The position numbers and the translations under genes were made by a program. From Falsochrobactrum shanghaiense (GTDB lineage: Bacteria; Pseudomonadota; Alphaproteobacteria; Rhizobiales; Rhizobiaceae), in contig NZ_QGDB01000003.1 of the NCBI RefSeq assembly GCF_003149535.1, forward strand, positions 372,001 through 436,000: a DNA stretch of 64,000 bases, read 5' to 3'. The notes beneath the pieces are model-generated. The model saw nothing but the letters and a program-made list of their open reading frames with translations. It had not been told where the DNA came from and did no database searches. Positions 1-64,000 of the stretch are shown here, piece by piece (position 1 is the stretch's first letter; every line of letters begins with the position of its first letter).

Positions 1-136
1 CGCCGCCCAGCGCCACGATTACATCCGCATCTTCCGCCGCAGCATGCCCGTAGCGCTTTACCAGCTCTTTTTGCGCATCCAGCGATTCTTCGGTTCCCGA
101 TGAGAGAAAATGGAGCGCCTGGGGTCTGTCTTTCAT
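1..136 (-). CDS. nadK: NAD kinase, N-terminal fragment
   Basis: ATP-dependent NAD kinase makes NADP from NAD in the cytoplasm. Only the first 45 codons lie in the window; the gene runs off the left edge. Reading down from an ATG at 136, the protein begins MKDRPQALHFLSSGTEES and reaches VIVALGG, the start of the family's conserved GGDG nucleotide-binding motif, exactly at the edge. The N-terminus matches what I remember of rhizobial/Brucella NAD kinases. It is divergent from the tRNA-Thr gene. The identification rests on a short stretch but that stretch is characteristic. Confidence 0.75.
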   Translation of the reverse strand, partial: MKDRPQALHFLSSGTEESLDAQKELVKRYGHAAAEDADVIVALGG

Positions 137-234
137 ATTTTCCGTCTCGCTGGGCCACGGCATGTTTGGTTTTGAGCGTTATATTGGCTATCATATGGCG
201 AACTGGCTTACCATGACCCTGCCTGTGTGAATTT

Positions 235-261
235 TTGCTTTACACGCGCGGTATATATGCT
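235..261 (+). promoter_or_regulatory. candidate promoter of tRNA-Thr
   Basis: A TTGCTT -35-like hexamer (235-240) lies about 15 nt before a TATGCT -10-like hexamer (256-261). The -10 would place transcription start about 8 nt before the mature tRNA. The match to consensus is moderate and spacing is short; a shifted -10 is possible. Confidence 0.3.
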
Positions 262-275
262 AATCGGACGCGAGT

Positions 276-351
<76 letters not shown>

Positions 352-521
352 CAAGAACCTTATAAATATGCCGACACTGGTGGTTCTTCTGCGCAATCCA
401 TTTTTATTGCGCAATCCCCTTTGAATACATGCGTATGATTTAATACAGCATTTAATTACCTTATTAATTTTAAATATTAATCTTAATATTATAAATCAAT
501 ATTATTGGACATATTTGATAA
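352..521. other. AT-rich intergenic stretch
   Basis: Between tRNA-Thr and the glycosyltransferase gene the sequence becomes strikingly AT-rich, especially 411-520, which contains six TTAA tetranucleotides. It probably holds the glycosyltransferase promoter. I found no ORF and no duplicated tRNA 3' end that would mark an attachment site. Confidence 0.5.
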
Positions 522-1493
522 ATGAGCAATCATCATATCTGTATTTCTGTGGCTACTCGCAACAGGCCAAAAATGCTGGGCGAGCTTTTTTCTTCATTCG
601 TTCACCTGACAGAGCCGGAGAATGTTCGTATATCTTTCCTGGTGGTGGAGAATAATCCTGTCTGTACGCTCAGTACATCGATAGAAGGTTTCCGGGCATC
701 GATGCCGGACAAGGATATTGAATATCTACTTGAAAGTAATATCAGCATAGCTGCCGCAAGAAACCGGAGCCTTGAGCACGCTATTGAGAAGAACTTCGAT
801 TTGCTCGTCTATGTAGACGATGACGAAATTGTCGAGCCCGATTGGCTTGTCTGCCTGCTGAGAGAACGCGATCGCCTCGATCTCGACATTGCAGGCTCCC
901 CGGTGCGTCCCAGGCCCTTCGATGCCAATCTGAATTTCTGGCAGAGGATCGTATGGTCGGGCATTGAACGCCACGCTTACAAATCGGAAGAAAAGTGCCG
1001 TCGGCGATGCGCTCAGGGTCAGGGCGGTTCAATCAAGCTTGCGACGGGAAGTTGGATGGGGCGGCTCGATTTTTTCCGCAAGACCGGGTTGCGTTTCGAT
1101 TCCCGCCTTGGGCTGACGGGAGGCGAAGACTGGAATTTATGGGCGCAGGCCAAGGCGCAGGGCGCCAAAACCGGCTGGGCCTGCGATGCTATCGTCTATG
1201 AGATCGTCCCCCCGGCACGCCTTTCGCTAGCCTATCATTTCCGGCGCAATCGAGATCACAACATCACGGAATTCGGCGCACGATACCGGGAAAACCCCAA
1301 ACGCGCATTGCGGCAACTTCCTGCCAAGATTCTAGGCCGGCTGCTCAAGTTCATCATTGTCTTGTGCTCAATCCCCTTCAAAGGCGGATGCGCACTCATC
1401 TCATCGGCGATGGCTTTGGGAGGAGCAGTTGGCCTGATACAAGCCTGCTTCGGAAAAAGTTCGCGGCATTATGCCAATACGACAGGCTTCTGA
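522..1493 (+). CDS. family 2 glycosyltransferase
   Basis: 323 aa. An N-terminal GT-A (GT2) fold is shown by the opening ISVATRNRPKML, by SNISIAAARNRSLEHA before the sugar-nucleotide site, and by the metal-binding acidic cluster VYVDDDEIVEPDW near residue 100. Later GGEDWNLWAQAKAQG resembles the ED acid/base motif of ExoM/WcaA-like enzymes. The C-terminal 50 residues include a hydrophobic segment that may attach it to the inner membrane. By family it transfers a sugar from an NDP-sugar to a lipid, LPS or exopolysaccharide acceptor; the real acceptor cannot be read from sequence. It stands alone between tRNA-Thr and the converging suf operon, with an AT-rich 5' flank, so foreign origin is possible. 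Confidence 0.8.
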   Translation: MSNHHICISVATRNRPKMLGELFSSFVHLTEPENVRISFLVVENNPVCTLSTSIEGFRASMPDKDIEYLLESNISIAAARNRSLEHAIEKNFDLLVYVDDDEIVEPDWLVCLLRERDRLDLDIAGSPVRPRPFDANLNFWQRIVWSGIERHAYKSEEKCRRRCAQGQGGSIKLATGSWMGRLDFFRKTGLRFDSRLGLTGGEDWNLWAQAKAQGAKTGWACDAIVYEIVPPARLSLAYHFRRNRDHNITEFGARYRENPKRALRQLPAKILGRLLKFIIVLCSIPFKGGCALISSAMALGGAVGLIQACFGKSSRHYANTTGF

Positions 1494-1505
1494 CCCGGAT
1501 ATAAC

Positions 1506-1526
1506 AAAACCCCGACAGGCGGGGTT
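1506..1526 (-). terminator. Rho-independent terminator of the suf operon
   Basis: AACCCCG (1508-1514) and CGGGGTT (1520-1526) form a 7-bp stem with a 5-nt loop. On the minus strand the stem is followed by TTTTGTTAT, so it terminates sufT. The converging glycosyltransferase gene may also use it. Confidence 0.8.
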
Positions 1527-1559
1527 CGTTAGAGCATTTTACTGGCGACAGGCAGCTGA

Positions 1560-1979
1560 TCAATACCAGCCGACTGCGACCTGTGCTTCCTCCGACATGC
1601 GGTCCGGCGTCCATGGCGGATCGAAAGTCATGGTCACTTCGACAAAGGAAACGCCTTCGACCGCGCCGACGGCATTTTCCACCCAGCCGGGCATTTCACC
1701 CGCGACGGGACAACCGGGTGCTGTCAGCGTCATCTCGATTTTGACCACACGGTCATCTTCAATGTCGATCTTGTAGATCAATCCGAGTTCATAAATATCG
1801 GCAGGGATTTCCGGATCGTAAACTGTTTTGAGCGCGGCGATTATGTCGTCCGTCATCCGCAGCAATTCATCCTGCGGTATGGTGGATGCGGAAAAGGCCG
1901 CATTTTCACCGGTGGAATCTGGCGCGTCCGTAGTATGGGTTTCAGCCGGCTGCACTTGTTTTTGTTCCATAATGGTCAT
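1560..1979 (-). CDS. sufT: SUF system protein SufT (MIP18/DUF59 family)
   Basis: 139 aa. The first 40 residues are a variable linker. The rest is a DUF59/MIP18 domain with the typical DPEIPADIYELGLIYKI segment and TLTAPGCPVAGEMP, which carries the conserved Cys. Family members help mature or deliver Fe-S clusters in the cytoplasm; SufT is accessory rather than a scaffold. The ATG overlaps the sufS stop codon (ATGA at 1976-1979), showing translational coupling. It is the last gene of the operon before the terminator. In many relatives an A-type carrier gene follows here; none does in this window. Confidence 0.9.
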   Translation of the reverse strand: MTIMEQKQVQPAETHTTDAPDSTGENAAFSASTIPQDELLRMTDDIIAALKTVYDPEIPADIYELGLIYKIDIEDDRVVKIEMTLTAPGCPVAGEMPGWVENAVGAVEGVSFVEVTMTFDPPWTPDRMSEEAQVAVGWY

Positions 1980-3220
1980 CCGAAAAATCTTTTTGCCTTC
2001 TCCAGAGCTTCCGCAAGCGCATCCACTTCCGCGCGCGTATTATATAGGGCGAAGGATGCACGACATGTGGAGGTGACGCCAAAGCGTTTCAAGAGCGGTT
2101 GCGCGCAATGTGTGCCAGCCCGCACGGCCACGCCTGCCCGATCTATCACCATTGAAACGTCATGGGCGTGGATGCCTTCAAGCGCAAATGAAATGATCGC
2201 GCCTTTATCCGGTGCATTGCCGAAAATACGCAAGGAGTTGATTTTGCCCAATTGTTCATGGGCATAATCGCGCAAATCTTCCTCATGCGCCAGAATCGCA
2301 TGGCGACCGATTTTTTCCATATATTCAAGTGCTGCGCCCAGACCAATCGCCTGCACGATAGGTGGCGTGCCTGCTTCGAAGCGATGCGGCGGATGATTAT
2401 AGGTCACGTTTTCTTCCGTCACCTCCTCGATCATTTCGCCGCCGCCCTGGAAGGGGCGCATTTTTTCCAGCATTTCAGGTCGCCCATAAAGAACGCCGAT
2501 GCCCGACGGGCCATAGACCTTGTGGCCGGTAAAGACATACCAGTCGCAACCAAGTTCCTGAACATCCACTGGCAGATGCACAGCGCCCTGACTGCCATCC
2601 ACCAGAACCGGAATGCCGCGTTCATGCGCGAGCCGAACAATTTCCTTGATCGGCGTCACCGTGCCCAGAGCATTCGACATGTGCGTAATGGCAACCAGCT
2701 TCGTACGCTCGGTCAGGCATTTTTCAAATTCATCGATGTGAAAAATGCCTTCGTCATCCACCGGAGCGAAGACGAGCTTTGCGCCCTGCCGCTCGCGGAT
2801 AAAATGCCATGGCACGATATTGGAATGATGCTCCATGATGGAAAGGAGGATTTCATCGCCTTCACCGATATTGGGCATACCATAGCCATAAGCGACCGTA
2901 TTGATCGCTTCGGTGGCGTTTTTGGTGAAAACGATTTCATCGACCGATCCCGCGTTCAGGAAACGGCGCACCGTTTCGCGGGATTTCTCATAGGCATCCG
3001 TTGCCGCATTCGACAAAAAATGCAGGCCGCGATGCACATTGGCATATTCATTGGCGTAAGCCTGAGCAACCGCATCGATAACGCTTTGCGGTTTTTGTGC
3101 GGAAGCTCCATTGTCCAGATAAACCAATGGCTTGCCGTGAATCTCCCGCGACAGGATAGGAAAATCGCTGCGTATGGCCTCAATGTCATAAGCTGCGACC
3201 ATTGGATTCTTTTGGTCCAT
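1976..3220 (-). CDS. sufS: cysteine desulfurase SufS (group II)
   Basis: 414 aa from the ATG at 3220, chosen because AAAGGAA lies just upstream. An in-frame upstream start would add 16 residues unlike the family. It is a PLP fold-type I enzyme: FTKNATEAINTVA binds cofactor phosphate, FTGHKVYGPSG contains the Schiff-base lysine, and RAGTHCAQPLL contains the persulfide-forming Cys near residue 372 in the short-loop group II context. It takes sulfur from L-cysteine and passes it to the SufBCD scaffold, normally through SufE or SufU; neither gene is in this window. It sits between sufD and sufT. Confidence 0.96.
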   Translation of the reverse strand: MDQKNPMVAAYDIEAIRSDFPILSREIHGKPLVYLDNGASAQKPQSVIDAVAQAYANEYANVHRGLHFLSNAATDAYEKSRETVRRFLNAGSVDEIVFTKNATEAINTVAYGYGMPNIGEGDEILLSIMEHHSNIVPWHFIRERQGAKLVFAPVDDEGIFHIDEFEKCLTERTKLVAITHMSNALGTVTPIKEIVRLAHERGIPVLVDGSQGAVHLPVDVQELGCDWYVFTGHKVYGPSGIGVLYGRPEMLEKMRPFQGGGEMIEEVTEENVTYNHPPHRFEAGTPPIVQAIGLGAALEYMEKIGRHAILAHEEDLRDYAHEQLGKINSLRIFGNAPDKGAIISFALEGIHAHDVSMVIDRAGVAVRAGTHCAQPLLKRFGVTSTCRASFALYNTRAEVDALAEALEKAKRFFG

Positions 3221-3287
3221 GATCGTTCCTTTGCCCCTTGGGCCGGAAAACGGAGCGGCGTCAAACACGTCACCCCGTTTTGCTCAA

Positions 3288-4556
3288 TCAGGCATGAGTG
3301 GTAAGCCAGTCAGACAAAATATCTTCCAGCGCTTCCACCAATGGCTCGTCTTCCAGCTCCTCGATGATTTCGGCAATAAATGCCTTGATCAGGAGGCCGC
3401 GGGCTTCGCTTTCGGAAATGCCGCGAGACATCAGATAGAAAAGATGCTCGTCCTGAATTTCCGTTACCGTCGCACCATGGCCGCAGGCCACATCGTCGGC
3501 GAAGATTTCCAGTTCCGGCTTTGCGTCGAACTCGCCATCATCCGACAGAAGCAACGTGTTGCACGCCATGCGGGCGTCGGTCTTCTGGGCGATCTGCGCC
3601 ACGCGGATCATGCCCTGGAAAACGCCGCGAGCACGGTCCTTGACGACATTGCGCACGATTTCCGTCGACTGGGTGTTTTCGACCAGATGGCCGACCGTCA
3701 TGGTAATGTCGGTGTGACTGTCATCGGCGAGAAGATTGAGCGCGCGCATCTCAAAATCCGATTCTTCGCCTTCGACATCCACATGCACTTCCTGACGCAC
3801 CAGTTTGCCGCCGGCATTGATGATATAGAGCGTCAGTTTCGCATTCTTGCCGAGCTTGCCATTGAATTGTGCAAGCTGGGTTGCCTGTCCGAATTCACGC
3901 AGGATGACCCAGATGATTTCCGCGTCGTCTCCGACCGTCACATGGTTGATCGACGTCGAGAAAGCATCACCGTCACCGCCTCTCTGGCGTTCGATAATGG
4001 TGGCCTTGACGTTCGATCCGATATGCACCGGAAAACGCGTATGCCCCTGCCCGCTCTTCTGGATATTCTGAAGTTCCAGCGGCGCTTCAAGCTCTGTGCC
4101 ATCGGCGATGGAAATCGCCCAGCCATCGCTGACATAGGCAGCGTTGATCTGGCCGATCGTATCATCGATGCCGCGCATATCGAGTTGTCCGAGCAGGGAG
4201 CCATCGGCAAGCGCTTCCCGCACCGGCGTCAGCGTAACTCCCTTCGGAGCCTTGCTTTCAAGTGCCGTGCCATTGCTGACCACTGCGACCGACGATCCAG
4301 CCAGCAGAGGAGGAAACGCCTTGGTGGCAGCGGTGCTGTCGAAAGCGGCAACGCCCTTCAGCAGCGTACGAAAATCAGTGTAGTGCCAGCTTTCGATACG
4401 GCGCGACGGAAGGCCGTGAATTTTCAGCGTTTCGAGCGCCGTATCGCGCGCAACAGCCACATCGCTGGTGCCCGGCAATTCGCCAACCCTGTCGCTAAAA
4501 CCTTCAATCAGTACCGTTTCAGCCGGTGTCCGCGACCGTGTGGTCTGGATATTCAT
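3288..4556 (-). CDS. sufD: Fe-S cluster assembly protein SufD
   Basis: 422 aa. SufD/SufB family: the N-terminal region has RRIESWHYTDFR, typical of SufD, followed by the right-handed beta-helix core and the C-terminal domain DVACGHGATVTEIQDEHLFYLMSRGIS, where the conserved His of the SufBD interface lies. With SufB and the ATPase SufC it forms the SufBC2D scaffold that builds nascent clusters in the cytoplasm. It lies 13 bp after sufC and 67 bp before sufS in the same direction. Confidence 0.96.
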   Translation of the reverse strand: MNIQTTRSRTPAETVLIEGFSDRVGELPGTSDVAVARDTALETLKIHGLPSRRIESWHYTDFRTLLKGVAAFDSTAATKAFPPLLAGSSVAVVSNGTALESKAPKGVTLTPVREALADGSLLGQLDMRGIDDTIGQINAAYVSDGWAISIADGTELEAPLELQNIQKSGQGHTRFPVHIGSNVKATIIERQRGGDGDAFSTSINHVTVGDDAEIIWVILREFGQATQLAQFNGKLGKNAKLTLYIINAGGKLVRQEVHVDVEGEESDFEMRALNLLADDSHTDITMTVGHLVENTQSTEIVRNVVKDRARGVFQGMIRVAQIAQKTDARMACNTLLLSDDGEFDAKPELEIFADDVACGHGATVTEIQDEHLFYLMSRGISESEARGLLIKAFIAEIIEELEDEPLVEALEDILSDWLTTHA

Positions 4557-4569
4557 GATCCATCCCCCC

Positions 4570-5325
4570 TCAGGCTGCTTCGCCGATCAGATCGGCATAA
4601 CCATTTTCTTCAAGATGGAGCGCAAGGCTCTTGTCGCCCGACTTGATCACCTGCCCCTTATAGAGCACATGCACCGCGTCAGGCACGATATAGTCGAGCA
4701 GGCGCTGATAGTGCGTGATGACGATGATGGCGCGGTCAGGCGAACGCAGGGCGTTTACGCCATCGGACACGATCTTCAACGCGTCAATATCAAGACCGGA
4801 ATCGGTTTCATCGAGAACGCAAAGCTTTGGCTCCAGAAGCTGCATCTGGAGAATTTCAGCGCGCTTCTTCTCGCCGCCCGAAAAGCCGACATTCAGCGGG
4901 CGCTTGAGCATGTTCATGTCAATGCCAAGCTCGCCTGAGGCTTCCTTGACGTGCTTGATGAATTCCGGGATCTTCAGTTCCGGCTCGCCACGCGCCTTGC
5001 GCTGGCTGTTCATGGCGACCTTGAGGAATTCCATCGTTGCGACACCGGGAATTTCCATCGGATACTGGAATGCCAGAAAAATGCCCTTGGCAGCACGTTC
5101 AGCCGGATCGAGTTCGAGGATCGACTCGCCATTATAGAGAATGTCGCCTTCGGTGACTTCATAATCGGGACGACCGGCAAGGATGTAGGACAGCGTGGAT
5201 TTGCCCGAACCGTTCGGGCCCATGATGGCTGCGACTTCACCCTTGTTTACAGTCAGGTTCAGGCCACGGATGATTTCCGTGTCGGTGTCGGCGATCTTTG
5301 CATGAAGGTTCTTGATCTCAAGCAT
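4570..5325 (-). CDS. sufC: Fe-S cluster assembly ATPase SufC
   Basis: 251 aa, an ABC-type ATPase without membrane domains. Walker A is GPNGSGKST, the signature motif is VGFSGGEKKRAEILQ, Walker B is LCVLDETDSGLDID and the switch His is in VITHYQ. The non-canonical DETDSGLD Walker B/D-loop is typical of SufC. It binds SufB and SufD and drives the conformational change that opens the cluster assembly site. It is separated by 118 bp from sufB upstream and 13 bp from sufD downstream. Confidence 0.97.
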   Translation of the reverse strand: MLEIKNLHAKIADTDTEIIRGLNLTVNKGEVAAIMGPNGSGKSTLSYILAGRPDYEVTEGDILYNGESILELDPAERAAKGIFLAFQYPMEIPGVATMEFLKVAMNSQRKARGEPELKIPEFIKHVKEASGELGIDMNMLKRPLNVGFSGGEKKRAEILQMQLLEPKLCVLDETDSGLDIDALKIVSDGVNALRSPDRAIIVITHYQRLLDYIVPDAVHVLYKGQVIKSGDKSLALHLEENGYADLIGEAA

Positions 5326-5443
5326 GGGTATAACCTTGTTTCTTTGTGCGGTTATGCGGAAAACAGTTCCACTTTTTCCTCAACCGCTCATGCCAGCTCA
5401 GGACTGGCCGGAGAATCTATCGGGGAAGGCAGGCTGCGCCGGA

Positions 5444-6967
5444 TTAACCGACGCTGCCCTCAAGCGAAATGCCGATCAGCTTTTGCGCCTCTACGGCGAA
5501 TTCCATCGGCAGTTCCTGAATAACTTCCTTCACGAAGCCGTTGACGATCAGAGCGATCGCCTCTTCTTCGGGAATGCCGCGCTGCATTACATAGAACAGC
5601 TGATCCTCGGAAATCTTCGAGGTCGTCGCTTCATGCTCAAACTGCGCCGTGGCATTCTTGGCTTCGATATAGGGCACCGTATGCGCGCCGCAATCGTTGC
5701 CGATCAAAAGGGAGTCACACTGCGTGAAATTCCGTGCATTTTCCGCCTTGCGGTGGGCCGAAACCTGTCCGCGATAGGTATTGGAGGAATTGCCTGCCGA
5801 AATACCCTTGGAGATGATGCGGCTCGACGTGTTCTTGCCAAGATGGATCATCTTGGTGCCGCTGTCGATCTGCTGATAACCGTTGGAGACGGCAATCGAG
5901 TAGAACTCGCCGCGCGAATTATCTCCACGCAGAATGCAGGACGGATATTTCCAGGTCACTGCGGAACCGGTTTCGACCTGCGTCCACGAAATCTTGGAAT
6001 TATTGCCCCGGCAATCACCGCGCTTGGTCACGAAATTATAAATCCCGCCCTTGCCCTGGCTGTCGCCCGGATACCAGTTCTGGACCGTCGAATATTTGAT
6101 CTCGGCATCATCGAGCGCGATCAGTTCGACCACGGCCGCATGAAGCTGGTTTTCATCGCGCTGCGGCGCGGTGCAGCCTTCCAGATAGGAAACGTAGCCG
6201 CCTTCCTCAACGATAATGAGGGTACGTTCGAACTGACCTGTATTGCGCTCATTGATGCGGAAATAAGTCGAAAGCTCCATCGGGCAGCGAACGCCCTTGG
6301 GAACATAAACGAACGAACCATCGGTGAAGACCGCCGAATTCAGCGTCGCATAATAGTTGTCCGACACCGGCACCACCGATGCGAGATATTTCTGCACCAG
6401 TTCGGGATGTTCGCGAATCGCTTCGGAAATCGAGCAGAAGATCACGCCGGCCTTGGCCAGTTCTTCCTTGAAAGTCGTCACCACAGATACACTGTCGAAG
6501 ACAGCATCAACCGCGACGCGGCCCGATGCGTAGACATTGTCTGAAGGATTGCCGTCGATTTCGCTCGGCTCGCCCTGCTTGCGCACGCCAGCAAGGATTT
6601 CCTGCTCGCGTAGCGGAATACCCAGCTTTTCATAGGTCCGAAGCAGTTCGGGATCGACTTCATCAAGCGAGGCCGGGCCGGTCTGGTTCTTCGGGGCAGC
6701 GTAATAATAGGCTTCCTGGAAATCGATCTTCGGATAATCGACCCGCGCCCATTTCGGCTCTTCCATGGTCAGCCAGCGCTCATAAGCCTTCAGACGCCAT
6801 TCCAGCATCCATTCCGGCTCGTTCTTCTTGGCTGAAATAAAACGAATGATGTCTTCATTCAGGCCCTTGGGAGCCTTGTCGACTTCAATCTCCGTCTCGA
6901 AACCGTATTTATACTGGTCCACATCGAGACTGCGGACCTGATCAATCGTCTCCTGCACTGCAGGCAT
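5444..6967 (-). CDS. sufB: Fe-S cluster assembly scaffold SufB
   Basis: 507 aa, full length. The N-terminal segment contains [16 protein letters not shown], characteristic of SufB, and the core has [27 protein letters not shown] and [26 protein letters not shown]-type beta-helix repeats. The C-terminal [21 protein letters not shown] carries conserved Cys and His residues used for cluster assembly. It is the first gene of the sufB-C-D-S-T run. The 194-bp gap upstream is large enough for its own promoter and holds an Irr-box-like palindrome. Confidence 0.97.
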
Positions 6968-7066
6968 TGGCGTTCTCCATCCTCGTCGGGGGCAAGGCCC
7001 GACAGTTGCAAACGTCAGGGTAATGATAGCTCTCTATCGTCACCACATATAGTACGCGTGGAGCTT

Positions 7067-7085
7067 CTTTAAAACCTCTCTAAAG
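7067..7085 (-). promoter_or_regulatory. candidate iron-responsive (Irr/ICE-like) operator upstream of sufB
   Basis: CTTTAAAA-cctc-TCTAAAG is an imperfect palindrome resembling the TTTAGAA-N-TTCTAAA box bound by Irr in Hyphomicrobiales, 100-118 bp upstream of the sufB ATG. On the minus strand TTGAAA and TTAAAG with 17-bp spacing overlap it. A second small inverted repeat, GATAG-ctct-CTATC, lies at 7025-7038. Assignment to Irr is inference. Confidence 0.4.
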
Positions 7086-7161
7086 TAAATTTCAAGCGCC
7101 AACGCCAAAATTTGCCTAAAAAAATCAAGAATAACCTGTGGAGTCCTGCGGGTCGGGGCTT

Positions 7162-8328
7162 TTACCCCGCTTTCGAGCGCTCGTGCCGCTCCACAATGCC
7201 GCGTAAAATCTCAAGAAACCGATCGATGGTCCCTGCCGTCGTTTCCGGCGAAAGCGAAACGCGGATGGCTCCGGGGCCATTTTCATACCCCATGGCAGCG
7301 AGCACATGGCTTGGGCCGACCTTGCCCGATGAGCATGCGGAACCGGCGGAAAGCGCCACGCCAGCCAGATCAAACGCTATCTGTACAGTTTCGGCCTTTT
7401 GGCCATCGAGCGAGAAGAAGGTCGTATTCGGCAAGCGATTGGCCGATTTGCCGTGAATAGTTGCTCCGGGCGCGATCTCCGCAACCCCCGTTTCCAGACG
7501 GTCCCGCATGGCGGATGACCAGCCGCCTTCATCGATCCGCATGCGCGCCTGTCGGGCCGCAGCGCCAAAACCGGCAATAAGCGGCAGCGCCTCGGTGCCC
7601 GCGCGGTGGCCTTTTTCCTGTCCTCCGCCCCTGATGAGCGCGCGCGGCATCACCAGATCGGATATGGCGATGATGGCGCCAATCCCTTTCGGACCGCCAA
7701 TCTTATGCGATGATATTATCAGATAGTCGCCGCAATTATTTGTAACATCTAATTTAATTCGTCCCACGGCCTGCACCGCATCAACGATATAGATGCCGCC
7801 GGAAGCTTTCACCAGCGCCGCAATTTCAGCAATGGGCTGCATCACGCCGGTTTCATTATTCGCAGCCTGCACGGCAACCAACGGCAATCCGGCTGTCTTG
7901 TCGTGAGTCTGCAAGGCGGCGCGCAATATATCCAGCCGCAGCACGCCATTTTCATCCGCAGGCAGGACAGTCACGTTTTCAGGCGCAAACTGCCCGCCCG
8001 CAAGCATGCAGGGATGCTCGCTCGCACCGACATAAAGATGCGACATGCGAAGAAGCGCGCGCCCCATCATGTAATGGGGTGTCAGCAAGGTCGATGCCGC
8101 TTCCGTCGCTCCGGATGTAAAAAAGACATGCTCTGCTTTTGCGTTTACCAGAGCAGCCACATCCCGCCGCGCAGCCTCCACCAGCGCGCGCGCCGCGCGC
8201 CCTTCCCGATGTACGGACGAGGGATTGCCCATCACGTCCAATGCCTCGATGATTGCCTTGCGCGCCTCATCGAGCAAAGGCGCGCTGGCATTATAATCCA
8301 GATAGAGCCTCTTGCCGGTTGCGATCAC
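7162..8328 (-). CDS. cysteine desulfurase, NifS/IscS type (group I)
   Basis: 388 aa from a GTG at 8328, preferred because GAGGAG lies 9 nt upstream; a TTG at 8364 would add 12 residues. LYLDYNASAPL opens the fold, FTSGATEAA binds PLP phosphate, SSHKIGGPKG holds the PLP lysine, and SAGSACSSGKV carries the catalytic Cys (about residue 332) on the long flexible loop typical of group I enzymes. It mobilises cysteine sulfur for Fe-S clusters or tRNA thiolation. Lying upstream of sufB, it gives the locus two desulfurases of different classes, so its partner may be SufB directly or another acceptor. Confidence 0.92.
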   Translation of the reverse strand: MIATGKRLYLDYNASAPLLDEARKAIIEALDVMGNPSSVHREGRAARALVEAARRDVAALVNAKAEHVFFTSGATEAASTLLTPHYMMGRALLRMSHLYVGASEHPCMLAGGQFAPENVTVLPADENGVLRLDILRAALQTHDKTAGLPLVAVQAANNETGVMQPIAEIAALVKASGGIYIVDAVQAVGRIKLDVTNNCGDYLIISSHKIGGPKGIGAIIAISDLVMPRALIRGGGQEKGHRAGTEALPLIAGFGAAARQARMRIDEGGWSSAMRDRLETGVAEIAPGATIHGKSANRLPNTTFFSLDGQKAETVQIAFDLAGVALSAGSACSSGKVGPSHVLAAMGYENGPGAIRVSLSPETTAGTIDRFLEILRGIVERHERSKAG

Positions 8329-8411
8329 CGATCCTATCTCCTCAGCAGACGGCTTCGAACGCAATTTTCTTGAATTTTCAATCAGGAAAAGCCTATTAAG
8401 CCATTTCAGCT

Positions 8412-8428
8412 ACTGAACATGGTTCAGT
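8412..8428. promoter_or_regulatory. perfect 7-bp inverted repeat, candidate operator
   Basis: ACTGAAC-atg-GTTCAGT is a perfect dyad with 3-bp spacing in the divergent control region between the cysteine desulfurase (minus) and the alpha/beta hydrolase (plus). A second dyad, TTGAATTTTCAA, lies at 8370-8381. The short spacing suits a dimeric regulator such as a TetR-family protein; none is encoded nearby. Confidence 0.4.
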
Positions 8429-8522
8429 CTATAGTAATTTCCAAACGGTTCTAGAAGCAGCATAAACTCACGTCAAGCATGCTGCATCGGGGCCGGTTTT
8501 TCCGGTTATGAGCGGAGTAAAT

Positions 8523-9197
8523 ATGCCAGAAGTCATCTTTAACGGGCCTGCCGGGCGTCTCGAAGGCCGCTACCAGCCTTCCAGGGAAAAGAATGCGCCG
8601 ATTGCGCTGATCCTGCATCCGCACCCCCAATTTGGCGGGACAATGAACAACAAGATCGTCTACGATCTGTTTTATATGTTCCAGCAACGTGGTTTTACCA
8701 CATTGCGTTTCAACTTCCGGGGCATCGGACGCAGCCAGGGCGAATTCGATCATGGCGCGGGTGAACTTTCGGACGCTGCGAGCGCGCTTGACTGGGTTCA
8801 GGCGCTGCACCCTGATTCGAAAACCTGCTGGGTCGCCGGTTATTCATTCGGCGCATGGATCGGCATGCAGTTGCTCATGCGCCGACCCGAAATCGAAGGC
8901 TTCATGTCGATTGCACCGCAGCCAAACACATATGATTTCTCGTTCCTCGCGCCCTGCCCTTCGTCCGGTCTCATCATTCATGGCGATCAGGACAAGGTTG
9001 CCCCGCCCAAGGATGTGCAAACGCTCGTCGACAAGCTGAAATCCCAAAAGGGCATCACCATCACGCAGAATACGATTGAAGGGGCCAATCACTTCTTTAC
9101 CGGGTTCGGAGAGCAACTCATCGAGGAATGCTCGGAATATCTCGACCGCCGCCTTGCTGGCGAACTGGTCGAGATTCGCCCCAAGCGTCTCCGCTAA
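8523..9197 (+). CDS. alpha/beta hydrolase (COG2945-like)
   Basis: 224 aa from the ATG at 8523, which has GGAG 5 nt upstream; an ATG at 8508 is less well placed. The fold is shown by ALILHPHPQFGGTMNN (oxyanion region), the nucleophile elbow GYSFGAW, the acid in IHGDQDKVAPP and the catalytic His in EGANHFFTGF, so the Ser-Asp-His triad is complete. There is no signal peptide, so it should be cytoplasmic. Its substrate is unknown; this subfamily is widespread and poorly characterised. It is transcribed divergently from the cysteine desulfurase and ends at a strong terminator. Confidence 0.82.
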   Translation: MPEVIFNGPAGRLEGRYQPSREKNAPIALILHPHPQFGGTMNNKIVYDLFYMFQQRGFTTLRFNFRGIGRSQGEFDHGAGELSDAASALDWVQALHPDSKTCWVAGYSFGAWIGMQLLMRRPEIEGFMSIAPQPNTYDFSFLAPCPSSGLIIHGDQDKVAPPKDVQTLVDKLKSQKGITITQNTIEGANHFFTGFGEQLIEECSEYLDRRLAGELVEIRPKRLR

Positions 9198-9209
9198 TAT
9201 TCATTTCAT

Positions 9210-9235
9210 CCGGCGGGATTTCCCGCCGGTTTTTT
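9210..9235 (+). terminator. Rho-independent terminator of the hydrolase gene
   Basis: CCGGCGGGA (9210-9218) pairs with TCCCGCCGG (9221-9229), followed by six T. The T-run overlaps the anmK stop codon at 9234-9236 on the other strand, so the convergent genes share the site. Confidence 0.92.
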
Positions 9236-10355
9236 ATGGGCGTGCGATGATTCCGCCCGATACCGGCATGTTACAGCCGGTGGTCGAGGGATAGGTCAGG
9301 GGCAGACCGTGCAACGAACGAACGGCCAGATAGGCCCATGCCTCCGCCTCCATTGCATCGCCGTCAAATCCGGCATGATCGGCATCGACCACACGCGCGT
9401 CTTCACGTTCGGCCAGTGCCGATAATTCACTCATGATGGCCTGATTCTTGCGCCCGCCACCGCTGATGACATAGCTGCGCGGCGCAGAAGGCAAGTGAGA
9501 GGCCGAGCGCAATATTGCAGCAGCGCTTACGAAAGCCAGCGTTCGCGCGCCATCGGCAAGCGACATTTCTTCCTTGGCGGGCACGCTGAAATCGGCCCGG
9601 TCAAGAGAGCGGCGATGCGGGCTGGTGAAGAACTCATGGTCCAGATAGCGATTGGCGATATTCGCATTCACATGCCCGGTCATTGCAATCGCTCCACCCG
9701 AATCGAAGCTGCCCTGCCCATGCATTTCCATCCATTGGTCGATCAGCATATTGCCGGGACCACTATCATAGGCAATCAGTGCGCCGCCTTCCCCTACACA
9801 GGTCAGGTTGGAAATACCTCCTATATTGACGAATACGACCGGACGATCGAGGCCCGCTGGCAGATTTTCTGCCAGGGCTGCATGATAGGCGGGAATCAAG
9901 GGCGCACCCTGACCACCATGCCGCATGTCTTCGGCGCGCATGTCGTAGATCACCGGAATGCCTGTTTCCGAAGCGAGCAATGCCCCGTCCCCAAGTTGTA
10001 TTGTGAGCGCCTCATGGGGTCGATGCAGGACGGTCTGGCCATGAAAGCCGATCATGTCGATTTCTTCGGGCTTCAGCCCGTATTCGTGCAGAAAGTCGTT
10101 AACGGCAACAACGTGAAGCAAAGTAAGATCACGCTCCAGCCGCCTCAGCACGCCGGGGCGATCAATGCGCTGGCTGATGCTGCGTGCATCGAGCAAGGCC
10201 GCTTTCAAACGTGCGCGAAAGCCGTCCGAATAGGGCATTGACACGGAGGGACCGCGTTCTATCCGGTTTTCGCCATCGGTGGTCAGAAGCGCTATGTCGA
10301 TGCCATCCATGGATGTGCCGCTCATCAATCCTATCGCGCGTTTTAGATTGCTCAT
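9234..10355 (-). CDS. anmK: anhydro-N-acetylmuramic acid kinase
   Basis: 373 aa, normal length. [16 protein letters not shown] at the N-terminus is the family ATP-binding signature, [10 protein letters not shown] and [10 protein letters not shown] follow, and [12 protein letters not shown] closes the second lobe. The cytoplasmic enzyme hydrolyses and phosphorylates 1,6-anhydro-MurNAc to MurNAc-6-P during peptidoglycan recycling. NagZ, which acts on muropeptides upstream in the same pathway, is encoded at 54.4-55.4 kb. It converges on the hydrolase gene and is divergent from tyrS. Confidence 0.96.
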
Positions 10356-10469
10356 GCGGGAGTTTCCTTGTTATTCACAGTTGAATGATGTTAAAGGCAA
10401 AATCTCTTAATGCAGTAGGCACTTCCTTACCGCCATCTACAATCTCGCCTCATCAGTCAGGAAAAGGGC

Positions 10470-11723
10470 ATGTCCGGTTTTAAATCCGATTTTCTTCGCA
10501 CGCTTTCCGAGCGCGGCTTCATTCATCAAATTTCCGATGAAACCGGCCTCGACGAATTGTTGGCCAAGGAAACCGTGACAGCCTATATCGGCTTTGATCC
10601 TACGGCGCCAAGCCTGCACGCTGGCGGCCTGATCCAGATCATGATGCTGCATTGGCTCCAGCAGACCGGTCACAAGCCGGTTGCCCTTATGGGCGGCGGT
10701 ACGGGCATGGTTGGCGATCCATCCTTCAAGGATGAAGCGCGCAAGCTGATGACGGAAGAGACGATTGTCGAGAACATTGCCGGTATTCAGCGTGTTTTTG
10801 CAAATTACCTGACCTTCGGCGACGGAGCGACCGACGCCTTGATGGTCAATAATGCCGACTGGCTGCGCGGCATCAACTATCTCGAATTCCTGCGCGATGT
10901 GGGCCGTCATTTCTCGGTTAACCGGATGCTGTCTTTCGATTCGGTGAAATTACGTCTTGAGCGCGAGCAATCGCTCTCATTTCTCGAATTCAACTACATG
11001 ATCCTGCAAGCCTATGACTTTGTCGAGCTTAATAAGCGCCATGACATACGCCTGCAGATGGGCGGCTCGGATCAGTGGGGCAATATCGTCAATGGCATTG
11101 ATCTTGGCCACCGCATGGGTACGCCGCAGCTTTATGCCCTCACCTCGCCGCTTCTGACCACCGCATCGGGCCAGAAGATGGGCAAGTCCCTGGGCGGAGC
11201 GATCTGGCTCAATGCCGATATGCTCAGCGCCTATGATTTCTGGCAATATTGGCGCAATACGGAAGATGCCGACGTAGAACGCTTTCTCAAACTCTACACG
11301 ACCCTGCCGCTGGACGAGATCGCCCGGCTGGCAGCGCTGGGCGGCGCTGAAATCAATGAGGCGAAAAAGATTCTGGCAACAGAAACGACCGCTATCCTGC
11401 ATGGACGCGACGCAGCCGAGGAAGCAGCCGAGACGGCGAGAAAGACCTTCGAGGAAGGCGAACTTTCAAGCAATCTGCCCACGGTCGGCGTTCACAAGGC
11501 CACCCTGAACGAAGGAATCGGCGTTCTGGCGCTGATGGTTTTGGCGGAACTATGCACCACCAACGGCGAGGCCCGCCGTCATATCGAAGGCGGCGCGGTA
11601 CGAATCAATGACGAGCCGGTCAGCGACCCGCGCATGGTCATCAATTCATCCGCACTCAACGATCAGGGCGTCATCAAGGTATCTCTGGGCAAGAAACGCC
11701 ATGTCCTGATCCGTCCAGCCTGA
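10470..11723 (+). CDS. tyrS: tyrosyl-tRNA synthetase
   Basis: 417 aa class I synthetase of the bacterial TyrRS type. [19 protein letters not shown] contains the HIGH-like signature (HAGG), [14 protein letters not shown] lines the tyrosine pocket, and [12 protein letters not shown] is the KMSKS-like loop. The C-terminal S4-like RNA-binding domain has [21 protein letters not shown]. It charges tRNA-Tyr in the cytoplasm. A Rho-independent terminator follows 24 bp after the stop. Confidence 0.97.
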
Positions 11724-11746
11724 CGGTTTCAAATTACTGATCAGAT

Positions 11747-11775
11747 AAGCCGGGCGAATATGCCCGGCTTTATTT
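11747..11775 (+). terminator. Rho-independent terminator of tyrS
   Basis: AAGCCGGGC (11747-11755) pairs with GCCCGGCTT (11762-11770), 6-nt loop, followed by TATTTTT. The next gene converges at 11795. Confidence 0.9.
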
Positions 11776-11794
11776 TTAATCGTTTGCGGAAAAG

Positions 11795-14700
11795 TCAGAA
11801 TTCGAAGATCGAGCGGAAGATACCGGGCGCGATGATGGAAATCGGATTGACGATGACCTGCGGCTGCTTGGCGCTTCCCACCAGCTTGAAGGTAATGCCC
11901 AGCAAGCCGCGATCACGGCCATTGCCGAGCAGAGCACCGAAAATCGGCACCTCGCCAAAAATACGGTTCACACCATAAGCGGGCATGAATGTGCCGGTTA
12001 TCGCCATATTGCCCTGTGCATCGTAGAGCACGCCCTGAAAGGTCGTGCCGATAGAAGAGCCGCGCACGACGCCTCTGGAGAGCTTGAGATAGCTATCGCC
12101 CTTCTCGATCAAGGAAAAGCCGCGCTCAACGTCGACACGCGAAACATCAATATCGCGCTTGACCGCCTGATTGAGACTTGCCCCGCCGCTTTCGGGCGTA
12201 CTGGAAACGATCTTGGCAAGGCGCGGCTCGTTGATAATGGCAAAATTACGCGCATCGATCTGGCCGCTCAAAGGCCCGTCGCCCTGCCCTGCAAGACCCA
12301 CAGTGATCTTGCCGCCGCGCATCTTGTCGTAGAAATCGAGGAAGCGGAGGATTGCTCCGGCATCATTGGACTGCAAGGAAATGGAGCGGGCATCGCCCTG
12401 ATCATTATTCGTGGCCGCGAAAGCCTGACCGGAAGCGGTTGTGGCATTGATCGAAACGCCTGAAACCTTGCTTCCTGCCTTTTCATAGGAAACAGCCAGA
12501 TTGCGCAGCGTTTCACCATGAAAGCCCGTCACCTCGTCAATCTGCGCGCTGACCACGAGACGCGCAGTATCGCCTTTCGAACCGCTGCTCTTCTTGTCGA
12601 GCTTCGTTACCTGCTTGATAAGTGCGCGGGCATCAAACTGCGTTCCCTTGACAGTGATACGATAGCTGCCGGAGTTTCTCGCGGCCTTCACAGAAAGCCT
12701 GTCTGAACGGTTGAGGCGTATCTCGCTAAAATCAGCCGATTGCAAATTGCCGCCTGCAATCAGCAGATCACCTTTGGCGCCGAATGTATCGCCCGTCAAA
12801 ACGAAATTCTCAATATCGATATTGCCGCCTTGTTCGCCATTCTCGATCAGGTCGAATGCCAGCTTTGCCGGAACACCGCTCCCTTTTTGCCAGCCCAGCC
12901 ACGGCAGATCGATCTTCGTCTTGCCCAGATCAGCCAAAACACGGCGCTTGTCGCCTTCCTTCATCCCCAGATCGATAATTATCGGTCCCGATAACAATCC
13001 ATCGAGGCCGGGAAGGATCTTGCTGCGGCTTTTGTCATCCAGTTCAAGCCTGATCTTTTGGTCCCGTTTTACAGGCCCTGCGCGTTCTATGGGCTCCGTC
13101 ATGGAAATTTGTGCCGGCACGCCGTCAAGCCGCGCATCTGCCGTGATGACCGCCGCCGCCTGATCAACCCTGACGGTCCCGCTTGCATCCGTAATGAGGG
13201 AGCCGCCAACGCGTTTTGAAATGGCAAGATTCGAGAAGTCTATGTCCGCATTCCATTTGAGCGTTCCGGGTGGCGCGTTCTTCGAGACCGCGAAAGCCAC
13301 TTTTACGCGCGATTTCACATCGCCGGTCACTTCTTCCGGCCCAAATGGAATGCTTTGAAGAACATTAATAGGTTTTTTTCCGGCTATTTCAGCGATAGCC
13401 GTCGCCTGCCCCGAAACCGTCAGGTCCAGATCAGCTATGACGGGCCGCTGCGGCCCCCAGGGGATAATCAGAGTCCCATCCGATACCAGCGCCTGATGAT
13501 TGCCCGACGTATAAGCAACGCCTTCTTGCAGTTTTATCGTGGCATGCGCGCCGCGAACTGAAACAGTCCCATCGACATCGCGAACAGGCGGTAATTCGCC
13601 AACAATATCAAAACGCGTGTTTGAGATATTGAAATCCGCCTTTATCTCGTCGCGGGTCAGCGGCGGCGGAAGGCCGGGACCATTGAAGCGTCCGCCAGCA
13701 AGAGAAATATCGATGCGGCTATCCGTCAAAGTGCCGCCAAAAAGGTTCTTGAGCACCCATTCCCGCGCGCCGTCAGCCACATCGATGGGCCAGAGATGCT
13801 TGGCATCCGCGACCGGCATATGTGGAATACGCAGCATGAAGATCATCTCAGGCGATCCAAAGCCAAATCCCATGCTGCCCTGCCCATAAAGATCGCCTTG
13901 CGCGGTCTGTACATTGAGATCGGAAAACTGAATTCGCTGCTTATCCGACTGATAGCTGCCGGCAATCCGGACGCCGAAGGCGAGCGGCGGATCACTCGAT
14001 TCCGCGGGCATGCTGGTTGCGGAACTGGTCAATATCTCGAACCGATAGGCCGCGTCTGCTCCGCTGTTCTCCTGGTTTTCTGCCTCCGGCATCGGTCCGA
14101 AGGCACCGTTGAGCGTTGCCTGCAATCCGCCAAGCTGAAGCTGCGACGGCAGAATTTCGATTTTATCGCTACCGACAATATGCTCAAGGCTTAGCAGCGA
14201 ACGGCCGCGAATCCCCGCCACCTTCCCCAGTTGCATATCAATATCATTGACTTCCAGTTCCGCCGTCAGACGTTCCGCCATATCATGTGTCGCGGTTTGC
14301 CCGGAAAGCCTTAAATTGGCATTGCCCCGCAATTCGAAATGAGCGGGATTGACGCGATTGCCATTGATGACCGGCGCGACTTCATCGGACGAGCCCAGAT
14401 TGACGGGAATGTTGCTGATGCCGAGCTGGAAAGCCTCAAGCTCGTTTTTCTGGTCCTTGCGGTCGATATTGCCGGAGAGACTAACCGTCTCGCCGTTCCA
14501 TTGGAAGCTGCCCTCGATTGCAATCCTGCCGGAATTCTCGACAAACCGCAGTTTCTCGACGTGAAGGTTTTGCATTGCCTCACCGGTCTTGAAGCGGATT
14601 GTGCTGTTGGTCAGCTCGAGCGCCTGCGTATTCTGGTCGCGCAACAATTGCAGATTGTGGCGCATGGCTGCAAAAATCTCTTCGGAGACGGCATCAAAAT

Positions 14701-15241
14701 CAATCAGACCACGTTTGTCATATGGCAGGGTCTTCCAGAAACCGGCCCCTTGCTGCTCCGGAACATCGAAAGCCGCGCCATCGATTTCGAGCGCCGCAAC
14801 ACGCAGCTTGCCTGTCAGAAGCGGCAGCGGGGCAAGTCCAAGGCGCACCGATCTGATATGTTGAATTTCCAGGCCCTGTTCGGGATCCGATATGGAGACG
14901 TCCGTCGCTTCCATGGCGATGAGGCTGTTGCCATCAAGCGAAAGGGTGGCTTTACCGATCTCAGCCGATGCTTTTGCGCCCAGAATGTCCGTGAGGCCCT
15001 TCTGTGCCTCGTCACGCAAAAGGTCGCTGTTGACCCCTCCGCGCAAAACGACAAAAGCCGCGCCGCCAATCAGCACCAGAATAATGCAAAGGGAAAGAAA
15101 TGCATGCGAGCAAAATGCCATGAATGAACGCCGCGGGCGCAAGGGAGAAGGCAGCCCCTCCCTACCGCCGTCTGCCGTCAGGCGTTCGATGCTCTTCAGC
15201 TCCCGCTTCGTGAAGCGGATTTTGCGCGGTTTATCTTTCAA
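11795..15241 (-). CDS. giant AsmA/YhdP-like inner-membrane protein
   Basis: 1148 aa. About 40 basic N-terminal residues precede one transmembrane helix (roughly residues 42-66, rich in Leu/Ile/Val), and the rest is a very long periplasmic beta-rich region with DUF3971- and AsmA-like repeats. The C-terminus holds RGVVRGSSIGTTFQGVLYD and GTFMPAYGVNRIFGEVPIFG, typical of the YhdP/AsmA C-terminal module. Relatives form hydrophobic bridges that carry phospholipids to the outer membrane. The frame opens with TTG at 15241, just after an in-frame stop, and the first ATG is codon 41, inside the membrane segment, so TTG is the likely start. Function is inferred from family only. Confidence 0.8.
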   Translation of the reverse strand: MKDKPRKIRFTKRELKSIERLTADGGREGLPSPLRPRRSFMAFCSHAFLSLCIILVLIGGAAFVVLRGGVNSDLLRDEAQKGLTDILGAKASAEIGKATLSLDGNSLIAMEATDVSISDPEQGLEIQHIRSVRLGLAPLPLLTGKLRVAALEIDGAAFDVPEQQGAGFWKTLPYDKRGLIDFDAVSEEIFAAMRHNLQLLRDQNTQALELTNSTIRFKTGEAMQNLHVEKLRFVENSGRIAIEGSFQWNGETVSLSGNIDRKDQKNELEAFQLGISNIPVNLGSSDEVAPVINGNRVNPAHFELRGNANLRLSGQTATHDMAERLTAELEVNDIDMQLGKVAGIRGRSLLSLEHIVGSDKIEILPSQLQLGGLQATLNGAFGPMPEAENQENSGADAAYRFEILTSSATSMPAESSDPPLAFGVRIAGSYQSDKQRIQFSDLNVQTAQGDLYGQGSMGFGFGSPEMIFMLRIPHMPVADAKHLWPIDVADGAREWVLKNLFGGTLTDSRIDISLAGGRFNGPGLPPPLTRDEIKADFNISNTRFDIVGELPPVRDVDGTVSVRGAHATIKLQEGVAYTSGNHQALVSDGTLIIPWGPQRPVIADLDLTVSGQATAIAEIAGKKPINVLQSIPFGPEEVTGDVKSRVKVAFAVSKNAPPGTLKWNADIDFSNLAISKRVGGSLITDASGTVRVDQAAAVITADARLDGVPAQISMTEPIERAGPVKRDQKIRLELDDKSRSKILPGLDGLLSGPIIIDLGMKEGDKRRVLADLGKTKIDLPWLGWQKGSGVPAKLAFDLIENGEQGGNIDIENFVLTGDTFGAKGDLLIAGGNLQSADFSEIRLNRSDRLSVKAARNSGSYRITVKGTQFDARALIKQVTKLDKKSSGSKGDTARLVVSAQIDEVTGFHGETLRNLAVSYEKAGSKVSGVSINATTASGQAFAATNNDQGDARSISLQSNDAGAILRFLDFYDKMRGGKITVGLAGQGDGPLSGQIDARNFAIINEPRLAKIVSSTPESGGASLNQAVKRDIDVSRVDVERGFSLIEKGDSYLKLSRGVVRGSSIGTTFQGVLYDAQGNMAITGTFMPAYGVNRIFGEVPIFGALLGNGRDRGLLGITFKLVGSAKQPQVIVNPISIIAPGIFRSIFEF

Positions 15242-15447
15242 TATTCAAGCCGAGTAACCAGATTCCGTAAATAATAACCCTCACGACGCATTTGTGAGAA
15301 CCAGTTGGTATTCTATTTTCGAATTGCTGCCACAGCCCTGCGCCCCAAGCTGCGGAATAGTTGCATAAGCCCGGCTCGAATGCGATAGCTCAAAGCCCCG
15401 TTCAAGCAGAATCGCCGGAATGCGCAATCATCAAGAAAGGCTTTGAT

Positions 15448-15921
15448 ATGGCTCGTCCCCAGCCCGGAGATATGGCACCTGACTTCACATTGCCTTCCGA
15501 TAATAATGCCACCATCTCCCTTTCATCCATGAAGGGCAAAGCTGTAGTCCTTTATTTCTATCCAAAAGATGACACTTCAGGCTGCACCAGAGAAGCGCTA
15601 GATTTCTCACAATTGAAGCCAGAATTTGACGGGATCGATACGATGGTGATCGGAGTATCACCTGACAGCGTCGAAAAACATGCCAAATTTCGCAAAAAGC
15701 ACGGATTGCTCGTTGAACTTGCCGCTGATGAAGACAAAGCTATTCTGGAAAGCTTTGGCGTTTGGGTCGAAAAAAGCATGTATGGCCGCAAATATATGGG
15801 CGTTGAACGCACCACATTCCTGATCGACGCCGAAGGGCGCATCGCGCAGGTCTGGAACAAGGTCAAGGTGGCAGGACACGCTCAGGCCGTACTCGAATCC
15901 GCAAGGGCCCTTCAATCATAA
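15448..15921 (+). CDS. bcp: peroxiredoxin, Bcp/PrxQ family
   Basis: 157 aa from the ATG at 15448, which has AAGAAAGG 7 nt upstream; longer in-frame starts add residues foreign to the family. PGDMAPDFTLPSDN opens the thioredoxin-like fold and YFYPKDDTSGCTREALDF holds the peroxidatic Cys. This is the only Cys in the protein: the resolving Cys five residues later in E. coli Bcp is replaced (CTREA), so an external thiol must complete the cycle. It reduces hydroperoxides in the cytoplasm. It stands alone between the converging AsmA-like gene and a small secreted protein gene. Confidence 0.92.
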   Translation: MARPQPGDMAPDFTLPSDNNATISLSSMKGKAVVLYFYPKDDTSGCTREALDFSQLKPEFDGIDTMVIGVSPDSVEKHAKFRKKHGLLVELAADEDKAILESFGVWVEKSMYGRKYMGVERTTFLIDAEGRIAQVWNKVKVAGHAQAVLESARALQS

Positions 15922-16010
15922 GCCCGGCATGAAGATGCGGCTTATAAATCATTGTCAAACCGGCGCTAAATTATAGCCATATTCTGTGGGATAGTTGATA
16001 TAATCTCAAG

Positions 16011-16301
16011 ATGTTCTGGCTGCGGAGAATCGGCTTCATGAATGATCAATATCGCAGCCATTCCCTGCTCCGCTTATGCGCAGCCTTTCTCGTGCTATCC
16101 ATGAGTTATGCTGCGGCAAGCGCTGGCGAGCAGAAACTCGCTCTCATACAGCCTCTTCCCGAAAAGCCGTCCGAAGCGCCGCCTTATGAGAATGTTCCGC
16201 ACGAATCGTTCGTTCCGGCAGAAGCGCTTGGGCAGTTGGGCATTGATCCGATCATAACCGGGCCGGTGCCAAAGGCTCGCCGCAGCTGGTCAAAATTATA
16301 A
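16011..16301 (+). CDS. small secreted hypothetical protein
   Basis: 96 aa, or 87 aa from the ATG at 16038. Both starts lead into a signal peptide: LLRLCAAFLVLSMSYAAASA, with probable cleavage after ASA. The mature part is only about 50 residues, proline- and glutamate-rich, ending in TGPVPKARRSWSKL. I recognise no domain. It is probably periplasmic or envelope-associated. The start is uncertain because neither ATG has an ideal ribosome binding site (GGAG lies 11 nt before the second). Confidence 0.55.
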   Translation: MFWLRRIGFMNDQYRSHSLLRLCAAFLVLSMSYAAASAGEQKLALIQPLPEKPSEAPPYENVPHESFVPAEALGQLGIDPIITGPVPKARRSWSKL

Positions 16302-16325
16302 AGTTGTATTCAAAGCAATTATGCA

Positions 16326-16352
16326 AAAATAAACCCGGCCTGTGCCGGGTTT
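16326..16352 (-). terminator. Rho-independent terminator of prfB
   Basis: AAACCCGGC (16331-16339) pairs with GCCGGGTTT (16344-16352), 4-nt loop. On the minus strand the stem continues into ATTTTTGC. It lies 6 bp after the prfB stop and can also stop the converging small gene. Confidence 0.88.
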
Positions 16353-16358
16353 ATCGTA

Positions 16359-17487
16359 TCAATCGATGTCTTCGACGGTTCCGGCTCCGCCATGGATGCG
16401 GTGCGCGAGGGCTGCTTCCATAAAGGGCGTCACCTCACCATCGAGCACCTCCTGCGGGTTGGTGCTTTCAACGCCTGTGCGCAAATCCTTCACAAGCTGG
16501 TAGGGCTGAAGCACATAAGAGCGAATCTGGTGGCCCCAGCCAATATCGGTTTTGCTGGAATTGGCCACGTCCGTCGCTTCTTCGCGCTTTTTCAGCTCTT
16601 CCTCATAAAGGCGGGCACGCAACATCGACCACGCTTTTTCACGGTTCTTGTGCTGAGAGCGTTCAGCCTGACACTGCACCACGATGCCGGTGGCAATGTG
16701 GGTGATGCGAACGGCGGAGTCGGTCGTATTGACGTGCTGCCCGCCCGCGCCCGATGCACGATAGGTATCGATGCGCACATCTGCTTCCGTAACCTGCACA
16801 TCGATATTGTCATCGATGACGGGATAGACCCAGATGCTGGCAAATGATGTGTGACGACGAGCGTTCGAATCATAGGGCGAGATACGGACCAGACGATGCA
16901 CGCCCGATTCGGTCTTGAGCATGCCGTAGGAATTGTGCCCCTTGACGAGAATGGTCGCGGATTTGATCCCCGCTTCTTCCCCCTCATGCACTTCCATCAC
17001 CTCGACCTTGCGGCCGCCGCGGTCAGCCCAGCGCGTATACATGCGCAGAAGCATGGACGCCCAATCCTGGCTTTCCGTGCCGCCCGCTCCCGCATGAACT
17101 TCTACATAGGTGTCATTGGCATCCGCTTCGCCCGAAAGCAGCATGTCGATCTGGCGGCGGTCGATCTCTTCCTTGAGGTCGCGGATGGTGTTTTCCGCAT
17201 CCTCGATGATCGACTTGTCGCCTTCTTCCTCACCCATGGCGATCAGTTCGACGCTGTCATCGAGCGTTTGCGTCAGATTGTTGATGCCATTGATGCTGTC
17301 ATCCAGTTGCTGGCGTTCGCGCATCAGCTTCTGAGCTTCCTGCGCATCATTCCAGAGGGATGGATCTTCGGCTCTTTGGTTGAGATAACCTAGGCGTTTG
17401 ACTGCTTGATCCCAGTCAAAGATGCCTCCTCAGCAGGCTTATGGCCTGCTGGATTTCGTCAACCAGCGTTTCGATTTCCGCGCGCAT
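16359..17487 (-). CDS. prfB: peptide chain release factor 2, programmed +1 frameshift
   Basis: 375 aa made from two frames. Translation starts at the ATG at 17487 (MRAEIETLVDEIQQAIS), and after 23 codons meets an in-frame TGA (17416-17418) in the context AGGAGG-cat-CTT-TGA-C. Ribosomes slip +1 at CTT and continue at GAC (17417) to the stop at 16359. The AGGAGG three bases before CTTTGAC is the internal Shine-Dalgarno-like stimulator known from E. coli prfB. The second part has the peptidyl-hydrolysis motif GAGGQHVN and the stop-codon-recognition loop as SPY instead of SPF. RF2 reads UGA and UAA, so the site autoregulates its own level. A conventional single-frame annotation would lose the N-terminus. 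Confidence 0.97.
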
Positions 17488-17598
17488 GGGCAAATCGTTC
17501 CTCAAATAAGTCTGTCAAATGTGAAGAAAACACCGGCCCGCGCCATGCAGGCTCCGTGTTGTTCCAGCCTGGCAGGCTGCATCAAGAGCCGACCAAAC

Positions 17599-17626
17599 GC
17601 GGCGGACCATAATTAGCACGCCGCGC
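17599..17626 (-). other. hairpin after the PBP1A gene
   Basis: CGCGGCG (17599-17605) and CGCCGCG (17620-17626) form a 7-bp stem with a 14-nt loop, 17 bp after the PBP1A stop and before prfB. There is no U-tract on the minus strand, so it may be a stabilising or partial-termination structure. Confidence 0.3.
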
Positions 17627-17642
17627 GGTGTAAAGGGGCAGA

Positions 17643-20105
17643 TCAGTAAAGTCCGCCGGAACCTGAATTAATCGCCCTTGTCGCCTGCGGCGATTGCGGG
17701 TTTACAGGCGCTCCCTCGCGAAACTGATCCATGCCGATGACCGAATACGTATCCGACGGACCCGTGCCGGGCTTGAAGGCTTCCATGATGAGATTCGGAT
17801 CGCCCTTGTTGGTGTGCATTCCGGTTTTGCGGTTGATGGCAATGAGGGTCATGCCTTCAGGCACGCGGAAATCCGTCTTGGGCGTCCCTGCAAGCGCGTC
17901 TTCCATGAACGCCTTGAAAACAGGGGCCGCCAGCGCGCCGCCAGTATTGCCGCGCCCAAGCGGGGTGGGCGTATCGTAGCCCATGAAAACGCCGACGACC
18001 AGATCCGGGGTAAAGCCTACAAACCATGCATCTTTTTCATCGTTTGTGGTTCCGGTCTTGCCCGCGATCGGACGCTCGAGGCTCTTCAGAAGCTGCGCGG
18101 TGCCGCGCTGCACCACACCTTCCATCATGGAGGTGATCTGATAGGCGGTCATCGGATCGAGCACCTGATCGCGATCATCGATCAGCGTCGGCTCTTCCTG
18201 ATTGGCCCAGCGGGGAGCATTGCAGCCTTCGCATTGGCGCATGTCATGTTTGAATACCGTCTTGCCGTACCGGTCCTGAATGCGGTCGATCATCGAGGGC
18301 GTGATGCTCTGGCCGCCATTGGCGATGACGGAATAGGCTGTGACCATACGCAGAACCGTGGTTTCGCCCGCGCCCAGCGACATGGACAGAACCGGCAGCA
18401 TCTTGTCGTAGAGGCCGAAGCGCTCCGCATATTCGGCAACCGTCTTCATGCCCATATCCTGCGCCAGACGCACCGTCATCACGTTACGCGACTGTTCGAT
18501 ACCATATCGCAAGGTCGACGGGCCGGAGAACTTGCCGGAATAGTTCTTGGGCGCCCAGACACCCAGCGATCCGCCCTGATCGACTTCCAGCGGTCCATCC
18601 AGCACCACGGATGCAGGCGTATAGCCGTTATCGAGCGCTGCTGCGTAAACGAAAGGCTTAAATGACGAGCCCGGCTGGCGATAAGCCTGTGTCGCACGGT
18701 TGAATTCAGATTCCGCAAAGGAAAAGCCGCCGGCCAGAGCCAGAACGCGACCGGTATGCGGATCCATTGCGACGAGCGCACCTTCCAGCTTTGGCGGCTG
18801 CTGCAAACGATAACGGGAATCACCTTCGGCTTTGGAGACATAGATAATGTCGCCGCTCTTCAGGACGCCTTCGGGGGATTTGGCGCTGCTGCGCTTGCCG
18901 CCGATATTAGTGACGCGCATGGCCCATTTCATATCGTCAGCCGCGATAAAGGCGCGCTTGCGTTCATTGCTTCGCGAGCCGGAAGCTTCCAGCGGCGGCT
19001 GCAAGCCAATATCGGCACCCGCCGCAGAAACATTGAGCACGATCGCCAATTGCCATTCAGGCACATCGGAAAAGGCGCGCATATCGCCAAATGCGGTCCC
19101 CCAATCGCTGCCGAGATCGACATGCTTGAGCGCGCCACGCCAGCCGCGGGCCTCGTCATAGCGCAGCAGCGCGCTTTGCAGCGTTTTGCGCGCCGAAACC
19201 TGCAAGGATGGATTCAATGTCGTGCGAACCGACAATCCGCCTTCATAAAGCGCGTCAACACCATATTTCTGGATGATCTGGCGGCGCACTTCCTCGGTAA
19301 AATATTCAGAAGCAAAAAGATAATGGGTCGCCGTGCGCGCGTTTACGCCAAGCGGCTCCCGCTTCGTCTCTTCCGCTTCCTCAGCCGTGATGTAGCCATT
19401 CTCTGCCATACGATCGATAACCCAATTGCGGCGCTCGATCGCCCGATCGGGATGGCGGAACGGATGATAATTGTTCGGCCCCTTGGGCAATGCCGCCAGA
19501 TAGGCGGCTTCAGCAATCGTCAGTTCGCCCACCGACTTGTCGAAATAAGAAAGAGCCGCACTGGCAATGCCATATGATCCAAGGCCGAAGAAAATTTCGT
19601 TCAGGTAAAGCTCAAGAATGCGATCCTTGGAATAGGCCTGCTCGATGCGCATCGCAAGAATTGCTTCCTTGATCTTGCGATCATAGGTCTGATTGGAAGT
19701 CAGAAGGAAATTCTTCGCAACCTGCTGTGTGATGGTGGAAGCACCGACTGGCCTGCGGCCCGACCCCATGTTCCTGACATTGGTGACGACAGCGCGCGCC
19801 AGGCCGCCAAAATCGAGACCGCCATGTTCATAGAAGGTCTTGTCCTCGGCGGAAATGAAGGCAGCTTTCACACGATTTGGAATGGCCTGAATCGGCAAAT
19901 ACAGTCGGCGCTCGCGTGCAAATTCCGCCATCAGGCTACCATCGGAGGCATGAACGCGCGTCATGACGGGCGGCTCGTAATTTGCAAGCACCTCGTAATC
20001 TGGCAGATCGTGCGTGAGACTTCCCACATAGACAGCCGCGGCGCCTGCAACCAGCAGCGCCAGCACCGTTCCAATTCCGAAGAAATATCCGATTAGCCTT
20101 ACCAT
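17643..20105 (-). CDS. mrcA: bifunctional penicillin-binding protein 1A
   Basis: 820 aa class A PBP. One N-terminal transmembrane helix (about residues 7-29) anchors it in the inner membrane. The glycosyltransferase domain has AFISAEDKTFYEHGG with the catalytic Glu, GASTITQQVAKN and RKIKEAILAMRIE. An OB-like insert follows. The transpeptidase domain has PGSSFKP (Ser-x-x-Lys), EQSRNVM (SxN) and GKTGTT (KTG). It polymerises and cross-links peptidoglycan. It lies downstream of the amidase gene, separated by a 450-bp repeat-containing gap, and upstream of prfB. The symbol is by family (also ponA). Confidence 0.95.
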   Translation of the reverse strand: MVRLIGYFFGIGTVLALLVAGAAAVYVGSLTHDLPDYEVLANYEPPVMTRVHASDGSLMAEFARERRLYLPIQAIPNRVKAAFISAEDKTFYEHGGLDFGGLARAVVTNVRNMGSGRRPVGASTITQQVAKNFLLTSNQTYDRKIKEAILAMRIEQAYSKDRILELYLNEIFFGLGSYGIASAALSYFDKSVGELTIAEAAYLAALPKGPNNYHPFRHPDRAIERRNWVIDRMAENGYITAEEAEETKREPLGVNARTATHYLFASEYFTEEVRRQIIQKYGVDALYEGGLSVRTTLNPSLQVSARKTLQSALLRYDEARGWRGALKHVDLGSDWGTAFGDMRAFSDVPEWQLAIVLNVSAAGADIGLQPPLEASGSRSNERKRAFIAADDMKWAMRVTNIGGKRSSAKSPEGVLKSGDIIYVSKAEGDSRYRLQQPPKLEGALVAMDPHTGRVLALAGGFSFAESEFNRATQAYRQPGSSFKPFVYAAALDNGYTPASVVLDGPLEVDQGGSLGVWAPKNYSGKFSGPSTLRYGIEQSRNVMTVRLAQDMGMKTVAEYAERFGLYDKMLPVLSMSLGAGETTVLRMVTAYSVIANGGQSITPSMIDRIQDRYGKTVFKHDMRQCEGCNAPRWANQEEPTLIDDRDQVLDPMTAYQITSMMEGVVQRGTAQLLKSLERPIAGKTGTTNDEKDAWFVGFTPDLVVGVFMGYDTPTPLGRGNTGGALAAPVFKAFMEDALAGTPKTDFRVPEGMTLIAINRKTGMHTNKGDPNLIMEAFKPGTGPSDTYSVIGMDQFREGAPVNPQSPQATRAINSGSGGLY

Positions 20106-20555
20106 AAACCCGGAATCCTGCCGTCAGATTATTCACATATCAGAGTACGTTCCGACCTGATTGGATCAGATCGTCGCTCCAAGCTTTTGTTTAAGCGCGC
20201 ATCTTTTCCGAAAACCGTTTCACACTTTTCGGATGCGCTCCAAGGGCGACAATACGACTGCCCGTTTCATCATCCCACCCGGAACGCAATTAAGGCTTAG
20301 TGACCATCAAATGCGTCAAAGGCAAGGTTCTTTCCCAGTTTTTACCAGTTTAACCTATTGAGGTGCAGTGCGGGGACAAAAATAGGGTAAACTGTTGCAA
20401 GCTTGCATCTTAATAGCAGAACCGCCGCCTGCTCGCCGGTAAAATTGTCCTTCTAAAGCGCGTCGCGATCTTTCAGATTCGCTCCTTGCGCTTTAAATTG
20501 TTATTTTTACGCAGTCGTTATCCCGAAACCGGTTCCCACTTTCGGGCGACATGCT
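20106..20555. other. 450-bp intergenic region with two palindromic repeats
   Basis: The gap between amiC and the PBP1A gene contains one 101-bp repeat (20141-20241) and one 105-bp repeat (20454-20558). The unique part between them (about 20242-20453) probably holds the PBP1A promoter; reading the minus strand there is a TTGACG hexamer with AT-rich sequence 17 bp on. I see no ORF with plausible coding character. Confidence 0.6.
20141..20241 (+). repeat. palindromic intergenic repeat, type A
   Basis: About 101 bp. It shares GGATCAGATCG at the left and AAAACCGTTTCACACTTTTC plus GGATGCGCTC at the right with the copies at 26738 (inverse orientation) and 32879. The size and palindromic ends fit the Bru-RS elements described in Brucella. 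Confidence 0.85.
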
Positions 20556-20558
20556 CTA
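20454..20558 (+). repeat. palindromic intergenic repeat, type B
   Basis: About 105 bp, beginning TAAAGCGCGTCGCGATC and ending GGGCGACATGCTCTA. It is nearly identical in layout to the copy at 62307. Its right end overlaps amiC: the TAG stop of amiC on the minus strand (20556-20558) is part of the repeat terminus. Confidence 0.88.
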
Positions 20559-21824
20559 ACCTCTTGTGAAGGCTTGCGGTCGCTTCATTGCCTCGTAGGA
20601 TTTGATCGCGAGGCTGATCCTGTCGGCCAGTTTACCGCGCCATTGCGGATCCCTGATGAGCTTTTCATCGGCAGGATTGGACAAATAGCCGATTTCGATC
20701 AGCACGGACGGCACATCGGGGGCGCGCAATACCTGAAAACCGGCAAAACGATGCGGATTGTTGATAAGATTGATCTGTCCTTCAAGATGAGCAATCACTT
20801 TTTCAGCAAAGCTTAGAGAAAATGTATGGGTTTCCCGACGCGTGAGGTCGAGCAATATATCGGCCACTTCGGGCTGTTCCTCGGAAACAAGCCCGGCCAC
20901 ACTGTCTGACTTGTTTTCGCGTTCGGCCATGGCGCGCGCCACTGCGTCCGATGCCTTGTCGGAAATCGTATAAACTGTCGCGCCGCGAATATCGTGCTGA
21001 TTGATGGTATCGGCGTGAATCGAAATGAAAAGATCGGCCTCATGCTGGCGCGCCAGCCGCACGCGTTCGGAAAGTCGCAGGAACGTGTCGTCATCACGCG
21101 TCATCAGAACCCGGACATTTTCCTCCCTTGCCAGCCGGTCGCGCAGCTCAAGCCCGAAAGCGAGCGTCAGGTCTTTTTCCTTGCTGCCGCTCAGGCTTTC
21201 AGCCCCGCTGTCAATGCCGCCATGACCGGGATCGAGCATCACCATAAAAGGCCGCGCTCCACCGGACTGATCCGGCAAAACGGCTGCAACAGGCGCCTGC
21301 CGGCGTTCCGTCGAACCGGTTACATCGCGCTGGGCGCGCATTTTTTCGGCGAATTCGCGATCCGATGAAGCAACCAAATCGGCAACCAGACGATAGCCGG
21401 GCGCATTTTCATTTTGCATCACGCGTATATTTTCGACATTGAACGGCCCGCGTAATGTCAGGATGAGACGCGAACGGTTCTGACCGACAAGGCCATAGCG
21501 CACACGCGACACAAGCCCCCTCGCCGCAAGGCTTTTTTCATCAAAACCAAAGCGGGTTTCGGGAAGGTCCAACACCAGGCGATGCGGATTATCGAGAAAG
21601 AAAGTCGAAAATTTCGGCTTGCGGTCGAACATGACGACAATGCGCATGCGCAAATCGTCACCAGCCATGCGAAAAGTCAAAGCCGTCAGGGGCGTATCCG
21701 TACGCTCCGCAGCCACGGCAAAGCCGATGCTCGTGAAAACCGTGCACAGTAATGCTGTCAGCATGAACAGCATCGCAATAGCGGGCTGCACCCGTTTTCC
21801 GAATTTATGACCGAGATAATGCAT
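20556..21824 (-). CDS. amiC: N-acetylmuramoyl-L-alanine amidase, AmiC type
   Basis: 422 aa. A signal/anchor segment (about residues 14-39) sends it to the periplasm. Next is an AMIN domain (about 45-150: LRMRIVVMFDRKPKF, LVLDLPETRFGF). The zinc amidase_3 domain spans about 190-415, with DPGHGG, SGSKEKDL, SIHAD and the catalytic Glu of VLIEIGYLSNP. It cleaves the amide bond between MurNAc and the stem peptide at division sites. Amidases of this type are activated by LytM factors such as NlpD, and an NlpD-like gene lies at 46.5 kb. The stop codon lies inside a palindromic repeat, so the extreme C-terminus may have been altered by it. Confidence 0.93.
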   Translation of the reverse strand: MHYLGHKFGKRVQPAIAMLFMLTALLCTVFTSIGFAVAAERTDTPLTALTFRMAGDDLRMRIVVMFDRKPKFSTFFLDNPHRLVLDLPETRFGFDEKSLAARGLVSRVRYGLVGQNRSRLILTLRGPFNVENIRVMQNENAPGYRLVADLVASSDREFAEKMRAQRDVTGSTERRQAPVAAVLPDQSGGARPFMVMLDPGHGGIDSGAESLSGSKEKDLTLAFGLELRDRLAREENVRVLMTRDDDTFLRLSERVRLARQHEADLFISIHADTINQHDIRGATVYTISDKASDAVARAMAERENKSDSVAGLVSEEQPEVADILLDLTRRETHTFSLSFAEKVIAHLEGQINLINNPHRFAGFQVLRAPDVPSVLIEIGYLSNPADEKLIRDPQWRGKLADRISLAIKSYEAMKRPQAFTRG

Positions 21825-22544
21825 TCACCGTCACAATCAATTCATCAGGGCAAAACATCACGAAATGTCCACCAACGATTATTCAGGGTCTGGCATATTG
21901 CCTCGTCCCGGCTCACGCACATACCATAAAATCATCCGTATAAAACTATAGTTAATGAATGCTTTCTCGCCCGCTTCCCGCCGGTTATGATGCAATTTCG
22001 GGGTTTGAAAGCGGCTTACGGATGGAATGCGATAAAGGCTTCAAACAATATTCTCCTTGTCATAGCTCAAACGACGCCATAAAAGCTAGAATAGGTTATG
22101 GAGTAGCTGCCAGAATCATTTGCCGGTTTCATTCAGGGAACCGCAGGGAAAAGCAGCGAAAACAGTGGCGTAAATATTGTTCGCCATCCCGATAACCACA
22201 CAGAATTCAACGGTAACGCGGCTCTCTGCCGCTTCCGTTATCAATCGGCCGACGGCGCATGAATACGTGCTGTCGCCAGTGCTCGAAATGAGCAAAGAGG
22301 TCGGCCCGGCTTTTTCGGGTCATATATGAGGTCGTTTCGTTCGGAACAGCTATGGGTCAAGCAAGACTGACCATTGCGAGCCTGAAGACCGTGATCGCCA
22401 TGAGGCCATCGCGCGCGAAGACAGCAGCTTTTGTTCCGGCAAACCCAAAATCACCCGGCAGATGCACCCCGGCCAGGACGGCAACCTTCAGGGTTTCGTC
22501 CGGCACACGCGGATTGCGTCTATCAGCCGGCAGGAAAAACACTG
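21825..22544. other. 720-bp divergent control region and rne leader
   Basis: This gap between divergent amiC and rne holds both promoters and apparently a long, structured rne 5' leader. The amiC-proximal 150 bp is AT-rich. Nearer rne are a strong stem-loop (22209-22239) and a second weaker one, CCCG-gcttttt-CGGG, near 22307-22322. A short plus-strand frame from 22352 runs out of phase into rne and looks like chance. RNase E leaders autoregulate in enterobacteria; here that is an inference from length and structure. Confidence 0.45.
22209..22239 (+). other. stem-loop in the rne leader
   Basis: AACGG...GCGGC-tctct-GCCGC...CCGTT forms two stacked 5-bp stems separated by a small internal loop, about 305 nt before the rne start codon. 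No U-tract follows, so it is not a simple terminator. Confidence 0.4.
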
Positions 22545-25373
22545 ATGTCCAACAAAATGCTTATCGACGCCTCCCACCCGGAGGAGACCCGCGTCATAGT
22601 CACGCGCGGGAACAAGATTGAAGAATTTGACTTCGAGTCGGAACACAAGAAACAGCTCAAGGGGAATATCTATCTCGCGCGGGTGACGCGCGTGGAGCCT
22701 TCTCTTCAGGCTGCCTTTGTCGAATATGGCGGCAATCGCCATGGTTTCCTGGCTTTTTCTGAAATCCATCCCGATTATTACCAGATTCCGGTCGCGGACC
22801 GTCTGGCGTTGCTGGAAGCGGAAGCAAAAGCTGCGCGCGACGAAGACGAAGATGAAGAGCCGCGCGCAAAGACCGACCGCTCTCGCAGGCATCGCCGTCG
22901 CGGCCGCCGTGACGGGCAGAATGGCGACAGCCCGGCCGAAGCGGCAGGCAATGGCCTGCCTGCTGCCGAGCCTGTCGGTCCGGCATTTGAAAATTACGTG
23001 CCCGGCACACCGGCTATCAGCCTGCTGCAAAATGGGGATGTCGTTTCCGAAGCCATTGAAAATGGCGACGATGACGATGATTCCGATGGGGATAATGGCG
23101 ACAGCGAAGATGATGTCGTTGAATCGGTCGGTTCCGAAGACGCGATGGAAGAACTTCCGACGCCGAGCCGCACCCATCGCCGCCAATATAATATTCAGGA
23201 AGTCATCAAGCGTCGCCAGATCATTCTGGTGCAGGTGGTCAAGGAAGAGCGCGGGAACAAGGGCGCGGCACTCACCACCTATCTGTCGCTTGCCGGTCGC
23301 TATTCCGTGTTGATGCCGAATACGGCGCGCGGCGGCGGTATTTCACGCAAAATCACCAATCCGCAGGATCGCAAGCGCCTCAAGGAGATCGTCAAGGAAC
23401 TCGAAGTGCCGCAGGGCATGGGCGTGATCCTGCGCACGGCAGGCGCGAACCGCACCAAGGCGGAAATCAAGCGCGATTATGAGTACCTGATGCGCCTGTG
23501 GGAAAATGTGCGCTCGCTGACCCTGCAATCGACCGCCCCCGCCCTCGTCTATGAGGAAGGAAGCCTCATCAAGCGGTCCATTCGCGATCTCTACAACAAG
23601 GACATTGCCGAAATTCTCGTCTCGGGCGAGAATGGCTATCGCGAAGCCAAAGACTTCATGCGCATGCTCATGCCCAGCCATGGGAAGGTCGTGCAGCCTT
23701 ATCGCGAGACGGTGCCTGTTTTCACGCGTTATGGCGTGGAAGCCCAGCTTGACCGTATGCTCCAGCCGCAGGTCACGCTGAAATCAGGCGGCTATCTGAT
23801 CATCAACCAGACCGAAGCGCTGGTGGCGATCGACGTCAATTCGGGACGCTCAACCCGCGAACATTCCATTGAGGACACCGCGCTCCAGACCAATCTGGAA
23901 GCAGCGGAAGAGGTTGCGCGCCAGCTGCGCCTGCGCGACCTTGCCGGCCTGATCGTGGTCGACTTCATCGACATGGAAGAAAAGCGCAACAATCGCGCCG
24001 TCGAAAAGAAAATAAAGGAATGCCTCAAGGATGACCGTGCGCGCATCCAGGTGGGCCGGATTTCGCATTTTGGCCTGCTTGAAATGTCGCGGCAGCGCAT
24101 TCGCGCATCCGTGCTTGAAAGCACGATGCAGGTCTGCCCGCATTGCGGCGGCGCCGGTCATATCCGCTCCAATTCCTCGATGGCTCTGCATATTATTCGC
24201 GGCATAGAGGATTACCTTCTGCGCCATTCAGGCTACGATATTGTCGTGCGTACGCCTGCGGCATCCGCCCTTTACGTGCTCAATCACAAGCGTGAGCTTC
24301 TTGCCGAACTCGAAGGACGTTTCGGCGCTGCCATCAGCATTGATGCCGATGAAAGCGTGGGGCAGCAGCAATTCGTTATCGACAAGGGTGGCCCGTCGAC
24401 GCGCCCTGTAGCGCCGATGCCGGTTCAGCCGATGATCTATGAAGACGACATCGAAGATCCGGAAATTCCCGTTGAAGAGGATGAGGGTGAAGAAGAAATC
24501 ACCTCCGACAGTTCCTCTCAAGACGAGAATGGCGATGAAGCCGACCGCAGGCGCCGCCGCCGTCGTCGCCGTCGCGGCGGTCGGGACCGCGATACGCGCG
24601 AGCAAGCAGCACAACAGGACTCCGAGGCAAGTTCTTCCGAGGAAGAAGACGCCGACGAAGCCAATGGAAAAGATACTTCTTCACAAAGCGAAGATGACCG
24701 GCGCAAGAAGCGTCGCCGGGGACGTCGAGGCGGGCGCAAGAACCGCCGTGACGACGAGCTTCAGGCACGCAGCATCCCTGATGCCGAGCCTGTCGGCTAC
24801 ACGCCGGTCTGGCCCGCAAAGGCAGAAGAGCAGCCAGCCGAAACGGCAGTCGCTGAAACCATCGTAACGCCGGAACCTGCTGTTCACGAAGAAGTGATTG
24901 CAGCCGAAACGACAGAAAAGCCCGTCGAGGCCGAGGAAAAGCCCGTCAAGCCTGCCCGTCGTCCGCGCATACGCCGACCCGCCAAGAGCGAAGAAGCCGT
25001 TCTGAATGAGGCCGTCAGTGCGGAAGCCGCAGCCGATATTGCCGTGGAAAGCCAGGAAGAGCCAGTCAAGCCCGAGCGCCGCACACGCACGCGCAAGAAG
25101 GTCGTTGAGGAAGAAGCCGCAACAGAGGCTCCAGCCCCGGCGGAAGATGCGGAAGCGGCCAAGCCGAAACGCCGCACACGCAAAGCGCCTGCCAAGCAGC
25201 AAGCTGAAACGGTGACGGCAGAAACTGAAGCGGCAACTCAGCCAGTTCCTGCTCCTGAGTCAGAACCGCAACCGGAACCAGAGCAGCCTTCTGAACCAGT
25301 CGTAACCTCAAGCGAGAGCGAAGAGCAAAAGCCCAAGCGGGCGGGCTGGTGGCAGAAGAAAGGCTTTTTCTAG
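22545..25373 (+). CDS. rne: ribonuclease E
   Basis: 942 aa from the ATG at 22545 (MSNKMLIDASHPEETRV), with AGGA upstream. The N-terminal S1 domain is split: after FSEIHPDYYQIP comes about 110 residues of acidic and Arg-rich low-complexity sequence before YNIQEVIKRRQ resumes the domain, as in other alphaproteobacteria. The DNase I-like catalytic site is LVAIDVNSGRST and LIVVDFIDM with its metal-binding Asp residues. The zinc-link is CPHCGGAGH. The C-terminal 350 residues are disordered, with clusters of Arg (RNA binding) and Glu/Pro/Ala that should scaffold the degradosome. It cuts single-stranded A/U-rich RNA in mRNA decay and rRNA/tRNA maturation. Its TAG stop is the first three bases of a palindromic repeat. 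Confidence 0.97.
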   Translation: MSNKMLIDASHPEETRVIVTRGNKIEEFDFESEHKKQLKGNIYLARVTRVEPSLQAAFVEYGGNRHGFLAFSEIHPDYYQIPVADRLALLEAEAKAARDEDEDEEPRAKTDRSRRHRRRGRRDGQNGDSPAEAAGNGLPAAEPVGPAFENYVPGTPAISLLQNGDVVSEAIENGDDDDDSDGDNGDSEDDVVESVGSEDAMEELPTPSRTHRRQYNIQEVIKRRQIILVQVVKEERGNKGAALTTYLSLAGRYSVLMPNTARGGGISRKITNPQDRKRLKEIVKELEVPQGMGVILRTAGANRTKAEIKRDYEYLMRLWENVRSLTLQSTAPALVYEEGSLIKRSIRDLYNKDIAEILVSGENGYREAKDFMRMLMPSHGKVVQPYRETVPVFTRYGVEAQLDRMLQPQVTLKSGGYLIINQTEALVAIDVNSGRSTREHSIEDTALQTNLEAAEEVARQLRLRDLAGLIVVDFIDMEEKRNNRAVEKKIKECLKDDRARIQVGRISHFGLLEMSRQRIRASVLESTMQVCPHCGGAGHIRSNSSMALHIIRGIEDYLLRHSGYDIVVRTPAASALYVLNHKRELLAELEGRFGAAISIDADESVGQQQFVIDKGGPSTRPVAPMPVQPMIYEDDIEDPEIPVEEDEGEEEITSDSSSQDENGDEADRRRRRRRRRRGGRDRDTREQAAQQDSEASSSEEEDADEANGKDTSSQSEDDRRKKRRRGRRGGRKNRRDDELQARSIPDAEPVGYTPVWPAKAEEQPAETAVAETIVTPEPAVHEEVIAAETTEKPVEAEEKPVKPARRPRIRRPAKSEEAVLNEAVSAEAAADIAVESQEEPVKPERRTRTRKKVVEEEAATEAPAPAEDAEAAKPKRRTRKAPAKQQAETVTAETEAATQPVPAPESEPQPEPEQPSEPVVTSSESEEQKPKRAGWWQKKGFF

Positions 25374-25474
25374 AGCGGTTCCGGTTAACACGGAATCGGA
25401 ACTGCGTCTCAAGCCTTTGTTTTATCGCATTATCCCACGCAAAACCGTTTCACACTTTTGCTGGAAATGCTCTA
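25371..25474 (+). repeat. palindromic intergenic repeat, type C
   Basis: 104 bp from TAGAGCGGTTCC to GGAAATGCTCTA, with the shared core AAAACCGTTTCACACTTTTG. The first three bases are the rne stop codon. Its right half matches the 51-bp mini-copy at 55423. Confidence 0.85.
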
Positions 25475-25500
25475 AGCCGACACTTCCATAATCCTGTAAG

Positions 25501-25530
25501 AAAACCGGCATAAACGCCGGTTTTCTTTTT
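25501..25530 (+). terminator. Rho-independent terminator of rne
   Basis: AAAACCGGC (25501-25509) pairs with GCCGGTTTT (25516-25524), 6-nt loop, followed by CTTTTT. It lies beyond the palindromic repeat, so the repeat is transcribed as part of the rne 3' UTR. Confidence 0.9.
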
Positions 25531-25554
25531 ATAATTCAAGCTCGCATAGGCAGT

Positions 25555-26718
25555 TCAAGCCTGTTGCTGCGGCAACCATTCTTCGAGCCTGCGGATTGCT
25601 TCCGTCATTTCCTCCACCTTGCCGGCATAGGAAAAGCGCATGGTCCGGTGACCGTCGAACGGATCAAAGTCCCGGCCCGGCGTGGCGGCGATGTTGATCT
25701 CGGCGATCATACGGCGGGCGAATTCCATACTGTCATTGGTGAAGCGTGAAACATCGCAATAGGCATAGAAAGCACCGTCCATCGGGGCGGCAAGTTTCAG
25801 CCCCATCTTCGGCAGATGCTCCATCAGGATCGTCCGGCTCTGGCGGTAGCGGTCTTTCACCCGCTCCAGTTCCTGCGTTGCGTGGAATGCCTCGATTGCC
25901 GCGCGCTGCGAAAGTTCGGGCGCGGAAATATAAAGGCTCTGGCCAAGCCGCTCTATGGCGCGCACATCGGCTTTCGGCAGAACCATCCAGCCTATGCGCC
26001 AGCCCGTCATGCAATAATATTTGGAAAATGAATTGATGATCGTGACATCGTCGGCAATTTGCAGTGCGGTGACATCCTCAGCCTCATAAGAAAGCCGGTG
26101 ATAGATTTCGTCTGAAATCACCCGGATACCGAGATCGCGTGCCGTCTCGATGATCGCCTGCAATTCGGCCCTCTCGATGACCGCTCCGGTCGGATTGGCA
26201 GGACTTGCGAACAAGACGCCCTTTAGCGGCTTTTGCGCATGAGCCTCGGCCAGCGCTTGTGCGGTCAAAGAGGCGGATACGTCACCGCCTGTTGGTATTT
26301 CAACCACTTCCAGACCAAGCGCTGTCAGAATATTACGATAGGCGGGATAGCCGGGGCGTGTGATCGCCACCCGGTCGCCGGGATCGAAATAAACAAGAAA
26401 CGCCAGATTGAAAGCCGCCGATGAGCCGGTCGTCACGGCAATGCGCTCGGGTGAAACCGTCACGCCATAATGTTCAGCGTAATGCGCGGCGATGGCTTCG
26501 CGCAGTTCGATCAGGCCCAATGCATCTGTATAGCCGATGCGCCCGTCCTTGAGGGCGCGCTCCGCAGCTTCCAGCACAGCTTTTGGTGCCGGATCGGCTG
26601 GCTGGCCCACTGCCATGGATATGATCGGATGGCCCTGCGCGCGGCGGCGATTGGCTTCAGCCAGCACATCCATGGCGTGAAAAGGCTCGACGGCGCTACG
26701 ATTGGACAGACTGTTCAA
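25555..26718 (-). CDS. class I/II PLP aminotransferase
   Basis: 387 aa from a TTG at 26718, chosen because GGAGG lies 5 nt upstream; the first ATG would be 15 codons later. It is an aspartate aminotransferase-like fold-type I enzyme: ISMAVGQPAD near the start, GYTDALGLIELREAIAAHY, FASPANPTGAVI with the PLP-stacking Asn, DEIYHRLSYE, the Schiff-base lysine in NSFSKYYCMTGWRIGW, and the C-terminal Arg in MRFSYAGKVEE. It should transfer amino groups between an amino acid and a 2-oxo acid; the substrate cannot be fixed from sequence. A palindromic repeat lies just upstream, then the divergent M48 protease gene. Confidence 0.85.
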   Translation of the reverse strand: MNSLSNRSAVEPFHAMDVLAEANRRRAQGHPIISMAVGQPADPAPKAVLEAAERALKDGRIGYTDALGLIELREAIAAHYAEHYGVTVSPERIAVTTGSSAAFNLAFLVYFDPGDRVAITRPGYPAYRNILTALGLEVVEIPTGGDVSASLTAQALAEAHAQKPLKGVLFASPANPTGAVIERAELQAIIETARDLGIRVISDEIYHRLSYEAEDVTALQIADDVTIINSFSKYYCMTGWRIGWMVLPKADVRAIERLGQSLYISAPELSQRAAIEAFHATQELERVKDRYRQSRTILMEHLPKMGLKLAAPMDGAFYAYCDVSRFTNDSMEFARRMIAEINIAATPGRDFDPFDGHRTMRFSYAGKVEEMTEAIRRLEEWLPQQQA

Positions 26719-26737
26719 GATGGCCTCCAAAGCTGAT

Positions 26738-26840
26738 TAGAGCGCATCCCGAAAAGTGTGAAACGGTTTTCGGCAAAGATGCGTGGTTAAACAAAAGCGT
26801 GGTGCGCCGATCTGATCCAATCAGATCGAAAGGCGCTCCA
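26738..26840 (-). repeat. palindromic intergenic repeat, type A (inverted)
   Basis: 103 bp, the reverse complement of the copies at 20141 and 32879: it begins TAGAGCGCATCCCGAAAAGTG and ends GATCGAAAGGCGCTCCA. It lies between the divergent aminotransferase and M48 genes and may affect either promoter. Confidence 0.86.
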
Positions 26841-26974
26841 AGCGACATTGCCTCCCGCCCTATAATCGCCGGATTGGTAAAGCAACAGCGTTCACAAGAA
26901 AAATGCGGCCCTATCGGTGAATCGGCGCACAGGCTATAAGAATCGTGCCCGTTGGAAGAAGGATGAGGAGCATT

Positions 26975-28384
26975 ATGGGGATGATGAGTGCAGCTGTCCC
27001 GACAAAGAGGTTTTCTTTCGCAAGCCTGATAGGCAGGTCCATAGCCGTGTGCGCCGCCCTTTGCGTGGCATTGACCGGCGTCCTGCCCGCTTCCGCGCAA
27101 TCGCGCAGCGTCCCTGTCGTTCGCGATGCGGAAATCGAAGCTCTCGTCGCGGATTACGCCACCCCGATCCTGAAAGCCGCCGGGCTGAGTAGCCGCGGCG
27201 TTAGCATTATTCTCGTCAATTCCCAAAGCTTCAACGCCTTTGTCGATGGCCGCCGTATCTTCATCAATACGGGCGCATTGATGCAGGCGGAAACCCCTAA
27301 TGAAATTATCGGCGTCCTCGCTCACGAAGCGGCCCATCTTGCAGGCGGACATCAACACCGCCTGCGTGAGCAGTTAAGTCGTGCCCGCACGATGGCCATT
27401 ATCGGAGCGCTCGTCGGCGTGGGTGCGGGCGTCGCCGGTGCTGCGGCGGGCAGCGGTGCCGCCGCGGGTGCAGGCACCGGTGTTGCCATGGGCAGTTCAG
27501 AACTCGCCATGCGCAGCCTGCTCAACTATCAGCGCACCGAGGAAATGACCGCCGATCGGCTGGCTGTCAATTATCTCAATGCGACCGGGCAATCCTCCAA
27601 GGGAATGCTCGATACATTCGCGCGTTTTGCTTCCGCCTTATCGCTTTCCGGTACGCAGGTCGATCAATACCGGATCAGCCACCCTCTCCCGCGTGAACGT
27701 ATCGCCAATCTCGAAGAACTGGCCAAAAAAAGCCCGCATTTCGGCAAGGCGGACTCTGCCGCCCTGCAGTTGCGGCACGATATGGTGCGGGCCAAGATCG
27801 CGGCCTATTCCAATAATATGGGCGCATTGCAGCGCATGTTCCGCAGCAATCCGGGAGGGCTTCCCGCCCGCTATGGCAGCGCCATCACCACCTATCTGAA
27901 CGGCAGCGCCCGCGCCGCCATGCCCAAATTCGATGCACTGATAAAAGAGCAATCCAAAAATCCCTATTTTCAGGAAATGCGTGGAGAAGTGCTTCTCAAG
28001 GCCAATGATGCGGCAGGCGCAGCAAAAGCCTTCCAGAGAGCGGTCTCTCTTGACCCGCGTAAGTCACCGCTTTTAAGGATGAGCTACGGACGCGCACTCA
28101 TGCTGACGGGAGTGAAAGCCAACATGCCGGCAGCCATCAAGGAAATCAGAGCAGGCATCGCCGCCGATCCCGAATTTCCGGGCGGTTACAGTTTTCTTGC
28201 ACAGGCCTATGGGCAGTCGGGCGACATGGCGCGCGCGGACCTTGCCACGGCCGATATGCATTTCTATTCAGGACGATTGCAACAGGCGCAGATTTTTGCA
28301 ATCCGTGCCCAGAAGCAAATAAAATCCGGCTCCCCCGACTGGCTGCGCGCGCAGGACATCATCAATACCAAACCAAGAAAATAA
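26975..28384 (+). CDS. periplasmic M48 metalloprotease with TPR-like tail (BepA-like)
   Basis: 469 aa from the ATG at 26975; GAGGAG ends 4 nt before it, and ATGs at 26963, 26981 and 26984 are alternatives. A signal peptide with hydrophobic core SIAVCAALCVALTGVL ends at ASAQ. The zinc protease domain has VLAHEAAHLAGGH (HExxH) and the third ligand in EEMTADRLAVNYL. A Gly/Ala-rich membrane-like segment, GALVGVGAGVAGAAAGSGA, sits between them. The C-terminal half looks like TPR repeats. BepA-type relatives degrade misassembled outer-membrane proteins such as LptD. It is 52 bp upstream of a DsbA-family gene, which may be co-transcribed. Confidence 0.88.
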   Translation: MGMMSAAVPTKRFSFASLIGRSIAVCAALCVALTGVLPASAQSRSVPVVRDAEIEALVADYATPILKAAGLSSRGVSIILVNSQSFNAFVDGRRIFINTGALMQAETPNEIIGVLAHEAAHLAGGHQHRLREQLSRARTMAIIGALVGVGAGVAGAAAGSGAAAGAGTGVAMGSSELAMRSLLNYQRTEEMTADRLAVNYLNATGQSSKGMLDTFARFASALSLSGTQVDQYRISHPLPRERIANLEELAKKSPHFGKADSAALQLRHDMVRAKIAAYSNNMGALQRMFRSNPGGLPARYGSAITTYLNGSARAAMPKFDALIKEQSKNPYFQEMRGEVLLKANDAAGAAKAFQRAVSLDPRKSPLLRMSYGRALMLTGVKANMPAAIKEIRAGIAADPEFPGGYSFLAQAYGQSGDMARADLATADMHFYSGRLQQAQIFAIRAQKQIKSGSPDWLRAQDIINTKPRK

Positions 28385-28436
28385 TATACCGCGACTTTAT
28401 TCCAGGCGGATTTGAGAACGCACGAAAGCGAGCATT

Positions 28437-29243
28437 ATGAAGAGAGTAGTTTTGGCATCCATCACAAGCGCGGCAATTGGCGCCGCCGCCCTTGGCGCAG
28501 GTTATTACGCAGGCACGATGCAGCAACCCGCAGCGAGCGCGCAGATGGCGGCCTCAGCACCGACCGCTTCCATGCCGCGTCAGGATGTCGAGGCGGTGGT
28601 TCGCAATTACTTGCTGGAAAACCCGGAACTTATCCTCGAAGTCCAGAACTCGCTGGAGAAAAAGCAGGCCGAAGCCGCACGTCAGCACGTCAAGGACATT
28701 ATCGCATCGAACAAGGCCGATATTTACAATTCTTCGCATGATGCCGTCTTCGGCAACCCGGATGGCGATGTGACGATCGTTGAGTTTTTCGATTATAATT
28801 GCGGTTACTGCAAACGGGCCCTGCCGGATATGCAGGCCATTTTGAGGAACGATCCGAATGTTCGCTTCGTCATGAAGGAATTTCCGATCCTTGGTCCGGA
28901 CTCCATGCGCGCACATATCGTTGCGCAGGCATTCAAAGCCCTGATGCCCGAAAAATACCCGCAATATCACGAGCTTCTTATGAGTGCACCAGATCGCGCG
29001 ACGGAAGAATCCGCGATTGCAGATGCCGTCAGGCTCGGTGCCGATGAAACGCAGCTTCGCGAGAAGATGCAAAGAGCTGAAGTCCGCGGTGCATTTCAGG
29101 ACACCTATCAGCTTGCGAGCGAGCTCAACATCACCGGAACGCCATCCTATATTGTCGGCGATGAGCTTGTACCGGGCGCGATCGGTGCCGAGGGACTTAT
29201 CGAGAGAATCGCTGCCGCACGGGCTGCCGCGAAAACCAATTGA
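28437..29243 (+). CDS. DsbA-family periplasmic thiol oxidoreductase
   Basis: 268 aa. An N-terminal signal or anchor (VVLASITSAAIGAAALGAGYYAG) is followed by a helical segment (about residues 48-100: DVEAVVRNYLLENPELILEV) seen in ScsC/Com1-like proteins, where it can mediate oligomerisation. The thioredoxin fold has VEFFDYNCGYCKRA with the redox pair C122-C125 and the cis-Pro loop NITGTPSYIVG. It should oxidise or isomerise disulfides of exported proteins. It follows the M48 protease gene by 52 bp, consistent with a shared envelope quality-control role. A precise DsbA, DsbG or ScsC role cannot be assigned. Confidence 0.88.
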   Translation: MKRVVLASITSAAIGAAALGAGYYAGTMQQPAASAQMAASAPTASMPRQDVEAVVRNYLLENPELILEVQNSLEKKQAEAARQHVKDIIASNKADIYNSSHDAVFGNPDGDVTIVEFFDYNCGYCKRALPDMQAILRNDPNVRFVMKEFPILGPDSMRAHIVAQAFKALMPEKYPQYHELLMSAPDRATEESAIADAVRLGADETQLREKMQRAEVRGAFQDTYQLASELNITGTPSYIVGDELVPGAIGAEGLIERIAAARAAAKTN

Positions 29244-29408
29244 TGAATGTCGGCTTTTACCGCCAATTTCACAAAGAATAGCGGGAAAAACGCCACAAGA
29301 GAATACAAGCATTGAATTAGAGGGTTTCGACTTGCGTTCCGGCCCTCTATATGGAATGCGAAGTACAGTTGAAATTCATGACAGGCCCGTTATCGATCAC
29401 GGACAGAT

Positions 29409-29882
29409 ATGATAAAGACAGTTTTTGTTTTGAACGGCCCCAATCTCAATCTCCTTGGGAAGCGCGAGCCGGGTATATACGGCATTGCGACGCTCGATGA
29501 CATCGAAGCGCGTTGCAAGAGCGAGGCCGAAGGGCTGGGCCTGGGGATCGATTTTCGCCAGACCAACCATGAAGGCGAGCTGGTAAGCTGGATTCAGGAG
29601 GCGGGCGACAAGGAAGCCTATGTCCTGATCAATCCCGCTGCCTATAGCCACACTTCCGTGGCCATTCATGATGCGATCCGCTCGGCCAAGGTTACGGCTG
29701 TGGAGGTGCATCTGTCCAATATTCATGCGCGTGAAGCGTTCCGGCATCACTCCTATGTCTCCGCAGTGGCCAAAGGCGTAATTTGCGGTTTTGGCGCGGA
29801 AGGATACCTGCTCGGCTTGCGCGCGCTCGCGGCAATTGCCAAAGAAGAAGAAAACAACGGGCAAAGCTTAAAAGGGGCCTGA
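29409..29882 (+). CDS. aroQ: type II 3-dehydroquinate dehydratase
   Basis: 157 aa, typical size of the dodecameric type II enzyme. [19 protein letters not shown] carries the catalytic Tyr near residue 24 on the flexible lid, [16 protein letters not shown] contains the catalytic His and substrate contacts, and [17 protein letters not shown] completes the site. It dehydrates 3-dehydroquinate to 3-dehydroshikimate in the shikimate pathway. accB begins one base after its stop codon, so the two are translationally linked; aroQ-accB-accC order is common in bacteria. Confidence 0.97.
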
Positions 29883-29883
29883 T

Positions 29884-30351
29884 ATGTCCAGTAAAAACTC
29901 CGTCATCGACAAGGAAACCATTCGCGATCTGGCGGATATTCTCAACGAAACCGACCTGACAGATATTGAGGTCGAACATGGCGATCTGCGTATCCGCGTT
30001 TCGCGCAAGGTAACGGTTCAGGCCGCAGCGACCGTCATGCCCGCTGCGCCCGCCGCCGCACCGGCAGTCGCAGCAAGCCCGGCCCCCTCCGCCGAAACGG
30101 CCAAGGCTGATCTGGCGAAAAACGCCGTTCCCTCGCCGATGGTCGGGACGGCCTATCTTGCCCCCGCCCCCGGCGCACGCAACTTCATCGAAGTGGGCAC
30201 GCAGGTGAAGGAAGGGCAAACGCTGCTCATCATCGAAGCCATGAAGACCATGAACCAGATTCCCGCTCCGCGTGCTGGAACAGTGAAAGCTATTCTTGTG
30301 ACAGACGCCCAGCCGGTCGAATTCGGCGAGCCGCTTGTCGTTATCGAATAA
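29884..30351 (+). CDS. accB: acetyl-CoA carboxylase biotin carboxyl carrier protein
   Basis: 155 aa. The N-terminal domain ([34 protein letters not shown]) is followed by an Ala/Pro linker and a biotinyl domain with the protruding-thumb region and EAMKTMNQI, where Lys121 is the biotinylation site. It carries carboxybiotin between AccC and the AccAD carboxyltransferase in fatty acid synthesis. It is the second gene of aroQ-accB-accC-aat. Confidence 0.97.
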
Positions 30352-30406
30352 ATCGCCGTATTGCTAAAATAAATTCGGCTTATTCAAGGAACGGGCAGCA
30401 AGCGTA

Positions 30407-31765
30407 ATGTTTCAAAAGATTCTCATAGCCAATCGAGGTGAAATCGCTCTTCGCGTGCTCAGGGCCTGCAAGGAACTGGGCATCAAGACCGTCGCCGTTC
30501 ATTCCACAGCGGATGCGGATGCCATGCATGTGCGCCTTGCGGATGAAAGTGTCTGCATCGGTCCGCCGCCCTCGCGCGACAGCTATCTGAATATTCATCA
30601 GATCGTCGCCGCCTGCGAGATTACCGGTGCGGACGCAATCCATCCCGGTTATGGCTTTCTGTCGGAAAACGCCAAGTTCGCTGAAATTCTCGAAGCGCAT
30701 GGCATCACCTTCATTGGCCCCACCGCATCGCATATCCGCATTATGGGCGACAAGATCGAAGCCAAGCGCACAGCCAAGCGTCTGGGCATTCCTGTCGTTC
30801 CCGGTTCGGATGGCGGCGTGACCGACGAGGACGAAGCCAGGAAGATTGCCGGGGAAATCGGCTATCCGGTTATCATCAAGGCTTCTGCTGGCGGCGGCGG
30901 ACGCGGCATGAAGGTGGCACGTACGGAAGACGAGCTCTCGGTCGCGCTGGCAACCGCCCGCACCGAAGCAGGCGCAGCTTTCGGCGACGATGCCGTCTAT
31001 ATCGAGAAATATCTTGAAAAGCCGCGCCATATCGAAGTGCAGATCATGGGCGACGGTGCTGGCAATGCCGTGCATCTGGGCGAACGCGACTGTTCCTTGC
31101 AGCGTCGCCACCAGAAAGTATGGGAAGAAGCCAACTCCCCGGCCCTCAATGCCGAAGCGCGCAACAAAATCGGCATGATCTGCGCCAATGCATGCGCGGA
31201 ACTGGGCTATCGCGGCGCAGGCACCATCGAGTTCCTCTATGAGAACGGCGAATTCTATTTCATTGAAATGAATACACGCCTTCAGGTGGAGCACCCGATC
31301 ACCGAAGCCATCACCGGCATCGATCTCGTCCATGAGCAGATCAGGGTTGCAGCGGGGCTTGGACTTTCTGTCAGGCAGGAGGACATCCGTTTCTCCGGCC
31401 ATGCCATCGAATGCCGCATCAATGCGGAAGATCCGCGCAATTTCACACCCTCACCCGGCCTTATCACCCACTACCACACACCGGGCGGTCTGGGTATTCG
31501 CGTCGATTCGGGTGTTTATTCGGGCTATCGCATCCCGCCCTATTATGACAGCCTGATCGGAAAACTCATTGTGCATGGGCGCAATCGCGTCGAATGCATG
31601 ATGCGTCTGCGTCGCGCGCTCGATGAATTTGTCGTGGACGGCGTCAAGACCACCCTGCCGCTGTTTCAGGATCTGATCGGCAATCAGGATATAGCCAACG
31701 GGGATTATGACATCCACTGGCTTGAAAAATACCTGGCCAGCCAGGCTGAAAGCAAGGAAGCTTAG
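30407..31765 (+). CDS. accC: acetyl-CoA carboxylase biotin carboxylase subunit
   Basis: 452 aa ATP-grasp enzyme. Its N-terminal domain opens [17 protein letters not shown]; the ATP-grasp lid has [16 protein letters not shown]; catalytic and metal residues lie in [34 protein letters not shown] and the biotin carboxylase C-terminal domain ([13 protein letters not shown]). It carboxylates the biotin on AccB using ATP and bicarbonate. It lies 55 bp after accB and 5 bp before aat. Confidence 0.98.
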
Positions 31766-31770
31766 GAAAA

Positions 31771-32385
31771 GTGGCCGCAGAAGCATTCCCGGGCGAATAT
31801 TCAATCGAGCCGGAACTGCTTCTGCGAGCATATGCCACCGGTGTTTTTCCGATGGCAGAAGAGGCCGATGACCCGGAAGTCTTCTGGGTCCGGCCTGAAA
31901 AGCGCGGCATAATTCCCCTCGATGATTTCCATATTCCGCGCAGCCTTCAGAAAATCATTCGCAAAGGCACATTCGAAATCAGGCTCGACAACGATTTTGA
32001 GGGTGTTATCGATGGTTGTGCCAGCGGCTCAGGCGAGCGCGCGCGAACATGGATCAATGCCCCGATCCGAAAGGCTTATGCGCGTCTCTTCGAGATCGGG
32101 CATTGCCATACTGTCGAAGCCTGGCATGAGGGGAAGCTTGTCGGCGGGCTCTATGGCGTAACGCTGGGACGGGCGTTTTTCGGGGAAAGCATGTTCACGC
32201 GCAAACGCGATGCTTCAAAAGTATGTCTCGCTTTTCTGGTCCAGCATCTTCAGCAGCAAGGTTTCGAGCTTCTCGACACGCAGTTCACAACGCCGCATCT
32301 CGAACGTTTCGGGGCGGTGGAAGTCAAGCGAAGAGATTATGAGAAGCGCCTCGAACGCGCACTGGAAGGCATCGCCGCCTTCTGA
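31771..32385 (+). CDS. aat: leucyl/phenylalanyl-tRNA-protein transferase
   Basis: 204 aa starting with GTG at 31771, preceded by AGGAAAA. Family signatures are [63 protein letters not shown] with [15 protein letters not shown], and [20 protein letters not shown]. It adds Leu or Phe from aminoacyl-tRNA to N-terminal Lys or Arg of proteins, marking them for ClpS/ClpAP degradation. It is the last gene of the aroQ-accBC-aat run and converges on the DUF2155 gene with only 6 bp between stops. Confidence 0.96.
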
Positions 32386-32391
32386 GATGCT

Positions 32392-32835
32392 CTACGACTT
32401 CGGCGGCGGAACATCTGAACTCTGTTTACAGTCCTTGAGCCAGACGTCATAAACAGAATGTTCGACTGCGTTGAGGCCCGGACTATCGGCAAACATCCAG
32501 CCTGTGAAAATACGGCGAATCTTGCGGTCCAGAGTAATCTCATCGACCTCGACAAAACCATCCGTACGCGGGGCTTCGTCTTCGGTGCGCGAATAGCAGA
32601 CCTTGGGCGTTACCTGTAAAGCGCCGAACTGCACTGTCTCATTAATATAGACATCGAATGTGGTAATGCGGCCGGTGATTTTATCGAGGCCGGAAAACTC
32701 GGCAACCGGATTGAAAATACGCTCTGCCCTGGCTGCATGCATGCTGGTGCCCATCAGGAGCGAAACCAGTGCAATCCGCGCAGCCTTATGAAATCTCTGT
32801 TTTCCGTTACCGGGCATGCCCGAAGCGTGTTTCAT
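32392..32835 (-). CDS. DUF2155 exported protein
   Basis: 147 aa from the ATG at 32835; the ribosome binding site is weak. A signal peptide with core AARIALVSLLMGTSMHAARA sends it to the periplasm. The mature part has NPVAEFSGLDKITGRITTFDVYINETVQFGALQVTPKVCYSR and FTGWMFADSPGLNAVEHSVYDVWLKDC, the DUF2155 hallmarks, with two Cys that could form a disulfide. Function is unknown. The family is almost confined to alphaproteobacteria and commonly lies between aat and the NDUFA12-like gene, as here. Confidence 0.85.
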   Translation of the reverse strand: MKHASGMPGNGKQRFHKAARIALVSLLMGTSMHAARAERIFNPVAEFSGLDKITGRITTFDVYINETVQFGALQVTPKVCYSRTEDEAPRTDGFVEVDEITLDRKIRRIFTGWMFADSPGLNAVEHSVYDVWLKDCKQSSDVPPPKS

Positions 32836-33154
32836 CAAAACCGCAGTTCCACATCAAAGAAAGTTAAGTATCCGGCCCGCAACTGTTTCGATCCACCTGA
32901 AATCAGATCGGCGCTCTAGCTGTTTGTTTTTACCGCGCATCTTGCCCGAAAATCGTTTCACACTTTTCGGGATGCGCTCTGGAGTCCCGAAATTAACGCT
33001 GAACAATTCATAAGAATAAAATGTGACGATTCGTTGCCCGGTCGCAAGCGGCAATGACAGCTTCCCACCTGTCTGTCCGCAAGAGCCTGCGCAAAACGGG
33101 AATATAAAATCCGGCATGATGGTTCAGGCCGGATTTCATTGCATCATTGCAGTT
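32836..33154. other. 319-bp intergenic region
   Basis: The gap between the NDUFA12-like gene and the DUF2155 gene contains one type A palindromic repeat (32879-32981). The remaining 170 bp up to 33154 show no ORF of plausible quality and no obvious terminator. Confidence 0.5.
32879..32981 (+). repeat. palindromic intergenic repeat, type A
   Basis: About 103 bp with AATCAGATCGGCGCTC at the left and AATCGTTTCACACTTTTCGG plus GATGCGCTCT at the right, matching 20141 and the inverse of 26738. The left boundary is approximate. Confidence 0.82.
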
Positions 33155-33565
33155 TTAATTGCCCGGTGTCCAGGCGTCATACTCGCCGGTCACTCGCGGA
33201 CGTTCCTCCGGCTGCTGTCCCGGCAGCGCGATGGCGCCTTTCGGACGATAGGCATAAGGCGTTCCGGTCAGGTTTTGCAAATGCGGCTTCTGCCACTCAT
33301 ATGGCTTGTAATCTTCCTTGCTGGGAGGCGTATCGACGCGGTGATGCATCCAGCCATGCCAGCCAGCAGGGATAGCACTCGCTTCCGAATAACCGTTGTA
33401 AATCACCCAACGGCGCGTGCGCCCTTCCGAATCCTTGCCGCCCTGATAATAGACATTGCCGAATTCGTCTTCGCCAACGCGCTCACCCTTGCGCCAGGTA
33501 TGGAAACGGGTTCCGAGCGTCTGGCTATTCCACCAGGTGAAGACCTGCGTGATAAATTTCTTCAT
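33155..33565 (-). CDS. NDUFA12-family NADH:ubiquinone oxidoreductase subunit
   Basis: 136 aa. Hallmarks of the NDUFA12/B17.2 family are TRFHTWRKGERVGEDEFGNVYYQ, RRWVIYNGYSEASAIPAGWHGWMHH and WQKPHLQNLTGTPYAYRP. It is a supernumerary subunit of complex I at the membrane-facing base of the hydrophilic arm, shared by alphaproteobacteria and mitochondria. The C-terminal 20 residues are Pro/Arg-rich. Two other genes in the window (41434 and 42278) encode homologues of complex I assembly factors; the nuo operon itself is not here. Confidence 0.93.
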   Translation of the reverse strand: MKKFITQVFTWWNSQTLGTRFHTWRKGERVGEDEFGNVYYQGGKDSEGRTRRWVIYNGYSEASAIPAGWHGWMHHRVDTPPSKEDYKPYEWQKPHLQNLTGTPYAYRPKGAIALPGQQPEERPRVTGEYDAWTPGN

Positions 33566-33683
33566 GACTATCCAGATCCAATATTACAGCCGACGCGCAA
33601 AGGCACCGGTTTCTCCTTGCTTATCGCCCTATCGCCGCATCAAGGCAAGGGCCAAGTTGCCGCTGTCACAAGAGTATGAAGAG

Positions 33684-34187
33684 CTACATGTTCCAGCTTT
33701 CGAGCTTCTTTTCCATGATCAGCACCGGCTCCTTATAATCAGGGCCGCCCCAATCGTCATTACGGCCTATGCGGGCATAGCCTTTGCGCTCATAAAAACG
33801 AACCGCGCGCTCATTGCGCTCGATCACCTTAAGCCGTATCGCGCTCACATCAGGAAAAGCCATCTCCACTTCGGCAAGCAGCATGGTACCGATACCCTGC
33901 AACTGCGTTTGCGGCCGGACATAAAGCTGATGGAGCGATACCTTGCCTTTCTCGGTCTGCTTGGCAAAGGCCATACCGTCAATTCCGCCTTCGCCATTAT
34001 CGGCGACGACGAATTCCGAATAAGGCTTGCGCAGATTAGCCTTTAACGTTGCAATCGAATGCCATTGGCTGGTAATCGCATCGACCATAGCCCGACCGAG
34101 AATATCATCGAAGGTCGCATGCCAGGTTTCAACCAGCAATTCATGAACTGCCTGAAGATCGGCCTCACTGGCACTGCGTACCCACAT
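33684..34187 (-). CDS. GNAT-family N-acetyltransferase
   Basis: 167 aa. The GNAT fold is evident: an N-terminal helix-rich region (VRSASEADLQAVHELLVETWHATFDD), beta4 SLHQLYVRPQTQLQGIGTMLL with the acetyl-CoA pyrophosphate loop Q-x-x-G-I-G, and IERNERAVRFYERKGYARIGR near the C-terminus. It transfers acetyl groups from acetyl-CoA; the acceptor is unknown. Its ATG overlaps the gatB TAA by one base (TAATG), so it is translationally coupled to gatB. Confidence 0.88.
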   Translation of the reverse strand: MWVRSASEADLQAVHELLVETWHATFDDILGRAMVDAITSQWHSIATLKANLRKPYSEFVVADNGEGGIDGMAFAKQTEKGKVSLHQLYVRPQTQLQGIGTMLLAEVEMAFPDVSAIRLKVIERNERAVRFYERKGYARIGRNDDWGGPDYKEPVLIMEKKLESWNM

Positions 34188-35689
34188 TATTCTTCAATTC
34201 CGAGCTTGGTTCTGACCAATTCATTAACAGCCTGCGGATTTGCCTTGCCGCCCGTCGCCTTCATGACCTGACCGACGAACCAGCCGGCCAGTGTCGGCTT
34301 CGCCTTGGCCTGCTCGACCTTGTCGGGATTGGCCGCAATGACGTCATCCACCGCTTTTTCGATAGCGCCGGTGTCGGTCACCTGCTTCATGCCGCGTTCT
34401 TCAACGAGTCTTTTCGGGTCGCCGCCCTCGTTCCAGACGATCTCGAACAGGTCCTTGGCGATCTTGCCGGAAATCGTGCCTTCCTTGATAAGATCAATGA
34501 TCCCACCAAGCTGCGCAGGATCAACGGGCGATTCCTCAATGCTCTTGCCTGCCTTATTGAGCGCGCCGAGCAGATCATTGATGACCCAGTTGGCCGCAGC
34601 CTTGCCATCGCGACCTGCGGCAACTTCCTCATAATAATCGGCGATGGCCTTTTCCGTCACAAGGATCGAGGCGTCATAGACCGAGATACCCTGCTTTTCG
34701 ACCAGACGCTGCTTTTTTTCGTCCGGCAGTTCCGGCAAATCCGCCGCCAGTGCATCGACAAATGCCTGATCAAATTCGAGCGGCAGCAGATCTGGATCAG
34801 GGAAATAGCGATAATCATGCGCTTCTTCTTTCGAGCGCATGGAACGGGTTTCGCCCTTCACCGGATCAAACAGGCGGGTTTCCTGATCGATGGAACCGCC
34901 ATCTTCGAGAATAGCAATCTGGCGGCGCGCCTCATATTCAATGGCCTGACCGACAAAACGAATCGAGTTCACGTTCTTGATTTCGCAACGCGTGCCGAAC
35001 GCGCCGCCCGGACGGCGAACCGAGACATTTACGTCAGCACGCATCGAGCCTTCATCCATATTGCCGTCGCAAGTGCCAAGATAGCGCACGATGGTGCGCA
35101 GCTTGGTCAGATAAGCGCGCGCCTCGTCGGACGAACGCATATCCGGCTTGGAGACGATCTCCATCAGTGCGACACCGGAACGGTTGAGGTCCACATAAGA
35201 CATGGTCGGATGCTGGTCATGCATGGATTTGCCCGCATCCTGCTCCAGATGCAGGCGCTCGATGCCGATCTCCACATCCTCGAACTGGCCCTTATTATCA
35301 GGGCCGACGGCGATCATGATCTTGCCCTCACCAACGATGGGCTGCTTGAACTGCGAAATCTGGTATCCCTGCGGAAGATCGGGATAGAAGTAATTCTTGC
35401 GATCAAAAACCGACTTGAGATTGATCTGGGCCTTCAGGCCAATACCGGTGCGCACGGCTTGTTTTACACATTCCATATTGATGACCGGCAGCATGCCGGG
35501 CATTGCCGCATCGACCAGCGAAACATTGGAGTTGGGCTCCGATCCGAAAGCCGTGGAAGCGCCCGAAAACAGCTTCGACTCGGAGGTTACCTGTGCGTGG
35601 ACTTCCATGCCGATGACGACTTCCCAGTCGCCGGTGGCACCTGAAATGAAGCGTTTGGGTTCGGGCGTGCGCGTATCGATAATGGACAT
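34187..35689 (-). CDS. gatB: Asp/Glu-tRNA(Asn/Gln) amidotransferase subunit B
   Basis: 500 aa. The catalytic kinase-like domain opens [25 protein letters not shown] and has [36 protein letters not shown] and [14 protein letters not shown]. The C-terminal GatB/YqeY tail ([28 protein letters not shown]) binds tRNA. With GatA and GatC it converts misacylated Glu-tRNA-Gln or Asp-tRNA-Asn to the cognate amide. The coupled GNAT gene follows directly. Confidence 0.97.
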
Positions 35690-35780
35690 TGTGGCTCGTC
35701 AATTGGGTAAAACTGATTGCATACTGGCTAGAGCAAAGCCTTTGACGATGCAAGCTTTTAGGCCCCCCCATGAACGAAAA

Positions 35781-35799
35781 GGCCGCGCAATGCGCGGCC
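35781..35799 (-). terminator. Rho-independent terminator of tig
   Basis: GGCCGCG (35781-35787) pairs with CGCGGCC (35793-35799); on the minus strand the stem is followed by TTTTCGTT. It lies 28 bp after the tig stop. Confidence 0.82.
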
Positions 35800-35826
35800 G
35801 ATCCGTATTGATTGGGGCAGATGGCA

Positions 35827-37275
35827 TCAAGCCTCTTCAGACTTGCCCTCATCCGCCTTGCTTTCATCGGCCTTCTTTTTGGGAGCAGCCTTTTTCTTCG
35901 GTGCAGCCTTCTTGGCAGGCTTTTCTTCCGAAGCGCCTTCGTCTTCTTCTGCCGTCAGCTCTTCCTTTGTGACCTTCTTGTCGGTTACGTCGATATTGGC
36001 GAGCAGATGGTCAACGACCTTTTCCTCAAAGATCGGGGCGCGCAGGTTAGCCACAGCATCCGGCGTCTTGCGCAGGAATTCGTAGATTTCCTTTTCCTGG
36101 CCCGGATAGCGGCGAACCTGATCGTAGACGGCGCGCTGCAATTCCTCTTCCGAAACTTCAACGCCAGCCTTTTCGCCAATTTCCGACAGAACCAGACCCA
36201 GACGCACGCGACGTTCAGCAAGCTTGCGATATTCTTCGCGCGCGGCTTCTTCGGTGGTGTCTTCGTCTTCGAACGTGCGGCCAGCCTGTTGCAGATCAAA
36301 ATTGATCTGCTGCCAGATATTGTTGAACTCCGCATCAACGAGCTTCTGCGGCGTTTCGAACTGATAATCGCCATCGAGAGCGTCAAGAATCTGGCGCTTC
36401 ACCTTCTGGCGCGTGATCTGGCCATACTGGCTTTCGATCTGTTCGCGTACAACCTCACGCAAACGCTCAAGCGACTCGATGCCGAGCTTCTTGGCGGTTT
36501 CGTCGTTGAGTTCCAGTTCGTTCGGCTTTGCGACTTCCTTGACCTTGATGTCGAAAGTGGCTTCCTTGCCGGCAAGGTGCGCTGCGCCATATTCCGCCGG
36601 GAACGTCACATTGATGACCTTCTCGTCACCGGCCTTGACGCCGACGAGTTGTTCTTCAAAGCCCGGAATGAACTGACCCGAACCCAGAACCAGCTGCGCG
36701 TCATTGTCGGCACCGCCTTCAAACGGCTCGCCATCAAGCTTACCGAGATAATCGATGGTCACACGGTCATCATCCTCGGCCTTGCCCTTCTTGGCTTCGA
36801 AGGTACGGGTGGAGGAGGCAATGCGCTTGACCTGCTCATCAACTTCCTCATCAGGAATATCGACGACTTCGCGGGTTACGGCGATCTTGGAGAAATCCTT
36901 GACTTCAATCGCGGGCAGCACTTCATAGTTGAGCGAAAAGACGAAGTCGGCCTTGCCGTCGAGAACCTGTTCGGCCTCTTTCTCGTCTTCGGACATGATC
37001 ACTTCGGGCTGCGTCGCCGACTTTTCGTTACGGTCGGCCAGAATCGAACGCGAGGAATCATTGAGAATTTCATTGACGATCTCGGCCATGAAAGACTTGC
37101 CGTACATCTTGCGCAGATGCGCTGCCGGCACCTTGCCCGGGCGGAAGCCGTTGATGCGTGCGCTGCTGCGAGCAGTTTCGAGCCGCTCAACGAGCTTGGC
37201 TTCGAGATCTCCGGCCGGAACCACGACTTTAATCTCGCGCTTCAGCCCTTCATTGAGCGTTTCGGTAACCTGCAT
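35827..37275 (-). CDS. tig: trigger factor
   Basis: 482 aa. The N-terminal ribosome-binding domain contains [19 protein letters not shown], a variant of the GFRxGxxP signature that docks on L23. The FKBP-type PPIase domain is near residues 160-245 ([40 protein letters not shown]). The helical C-terminal chaperone domain follows. The last 45 residues are a Lys/Ala/Glu low-complexity tail ([19 protein letters not shown]), longer and more charged than in E. coli. It holds nascent chains as they leave the ribosome. It lies downstream of tRNA-Leu on the same strand. Confidence 0.97.
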
Positions 37276-37361
37276 GTCAAACCTTCACTTCTGTCATTGT
37301 TCCGCCGTCCTCGGCTTACCTGCCTTGTCGCGGAAGAGAAATTCCGTTGCCTTATGGCAGT

Positions 37362-37444
37362 TGGTGCGGATGGAGGGACTCGAACCCCCACGGTCTCCCG
37401 CCAGAACCTAAATCTGGTGCGTCTACCAATTTCGCCACATCCGC
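37362..37444 (-). tRNA. tRNA-Leu (anticodon TAG)
   Basis: An 83-nt class II tRNA with encoded CCA. The acceptor GCGGATG pairs with CATCCGC, the D-arm has GCGAAATTGGTAGACGC, stem CCAGA/TCTGG encloses loop TTTAGGT (anticodon TAG), a short variable arm CGGGAGACCGT follows, and the T-loop is TTCGAGT. It reads CUN Leu codons. Confidence 0.97.
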
Positions 37445-37518
37445 CTCTGGGCCAAAAGCATTCATCAGAACGCATCAAATCAGCCGCAGAAATTAAACTG
37501 CCCTCGAAAGCGCGCGTC

Positions 37519-37546
37519 TCTATATCATTCAATTTTGCCGGTTCAA
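37519..37546 (-). promoter_or_regulatory. candidate promoter of tRNA-Leu
   Basis: On the minus strand TTGAAC (37541-37546) and TATAGA (37519-37524) are separated by 16 bp. Transcription would start about 65 nt before the mature tRNA, leaving a 5' leader for RNase P to remove. Confidence 0.35.
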
Positions 37547-37674
37547 AGGAAAAAAGCCGCGTTTCCAGTATAGAACTGACAGCTTCTCCGGCTTATGATC
37601 CGATCAGCGCGCAGATCATCACCCAATAGAGCTATATAATGCCGTAACTGCGAGATATAAACCGGTCAGGGCAA

Positions 37675-38247
37675 TCAATATAGCGGTTCCTCATAAAGCT
37701 GCCGCCCGTCGTCGCGCAGGGCTTTGAGCACCGCCTTGCCAGCATTATTGATTGCCACGACCGCCGTGATCCTTAGCGCCCGCTGGCTGTCTTCAATCGC
37801 GCGCCCTTCCCCTTCGGGCACGTAGTAACGCTCGATTCCATAACGAAGCCGAACAGTGCCGGGTCCGGTTTCAGAAACGGGATAGGTGGCAGTCCCGCGT
37901 ATCATCACCTCATCAGCGGACAAATCGTTGAAAGGTGCGAAAGAAGCGCGGGAGAGATGCCAAACGCCTCCATTGCCCGCTTTCAATGCAACATAAACAG
38001 AGCGGGCATCATTTGGAGGCTGGCCCTCAATATCCTTGCGGGCAACAGAGGAGATTTCATAGTTCAGCGTGACATAATCTCCCCGCATCAGGTCGCGCGG
38101 ATCAACAGGCTCGGTCTGCAACACGACCTCATGCCCCGAACGCAGTATCGCCGCCCGCTGTTCGATTCCGGCATAGAGAATGCCTGATTGCAACAAGGCG
38201 CTGATGACCGCCCCGCCATAGAGCCATTTGCGTGGAAGCATTGTCAT
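37675..38247 (-). CDS. GDYXXLXY-domain protein
   Basis: 190 aa from the ATG at 38247, whose ATGA overlaps the DUF2157 stop. One N-terminal membrane segment (WLYGGAVISALLQSGILYAGI) is followed by a periplasmic domain with DPRDLMRGDYVTLNYEIS, which contains the family-defining G-D-Y-x-x-L-x-Y, and RYYVPEGEGRAIEDSQR. Function is unknown. The family is regularly encoded next to DUF2157 membrane proteins, as here, so the two probably form one membrane complex. Confidence 0.85.
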   Translation of the reverse strand: MTMLPRKWLYGGAVISALLQSGILYAGIEQRAAILRSGHEVVLQTEPVDPRDLMRGDYVTLNYEISSVARKDIEGQPPNDARSVYVALKAGNGGVWHLSRASFAPFNDLSADEVMIRGTATYPVSETGPGTVRLRYGIERYYVPEGEGRAIEDSQRALRITAVVAINNAGKAVLKALRDDGRQLYEEPLY

Positions 38248-39374
38248 GACAGGCCTCCATTGGTGCGCGCGTGCCCGAAACGCTGCTCCATGCGGCGCAC
38301 AAAAGCAGCGAGAAGCAGAACCAGAATACCCGCCGTCAGGAAAAAGCCCGACGTCCCGATCATGGAACCGACCGTGGCAAATGCCAGATAGAGGACTTCG
38401 AAAGAGAAAGCCGCATAAGCAATGGAGCGCAAGCCGCCATTTTCGCGCCCGCATAATGCAAGCGCCCCCACTGAAAATGCGAGAATCAGGATGCCATATA
38501 AAACGTCATGGTTGAGCGCGCCCTCAGAGGTGGACGAAAACAGATGATCCATCTGCATGATGCCAAGCGCCAGCAGCGCCAGAATGAGGCCGTAAGAAGC
38601 CAGGGGATGAGCAAAACGGGTCCGTTTCTGCAAGTTTTCATGGCTGAAAAAATCGACCATCATGAGTGCGGTTCCCCCCACGACCATCAATATCAGCACA
38701 AGAAAGCTTTCATCCTCGCTGTAGATCAGCACGGTCCAGCAGATCATAAACAATGCCCATAAATGAGCAGAAAGCCGGGAGCGGGTAAAAAGTGCAACCG
38801 CAACGCCAATCAGCGCCATCAGCGGCCCCGCCCAGCGATAGCTCAGATCACCGTAAGCGGGATTGATGATATAGGTGGACAGATAAAAGCACGCCACGCC
38901 CGCGCCGACAGCCGAGAGCACCGGCGCACGCAGCAGAAAGGCGGAGACGAGCACGCCGCCCGCCCAGATAAGGGCGGCAGACTGCATATCGCCCGACATA
39001 TGATACATCTGCCCCACCAGTGCTATGCCTGCGCCAAACGAGGCTGCACCCAATATATAGAGGGCCGGAGGCAATATCCTGTCGCCGCGCGACTGACGCC
39101 ATGCACCGCCTATATATCCAACCCAGATCAGCACGAACACGAACGCCAGACGCATGAGCCGCGGCATATCCTGCCAGTTGGCAGCCACAAGCATGATCAC
39201 CGCAGCACCCAGCAAAAGCCCGCCGAGTGTGGCAAGAACCGAGCCAAGACTGAAATGCGGCGTGCGCTTCTTCAGGTCGGCATGAAGACGCGATGCAGTT
39301 TCCTGGTCAACAAGACCATCGCGCTGCCATCGGTCAATGAGACGTTCCACGGAAATTGAAAACGACAAAACCAC
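38244..39374 (-). CDS. DUF2157 polytopic membrane protein
   Basis: Up to 376 aa. The frame opens with GTG at 39374, but AGGAG is better spaced for the TTG two codons later (39368). A cytoplasmic N-terminal DUF2157 domain (VERLIDRWQRDGLVDQETASRL) is followed by about ten predicted transmembrane helices, for example LATLGGLLLGAAVIMLVAA and VILAFSVGALALCG. The last residues are basic and cytoplasmic. Function is unknown. It is translationally coupled to the GDYXXLXY gene downstream. Confidence 0.85.
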   Translation of the reverse strand: MVLSFSISVERLIDRWQRDGLVDQETASRLHADLKKRTPHFSLGSVLATLGGLLLGAAVIMLVAANWQDMPRLMRLAFVFVLIWVGYIGGAWRQSRGDRILPPALYILGAASFGAGIALVGQMYHMSGDMQSAALIWAGGVLVSAFLLRAPVLSAVGAGVACFYLSTYIINPAYGDLSYRWAGPLMALIGVAVALFTRSRLSAHLWALFMICWTVLIYSEDESFLVLILMVVGGTALMMVDFFSHENLQKRTRFAHPLASYGLILALLALGIMQMDHLFSSTSEGALNHDVLYGILILAFSVGALALCGRENGGLRSIAYAAFSFEVLYLAFATVGSMIGTSGFFLTAGILVLLLAAFVRRMEQRFGHARTNGGLS

Positions 39375-39652
39375 TCCTGAATGTCGGCCTGATTGTCAGT
39401 ATCCCAGCGAATTAGGACTCCAGATACAGGAGAACATACAGGAAACCGAATTGCGGGCAAACAGATAGAGCAAATCACTTTGCGGCAATTTTACGCCGCG
39501 CCAGTCTAATCGATTTAGCGCGGCTTGCGCGGCCCGCAGGGCAGCTATGCAATACTGGCCCTACAAGCTTTGAAAACAACAGGTTATATAAGCGTCAACA
39601 CAGAAGATGAATTGAACCAACCACCAGTTACCAACCGAGAAGGAAAAGCATT
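39375..39652. promoter_or_regulatory. control region of the DUF1127/sRNA locus
   Basis: A 278-bp divergent intergenic region. A TATATA -10-like element is at 39585-39590, about 60 nt before the DUF1127 ATG; the -35 match is poor, as expected for an activated or alternative-sigma promoter. GCCGCGC (39495-39501) and GCGCGGC (39518-39524) form an inverted repeat further upstream. AGAAGGA at 39638-39644 is the ribosome binding site, 8 nt before the start codon. Confidence 0.4.
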
Positions 39653-39799
39653 ATGAACCTCTTCCGTTCTTATAACAACTGGCGCCGCTACCGTGAAACG
39701 GTCAACGAGCTGAGCCAGCTTTCGACCCGCGAACTCAACGATCTGGGTATCTCGCGCGCCGACATTCCTCATGTTGCACGGCAGTCCCGCCAGCGCTAA
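39653..39799 (+). CDS. DUF1127 micro-protein
   Basis: 48 aa, Arg-rich. The DUF1127 (YjiS-like) motif is complete: NNWRRYRETVNELSQLSTRELNDLGISRADIPHVAR. The ATG has a good Shine-Dalgarno (AGAAGGA, 8 nt). DUF1127 proteins in alphaproteobacteria act on small-RNA and RNA turnover; Rhodobacter CcaF1 is encoded directly upstream of the CcsR sRNAs. In Brucella abortus several tiny DUF1127 proteins are reported to be activated by the LysR regulator VtlR; whether this is one of them needs a locus-tag check. Here too four CUCCUCCC hairpins begin 15 bp after the stop codon, so mRNA and sRNAs are probably one transcript. Confidence 0.9.
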   Translation: MNLFRSYNNWRRYRETVNELSQLSTRELNDLGISRADIPHVARQSRQR

Positions 39800-39814
39800 T
39801 CAAATTTCAAATCA

Positions 39815-39846
39815 CCGGACCTGAATCCTCCTCCCATCAGGTCCGG
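39815..39846 (+). ncRNA. CUCCUCCC stem-loop 1
   Basis: CCGGACCTGA (39815-39824) pairs perfectly with TCAGGTCCGG (39837-39846). The 12-nt loop is ATCCTCCTCCCA. Confidence 0.85.
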
Positions 39847-39848
39847 CC

Positions 39849-39883
39849 ATCGCAAGAAACTCCTCCTCCCGGGATCTTGCGAT
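39849..39883 (+). ncRNA. CUCCUCCC stem-loop 2
   Basis: ATCGCAAGA (39849-39857) pairs perfectly with TCTTGCGAT (39875-39883). The 17-nt loop contains ACTCCTCCTCCCGGGA; its TCCCGGGA could pair on itself between two molecules. It is 2 nt after stem-loop 1. Confidence 0.85.
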
Positions 39884-39886
39884 AAC

Positions 39887-39922
39887 AAGGCCGGTCTCAC
39901 TCCCCTTTTGGATACCGGCCTT
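39887..39922 (+). ncRNA. stem-loop 3 with degenerate loop
   Basis: AAGGCCGGT (39887-39895) pairs perfectly with ACCGGCCTT (39914-39922). The 18-nt loop CTCACTCCCCTTTTGGAT keeps only a shortened pyrimidine motif, so its targets may differ. Confidence 0.75.
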
Positions 39923-39927
39923 ACAAT

Positions 39928-39973
39928 AATGGCATCCGTCGCTCTCCTCCCGCGACGGATGCCATTTGTTTTT
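39928..39973 (+). ncRNA. CUCCUCCC stem-loop 4 and terminator
   Basis: AATGGCATCCGTCG (39928-39941) pairs with CGACGGATGCCATT (39953-39966), a 14-bp stem with loop CTCTCCTCCCG, followed by TTGTTTTT. It is at once the fourth sRNA unit and the Rho-independent terminator of the locus. Confidence 0.85.
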
Positions 39974-40036
39974 GCGGGTGCAAATCTCCTGTCTCTCCCA
40001 TTGAAGGCGACCTTTAAAGGGGATAAGGAAATCGCC

Positions 40037-41437
40037 ATGTCAAAAGATACAGCATCCTCACCCATTCATATTGTCGGCGGCGGTCTTGCCGGTTCCGAAG
40101 CGGCATGGCAGATTGCGCAGGCCGGCATTCCAGTCGTTCTGCATGAAATGCGGCCCGTTCGCGGCACCGATGCGCACAAGACCGAACAGCTTGCGGAACT
40201 GGTTTGCTCCAATTCGTTTCGCTCGGACGACGCTCAAACCAATGCCGTTGGCGTGCTGCATGCCGAAATGCGGCTGGCAAACTCGCTCATCATGGCCTGT
40301 GCGGACGCCCATCAGGTTCCTGCGGGCGGTGCACTGGCGGTCGATCGTGATGGTTTTGCTCAAGCGGTTACGCAAAAGCTGGAAGCCCACCCTCTGATTA
40401 CCATCGAGCGCGAGGAAATCACCGGCCTGCCGCCGGAGGAATGGGGCGCGACAATCATTGCGACAGGGCCGCTGACCGCGCCGTCGCTGGCCCAGAGCAT
40501 CAGCGCGCAGACGGATGCCGATGCCCTCGCCTTCTTCGACGCCATCGCGCCGATTATCCATTTCGATTCCATCAATATGGATATTTGCTGGTTTCAGTCG
40601 CGCTATGACAAAGTGGGACCGGGCGGTACGGGCAAGGATTATATCAACTGCCCCATGAGCAAAGAGCAATATGAGGCGTTCATCGCGGCACTCATCGAAG
40701 GTGACAAAACCGACTTCAAGGAATGGGAAGGTACGCCCTATTTCGATGGCTGCCTGCCGATCGAAGTCATGGCTGAACGCGGGCCTGAAACGCTGCGCCA
40801 TGGCCCCATGAAGCCAATGGGGTTGACGAATGCGCATAATCCCACCGTCAAGCCCTATGCGGTCGTGCAATTGCGGCAGGATAATGCGCTCGGCACCTTG
40901 TACAATATGGTTGGTTTTCAGACGAAACTGAAATATGGCGCGCAGACGAACATATTCCGAATGATTCCCGGTCTGGAAAATGCGGAATTTGCCCGTCTTG
41001 GCGGGCTGCATCGCAATACCTATCTCAATTCGCCGGTTCTGCTGGATAAGGTCCTGCGGCTCAAATCCCGCCCCGCCCTGCGCTTTGCAGGCCAGATCAC
41101 CGGTTGCGAAGGCTATGTCGAATCCTCCGCCATCGGCCTGCTGGCCGGACGTTTCACTGCCGCAGAAAGACTTGGGAGACCGGTCACGCCGCCGCCAGCT
41201 ACGACCGCTTTCGGTGCCCTGCTCGGTCATATTACCGGCGGTCATATCGTGACGGAAGACGAACCGGGCAAGCGCTCCTTCCAGCCGATGAATGTCAATT
41301 TCGGGCTATTTCCGCCCGTCGACGTTCCAAAGCCCGAAGGCAAGCGGCTCCGCGGCAAGGAAAAGACCATTGCCAAGAAGCAGGCGCTTGCCGCCCGCGC
41401 GCTTGTCGATTGCCGCGACTGGCTGGAAATGCTCTAA
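40037..41437 (+). CDS. trmFO: folate-dependent tRNA (uracil-54-C5) methyltransferase TrmFO
   Basis: 466 aa from the ATG at 40037, which has AAGGAA 6 nt upstream. The FAD-binding motif [19 protein letters not shown] opens the protein, followed by family signatures [41 protein letters not shown] and [24 protein letters not shown]. It uses methylenetetrahydrofolate and reduced FAD to make m5U54 in the T-loop of tRNA, replacing SAM-dependent TrmA. Its stop overlaps the end of the converging phytoene-synthase-family gene by 3 bp. It lies directly downstream of the sRNA array terminator. Confidence 0.96.
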
Positions 41438-42273
41438 TATGAAAAGCTGGCACGCAGCATGAGCCATTGCTTGCGAAGAGGGGAAAGGTCGGCCACCTCT
41501 TCAACAGCTTTTGCACCCAGTCGTTCAATTGCCTTTAAATAGGCCGGCACAAGGGCCACGGGCAGAAAAGCGGGAACCAGGCTTTTCGGCAAATCCTTCC
41601 TCGCCTTTGAAAAAATGGCGAAATGTTCGCGCGCTAAGGCCAGCATGGCGCTTACCACACGCTCATGCGCAGCCTTGTCGTCGTTGCGCAGAAAAACCTC
41701 GCGCGTGACGCCCAGCGCCTGCAACATATCGGCAGGCGCATAAAGCTGGCCGCGCCGGCGATGGATCGGGAAAAGCCGTATCAGCCCGGTCACCGCCTGT
41801 GCAACACCCGCATGGCCCGCAATTTCTGCATGCGAGAGCGCCGCATCGCGGTCCAGAACAAGGCTGGCGAGCTGGATCAATATTGATGCGGTTTCCCCGC
41901 AATAGCCTTCCAGATCGTTGCGGGCGGGCATCGGGTCGTCATAAAAATCGAAAATGCGCGCTTCGCAATAATTGTCGAATGCCACGCGCGGAAGATCATA
42001 TTTTTCTATCGCATCGACAAGGGCTGCCGCGACGGGGCTGGCATCTGCACTTCCCCTCGCTTCACCATTGATGAGATCGCGCCACCATTGCAGGCGCACC
42101 TCAGCCGGAAGCGGCTCATGAATAAGATCGCGAATGCGGGCAATCTCGGCATTGAAGGCATAAAGGGCGGCAAGCGCTCCCCGCTTGTCTTCAGGCGCAT
42201 AAAGCACGCCAAGATAACGGTCCCGATCCGCTTCGCGCAGAAGGGCGAGGCAATGTTCTTCGTTCTGGTTCAT
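41434..42273 (-). CDS. squalene/phytoene synthase family protein (NDUFAF6-like)
   Basis: 279 aa all-helical isoprenoid-synthase fold. The family start [37 protein letters not shown] is clear, but the second Asp-rich motif of true squalene synthases is degenerate: the region reads [18 protein letters not shown] and [21 protein letters not shown]. That pattern fits the NDUFAF6 branch, which promotes complex I assembly, rather than a carotenoid or hopanoid enzyme; no other terpenoid gene is nearby. It lies 4 bp after the Mth938-like gene and is the last gene of the secDF transcript. Confidence 0.75.
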
Positions 42274-42277
42274 GAAC

Positions 42278-42667
42278 TCAGTCTACAGCAATCAGTGCCG
42301 CCGCGACCGCGCGATCTTCAGCAAGAAGCACATTATAGGTGCGCACGGCAGCGCCCGTGCTCATTGGATCGGATGAAATGTGATGGGCGCGCAAAGCTGC
42401 GCGCACATCATCGGGAATGCGCCGCAAATCCACGCCGGTGCCGACCAGCAGAATTTCGATGTCAGCCGCCTGTTCCAGAATCATATCGACGTCGCGTCGC
42501 GACAGGATCGGCGGCGTTTGCGGTTCCCAGCCGTGAATGCCGGACGGCAGGCAGAGGATCGACCCGCGATGCGACATATCGGCAAAGCGAAAACCGCCAT
42601 TGCCATAGGCATCAATGGGAGCGCGTCCCGGAAAATGCGCCTCGCGGATTTTAATGCCATGGGTCAT
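42278..42667 (-). CDS. Mth938-domain protein (NDUFAF3-like)
   Basis: 129 aa. A single Mth938/DUF498 domain: INPUT-like start IKIREAHFPGRAPIDAYGNGGFRF, then ILLVGTGVDLRRIPDDVRAALR, then DPMSTGAAVRTYNVLLAEDRAVAAALI. The family includes mitochondrial NDUFAF3, an early assembly factor of complex I. Its ATG overlaps the secDF stop (TAATG), so the two are translationally coupled; linkage of this family to secDF is conserved in alphaproteobacteria and was part of how NDUFAF3 was noticed. Confidence 0.82.
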   Translation of the reverse strand: MTHGIKIREAHFPGRAPIDAYGNGGFRFADMSHRGSILCLPSGIHGWEPQTPPILSRRDVDMILEQAADIEILLVGTGVDLRRIPDDVRAALRAHHISSDPMSTGAAVRTYNVLLAEDRAVAAALIAVD

Positions 42668-44946
42668 TACATGCTGTCCAGATTGAGCGACTGCGCCAGA
42701 TCATCCCCCATTCCGTCGTCGTCGGCAGTGCCGCGCGGCTTGAGCCCGAACTGCACCAGCAGAGGAGCCGCGATGAAAATGGAGGAATAGCTCGCCACGA
42801 TAATGCCAACACTGAGCGCCAGCGCAAAATTGCGAACGTCGGCACCCCCAAATACATAGAGCGGAATATGCGCAATGAAAGTGACGAATGATGTCAGCAG
42901 GGTGCGTGATAATGTCTGATTGATCGACGCATCGATGATTGCAGGCAGCGGCGCGCTTTTATAACGGCGAAGATTTTCACGCACACGGTCGTAGATCACG
43001 ATCGTATCATTGAGAGAATAACCGATGATCGTCAGGATCGCGGCCACGCTCCACAGATTGAATTCCATGCGGAAGACAATGAACATTCCCGCCAGAATAA
43101 TGACGTCATGGAGTGTCGAAAGCACCGCGCCCAATGCAAGCTGCCAGCGAAAGCGAATCCAGACATAGGCAAAAATGCCGATAAGCGACAGGATGACCGC
43201 CAATATGCCCGCCTGCGTCAATTGTTCCGAAACCGTCGGGCCGACGACTTCGACGCGCTGGAACGAATAATCCTGCTCGAATTCACCCCGCAGCTTGACG
43301 GCCACGGTCTGCTCTGCTTCGTCACCCACTTCCTGACTGCCGATTATCAGCAAGGCTGCGCGCGCAGAACTCGCGGGCAGCGCATGGGCATTATCGATAT
43401 TGAGTTCGGCGAGGCGTTCATCGATGTCCGCAAGATCGGCTTCGCCATTGCGGGCCTGAAGCTCGACCATGGCGCCGCCGCGAAAGTCGATGCCATAATT
43501 AAAGCCGATATTGACGAACAGCGCGATAACGATGGCGCAAGCCAGAACCGAAACGCTGAGCGTAGCGAATTGAAGCCGCATGAAGGGAATATGCGTAACT
43601 GTCGGCACCAGCTTGAGGCGGCGCTTTGGCACTTCCTTGGGCTTTGCCGTTCGCACCCATTGCGCAATGAGAAGACGCGTGAAAGTGAGCGTGGTGAACA
43701 ACGTCGTTCCGATGCCGATAGCAACCGTGAGCGCAAAGCCATGCACCGCACCCGATCCCAGCAAGAACAGCACCAATGCTGCAATCAGCGTCGTCAAATT
43801 CGCATCGACAATCGTCGAAAGCGCACGATAGAAACCGGATTCCATCGCCTGCACGACCGAATATCCCTTGCGCCGGTCTTCGCGCACGCGCTCATAAATG
43901 AGGACGTGGGCATCCACCGCCATGCCAATCGTCAGAATAAGCCCGGCTATGCTCGCAAAGCTGATCGACGCCCCGATCAGCGACAAGATCGCAGTGAGGA
44001 TGATGATATTGGCAAGCAAGGCCACCATGGCCAGAACGCCGAGAATCCCGTAGGACAGCACCATGAAAAGGCCGACCAGCACCGCGGCGAGAACAGCTGC
44101 CAGCACGGCTTCGCTCGCATAGTTTGTGCCAAGCGCAGATGCGATCGTGCGCTCCTCAAGAACCGAGACGGTCTGTGGCAATGCGCCCGAGCGCAGGACA
44201 ACCGCCATATTATTGGCGGATTGCAAATCGAATGCACCCGAAATCTGTAATTCGCTGGTGTCGAGCGGTTCATCCACGAGCGGAGCAGAGACAACCTGAT
44301 TATCCATCACGATTGCAAAGCTCTTGCCAGTTGCTTGCGCGGTTGCCCGCGCGAGATTGCTGCGCGCAGTCTCATCCAGCGTCAGCGTTATGACGGGCTC
44401 ATTATCATCTTCCGATATTGTCGCCCTGGCGTCGGTAATATCTGCGCCGGTGAAGACCGGTTCTTTCTTAACGAGGTAGCCGATCGGCGGGTCGTCATAA
44501 GAATAGACGATTTCGCTATCGGCAGGCGGCGTGCCGCGAATAGCGTCATCCGGCGACATGGAATCATCGACAGCGCGGAATGCCAGCCTGCCGCGCAGGC
44601 TAAGAAGATCCTTGAGAAGCTGCGCATCATAAACGCCCGGCACTTCAGCACGAATCCGGTTGCGGCCCTCGACCTCGACAACGGGACTGCCATAGCCGAG
44701 TTCTTCCAGACGCTGACGCATGATCGCAGCCGCGCGGGCCACATCGCCCTCACCTGCATTCTGAACCTGAAAAACCAGACGGGAGCCGCCGGAAAGGTCC
44801 AAGCCGAGGGAAACCTGCTGTTTGGGCAGAAAGCCGGGCAGATTCGCTAGTTTTTCACGCGAGAAAAAGTTTGGCGATGCGATAATGAAACTGACAATGA
44901 CCGCTAGCCAGATCAGCGCCGATTTCCAACGTGAAAAATAAAGCAT
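42667..44946 (-). CDS. secDF: protein translocase SecD-SecF fusion
   Basis: 759 aa, SecD and SecF in one chain. The SecD half has one N-terminal helix, [19 protein letters not shown], a periplasmic P1 domain and a five-helix block with [25 protein letters not shown]. The SecF half starts near residue 435 and has [15 protein letters not shown], then the second block with [22 protein letters not shown]. About 12 transmembrane helices are expected. It uses proton motive force to pull preproteins out of SecYEG on the periplasmic side. It lies downstream of yajC and is coupled to the Mth938-like gene. Confidence 0.95.
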
Positions 44947-45016
44947 AGAGCAGAAATTCCGTTTCGGCTTAAATCAAACGGGCCGGAGCGCAGGTTTCAA
45001 TCATTCTCCAGCCAGG

Positions 45017-45040
45017 ATGCATGGCTGTTGCGCCATGCAT
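45017..45040 (-). other. perfect hairpin between yajC and secDF
   Basis: ATGCATGGC and GCCATGCAT (9 bp) enclose a 6-nt loop, midway in the 176-bp gap between the two co-directional genes. No U-tract follows on the minus strand, so it suggests processing or partial attenuation. A smaller dyad, CCGGAG-g-CTCCGG, lies at 45103-45115. Confidence 0.4.
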
Positions 45041-45122
45041 TTGCACTTGAGTGAATTCCGGCCATCGACGGCTTCTGGAAGCAGAGCCGATGACGATCAG
45101 AGCCGGAGGCTCCGGAAAGCGC

Positions 45123-45464
45123 TTATTTATTCTTATTATCGGCGACCGGTTCGCCCTTCACGCGCACTTCCATCAATGTGCTGCGCAGAACACGAATACG
45201 GACACCTTCGGCGATTTCGACTTCGATTTCGCCGTCATCATTGACTTTCTGAACCTTGCCGACAATGCCGCCGCCAGTCACGACCGTATCGCCGCGACGA
45301 ACAGCAGCGAGCATTTCCTGCCGCTTCTTCATCTGCGTACGCTGCGGACGGATGATAAGAAAATACATGATTACGAAAATAAGGACGAAGGGCAGAATGC
45401 TCATGAGCATATCCGGTCCGACAGCACTGCCGGACGCCTGAGCAAAAGCCGGGGTTACAAACAT
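45123..45464 (-). CDS. yajC: preprotein translocase accessory subunit YajC
   Basis: 113 aa. One transmembrane helix (LMSILPFVLIFVIMYFLIIR) is followed by the conserved RPQRTQMKKRQEMLAAVRRGDTVVTGGGIVGKV and a small cytoplasmic beta domain. YajC associates with SecDF in the inner membrane. It is the first gene of yajC-secDF-Mth938-NDUFAF6-like. Confidence 0.95.
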   Translation of the reverse strand: MFVTPAFAQASGSAVGPDMLMSILPFVLIFVIMYFLIIRPQRTQMKKRQEMLAAVRRGDTVVTGGGIVGKVQKVNDDGEIEVEIAEGVRIRVLRSTLMEVRVKGEPVADNKNK

Positions 45465-45619
45465 CGCAAACTCCTCTGGGGTCTCAAATAGAATTGTCTA
45501 CGGCATTACAATGCTTGGCATGCCAATTGCAACCGGCGAAACCATGACTGCGCCAAGGTCGCACACTTTTCCCGCATGCTGTGACATGTTAAGCCCTTTC
45601 CAACATTTGAGGGCTTTAA

Positions 45620-46483
45620 ATGACAACTGAAAACCTGCTTACCCAGAAACTCGACCGCCTGATCGCTGCATTGGAACGCATCGCACCGCCGCAACCTTCC
45701 AGACCCAATCTCGAAGCCGCCGATTGCTTCGTCTGGGCACCCGAACGACTGACACTGGATCCCGTCGAAAAGGTCAACCGTGTCGACATATCGCTTATCC
45801 GCGGGGTCGATCTGGTGCGTGATCAGCTTGTGGATAATACGCGTCGCTTCGCAAAAGGTTATCCAGCTAATAATGTCCTGCTCTGGGGCGCGCGCGGCAT
45901 GGGCAAGTCGTCACTGGTCAAGGCCGCACAGGCCAGCGTCAATGCAGAACTATCCGACCAGCCAGCACTCAAACTGATCGAAATTCACCGCGAGGACATA
46001 GACAGTCTGCCCGCCTTGATGAATCTCATCAAGGAAACACCCTGGCGTTTTGTCCTTTTTTGCGATGATCTTTCCTTCGATCATGACGACACCTCCTACA
46101 AGTCACTGAAAGCAGCGCTTGAAGGCGGCGTTGAAGGTCGGCCAGAAAATGTAATTTTCTATGCTACGTCGAACCGCCGCCATCTGATGCCGCGCGACAT
46201 GATCGACAATGAACGCTCGACGGCGATCAACCCGTCGGAAGCCATCGAGGAAAAAGTATCGTTGTCCGACCGCTTCGGCCTGTGGCTCGGTTTTCACAAA
46301 TGCAGCCAGGACGATTACCTTGCCATGGTGGATGGTTATGCGGCTCATTACAATCTGGATTATGACCGGCAGAAGCTGCATGCGGAAGCGCTCGAATGGG
46401 CAACCACGCGTGGAAATCGCTCGGGCCGTGTGGCGTGGCAATATATTCAGGACCTTGCTGGCCGTCTCGGCCAAACAATGTAA
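45620..46483 (+). CDS. DUF815 AAA-type ATPase
   Basis: 287 aa. A P-loop ATPase: Walker A GARGMGKSS at residues 90-98, Walker B RFVLFCDDLSF with D149-D150, and a sensor-like YATSNRRHLMPR. The DUF815 signature NPSEAIEEKVSLSDRFGLWLGFHKC is present. An arginine-rich segment near the C-terminus (WATTRGNRSGRVAWQYIQDL) completes the helical lid. Function in bacteria is unresolved; by fold it should remodel a protein or nucleic acid partner in the cytoplasm. It is divergent from yajC and ends at a bidirectional terminator shared with the NlpD-like gene. Confidence 0.85.
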   Translation: MTTENLLTQKLDRLIAALERIAPPQPSRPNLEAADCFVWAPERLTLDPVEKVNRVDISLIRGVDLVRDQLVDNTRRFAKGYPANNVLLWGARGMGKSSLVKAAQASVNAELSDQPALKLIEIHREDIDSLPALMNLIKETPWRFVLFCDDLSFDHDDTSYKSLKAALEGGVEGRPENVIFYATSNRRHLMPRDMIDNERSTAINPSEAIEEKVSLSDRFGLWLGFHKCSQDDYLAMVDGYAAHYNLDYDRQKLHAEALEWATTRGNRSGRVAWQYIQDLAGRLGQTM

Positions 46484-46491
46484 AGCAATGT

Positions 46492-46521
46492 AAAAAAGGC
46501 GGGTCAATGGCCCGCCTTTTT
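46492..46521. terminator. bidirectional Rho-independent terminator
   Basis: AAAAAGGCGGG (46493-46503) pairs with CCCGCCTTTTT (46511-46521), 7-nt loop. A-run on the left and T-run on the right give both strands a U-tract, serving the convergent DUF815 and NlpD-like genes. Confidence 0.93.
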
Positions 46522-46541
46522 ACATTATCCAGACTAAAGAA

Positions 46542-47774
46542 TCAGGTTTCCAGATATTTGGCCGGGTTGACCGGGGCCGAATCCTTGCGAACCTCGAAAT
46601 GGAGCTTCGGCGATTTCGCGTTGCCGCTCATGCCCGATTTGGCAATATCCTCGCCACGGCGCACCTTCTGGCCGCGCTGCACCAATATCTGGCTGTTATG
46701 GCCATATACGGTGACCAGTCCATTGTCGTGGCGGACCAGAACCGTCTGACCGAACTCTTTCAGGCCATCGCCAGCATAGATGACGACGCCATTTTCCGCT
46801 GCCTTGACTGTCGTTCCTTCCGGCACCATGATATCGATGCCGTCATTGATGGTCGTGCCATCACGCTGCCCGAAGCTCGTCAATATGCGTCCGCGCACCG
46901 GCCAGCGCATCTGTGAAATACCTGTCGAAGACGGCGCTGCCGCCTGATCTTTCTCGGCTTCCTCAATAACCTTGTTACTTGCCTGTGGCGGCGTATAGGG
47001 CTTCACATCCGCTGCGTTGGGCGGCGTGGACACCGGCTTTACATTATCGGCGGCCTTTGGCTGCTGCGGCGTAACCACTGCAACCTGCGTAGGTGCAGCG
47101 GCGGCAGCGGGAATGACCAATGACTGCCCGACGCGAATGGCTCCATTGCTAAGCCCATTGGCCTTTTTCAACTGCTCGACCGGAACATTGTGCTTCTGCG
47201 CGATGGAAAAAAGCGAATCTCCGCTTTGAACTGTATAGGCCCCGCCAGCAGAAGCGGTCTGTGCTGCATTATTCGTGGCGGGCGCAGGCGCTGGAACGGC
47301 CGCCGTATTGGGTGCCGGAAGCGGAACCCCATCTGCCGTTGCGGGCAATTGGCCCAGGACTTTTTCCTTTGCGCCAATCGCTGCATTATTGGCCGCACCC
47401 GCTGCGCTCGCGACCTGGGTCTGCGTGCTGCTTGCGGCATCATTGACGCGGTTTGTCACTGCGCCCTGCGCTTGGTAGACCTGATTTTGCGCCTGTGTCG
47501 CTGCCGCTGCAACGGGAGCCGAAGATACGGGCGGAAGGCTGTTACGCTGAACGGTTCCACTCGCTACAGGCGGCGCAGCCGAAACCGGCGCGGACGCATA
47601 GACATTATTGGAAGATTGCTGCACGACGCGCTGGCTGGATGTCGAGCCTGTGTAAAGCCCATCGGTAAAGCGCATCGTATCGGCGCTGCAACCCGCACCC
47701 AAACCGGCGATCAGAACGATCGCTGCATTCCGCAAAAGGCGCTCGGACGTATGCTGCAATATTGGAAAACGCAT
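46542..47774 (-). CDS. NlpD-like LysM/LytM (degenerate M23) division factor
   Basis: 410 aa from the ATG at 47774. A signal peptide ends in IAGLGAGC, an imperfect lipobox with Cys29, so lipoprotein status is likely but not certain. A long Ala/Pro/Gln linker leads to a LysM (about 180-222, YTVQSGDSLFSIAQKHNVP), a second linker, and an M23 domain at the C-terminus. The M23 zinc site is broken: the first ligand motif reads NDGIDIMVP with Asn for His, and the last reads KLHFEVR instead of HxH. This matches E. coli NlpD, which activates AmiC instead of cutting peptidoglycan. The gene order surE-pcm-nlpD is also conserved. Confidence 0.88.
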   Translation of the reverse strand: MRFPILQHTSERLLRNAAIVLIAGLGAGCSADTMRFTDGLYTGSTSSQRVVQQSSNNVYASAPVSAAPPVASGTVQRNSLPPVSSAPVAAAATQAQNQVYQAQGAVTNRVNDAASSTQTQVASAAGAANNAAIGAKEKVLGQLPATADGVPLPAPNTAAVPAPAPATNNAAQTASAGGAYTVQSGDSLFSIAQKHNVPVEQLKKANGLSNGAIRVGQSLVIPAAAAAPTQVAVVTPQQPKAADNVKPVSTPPNAADVKPYTPPQASNKVIEEAEKDQAAAPSSTGISQMRWPVRGRILTSFGQRDGTTINDGIDIMVPEGTTVKAAENGVVIYAGDGLKEFGQTVLVRHDNGLVTVYGHNSQILVQRGQKVRRGEDIAKSGMSGNAKSPKLHFEVRKDSAPVNPAKYLET

Positions 47775-47915
47775 GTTCAACTCGCCCACACTCTGAATAC
47801 TCACTGGGACCAATTAAAACGCGTTAATGTTACTCGCTGGTTAAGAATCGAAATTCGGGCAAAAAAAATTCACCAATTAGACACCATAAGTATAAGACAG
47901 CCCGTCACGGACGTT

Positions 47916-48584
47916 TTAAAGAACCGACGAAACCCCTTCGATAAAGGGCTGATAGCGCACAGCCATAATATTTTCCTGCTCGAAGCGGCTGCCCACCTTT
48001 GCTATGCGCGTCACCAGTTGCTGGCCTTCGCCGGGGCCGACCGGCGCGATCAACACGCCATGGGTCGCCAGCAACTCCACAAAATGGCGGGGAACATCTT
48101 CGCAAGAAAGCCAGATAATGATGCGGTCGAACGGCCCGCCCGCGACGCCATGTCGACCGTCGGCGTGTTTTACCACGATATTATCGCGCTTAAGGGTCAC
48201 AAACTGCTGCAGGGCGCGGTCGCATAATTTGCGATAGCGTTCAATGGTGGTGACGCGTCCCGATAATGTCGACATGACAGCCGCGGTAAAACCGGACCCC
48301 GTGCCGATTTCAAGCACACGATGCCCCGGCTCAAGCTGAAGCGCCGAAATAATACGCGCCTGATCGTCGATACCTTCGATATATGCGCCGCAATCAAGCG
48401 GCGCCGTGCGCGGACTATAGGCAAGTTGCGCCCATGAAGCGCCGAGAAAACTTTGACGCGGTGTTGATTCGATTGCCGCAAACAGGCGGGGATCATCGAT
48501 GCCCCGCGCCCGCATGCGTAATACGAAGGACGCAAATCCTTCCTTGTCCGAAAGCTTCTGGCGTTCAGACACGGTCTGGTTCAT
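47916..48584 (-). CDS. pcm: protein-L-isoaspartate O-methyltransferase
   Basis: 222 aa. Class I SAM methyltransferase: [20 protein letters not shown] binds SAM, with [18 protein letters not shown] before it and [30 protein letters not shown] after it. It repairs isoaspartyl residues in damaged proteins. Relative to typical Pcm the substrate loop lacks the usual ISQP signature (here [12 protein letters not shown]), so activity should be tested. Its ATG overlaps the surE stop (ATGA). Confidence 0.88.
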
Positions 48585-49348
48585 GCGTCTACCTCAAGCG
48601 CAGCACTCAATTGCGCGCGCACTGCCTGCGCAGTCAGATCGAGTTGCAACGGCGTCACCGAAATGCAATCCGCCCGGATTGCCGCAATATCGCTGTCCTG
48701 TGCAACATCCGCCTTGGAACGGCCAAACTGCAACCAGAAATAAGGAAATCCGCGACCGTCGCGCCGCTCGTCGAGCCGTGCATCATGGCTGAGCTTGCCC
48801 TGTGCGGTAACGCGTGTGCCCTGCACTTCTTCCGGTGCGCAATTGGGGAAGTTCAGATTGAGCAAGACCCCTTCCGGCCAACCGGCTTCAACGAGTTTCC
48901 TGATCAGAGCGGGCGCATGCGTTTCCGCCGTTTCCCACGGTACGATGCGGCGGTCACCTTCGTAGTCATATTCCTGCGAGAGTGCGATAGAGCGAATCCC
49001 GAGCAGGGTACCTTCCATTGCGCCCGCGACGGTGCCCGAATAGGTCACATCGTCAGCCATATTGGCGCCTGAGTTTACGCCGGACAAAATCAAATCCGGC
49101 GCGACGGGCAGGACATGGCGCACGCCCATGATGACGCAATCGGTAGGCGTGCCGCGCAATGCAAAATGGCGATCATCGATCTGGCGCAGGCGCAGCGGCT
49201 CGGAAAGCGTCAGCGAATGGGCAAGGCCGCTCTGATCCGTTTCCGGCGCTACGACCCAGACATCATCGGAGAGCTGGCGCGCAATGCGCTCCAGAACCGC
49301 AAGGCCCTCGGCGTGGATACCATCATCATTGGTCAAGAGAATACGCAC
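48581..49348 (-). CDS. surE: 5'-nucleotidase SurE
   Basis: 255 aa, beginning with GTG at 49348. [22 protein letters not shown] carries the metal-binding [18 protein letters not shown] and [28 protein letters not shown] complete the active site. It dephosphorylates nucleoside 5'- and 3'-monophosphates and other phosphate compounds. It is 30 bp after serS and coupled to pcm. Confidence 0.96.
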
Positions 49349-49378
49349 GTTTTCATTCCTTCCTATATGGAAAACTGG

Positions 49379-50662
49379 TCAGGCGGCTTTCTCAATCCGC
49401 GTGATTGCGCCCATATAAGGCTGGAGTGCTTCAGGAATACGAATGCTTCCGCCTTCTTCCTGATAATTTTCCATGACCGCGATCAGAGCGCGCCCGACCG
49501 CGACGCCCGATCCATTGAGCGTATGCACGAAACGCGTGGCCTTTTCGCCTTCCGGGCGATAGCGCGCATTCATGCGGCGGCCCTGAAAATCGCCGCAGAC
49601 CGAGCAGCTTGAAATTTCGCGATAGGCCTTCTGCCCCGGCAGCCACACCTCTATATCGTAGGTTTTCTGCGCGCCAAAGCCCATATCGCCCGTGCAGAGC
49701 ACAACAGTGCGGAATGGCAGGCCCAATCGCTTCAACACTTCTTCCGCACAGGCTGTCATGCGCTCATGTTCGGCAATCGCACTTTCTGCGTCGGTAATTG
49801 AAACCATTTCGACCTTGAGAAACTGATGCTGCCGCAACATCCCGCGCGTATCGCGACCAGCAGACCCCGCTTCCGAACGAAAACAGGGCGTCAAGGCGGT
49901 ATAGCGCTGCGGAAGTGTTTTCACATCGACGATCTCGTCCGCCACCAGATTGGTGAGCGGAACCTCGGCAGTCGGGATCAGCCAGCGGCCATCCGTGGTG
50001 CGAAACAGGTCTTCGGAGAATTTCGGCAATTGGCCCGTGCCATAAACCGCCTCATCGCGCACCATTAACGGAGGCATGGTTTCCGTATAGCCATGCTGCG
50101 TCGTATGCAGATCGAGCATGAACTGTCCAAGGGCGCGTTCAAGGCGGGCAAGCGCCCCCTTGAGAATGGTGAAGCGCGCGCCTGCAAGTTTCGCGGCACG
50201 CTCGAAATCCATCAGCCCCAGCGCTTCCCCCAGTTCAAAATGCTCTTTTGGCTCGAACGCGAAATCGGTCTGTTCGCCGACGCGGCGAATTTCGACATTG
50301 TCCGTTTCGTCCTGGCCAAGCGGCACATCATCGAGCGGAATGTTGGGGATGCTCGAAAGCGCGTCGTTCAGCTCCCTGTCCAGACGGCGTTCTTCTTCCT
50401 CGGCTCCGGAAAGAAACGTCTTGAGTTCGCCTACTTCCGCCTTGAGCCTGTCGGCGGTGGCTGCATCCTTTTGCGCCATCGCCTTGCCGATTTCCCTGGA
50501 TGCTGCATTGCGGCGTTCCTGTGCAGCCTGCACCTTGCCGACATGCTCGCGGCGGTTTTCATCGAGGGCAATGAGCTCGGCTGAGAGCGGCCCTGCCCCG
50601 CGCCTGGCAAGCGCCTTGTCGAGAGCATCGGGGTTATCGCGAATCCATTTTATGTCGAGCAT
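49379..50662 (-). CDS. serS: seryl-tRNA synthetase
   Basis: 427 aa class II synthetase. The N-terminal long antiparallel coiled coil (about residues 30-105) grips the long variable arm of tRNA-Ser. Motif 2 is [25 protein letters not shown] and motif 3 is [35 protein letters not shown] and [16 protein letters not shown] line the serine site. It is the first gene of serS-surE-pcm-nlpD-like and follows the tat genes by 72 bp. Confidence 0.97.
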
Positions 50663-50734
50663 GGAAAAACCGTTTCGTCACATCAAGAGAGGTAGGGCCG
50701 CAGAGGATGCAGCCCTTGATTTCACAGAGCCGGA

Positions 50735-51559
50735 TCAGGAAGGGGAAGCGCTGTCTTCGGCTTCCGCCGCAGTCTTGGCTTCATCGCGCTGCTTCTCGAT
50801 CATCCGGGCCAATATAATGGAAATCTCGTAGAGAAGGATGGTCGGCAAGGCAAGCCCGATCTGGCTCGCGGGGTCGGGCGGCGTAAGCACCGCTGCAACC
50901 ACGAATGCGATCACAATTGCATATTTGCGTTTATCCTTGAGGCCTGCCGAGGTTACCAATCCGGCACGCGCCATCAGGCTCGTTACCACGGGCAACTGAA
51001 AGACCAGACCAAACGCAAAAATGAGCGTCATGATCAGGCTGAGATATTCGGAGACCTTTGGCAGAAGCGAAATCTGAACTTCCCCGCCGCCGCCGCTTTG
51101 CTGCATGGTGAGGAAGAACCACATCACCATCGGCGTGAAGAAGAAATAAACAAGCGCGCCACCAACAAGGAACAAGATCGGCGAAGCAATCAAAAATGGC
51201 AGAAAGGCCATGCGCTCATGCTTGTAAAGGCCGGGCGCCACGAATTTGTAGATCTGTGCCGCAATGATCGGAAAAGCCAGAACAACGCCGCCAAACATGG
51301 CGACCTTGACCTGGGTGAAAAAGAACTCCTGCGGGGCAGTATAGATCAGTTCAGCCTTGGAACGATCCATACCCGCCCAGTCTATCGCCCACTGATAAGG
51401 CACGACGAGCAGATTGAAGAGCTGTTTTGCAAAGGCAAAACAGAAAACAAAAGCGACGAAGAACGCCAGAATCGCCCATATCAGGCGGCGGCGCAATTCA
51501 ATCAGGTGTTCGAGCAGAGGAGCTGAGCTCTGTTCAATTTCGTCCTCGTCCCGGTTCAC
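50735..51559 (-). CDS. tatC: Sec-independent translocase subunit TatC
   Basis: 274 aa, beginning with GTG at 51559 and overlapping the tatB stop (GTGA). SSAPLLEHLIELRRRLIWA is the conserved N-terminal signal-peptide-binding region, followed by six transmembrane helices and FAFGLVFQLPVVTSLMARAGLV. It recognises twin-arginine signal peptides and with TatB forms the receptor complex. The C-terminal tail is acidic and Ala-rich (QRDEAKTAAEAEDSASPS). Confidence 0.96.
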   Translation of the reverse strand: MNRDEDEIEQSSAPLLEHLIELRRRLIWAILAFFVAFVFCFAFAKQLFNLLVVPYQWAIDWAGMDRSKAELIYTAPQEFFFTQVKVAMFGGVVLAFPIIAAQIYKFVAPGLYKHERMAFLPFLIASPILFLVGGALVYFFFTPMVMWFFLTMQQSGGGGEVQISLLPKVSEYLSLIMTLIFAFGLVFQLPVVTSLMARAGLVTSAGLKDKRKYAIVIAFVVAAVLTPPDPASQIGLALPTILLYEISIILARMIEKQRDEAKTAAEAEDSASPS

Positions 51560-52197
51560 TCTGTGGTTCCTGTCTTTTCAGTCGTCTTTTTAGTGGCTTT
51601 TTTGGCGGGCGCGGCAGGCTTGACGGCAGTCGGCTTAGCCGCTGGTGCCTTCTTCGCCGCGACAGGCTTTGCAATGGCCTCCGCCCTGGCAGTCGCCCTT
51701 GATGCGCGTGGCTTCGATGCCGTCGGTTTTTCGCCAGCAGGCTTAGGCGCTGCCTTTTTGCGTGGCGCCTTCGCGGTTGTGTCCGGCTTTTGTGCCGGAG
51801 CGTCGACCGCAACCGCGTCAACCGGAACCGGTGCGCCGTCTGTGTCAACCGGTGTCGTGACTTCAGCCACCTTCTCGGGTTCTGCGGGCGACATCGAGGT
51901 TGTCGATTTCAGGCTTGAGCGCAAATCCTCGCCAGCGCTGCGAATCGGATCGAACACCTGCGTGAGCTTGGAGCGGGGATCGAGCTTGCGCGCCTCATCG
52001 ACAATGTTCTTCACATCTTCGAGTTCGGCTTCCTTCAGGGCTTCATTGAACTGATGGCGGAATTCATTCGCCGTGGAGCGCATGCGCGCGGTCGCCTTGC
52101 CAAATGCCTTGAGCATCTTCGGCAAATCCTTGGGGCCAACCACCACAATCATGACGATTGCGATTACCAGCAGTTCAGACCAACCGATGTCGAGCAT
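51556..52197 (-). CDS. tatB: Sec-independent translocase subunit TatB
   Basis: 213 aa. The N-terminal helix MLDIGWSELLVIAIVMIVVVGPKDLP carries the functionally important Glu and the GP hinge before the amphipathic helix (KMLKAFGKATARMRSTANEF). The C-terminal 110 residues are an Ala/Pro/Lys-rich disordered tail. It works with TatC in recognising folded twin-arginine substrates. It lies between tatA and tatC. Confidence 0.95.
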   Translation of the reverse strand: MLDIGWSELLVIAIVMIVVVGPKDLPKMLKAFGKATARMRSTANEFRHQFNEALKEAELEDVKNIVDEARKLDPRSKLTQVFDPIRSAGEDLRSSLKSTTSMSPAEPEKVAEVTTPVDTDGAPVPVDAVAVDAPAQKPDTTAKAPRKKAAPKPAGEKPTASKPRASRATARAEAIAKPVAAKKAPAAKPTAVKPAAPAKKATKKTTEKTGTTE

Positions 52198-52263
52198 GTT
52201 TTGACACTCCGCGCTTCAGGCGCGCTCATCCCATTTTAGCAGAAAGCCGCCCGTTGAACGGCA

Positions 52264-52301
52264 AAGACCTGCTGCGCGCCGCTTAGCAGGCACCAGGTCT
52301 T
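52264..52301 (-). other. hairpin between tatA and tatB
   Basis: AAGACCTG (52264-52271) pairs with CAGGTCTT (52294-52301); inside it CCTGCT and AGCAGG offer an alternative stem. It starts 10 bp after the tatA stop. Without a U-tract it may protect the tatA 3' end or cause partial termination, giving more TatA than TatBC. Confidence 0.4.
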
Positions 52302-52310
52302 CATGACGTA

Positions 52311-52526
52311 TCAGGACTTCGTCGTCTTCTTGACGTCGTTGACGGTTTCGTCAGGCTTGGCATCGATCGTGTGCGCGGCTTCCTTGTCTTCTTCAGACAT
52401 GCCCTGCTTGAAGTTCTTGATACCCTTGGCAACATCACCCATCAGTTCGGGAATCTTGCCACGGCCAAACAGAAGCAGCACGACCGCCAGAACAATCAGC
52501 CAATGCCAAATAGAAAAGCTACCCAT
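52311..52526 (-). CDS. tatA: Sec-independent translocase subunit TatA
   Basis: 71 aa. [38 protein letters not shown] shows the short transmembrane helix, the FGRGK(I)PE hinge and the amphipathic helix of TatA. It oligomerises to form the Tat pore. It is first of tatA-tatB-tatC, 143 bp after scpB. Confidence 0.96.
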
Positions 52527-52669
52527 GTCATTCCTCTCATCGCCGCCAAAGCACGGCTCATTCCTGTATTGTTGAATACGATTTAAGCGCTTTCAACATA
52601 TCTTTCAAACGGAAGTATGACTGTGAACCAAATTGCAACAAACTTATTTGTCGCAACTCAACAATCTCA

Positions 52670-53380
52670 TCATTCCCCGCGCGGCGCCAACAGCCCCAAG
52701 TCCTCCAGATCGATGTCTTCCAGCGGCTCCTCCTCATCGGTCAGTTCCTCGGGGTCTACACTGGGAACCGGCACCGCGAAGCCCGACGGTATGCGCGCGG
52801 ATAAAAGTCCCGCACCGCGCAATTCTTCCAGTCCCGGCAGGTCTCGTATCTCCGGCAAGCCGAAATGGTCGAGAAATGCCTCGGTCGTCCCATAAGTAAC
52901 CGGGCGTCCCGGTGTACGGCGGCGACCGCGCAATTTGACCCAACCCGTCTCCATCAGGACATCAAGAGTGCCTTTGGATGTTTCCACACCGCGAATATCT
53001 TCAAGCTCGGCGCGGGTAACGGGCTGATGATACGCAATAATTGCAAGCACTTCCAGCGCGGCGCGTGAAAGCTTGCGTTGCTGTACCGTTTCCCTGTTGA
53101 GCAGAAAAGCCAGATCGGGCGCGGTGCGAAAGGCCCAGGCAGTCCCGACCTGCATCAGATGGACGCCGCGCCCTTCATAAAGCTTCTGCAAATGTCGCAG
53201 CGCCGCGCCAAGATCAACATCCGCCGGCAAGCGGTCGATCAATGCGCGCTCCGGAACGGGTTCGGACGAAGCAAAAATAATCGCTTCCACCATTCGCGCG
53301 GCTTCGGCCAGCGGCATCATCGGCGCTGCAGCTTGCATGTCGTCGTCATATTCATCCATTGCAAGTTCCGCTTCAGGCAT
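52670..53380 (-). CDS. scpB: segregation and condensation protein B
   Basis: 236 aa from the ATG at 53380, which overlaps the end of scpA by 8 bp; a later ATG at 53359 is possible. Two winged-helix domains: LAEAARMVEAIIFASSEPVPERALIDRLP and LSRAALEVLAIIAYHQPVTRAELEDIRGVE, then WVKLRGRRRTPGRPVTYGTTEAFLDHFGL. It dimerises, binds ScpA and completes the SMC condensin complex. The C-terminal 45 residues are acidic. Confidence 0.95.
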   Translation of the reverse strand: MPEAELAMDEYDDDMQAAAPMMPLAEAARMVEAIIFASSEPVPERALIDRLPADVDLGAALRHLQKLYEGRGVHLMQVGTAWAFRTAPDLAFLLNRETVQQRKLSRAALEVLAIIAYHQPVTRAELEDIRGVETSKGTLDVLMETGWVKLRGRRRTPGRPVTYGTTEAFLDHFGLPEIRDLPGLEELRGAGLLSARIPSGFAVPVPSVDPEELTDEEEPLEDIDLEDLGLLAPRGE

Positions 53381-54176
53381 CGCCGTCCTCGTCCAGTTCA
53401 CTAAATCCGTCGGCCACCCGCATGTGAATTGGCTCGAAAGGTGCGTTCTGCCGCATTTCAAGTTTGCCTTCACGTACCAGTTCGAGGCTTGCTGCAAAAG
53501 AACTGGCCAGTGCGGAAGCTCTTTCCTGAGGGGAAAGCGCATATCCAATCAGAAAACCATCGAGCGCGACCCAGTCTCCATTCCCCGCCCCCATCAGGCG
53601 GACCAGCGCGGCGCGCGCTTCCTTTAACGACCAGACAGTGCGTTTTTCGATCTGCACATGAGAAACCGCGTGGCGCTGCCGCTGTGAAGTATAGGCGGTC
53701 AAAAGCTCGTAAAGCGAGGCGGAGAACCGGCTTGAGCGATCGACCACAACCATTTCCGGCATGCCGCGCGCAAAGACATCGCGGCCCAGCCGGTTGCGAT
53801 TGACCAGTTTCGCCGCCGCATCGCGCATGGCTTCGAGACGTTTGAGGCGAAATTGCAGCGATGCCACCAGTTCCTCGCCGGATACGCCATCGTCGTTTTG
53901 CTGTCGGGGAATGAGCAGCCGCGATTTAAGATAGGCAAGCCATGCCGCCATGACCAGATAATCAGCGGCAAGTTCGAGGCGAAGCGCCCGCGCCTGCTCC
54001 ACGAATTCCAGATATTGCTCGGTAAGAGCGAGAACAGAGATGCGCGACAGATCGACCCGCTGGCTTCGCGCAAGATGCAGCAGGAGATCCAGCGGACCTT
54101 CAAAACCCTGCACATCGATCAGAAGCGACGGTTCGCTTTCCGAAGGCCCGGCATCGCCATCCCACATGGAATCCAT
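53373..54176 (-). CDS. scpA: segregation and condensation protein A
   Basis: 267 aa from the ATG at 54176. The open frame extends to a TTG at 54248 and the true start is uncertain. LLIDVQGFEGPLDLLLHLARSQRVDLSRISVLALTEQYLEFV is the SMC-binding N-terminal domain, YLVMAAWLAYLKSRLLIPRQ follows, and the C-terminal winged helix includes VSHVQIEKRTVWSLKEARAAL and ALASSFAASLELVREGKLEMRQ. It is the kleisin that bridges SMC heads in chromosome condensation. It lies between nagZ and scpB. Confidence 0.93.
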   Translation of the reverse strand: MDSMWDGDAGPSESEPSLLIDVQGFEGPLDLLLHLARSQRVDLSRISVLALTEQYLEFVEQARALRLELAADYLVMAAWLAYLKSRLLIPRQQNDDGVSGEELVASLQFRLKRLEAMRDAAAKLVNRNRLGRDVFARGMPEMVVVDRSSRFSASLYELLTAYTSQRQRHAVSHVQIEKRTVWSLKEARAALVRLMGAGNGDWVALDGFLIGYALSPQERASALASSFAASLELVREGKLEMRQNAPFEPIHMRVADGFSELDEDGDA

Positions 54177-54363
54177 CGGCACAATGGTGCCGACCTTGTT
54201 TCCTTCTTCTGGTACCGATCCTGCCAAGCCGTTTCCTATAAACCTCAAAAGCAGTTCCTGTTTTCTACGGAAATGCTCAAGTTTCAGTCAGTCCTGTCCG
54301 GCTCTGTATCGTGAGCAGCCGAGCCATGCGCCATTAGAGTGCCAGTTTATCAAGTTTTGGCAT

Positions 54364-55383
54364 CTATGCCATCAATTCAAACATTCGGGCAAATTCTTCC
54401 CGCAACTCCGTTTCATCCGACAAATCGGGTTCGCCCACATAGACCTCCGCAAGCTCCGCACGCTTCCTTGCCTTGCCTTCAAGAAGCGGCACATTCGCTG
54501 CGACTCTGACCAGTTCCTCCATGACGCCCGCGCAATAAAGAACCATATCGCAGCCTGCCCCGATAATGGCTTGCGCCAGAATATCCAGATCGCCCTGCAG
54601 TGCTTTCATGGAAATATCGTCGCTGATGATCAGGCCATCAAAGCCTATCACATCGCGAATAATCGTATCGATCACCGTTGGCGACAATGTCGCCGGGTGA
54701 TCGGGGTCGATGCTGTCGAAGATGACATGGGCCGTCATCGCCATGGGCAGATCGTTCAACGCCTTGAACGGAACGAAATCATGGGCGACGAGTTCATCGA
54801 GCGGCACTCCGACACGCGCAAGCTCTTTATGCGTGTCGCTGAAAGCGCGGCCATGGCCCGGCATATGTTTCATGACCGGCAAGACGCCGCCCGCAAGAAG
54901 CCCTTCTGTCGCGGCTCTTCCCATTTCAGCGACGCTATGCGGATTTCTGGAGTAAGCGCGCGAGCCGATTACATCATGCGCCCCTTCGACCGGCACATCC
55001 AGAACCGGAAGGCAATCGACGTTGATGCCGACTTTCAGAAGGTCAAAGGCATGCAAACGCGCATGCAGCCATGCGGCCCGCAAACCAGCCTCCCGGTCAC
55101 GATCATAGATCGCGCCGATTTGAGCAGCGGATGGATAATTGGGCGCCAAGGGCGGGCGCAGACGCTGCACCCTGCCCCCTTCCTGATCGATGAAGACCGG
55201 CGTCTGGGAGCGGCCGGTCAAATCGCGCATATGCTTGGTTAAATCGGCGAGTTGTTCGAGACTTTCCACATTGCGCGCAAAAAGAATGAAGCCCCATGGC
55301 TTCTCATCCCGGAAGAAGGCGATCTCGTCCGCGGTCAGCCTCGTCCCGGATATGCCCGCAATCCATGCTTTACATTCTTTCAT
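54364..55383 (-). CDS. nagZ: beta-N-acetylhexosaminidase NagZ
   Basis: 339 aa glycoside hydrolase family 3. PWGFILFARNVES opens the barrel, FIDQEGGRVQRLRPP binds GlcNAc, KHMPGHGRAFSDTH contains the Asp-His catalytic pair on the flexible loop, and GLIISDDISMKAL supplies the nucleophilic Asp. No signal peptide, so cytoplasmic. It removes GlcNAc from anhydro-muropeptides; the released anhydroMurNAc is the AnmK substrate. It lies between the SPOR-protein gene and scpA. Confidence 0.96.
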   Translation of the reverse strand: MKECKAWIAGISGTRLTADEIAFFRDEKPWGFILFARNVESLEQLADLTKHMRDLTGRSQTPVFIDQEGGRVQRLRPPLAPNYPSAAQIGAIYDRDREAGLRAAWLHARLHAFDLLKVGINVDCLPVLDVPVEGAHDVIGSRAYSRNPHSVAEMGRAATEGLLAGGVLPVMKHMPGHGRAFSDTHKELARVGVPLDELVAHDFVPFKALNDLPMAMTAHVIFDSIDPDHPATLSPTVIDTIIRDVIGFDGLIISDDISMKALQGDLDILAQAIIGAGCDMVLYCAGVMEELVRVAANVPLLEGKARKRAELAEVYVGEPDLSDETELREEFARMFELMA

Positions 55384-55422
55384 GCAAGTCTCCGTCGATT
55401 TTCAGCATTGCCCGCATTCCGC

Positions 55423-55473
55423 CTACAGCATTTCCTGCGAGACCGTGTCACACTTTTGCCGGAAATGCTGTAG
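55423..55473 (+). repeat. 51-bp mini-palindrome, type C
   Basis: CTACAGCATTTCC and GGAAATGCTGTAG are perfect 13-bp inverted ends around the shared core GTGTCACACTTTTG. It matches the right half of the rne-linked repeat at 25371 and could be a deleted derivative. It lies 40 bp upstream of nagZ. Confidence 0.75.
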
Positions 55474-55499
55474 CTGAAAAATTATCAACAAAAGAGTCA

Positions 55500-55527
55500 A
55501 GCAAAAGGGCGGCAAAAGCCGCCCTTT
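55500..55527 (-). terminator. Rho-independent terminator of the SPOR-protein gene
   Basis: AAAGGGCGGC (55504-55513) pairs with GCCGCCCTTT (55518-55527), 4-nt loop; on the minus strand TTTTGCTTG follows. It lies 24 bp after the stop. Confidence 0.85.
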
Positions 55528-55551
55528 CATCATCAATTTATATGAAGCAGC

Positions 55552-58542
55552 TTATTGCGTCACAAAGCAGCTTCCACCCGCTGTCTTGAGACGATTGCAA
55601 AGCGCGTTCGCATCATCCCTCGACCCGGCCTGAACACGAACGCGATAATAGGTTCCCTTATTGGGAATATCGGCGCGTTTGATGTCCACGCTGCGCCCGC
55701 CAATCACGCTTCCGTAGCGTTGCGCCATATTCGCATAGGATTTTTGCGCAAGTTCAGCAGTGGGCTGGGACGCGATCTGGATGAAGTAGCCGCCAGCACC
55801 GGCTGCGGAAGCGACCTGCGAAGCAGCAGGTGCCGGAGTCTGGGCCGGAGCTTCAGCTTGGGTGCGCTGCGGAACGTTACCAACAATATTGACCGGCTGT
55901 TCGGCAGGACGCGAGGGCACGATTGGCGCGCGTATCGGCAATTGGGGCGCGGCCTGCGGCTCGGCTGCGGCAGGTGCGGGCGTGGCGACTTCCGATGCCG
56001 GGGCAGCAGCCATGTCATTGCCTGCTGCGGCGAGAGCGCCGATTTCATCAGTGTCCGCTGGCGGAGCAATCGGCTCCGAATCAGCGGCTGCTGTTTGTGC
56101 CGGTGCGGGCGCAGGTGCAGATGCAGATGCAGATGCGGGCGCAGGCTGCTGCGGCATGATCGAGCCATCGGGGCGAACGATCATCGTTTCAACTTCGCGC
56201 GGCTGGATCAATGGCGCATCCTGTTCGGAACCAGCCCATGGCCCGGCATCGGGCGATTCGTCCATTGGCGCGTCATCATTGGGTGGAGCAGAAAGATCGA
56301 CCGGTTCCTCACCAGAGGAGATCAGCGATTTCTGTTCAGGACTGCCCGGCAGCGTCCCTGCGACGCGATCATAAACAGCCTTATCCTGATTAGGGACAGT
56401 GACCCCGCCCGGATTTTCCGGCTGGACCTTCACCGGGCTGTTATCCGCCCGAATTACAACCGGTTCCGTCGATGAACCGCCATTGAGGAAATGATAGCCG
56501 ACGCCGCCAATCAGCACCACAAGGCCAATGGCGCTCGCTGCTATCAGACCGCGGCGTCCACGAACCGGACGGTTGCGGTAGGCTTCGGCAGCGCTGCCCA
56601 GATCGTCTTCAGGCTGTGCGGCGAGCGGACCGTCAAAATCGCTGTTCTCAATGCTTTGCGCGCCTTGCGCAGCCCAATGATTATAAAAATCATCGCTGGA
56701 ACCGCTTGAATCGACGCCCTTGGCCGAGGCAGCAGGCTGGTTATAACCCGAGGCGCGTCCGTAAGAAGCAGCCGCCGCGCCCGCCATTCCGAGTGCTGCG
56801 CCTGCCGCGATTGCTCCATCGGGAAGATAGGTCGTGGCACTTTCGCGGAAAATATCTTCAAATGCCTTGTCCGCCTCGCTCTGCGCGTCGGTCTTCGCGG
56901 CATTTTCGTCTATCGTAATCGTGCTGAAAACCTCCGCAAATTCGGTTTCCAAATCAGAAAGAGAACTATTTGCGCCCTCTTCCTCATAATCGATTTCAGG
57001 TAAATCGAGGGAATGGGTCTGCTCAACCTTGCTTTCGGCGACGCTGATGGTTTCCACGTCCGGCGCATGCGTGTCCAGCGCGGACGGCTGCTGCGCATAG
57101 CTCGCAAAAGCTTCTTCGGCACGGTACTGGTCGTCATCCCCGGCAATGGCATGCGCGTAAGCCGGCGAGGAAGCCGGATCGTCGCCAGCGTCTTCGGTCA
57201 GGTCGAGATCACCGATGCCGAAAAAGTCCTCTTCATTCAGAAGGCCGGCTGCTTCATTGCCTGATTCAGAGGCAAGATCACCGGACGCCTCGAAGCCGAA
57301 ATCATCATCGCCAAATGCGATCTCATCGAAAGTCGGCAGATCATCTTCGGTGGACTCGCCAGCAAGCGCAGCGGAGAGTGATGTCTCATCTTCGAAAGTG
57401 AAATCGTCTTCAAAGGAGAAATCGTCCAGCGCATTTTCATCCGCTTCATGAGGCGAAACATCAGCAGGACGCGGCTCGGTTGAAAGCACCCCGGCTGCGG
57501 CAGCACCAGCGGTAAAATTGCTGCGCGGGTAATGCGGATAGGCCTGCGTTTGCGAATGCGAAACGTGATCTTCGCTATATGCAGCCTCGACAGGTTGCAG
57601 CGCTTCAACCGGTTGCTGCACAGCATTGTGTTCAAAGGTTTGTTCGAACTGGAAATCATCCTCTGGAGCACCATGAAGCACCGGCGCTTCCGGCTGCTCA
57701 GGCAATGGATCATAAGCAGTTTGCAGCGGCGCTGCATTCAGCTCATCACCAAACAGAAGCCCTTCCAGTTCGTCTTCAAGAGAAAGCGCAGATTGCGTTG
57801 CAGCGGGCTGATAAGGCGCCGCATCCGCCTCGACCTCCAGCGCGCCCCAATCAGCTTCAGGCCTCCAGTCAGAATCAGGCCCCCAGTCAGAATCAGGCAA
57901 GGCCTCATTGCGATCATCTTCAGTCTGCGAGGCAGGCGAAGCACCGTAGAAGGCGGGCTCCTGTTCAACAGGAGCTCGTTCACCCAGATAGCCCGAATCG
58001 TCCGGAGCGGGTGCCGCGGCCAGATTCTCGCCATAGGTGTCACGGGCCTGCGAATAATCACTGTAATCAAATTGCGGCACCGGCTCGGAGTCATCTGCCG
58101 CGATAAATTCGAACGATTGTTCTTGCTGTCCGAGCTCGCGCTCTTCCAGATGCAGGTCCAGCTCTTCTTCAAGAGCCTGCGCCAGATCATTTTCCTGAAG
58201 CCGTTCATCGATATAGCCGCTCTGCGCGGCCTGAGGATATTCGTCGGCGGCAACGGGTTGATTTTGCAGCGGCTGTTCGAAATCGGAAAAATCACCAAGA
58301 AGCTCGCGCTCAAGCTCAAGGCTGGAGTCAAAAGCAAGATCATCCTGCGTCAATCCAAAATCCGATTCCGGGCCAAAATCCTGTTCCGGGCCGAAGTCCT
58401 GTTCCGGGCGGTATTCGCTTCGTCCAGCATCCTTGTCAGCAGACACTCCGAAATCCATAATCCGCGAAAGCTCCATCAGCGGATCGTCTTCGTGCAGCGG
58501 ACGTTCGCCGTAGTTACGGGGGGTAGCACTGCTATCCGTCAT
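55552..58542 (-). CDS. large SPOR-domain cell-envelope protein
   Basis: 996 aa. The first 650 residues are a highly acidic cytoplasmic region rich in Asp, Glu, Phe and Gln with short hexapeptide repeats: PEQDFG, PEQDFG, PESDFG near residues 46-63 and PDSDWG-like units near 215. A single transmembrane helix (GLIAASAIGLVVLIGGVGYHFL) crosses the inner membrane, followed by a Pro/Ala/Gln periplasmic linker and a C-terminal SPOR domain (GGYFIQIASQPTAELAQKSYANMAQRYG to the end). SPOR domains bind denuded glycan strands made by amidases at the septum. The protein therefore resembles FtsN/DamX in topology, with an unusually long cytoplasmic part. Confidence 0.88.
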   Translation of the reverse strand: MTDSSATPRNYGERPLHEDDPLMELSRIMDFGVSADKDAGRSEYRPEQDFGPEQDFGPESDFGLTQDDLAFDSSLELERELLGDFSDFEQPLQNQPVAADEYPQAAQSGYIDERLQENDLAQALEEELDLHLEERELGQQEQSFEFIAADDSEPVPQFDYSDYSQARDTYGENLAAAPAPDDSGYLGERAPVEQEPAFYGASPASQTEDDRNEALPDSDWGPDSDWRPEADWGALEVEADAAPYQPAATQSALSLEDELEGLLFGDELNAAPLQTAYDPLPEQPEAPVLHGAPEDDFQFEQTFEHNAVQQPVEALQPVEAAYSEDHVSHSQTQAYPHYPRSNFTAGAAAAGVLSTEPRPADVSPHEADENALDDFSFEDDFTFEDETSLSAALAGESTEDDLPTFDEIAFGDDDFGFEASGDLASESGNEAAGLLNEEDFFGIGDLDLTEDAGDDPASSPAYAHAIAGDDDQYRAEEAFASYAQQPSALDTHAPDVETISVAESKVEQTHSLDLPEIDYEEEGANSSLSDLETEFAEVFSTITIDENAAKTDAQSEADKAFEDIFRESATTYLPDGAIAAGAALGMAGAAAASYGRASGYNQPAASAKGVDSSGSSDDFYNHWAAQGAQSIENSDFDGPLAAQPEDDLGSAAEAYRNRPVRGRRGLIAASAIGLVVLIGGVGYHFLNGGSSTEPVVIRADNSPVKVQPENPGGVTVPNQDKAVYDRVAGTLPGSPEQKSLISSGEEPVDLSAPPNDDAPMDESPDAGPWAGSEQDAPLIQPREVETMIVRPDGSIMPQQPAPASASASAPAPAPAQTAAADSEPIAPPADTDEIGALAAAGNDMAAAPASEVATPAPAAAEPQAAPQLPIRAPIVPSRPAEQPVNIVGNVPQRTQAEAPAQTPAPAASQVASAAGAGGYFIQIASQPTAELAQKSYANMAQRYGSVIGGRSVDIKRADIPNKGTYYRVRVQAGSRDDANALCNRLKTAGGSCFVTQ

Positions 58543-58739
58543 GGCGTATTCCTAACTCAACCCTGGACGCCGCAAGACGTCTCGATACATTGTGTTGTAG
58601 CGAGGCAATGTGGGCAAAAGTTGACGGCAGTTTCCTGCGCCAGAAGGAAGACCAACGACTTGCACTCTCGCCGATCTTCCATCTTTTGACTTGCGGTCCC
58701 GGCCCAACACCTTTGTTGAGCGAAAGAAACCCGACTGTC

Positions 58740-60497
58740 CTAGCGCATTTCCGTGGGAGCGTCCGCACCGATTATTGTCAAACCGGAAGTCAGCACATCG
58801 GAAACGACCTGCACCAGCCCTAGCCTTGCTAACGACAAGTTTGGATCGTTAACCTTAATAAAACGTAAGTCCGGGTTCTCCGTGCCCTTATTCCATTGAG
58901 AATGGAAGGAACTGGCAAGGTCGTAGAGGTAGAAAGCCAGCCGATGCGGCTCCTGATGCGTGGCCGCAGATTCGATGAGGCGCGGATATTCCGCCAGCTT
59001 GCGGACCAGCGCGATTTCGCTTTCATCCGTCAGCCTGTCGAAATGATCGGCCATGGAAATCCGGTCCAGATCGGCAAAGCCAAACTGATCGCCAGCCTGA
59101 CGGAAAACCGAATGGCAGCGCGCCGAGGCATATTGCACATAAAAGACCGGATTGTCCTTGGATTGCTCCGTCACCTTGGCAAAATCGAAATCGAGCGGCG
59201 CATCGTTCTTGCGATAAAGCATCATGAAGCGGACCGGATCGCGCCCCACTTCATCCACGACATCGCGCAGGGTGATGAATTCGCCCGACCGCTTCGACAT
59301 GCGCACCGGCTCGCCATTACGGAAAAGCTTCACAAGCTGGCAGAGCAAAACGGTCAGTTTCGCCTTGCCGTCCGAAACGGCGCGGGCAACAGCTTCCAGC
59401 CGCTTGACATAGCCGCCATGGTCAGCGCCCAGCACATAGATCATCTCGTTGAAACCGCGATCGAACTTATCCTTGAAATAAGCCACATCGGCGGCAAAAT
59501 AGGTAAATTCACCATCGGACTTCATAAGCGGGCGGTCGATGTCATCACCCACTTCCGTCGAGCGGAACAGGGTCTGCTCCCGATCTTCCCACTCTTCTGG
59601 AATCTGCCCTTTGGGCGGCGGCAGTTTGCCTTTGTAGACGTGGCCTTTCAGCGTCAGATCATTAATGGCAGCACGAATTGCGCGCGCGCGATCGGCATGC
59701 AGCTTGCGCTCCGAATAGAACACGTCGTGATGCACATTGAGCGCATCGAGATCGGCGCGGATCATCTCCATCATGGCATCGATGGTGCGATTCTTGATGA
59801 TGGCCATGGCCTCGTCATCGGGCATCTGCAGCAAGCCCCGGCCATATTCCTCCGCCAGTTTCCGCCCAACCGGAACAAGATAGTCACCCGGATAAAGCCC
59901 GGCGGGGATTTCCCCTATCTCGTCACCCAATGCCTCGCGGTAACGCAGCAGGACCGAGCGTCCCAGAACGTCGATCTGCGCGCCCGCATCATTGATGTAA
60001 TATTCCTTGACGACATCATAGCCTGCGAATTTCAGCAGATTTGCCAGAACATCGCCGACGACGGCACCACGGCAATGGCCCACATGCATCGGGCCGGTTG
60101 GATTTGCGGAAACATATTCGACATTGACCTTCAGACCATCGCCGAGTTTCGAGCGGCCAAAATCCGTGCCCTCATTGAGCATGGAAGCCAGTTGCCGCTG
60201 CCAATAGCTGTCCTTGAGCCGCAGATTAATAAAGCCGGGGCCAGCCACATCGACCGATTCGACATCCGCATCCGATCTGAGCGCCTCTGCAATGGAAGCC
60301 GCCAGTTCACGCGGATTCTGCCCTACGGCTTTTGAGAGCACCATTGCTGCATTTGTGGCGATGTCACCATGCGAAGCGTCGCGTGGCGGCTCGACACTGA
60401 CGCGGGAAAGATCAAGATCACCGCCATCTTTCGATTTCAGGTCAATATCTTGTAATGTTTTCTTAATACGCGCGTCGAAATCTGCGAAGATATTCAT
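58740..60497 (-). CDS. argS: arginyl-tRNA synthetase
   Basis: 585 aa class I synthetase. The N-terminal Add-1 domain is followed by [20 protein letters not shown] containing the HIGH-like motif, [20 protein letters not shown], and [14 protein letters not shown] holding the KMSKS equivalent. The DALR anticodon-binding domain closes with [15 protein letters not shown] and [28 protein letters not shown]. It is upstream of the SPOR-protein gene (197-bp gap) and downstream of the dgt-like gene (114 bp). Confidence 0.97.
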
Positions 60498-60611
60498 GGT
60501 TCGTCCTGTCAGGCGTCAGTCCGGCTCTGCCTCGATTTCCGGCGTCGGCTTGTGATAAAAATAGCGAATGTGAGTACAATTGCACTGCGAAACCCGCTCG
60601 TTGCGCTCCGA

Positions 60612-61820
60612 TTAAGCTAAATCGGGTGTATGGTCAAACAATCGTCGGTGTTCGCGCATGGCATAATTATCGGTCATTCCGGCGAGATAATCCGCCACGC
60701 GGCGCGCACGGCCCGCATCATCCAATAGTTCACAGCCTGATTGCCATTCAGCCGGCATGTTCGGCGGGATATTGAAACAGACGTCGAAAAGGTCGCGCAC
60801 GATCTTGTCCGCCGCATGTCTGCGGACCACAACGCTTTGATGAAAATAGAGGTTCTTGAACAAAAAGCGCTTCAAGGTCTTTTCTTCATCGCGCATTGGG
60901 GCAGAAAAGCCGACCAGCGCCTGGGATTGATCGCGCACCTGCTCGACGTTCTGCGGTTGCGCTGCCGCAATGCGGCGCTGCGCTTCTTCGATCACATCCT
61001 CGACCATGATCGTAATCTGTCGCCGGACAAGCTCATGGCCGATACGCACCGGATCAAGGCCGGGATAGCGCGTCCGCACTATATCGAGAAGCCGCCTTGT
61101 CAGGGGCACCTCGTCAAGTGCCTCCAGCGTCAGCAGGCCCGAACGCAGGCCGTCATCTATATCATGCGCATTATAGGCAATATCATCGGCGATGGCCGCG
61201 CATTGCGCCTCAAGACTGGCGAAACGCTCCAGCTCAAGATCATAGCGTTCATTGAAATCAAGCACGGGTTGCGGGACCGGCAAATGCGGATGGGCTGCAT
61301 TCGGTCCCACCAGCGGGCCGTTATGCTTGACCAGCCCTTCCAGGGTTTCCCATGAAAGATTAAGGCCATCGAATTCGGCGTAACGATGTTCCAGCTTGGT
61401 CACCAGACGCAATGATTGTGCATTATGGTCAAAGCCGCCGTAAGGCTGCATGCGTTCGTTCAACGCCTCTTCGCCGGTGTGACCAAAAGGGGTGTGGCCG
61501 AAATCATGCACCAGCGCCACCGCTTCTGCGAGATCCTCGTCAAGCCGCAGCGCCCTTGCCAAAGCGCGCGCGATCTGCGCCACCTCTATCGTATGGGTGA
61601 GCCGGGTGCGGTAATGATCGCCTTCATGGGCGATAAAAACCTGTGTCTTGTGTTTCAGACGACGAAAAGCGTTGGAATGAATGATCCGGTCGCGATCCCG
61701 CTGAAATGGTGTGCGCGTCGCGCTTTCCGGTTCCATCACAAGACGGCCGCGGGTTTGCGCCGGGTTACAGGCATAAGCCGCCCGCTCGCGATAACCGAAA
61801 CCTATTCCTTCCAGTGACAT
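60612..61820 (-). CDS. dNTP triphosphohydrolase, Dgt-like HD protein
   Basis: 402 aa. N-terminal [28 protein letters not shown]-type signature (here [15 protein letters not shown]), then the HD metal site [17 protein letters not shown] and [19 protein letters not shown], with the second Asp in [16 protein letters not shown]. It hydrolyses dNTPs to nucleosides and triphosphate. Family size matches the type 2 deoxyguanosinetriphosphate triphosphohydrolase-like group, whose substrate range is broader than E. coli Dgt. It is divergent from erpA, an arrangement common in alphaproteobacteria. Confidence 0.94.
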
Positions 61821-61869
61821 TGCGGCTCTTCCCTCACTGTAATATGATTACGCCAACCATAAGCGAAGA

Positions 61870-61898
61870 TTGACTTTCGGGTATGGCGTTCTTAGCTA
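61870..61898 (+). promoter_or_regulatory. candidate sigma-70 promoter of erpA
   Basis: TTGACT (61870-61875) and TAGCTA (61893-61898) with exactly 17 bp between, about 85 bp before the erpA ATG. Confidence 0.5.
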
Positions 61899-61982
61899 TC
61901 AGCTAAACATGAAAGCAAGATGCGTTCTTCGGAAGTTTGAATAAAACACTTCGATCTTTGCGACTACAAGCGGACAAGACAG

Positions 61983-62309
61983 ATGACAGCTATTACCGTT
62001 TCCGAATCCGCAGCCAGACGGATTGCCAGGATCATAAATTCAGAACCGGATAAAACAGCACTTCGCGTTTCTGTCGAGGGCGGCGGCTGCTCTGGCTTCT
62101 CCTACAAATATGATCTCGTCGATGAACAAATGGACGATGATTTTGTCATAGAGAAGCTGGGCGCCAAAGTGGTTATCGATTCAATTTCCGTTCCCTATCT
62201 GGACGGTTCCGAAATCGACTTTGTGGATGACCTGATGGGGCAGTCATTCCAGATCCGCAACCCGAATGCGACTGCATCATGCGGTTGCGGCACGAGCTTC
62301 GCCATTTAA
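61983..62309 (+). CDS. erpA: A-type iron-sulfur carrier (ErpA/SufA family)
   Basis: 108 aa. All three cluster-binding cysteines are present: C36 in VEGGGCSGFSYKYDL and C100/C102 in the C-terminal CGCGTSFAI. DDDFVIEKLGAKVVIDSISVPYLDGSEIDFVDDLMG is typical. It receives clusters from the SUF scaffold and passes them to apoproteins. It is the only A-type carrier in the window and lies about 55 kb from the suf operon. Assignment to ErpA rather than SufA is tentative. The TAA stop is the first three bases of a palindromic repeat. Confidence 0.9.
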   Translation: MTAITVSESAARRIARIINSEPDKTALRVSVEGGGCSGFSYKYDLVDEQMDDDFVIEKLGAKVVIDSISVPYLDGSEIDFVDDLMGQSFQIRNPNATASCGCGTSFAI

Positions 62310-62412
62310 AGCGTGTCGCGATCTTTCAGATTCGCTCCTTACGCTTTAAGTTTTTGTTTTAACGCATGTCGTTATCCCGAAACCAGTTCCCACTTTCGGG
62401 CGACATGCTTTA
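62307..62412 (+). repeat. palindromic intergenic repeat, type B
   Basis: 106 bp. Ends TAAAGCGTGTCGC and GCGACATGCTTTA are inverted repeats with one mismatch. It matches 20454 along its length. The first three bases are the erpA stop codon. Confidence 0.88.
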
Positions 62413-62431
62413 AAATCCTTAAACAAATGAG

Positions 62432-62462
62432 AACCCGGCTGCAAATTGCAGCCGGGTTTTTT
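62432..62462 (+). terminator. Rho-independent terminator of erpA
   Basis: AACCCGGCTGC (62432-62442) pairs with GCAGCCGGGTT (62448-62458), with six T from 62457. It abuts the stop of the converging DUF533 gene at 62465. Confidence 0.93.
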
Positions 62463-62464
62463 CA

Positions 62465-63184
62465 TCATTGCTTGACCGAAGAAACCGTTGCGTCGATATG
62501 ATCGACAAGCGCATCAGGTAGACCGAGGCGACCGGCCAGCATGTCGAGATAGCCCCGCTCCGCGCGGGTGTCCGGATCAATCGTCAAGCGTGACGCCGTA
62601 TAAAGTTCAACCTTTTGTTCTTCAGTCCTTGCCGCGGCAATCAGGCTATCGAGGTCGACCGGATCCGCGAGTTCCTTCTGGATAAAGGCTTCAGCTTCAT
62701 TATCGAGGCCGGAAATCTGCACCTTTTCCATGATGCGCGCACGCTCAGCCTCATCAATATGACCATCAGCCTTTGCGGCGGCGATCATCGCCTGAACGAG
62801 CGTCAGCGCAAAGCTGTTGCTCATGGCCGGAGAGTGGGCCGTGGACTGCGGATGGAAGGGAGAATCGGCGGGCGGCGGCGGAAGCAATTCGACCTCGTTG
62901 ACCTGCGGCTGCGGGGTTTCCTGCGGCGACTGGCCTGACTTGTAGTTCTTGTAGGCAAGATAGCCAAGCCCGGCGATAGCGGCCACTCCGCCCACCGTCG
63001 CTACGTTGCCAGCCAGCTTGCGCCCCGTTTTGGTGCCCAGAACGGCGGCAGCAATCGCGCCAGCCGCAAGGGGATTACGCCTGGCCAGATCGGTGGCCTG
63101 CCCCGCTTTGTCGCGGACGCTGCCCGACATACCCGGTATTTGTGATCCCAGAAACTGGTCAAGAAGCTTTTTGGCGTCGAACAT
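62465..63184 (-). CDS. DUF533 (YebE-like) membrane-associated protein
   Basis: 239 aa from the ATG at 63184, with AGGAG 9 nt upstream. The N-terminal region MFDAKKLLDQFLGSQIPG is typical of DUF533 proteins, followed by a Gly/Ala hydrophobic segment (AAGAIAAAVLGTKTGRKLAG ... GVAAIAGLGYLAYKNY), a Pro-rich linker, and a C-terminal TerB-like helical domain (ALTLVQAMIAAAKADGHIDEAERARIMEKV) with its acidic metal-binding-like DGHIDE. Function is unknown; some relatives respond to envelope stress. It converges on erpA and is divergent from xthA. Confidence 0.85.
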   Translation of the reverse strand: MFDAKKLLDQFLGSQIPGMSGSVRDKAGQATDLARRNPLAAGAIAAAVLGTKTGRKLAGNVATVGGVAAIAGLGYLAYKNYKSGQSPQETPQPQVNEVELLPPPPADSPFHPQSTAHSPAMSNSFALTLVQAMIAAAKADGHIDEAERARIMEKVQISGLDNEAEAFIQKELADPVDLDSLIAAARTEEQKVELYTASRLTIDPDTRAERGYLDMLAGRLGLPDALVDHIDATVSSVKQ

Positions 63185-63364
63185 GCAAATCTCCTGATGA
63201 TAAGGTAGCAGGGAGATAGGTAGGCAAAAGCGGCAATACAAACATAAAGCCCGTCAAAATGATGAAATATTGCAGCCTGCGTATTTGCCTGAAAGCGGGT
63301 ATTTTCTGTGGTGGAGCCTGAGGGACGCTTGCCCTCACCCGATTGAGCGCCTAATCATTTCATC

Positions 63365-64000
63365 ATGAAAATCGCGACATGGAATATTAACGGCGTCAAA
63401 GCGCGCATCGACAATCTCCAGCATTGGCTCAAGGAGTCATCGCCCGATATTGCCTGCTTGCAGGAAATCAAATCGGTGGACGAACTGTTTCCGCGACTGG
63501 AGATTGAAGCGCTCGGTTACCATGTCGAGACACATGGTCAGAAAGGCTTCAACGGGGTTGCAATCCTGTCGAAGAAATCACCTGACGAAGTCAATCGCGG
63601 CCTGCCCGGCGACGATAGCGACGAACAGGCCCGCTTTATCGAAGCGGTGTTTTCGACCACGCAAGGCGTTATACGCGTTGTGTCGCTCTATCTGCCGAAC
63701 GGCAATCCCATCGACACCGGAAAATTCCCGTACAAGCTTTCCTGGATGCAGCGGCTGGAAAGCTGGGCGGCAAAAAGGCTGGAACTGGAAGAGCCGCTTG
63801 TTCTTGCAGGTGACTATAACGTCATCCCCGAGCCCTATGACGCGCAGAATCCGCAACAGTGGGTAAACGACGCCTTGTTTCAACCGCAATCGCGGCAGGC
63901 GTTTCGCAGGCTCGAAAATCTGGGCTTCACCGATGCGCTGCGTGCGGCAACCGACGAACATGGCATTTACTCGTTCTGGGATTATCAGGCCGGTGCATGG
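63365..64000 (+). CDS. xthA: exodeoxyribonuclease III, 5' part
   Basis: The first 212 codons; the gene runs off the right edge. The EEP nuclease fold is clear: MKIATWNINGVKARIDNLQHWL, PDIACLQEIKS with the metal-binding Glu, VVSLYLPNGNPID, and VLAGDYNVIPEPYD with the catalytic D-x-N. It repairs abasic sites and 3' blocking lesions and degrades duplex DNA 3' to 5'. About 55 further residues, including the SDH motif, are expected beyond the window. Confidence 0.93.
   Translation, partial: MKIATWNINGVKARIDNLQHWLKESSPDIACLQEIKSVDELFPRLEIEALGYHVETHGQKGFNGVAILSKKSPDEVNRGLPGDDSDEQARFIEAVFSTTQGVIRVVSLYLPNGNPIDTGKFPYKLSWMQRLESWAAKRLELEEPLVLAGDYNVIPEPYDAQNPQQWVNDALFQPQSRQAFRRLENLGFTDALRAATDEHGIYSFWDYQAGAW

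What the first reader, a model, noticed from the sequence alone, without database searches (positions are those of the whole stretch)
39653..39973. DUF1127 micro-gene fused to four CUCCUCCC hairpin RNAs: a Brucella CcsR / cuckoo RNA locus
Seen: a 48-aa DUF1127 ORF (39653-39799) with a good Shine-Dalgarno, then four back-to-back perfect stem-loops (39815-39846, 39849-39883, 39887-39922, 39928-39966) with unrelated stems and pyrimidine loops; three carry CUCCUCCC-type anti-Shine-Dalgarno motifs. The spacing (2-5 nt between hairpins) and the terminal T-run imply one precursor cut into four sRNAs. Known: R. sphaeroides has the same order, with the DUF1127 protein CcaF1 and the stress-induced sRNAs CcsR1-4, and cuckoo RNAs are defined by such loops. 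In Brucella, DUF1127 mini-proteins are linked to the VtlR regulator. Inferred: this locus couples a small RNA-turnover protein to a set of sRNAs that repress or sponge ribosome binding sites, possibly in response to stress or host signals.
Basis: partly seen in the sequence, partly recalled or inferred. Interest (0 to 1): 0.92.

Follow-up and report, generated by a model that had tools for sequence, protein, structure and literature searches.

The report
Small protein gene with sRNA hairpins
A tiny gene is followed by four RNA hairpins, three of whose loops imitate the ribosome's own mRNA-finding sequence; it is a good example of an already described kind of bacterial protein-plus-small-RNA operon, and its control region points to a known regulator of host interaction.

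Summary
In detail: a 48-aa DUF1127 ORF (39653-39799) and four perfect hairpins at the stated places. Three of the four loops carry CCUCCUCCC or CUCCUCCC; hairpin 3 has lost it. Hairpins 2-4 match Rfam RF02344 (ar14; 67.7 bits, cut-off 58.8), the family of the sRNA NfeR1. Rfam CcsR1 is not reached (16.9 of 65.3). Stems covary across 21 loci. DUF1127 followed by such hairpins is widespread (63 of 80 DUF1127-selected loci) and in print as the 'CIN1 locus' (PMC10253847, passages). What I add: the published VtlR box lies before the DUF1127 gene here and in 59 of 80 relatives (8 of 480 control stretches); its 12-mer core occurs only twice in the genome, before both DUF1127-ar14 operons; DUF1127-linked arrays almost never have a box of their own (1 of 38). 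Best model: one VtlR/LsrB-type promoter makes a precursor that is both mRNA and several anti-Shine-Dalgarno sRNAs. The organism is Brucellaceae, closest to Falsochrobactrum among the named loci fetched, not shown to be Brucella. New member of a known kind. No RNA data were available.

The parts
39526..39551 (.). VtlR/LsrB-type operator: degenerate TGCG-N6-GCAG (39526-39539; published LsrB motif TGCA-N6-GCAT) overlapping a full match to the published VtlR box GCAT-N3-TG-N3-T on the minus strand (39538-39550)
   Evidence: consensus sequences from PMC7486931 and PMC10746234 (passages). VtlR box in 59 of 80 relatives against 8 of 480 control stretches.
39561..39589 (+). Putative promoter CTACAA-N17-TTATAT (39561-39566 and 39584-39589); start of transcription inferred near 39596
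   Evidence: Read by eye; in the 16 rows of alignment A1 the bases T-A-T-x-T of the second hexamer are invariant. Not found by the sigma-70 consensus scan.
39653..39799 (+). DUF1127 ORF, 48 aa (stop codon included in the coordinates)
   Evidence: 94% identical over 48 aa to the Falsochrobactrum tianjinense locus L012.
39815..39846 (+). Hairpin 1, 10-bp stem, loop AUCCUCCUCCCA; almost wholly outside the Rfam ar14 match
   Evidence: 6 of 10 pairs with changes on both sides in A2.
39849..39883 (+). Hairpin 2, 9-bp stem, loop with CCUCCUCCC; first hairpin of ar14
   Evidence: 4 of 9 pairs with changes on both sides.
39887..39922 (+). Hairpin 3, 9-bp stem; loop motif lost here (CUCACUCCCC) while 16 of 21 aligned rows keep CCUCCUCCC
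   Evidence: 3 of 9 pairs with changes on both sides.
39928..39973 (+). Hairpin 4, 15-bp stem with loop UCUCCUCCC, plus T-rich tail: probable Rho-independent terminator that also shows an anti-Shine-Dalgarno loop
   Evidence: 3 of 15 pairs with changes on both sides. Terminator role inferred.
39845..39967 (+). Rfam RF02344 (ar14) match, 67.7 bits, model 1-123 of 123

Best explanation
This is a DUF1127-ar14 operon (the arrangement called CIN1 in print). A VtlR/LsrB-type LysR regulator most likely activates one promoter before the DUF1127 gene (inferred from the box). The transcript probably ends at hairpin 4 and is both the mRNA of a 48-aa protein and the precursor of stable hairpin sRNAs (architecture shown by sequence and comparison; transcription not shown). 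An RNase, by analogy RNase E with help from the DUF1127 protein as for CcaF1, cuts in the short linkers (inferred). The released hairpins show CUCCUCCC-type loops that copy the anti-Shine-Dalgarno tail of 16S rRNA and pair with strong GGGAGGA-type ribosome binding sites, lowering translation, above all of transport genes (pairing potential and an enrichment of such genes shown in sequence; repression inferred from NfeR1).
For: RF02344 match over the cut-off. Covariation on 21 rows: 95.5% of 894 cells paired and 16 of 43 pairs with changes on both sides, against 28.7-40.9% and 0-4 when the partners are slid. aSD hairpins within 500 nt after the stop in 63 of 80 DUF1127-selected loci; 1 of 80 reverse-complement and 0 of 160 upstream control stretches. 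In the reverse direction, 38 of 60 ar14 loci have a DUF1127 ORF less than 500 nt upstream, in 20 of the 38 with a gap of 0-12 nt; a VtlR box lies between stop and array in 1 of 38 but in the 200 nt before the DUF1127 domain in 20 of 38, whereas 12 of 22 arrays without an upstream DUF1127 have a box at -50 to -100. Boxes within 450 nt of these arrays: 39 of 60 against 20 of 240 control stretches. GCAGCTATGCAA occurs only twice in the 3.84-Mb genome, before both DUF1127-ar14 operons; read backwards it occurs once. Genes of this genome with GGGAGGA-N4-11-ATG: solute-binding proteins in 11 of 41 against 3 of 42 with AAAGGAG (one-sided p 0.017), ABC or TRAP transporter parts in 16 of 41 against 5 of 42 (p 0.004) (underlying). 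Passages of PMC10746234 report LsrB activation and aSD repression for NfeR1; passages of PMC10253847 and PMC8625941 report RNase E and CcaF1 in CcsR maturation.
Against: No transcript data of any kind were available. 17 of 80 DUF1127-selected loci have no such hairpins within 500 nt, 21 of 80 have no box, and 18 of 38 DUF1127-linked arrays have no box in the 200 nt before the DUF1127 domain. The window lacks TGCA-N6-GCAT and even TGCA-N6-GCA. Hairpin 3 has lost its motif, so not all hairpins need be active. Of the covariation measures, 'further pair types' was the weakest (14 of 500 shuffles as high). The target enrichment was p 0.09 on the first batch and 0.098 on the second alone; only the pooled set is significant, and transport genes may have strong ribosome binding sites for other reasons. 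In A. tumefaciens, small DUF1127 proteins are reported to act on PhoR by protein contact (PMC12501420, abstract and passages), so the protein may have nothing to do with the RNAs.
Confidence: 0.78

Rival explanations
1. The array has its own promoter in the 3' part of the DUF1127 gene or the untranslated region, like stand-alone NfeR1, and the DUF1127 gene is only a neighbour.
For: Stand-alone ar14 copies exist in the same genome (L002, L003) with a box at -57 and -54. The ar14 match here begins at 39845, where such a start could lie; a processed end would look the same.
Against: In DUF1127-linked copies a box lies between stop and array in 1 of 38 but before the DUF1127 domain in 20 of 38; 20 of 38 gaps are 0-12 nt.
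Confidence: 0.1
2. The hairpins only end and stabilise the DUF1127 mRNA; they do not act in trans.
For: Hairpin 4 with its T-run is a plausible terminator, and 3' hairpins can protect mRNAs (general knowledge).
Against: Stems vary with compensatory changes while most loops keep CCUCCUCCC (20, 19, 16 and 16 of 21 rows for hairpins 1-4), the reverse of what a mere terminator needs; the same module stands alone elsewhere; NfeR1 acts in trans (PMC10746234, passages).
Confidence: 0.06
3. The loops act as decoys or sponges (for a protein, or for many mRNAs at once) rather than repressing chosen targets; array length sets the dose.
For: Many like loops per transcript, and an array of five ar14 modules with 15 TCCTCCC motifs in L057; PMC10746234 (passages) calls the three aSD motifs of NfeR1 functionally redundant.
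Against: NfeR1 represses defined mRNAs (PMC10746234, PMC8844928, passages); transport genes are enriched among matching ribosome binding sites.
Confidence: 0.12
4. It is a CcsR family member controlled by RpoH, as in R. sphaeroides.
For: Same gene order; weak similarity to RF02791 (16.9 bits).
Against: Far below the gathering score of 65.3; the promoter region has a VtlR box and a 17-nt-spaced hexamer pair like that of NfeR1. An RpoH promoter was not searched for.
Confidence: 0.04

Closest known systems
ar14 sRNA family, Rfam RF02344 (NfeR1/Smr14C2; SmelA075 and SmelA099 of Sinorhizobium meliloti have the same loop motif)
   Same: Rows of hairpins with CCUCCUCCC loops and variable stems; score over the cut-off; several copies per genome; LsrB/VtlR-type operator; three- and four-hairpin forms both described (PMC3927594, passages).
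   Different: NfeR1 is reported with its own promoter next to the sRNA; here the promoter lies before a DUF1127 gene. One hairpin stands upstream of the ar14 match, and hairpin 3 has lost its motif.
ccaF1-CcsR1-4 of Rhodobacter sphaeroides / CIN1 locus
   Same: DUF1127 ORF followed by several sRNA hairpins and a terminator (PMC10253847, passages and legend); Rfam names CcsR1 after its CCUCCUCCC motif.
   Different: Rfam CcsR1 cut-off not met; protein 48 aa against 71 aa; promoter region of VtlR/LsrB type, where ccaF1 is reported with RpoHI/RpoHII.
VtlR-activated small-protein genes (BAB1_0914 and BAB2_0512 of B. abortus; Atu1667 of A. tumefaciens)
   Same: Short protein gene with a VtlR box upstream. 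PMC7486931 (passages) leaves open whether Atu1667 works as a protein or as an sRNA.
   Different: In the passages I read they are described as small-protein genes or a putative sRNA, without mention of aSD hairpins. I could not check those loci by name.

Membership tests
Rfam RF02344 ar14 | Score over the curated gathering threshold | tested here: met
   67.7 bits against 58.8, full model 1-123
Rfam RF02344 ar14 | Three hairpins, each with CCUCCUCCC unpaired | tested here: inconclusive
   Three hairpins yes; motif full in hairpin 2, CUCCUCCC in hairpin 4, lost in hairpin 3
Rfam RF02344 ar14 | LsrB motif TGCA-N6-GCAT about 60-72 nt before the start (as reported for NfeR1) | tested here: inconclusive
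   Exact motif absent; degenerate TGCG-N6-GCAG at -70 to -57 of an inferred start; TGCA-N6-GCA in 59 of 80 relatives, strict form in 25 of 80
Rfam RF02791 CcsR1 | Score over the gathering threshold | tested here: not met
   16.9 bits against 65.3
CIN1 locus (DUF1127 with CcsR-like sRNAs) | Short DUF1127 ORF followed directly by aSD hairpins | tested here: met
   the name and description from PMC10253847 (passages), the original paper not held
CIN1 locus (DUF1127 with CcsR-like sRNAs) | Co-transcription and RNase E processing | not testable with these tools
   No RNA data; box and gap positions in relatives favour co-transcription
Cuckoo RNA family (thermodynamic matcher definition) | Match to the published matcher | not tested
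   Paper PMC4615179 not held
PF06568 DUF1127 | Score over the curated cut-off | tested here: met
   64.9 bits against 23.3
VtlR/LsrB regulon | Published box GCAT-N3-TG-N3-T in the promoter region | tested here: met
   Minus strand, 39538-39550
VtlR/LsrB regulon | Binding by the regulator and loss of expression in its mutant | not testable with these tools
   Experiment needed

The most novel reading that the evidence does not exclude
The VtlR/LsrB-activated 'small protein' genes of the Rhizobiales are first of all precursors of anti-Shine-Dalgarno hairpin sRNAs. The regulator works through two classes of such RNAs, AbcR and DUF1127-ar14, and studies that restored or removed only the coding sequence would have missed the active part.
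Probability: 0.35. Interest if true: 0.62.

Novelty: new member of a known kind. Interest (0 to 1): 0.4.

Why it matters
VtlR/LsrB matters for host interaction in several Rhizobiales (PMC7486931, PMC10746234, PMC12595884, passages). PMC12595884 reports that overexpressing its known targets, three DUF1127 genes and AbcR2, one at a time did not restore the vtlR mutant. If such DUF1127 transcripts also carry aSD sRNAs, a little-considered output of the regulator becomes testable in harmless model rhizobia. Tandem arrays (five ar14 modules behind one DUF1127 gene in L057, three in L049 and L080) offer a natural dose series.

Tried and rejected
(1) Self-immunity: I asked whether DUF1127 leaders avoid pairing with the loops. 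They do not stand out: mean duplex energy -4.84 in 80 leaders against -3.94 in 58 uncurated ORF starts of the window; GGAGG or GAGGA in 4 of 80 against 1 of 58. Dropped.

(2) The 15-mer VtlR motif of PMC12595884 with up to three mismatches is not significant in the window on its own (6 hits, 4.4 expected); the shorter consensus, its conservation and its position carry the claim.

(3) CcsR membership rejected. (4) Promoter and terminator scans gave nothing useful.

(5) Target test. First batch: 8 of 22 against 3 of 21 solute-binding proteins, p 0.09; I also computed 4 of 21 (p 0.18), counting L200, which Pfam shows to be an FMN-dependent dehydrogenase. I then extended it, so the pooled p values are not from one planned test; the second batch alone was 3 of 19 against 0 of 21 (p 0.098). 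Of 65 GGGAGGA sites 62 were examined: two were second ATGs of the same site and one was the antisense of hairpin 4. Of 82 control sites 58 were examined. ORFs under 60 aa were dropped (21 of 62; 16 of 58). Three control ORFs (L241, L245, L246) were not sent to Pfam and counted as not transport. The Pfam limit was E 1e-3 and 1e-5. 'Solute-binding' and 'transporter part' are my classing of the Pfam names.

(6) The 61 loci put to searches are four of the window's genome plus 57 best matches per genome, so biased to high scores; L108 was dropped as too short, leaving 60. Of the 22 arrays without upstream DUF1127, 9 have one downstream.

(7) PMC12772402 (passages) on Brucella sRNAs holds no VtlR, DUF1127 or NfeR, so it could not be tied to this locus.

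Full report
Observation. The region folds far better than shuffles (z -9.4), and the only two CCTCCTCCC sites of the window lie in these loops. Hairpin 3 lacks the motif though its 9-bp stem is intact. Among 21 aligned arrays, CCTCCTCCC is kept in 20, 19, 16 and 16 rows for hairpins 1-4. In hairpin 3, L014, L020 and L022 keep TCCTCCC, L027 has CTCCTCCTCC, and only the window has no TCCTCC.

Family. Rfam gives RF02344 (ar14) over hairpins 2-4 with 67.7 bits, over the cut-off. ar7 (41.7 of 60) and CcsR1 (16.9 of 65.3) stay below theirs. Hairpin 1 lies before the ar14 match. PMC3927594 (passages) describes three- and four-hairpin forms, SmelA075 and SmelA099, with CCUCCUCCC loops, so a fourth hairpin is known too. 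PMC7143759 (passages) places NfeR1 in the ar14 family and that family in Rhizobiaceae, Brucellaceae and Phyllobacteriaceae.

Spread. ar14 matches (E up to 0.001) occur in 60 of 61 genomes of the family draw (56 over the cut-off) and 103 of 297 of the order draw (55 over the cut-off), the window's genome included; both searches used stricter filters that lose weak matches. The window's genome has five matches, four over the cut-off, and six DUF1127 matches, four over the cut-off. Two of its DUF1127 genes stand before ar14: the window locus and C12:617081. A third strong one (L008) has no box in 300 nt upstream, no aSD hairpin and no ar14 match.

Organism. The closest named DUF1127 locus of the 80 kept is Falsochrobactrum tianjinense L012 (94% over 48 aa; 79.9% DNA identity over 3,166 nt). 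The genome has 3.84 Mb in 47 contigs. It is most likely a Brucellaceae member. The tool warns that records very near the window's genome may be left out, so the species stays open and Brucella sensu stricto is not shown.

Association. Of 80 named loci selected by the DUF1127 protein alone (the best 80 of 172 confirmed), 63 have at least one aSD hairpin within 500 nt after the stop and 46 have three or more; controls are 1 of 80 and 0 of 160. trmFO, which follows the window locus, lies within 1.5 kb in 51 of 80. In the reverse direction, 47 of 57 loci selected by ar14 score have a DUF1127 ORF somewhere in the fetched stretch, 3 kb as a rule. [quoted passage not shown]

Structure as evidence. 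On 21 aligned arrays, 95.5% of cells pair and 16 of 43 pairs show changes on both sides (52 cells; shuffles 8.1 pairs and 16.3 cells; none of 500 as high). 'Further pair types' is weaker (33 against 29.5; 14 of 500). Sliding the partners by 1-3 columns leaves 28.7-40.9% and 0-4 pairs. All four helices have pairs with changes on both sides (6, 4, 3 and 3). The structure was taken from the window row, which favours percent paired.

Promoter. The published VtlR box GCAT-N3-TG-N3-T (PMC7486931, passages) is present on the minus strand at 39538-39550, and within 300 nt upstream of DUF1127 in 59 of 80 relatives against 8 of 480 control stretches. Just before it lies TGCG-N6-GCAG, a degenerate form of the LsrB motif TGCA-N6-GCAT that PMC10746234 (passages) places at -72 to -60 of NfeR1; here it would be at -70 to -57 if transcription starts near 39596 (inferred). 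TGCA-N6-GCA is found in 59 of 80 relatives against 24 of 480 control stretches, the strict form in 25 of 80; the window has neither. CTACAA-N17-TTATAT resembles the NfeR1 promoter CTTAGAC-N17-CTATAT quoted in PMC10746234. The 12-mer GCAGCTATGCAA occurs exactly twice in the genome, before both DUF1127-ar14 operons; the pattern read backwards occurs once.

One transcript. Among 60 ar14 loci, 38 have DUF1127 upstream (gap 0-12 nt in 20); a box lies between stop and array in 1 of 38 and in the 200 nt before the DUF1127 domain in 20 of 38. Of the 22 without upstream DUF1127, 12 have a box at -50 to -100. Within 450 nt, 39 of 60 have a box against 20 of 240 control stretches. Where a box is found it thus stays with the promoter, and the DUF1127 gene sits between promoter and array. 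This favours processing from one precursor, as reported for CcsR1-4 with RNase E and CcaF1 (PMC8625941 and PMC10253847, passages).

Targets. In this genome GGGAGGA-N4-11-ATG occurs 65 times (8 for the pattern read backwards) and AAAGGAG-N4-11-ATG 82 times (30 backwards). Of 41 ORFs of 60 aa or more behind the former, 11 are solute-binding proteins and 16 are ABC or TRAP transporter parts in all; of 42 behind the latter, 3 and 5 (tests). This fits NfeR1, whose two first validated targets encode periplasmic binding proteins (PMC8844928, PMC10746234, passages). Loops 1, 2 and 4 pair with a GGGAGGAG site at -18.0, -18.0 and -17.5 kcal/mol, the decayed loop 3 at -12.9.

What may be new. In PMC7486931 (passages) Atu1667, orthologue of BAB1_0914 and BAB2_0512, is a direct VtlR target, and it is 'unknown' whether it encodes a small protein or works as an sRNA. 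PMC12595884 (passages) reports that overexpressing three DUF1127 genes or AbcR2 one at a time did not restore a vtlR mutant, and cites deletions of these genes without effect on virulence. How far those clones and deletions reach into the downstream RNA I did not see; deletions that removed the arrays too without effect would speak against the bold reading. Neither text mentions aSD hairpins in the passages read. A search for papers holding at least two of VtlR, NfeR1, DUF1127, LsrB, CcsR and cuckoo RNA listed 14 papers; by its term counts none holds VtlR with CcsR or cuckoo RNA, one holds VtlR with NfeR1 (PMC8844928), and two hold VtlR with DUF1127 (PMC12595884, PMC11975290). The library is open-access only: the 2015 cuckoo paper, the 2021 CcaF1 paper and the 2015 CcsR paper are not held, and Eisfeld 2021, Kraus 2020, Sheehan 2015 and Budnick 2018 I did not look up. 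The link may therefore already be in print. That the window locus is the BAB1_0914 orthologue is my inference, not tested.

Verdict. An ordinary, well-conserved instance of a known protein-sRNA operon, with a clear regulatory link worth testing.

Noticed in passing
L057:1659-2308: Fulvimarina manganoxydans has five ar14 matches in tandem behind one DUF1127 gene, with 15 TCCTCCC motifs and 129-130-nt spacing in the last four modules; L049 and L080 have three matches (12 loci scanned).
   Followed up: partly
window:39887-39922: The loop of hairpin 3 has lost the anti-Shine-Dalgarno motif while the stem is kept; 16 of 21 aligned rows keep CCTCCTCCC there.
   Followed up: partly
window:39607-39615: ATG-AAT-TGA, a two-codon ORF starting 46 nt before the DUF1127 start; present within 80 nt upstream in 18 of 80 relatives. 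An S. meliloti DUF1127 gene is controlled through an upstream ORF (PMC12218461, abstract and passages).
   Followed up: partly
L126, L129, L136, L145: These loci hold three DUF1127 ORFs each near ar14 matches, as if the unit had been duplicated.
   Followed up: no
L043 and L031: Records titled Bacillus subtilis SK6B4 and MAG Xylophilus sp. carry loci like those of Pseudochrobactrum (L040) and Brucella pseudogrignonensis (L032): possibly mislabelled or contaminated assemblies.
   Followed up: no
L001:791-879 and L085:767-858: Glycine riboswitch near the second DUF1127-ar14 operon of the genome, and a fluoride riboswitch in the Shinella locus.
   Followed up: no
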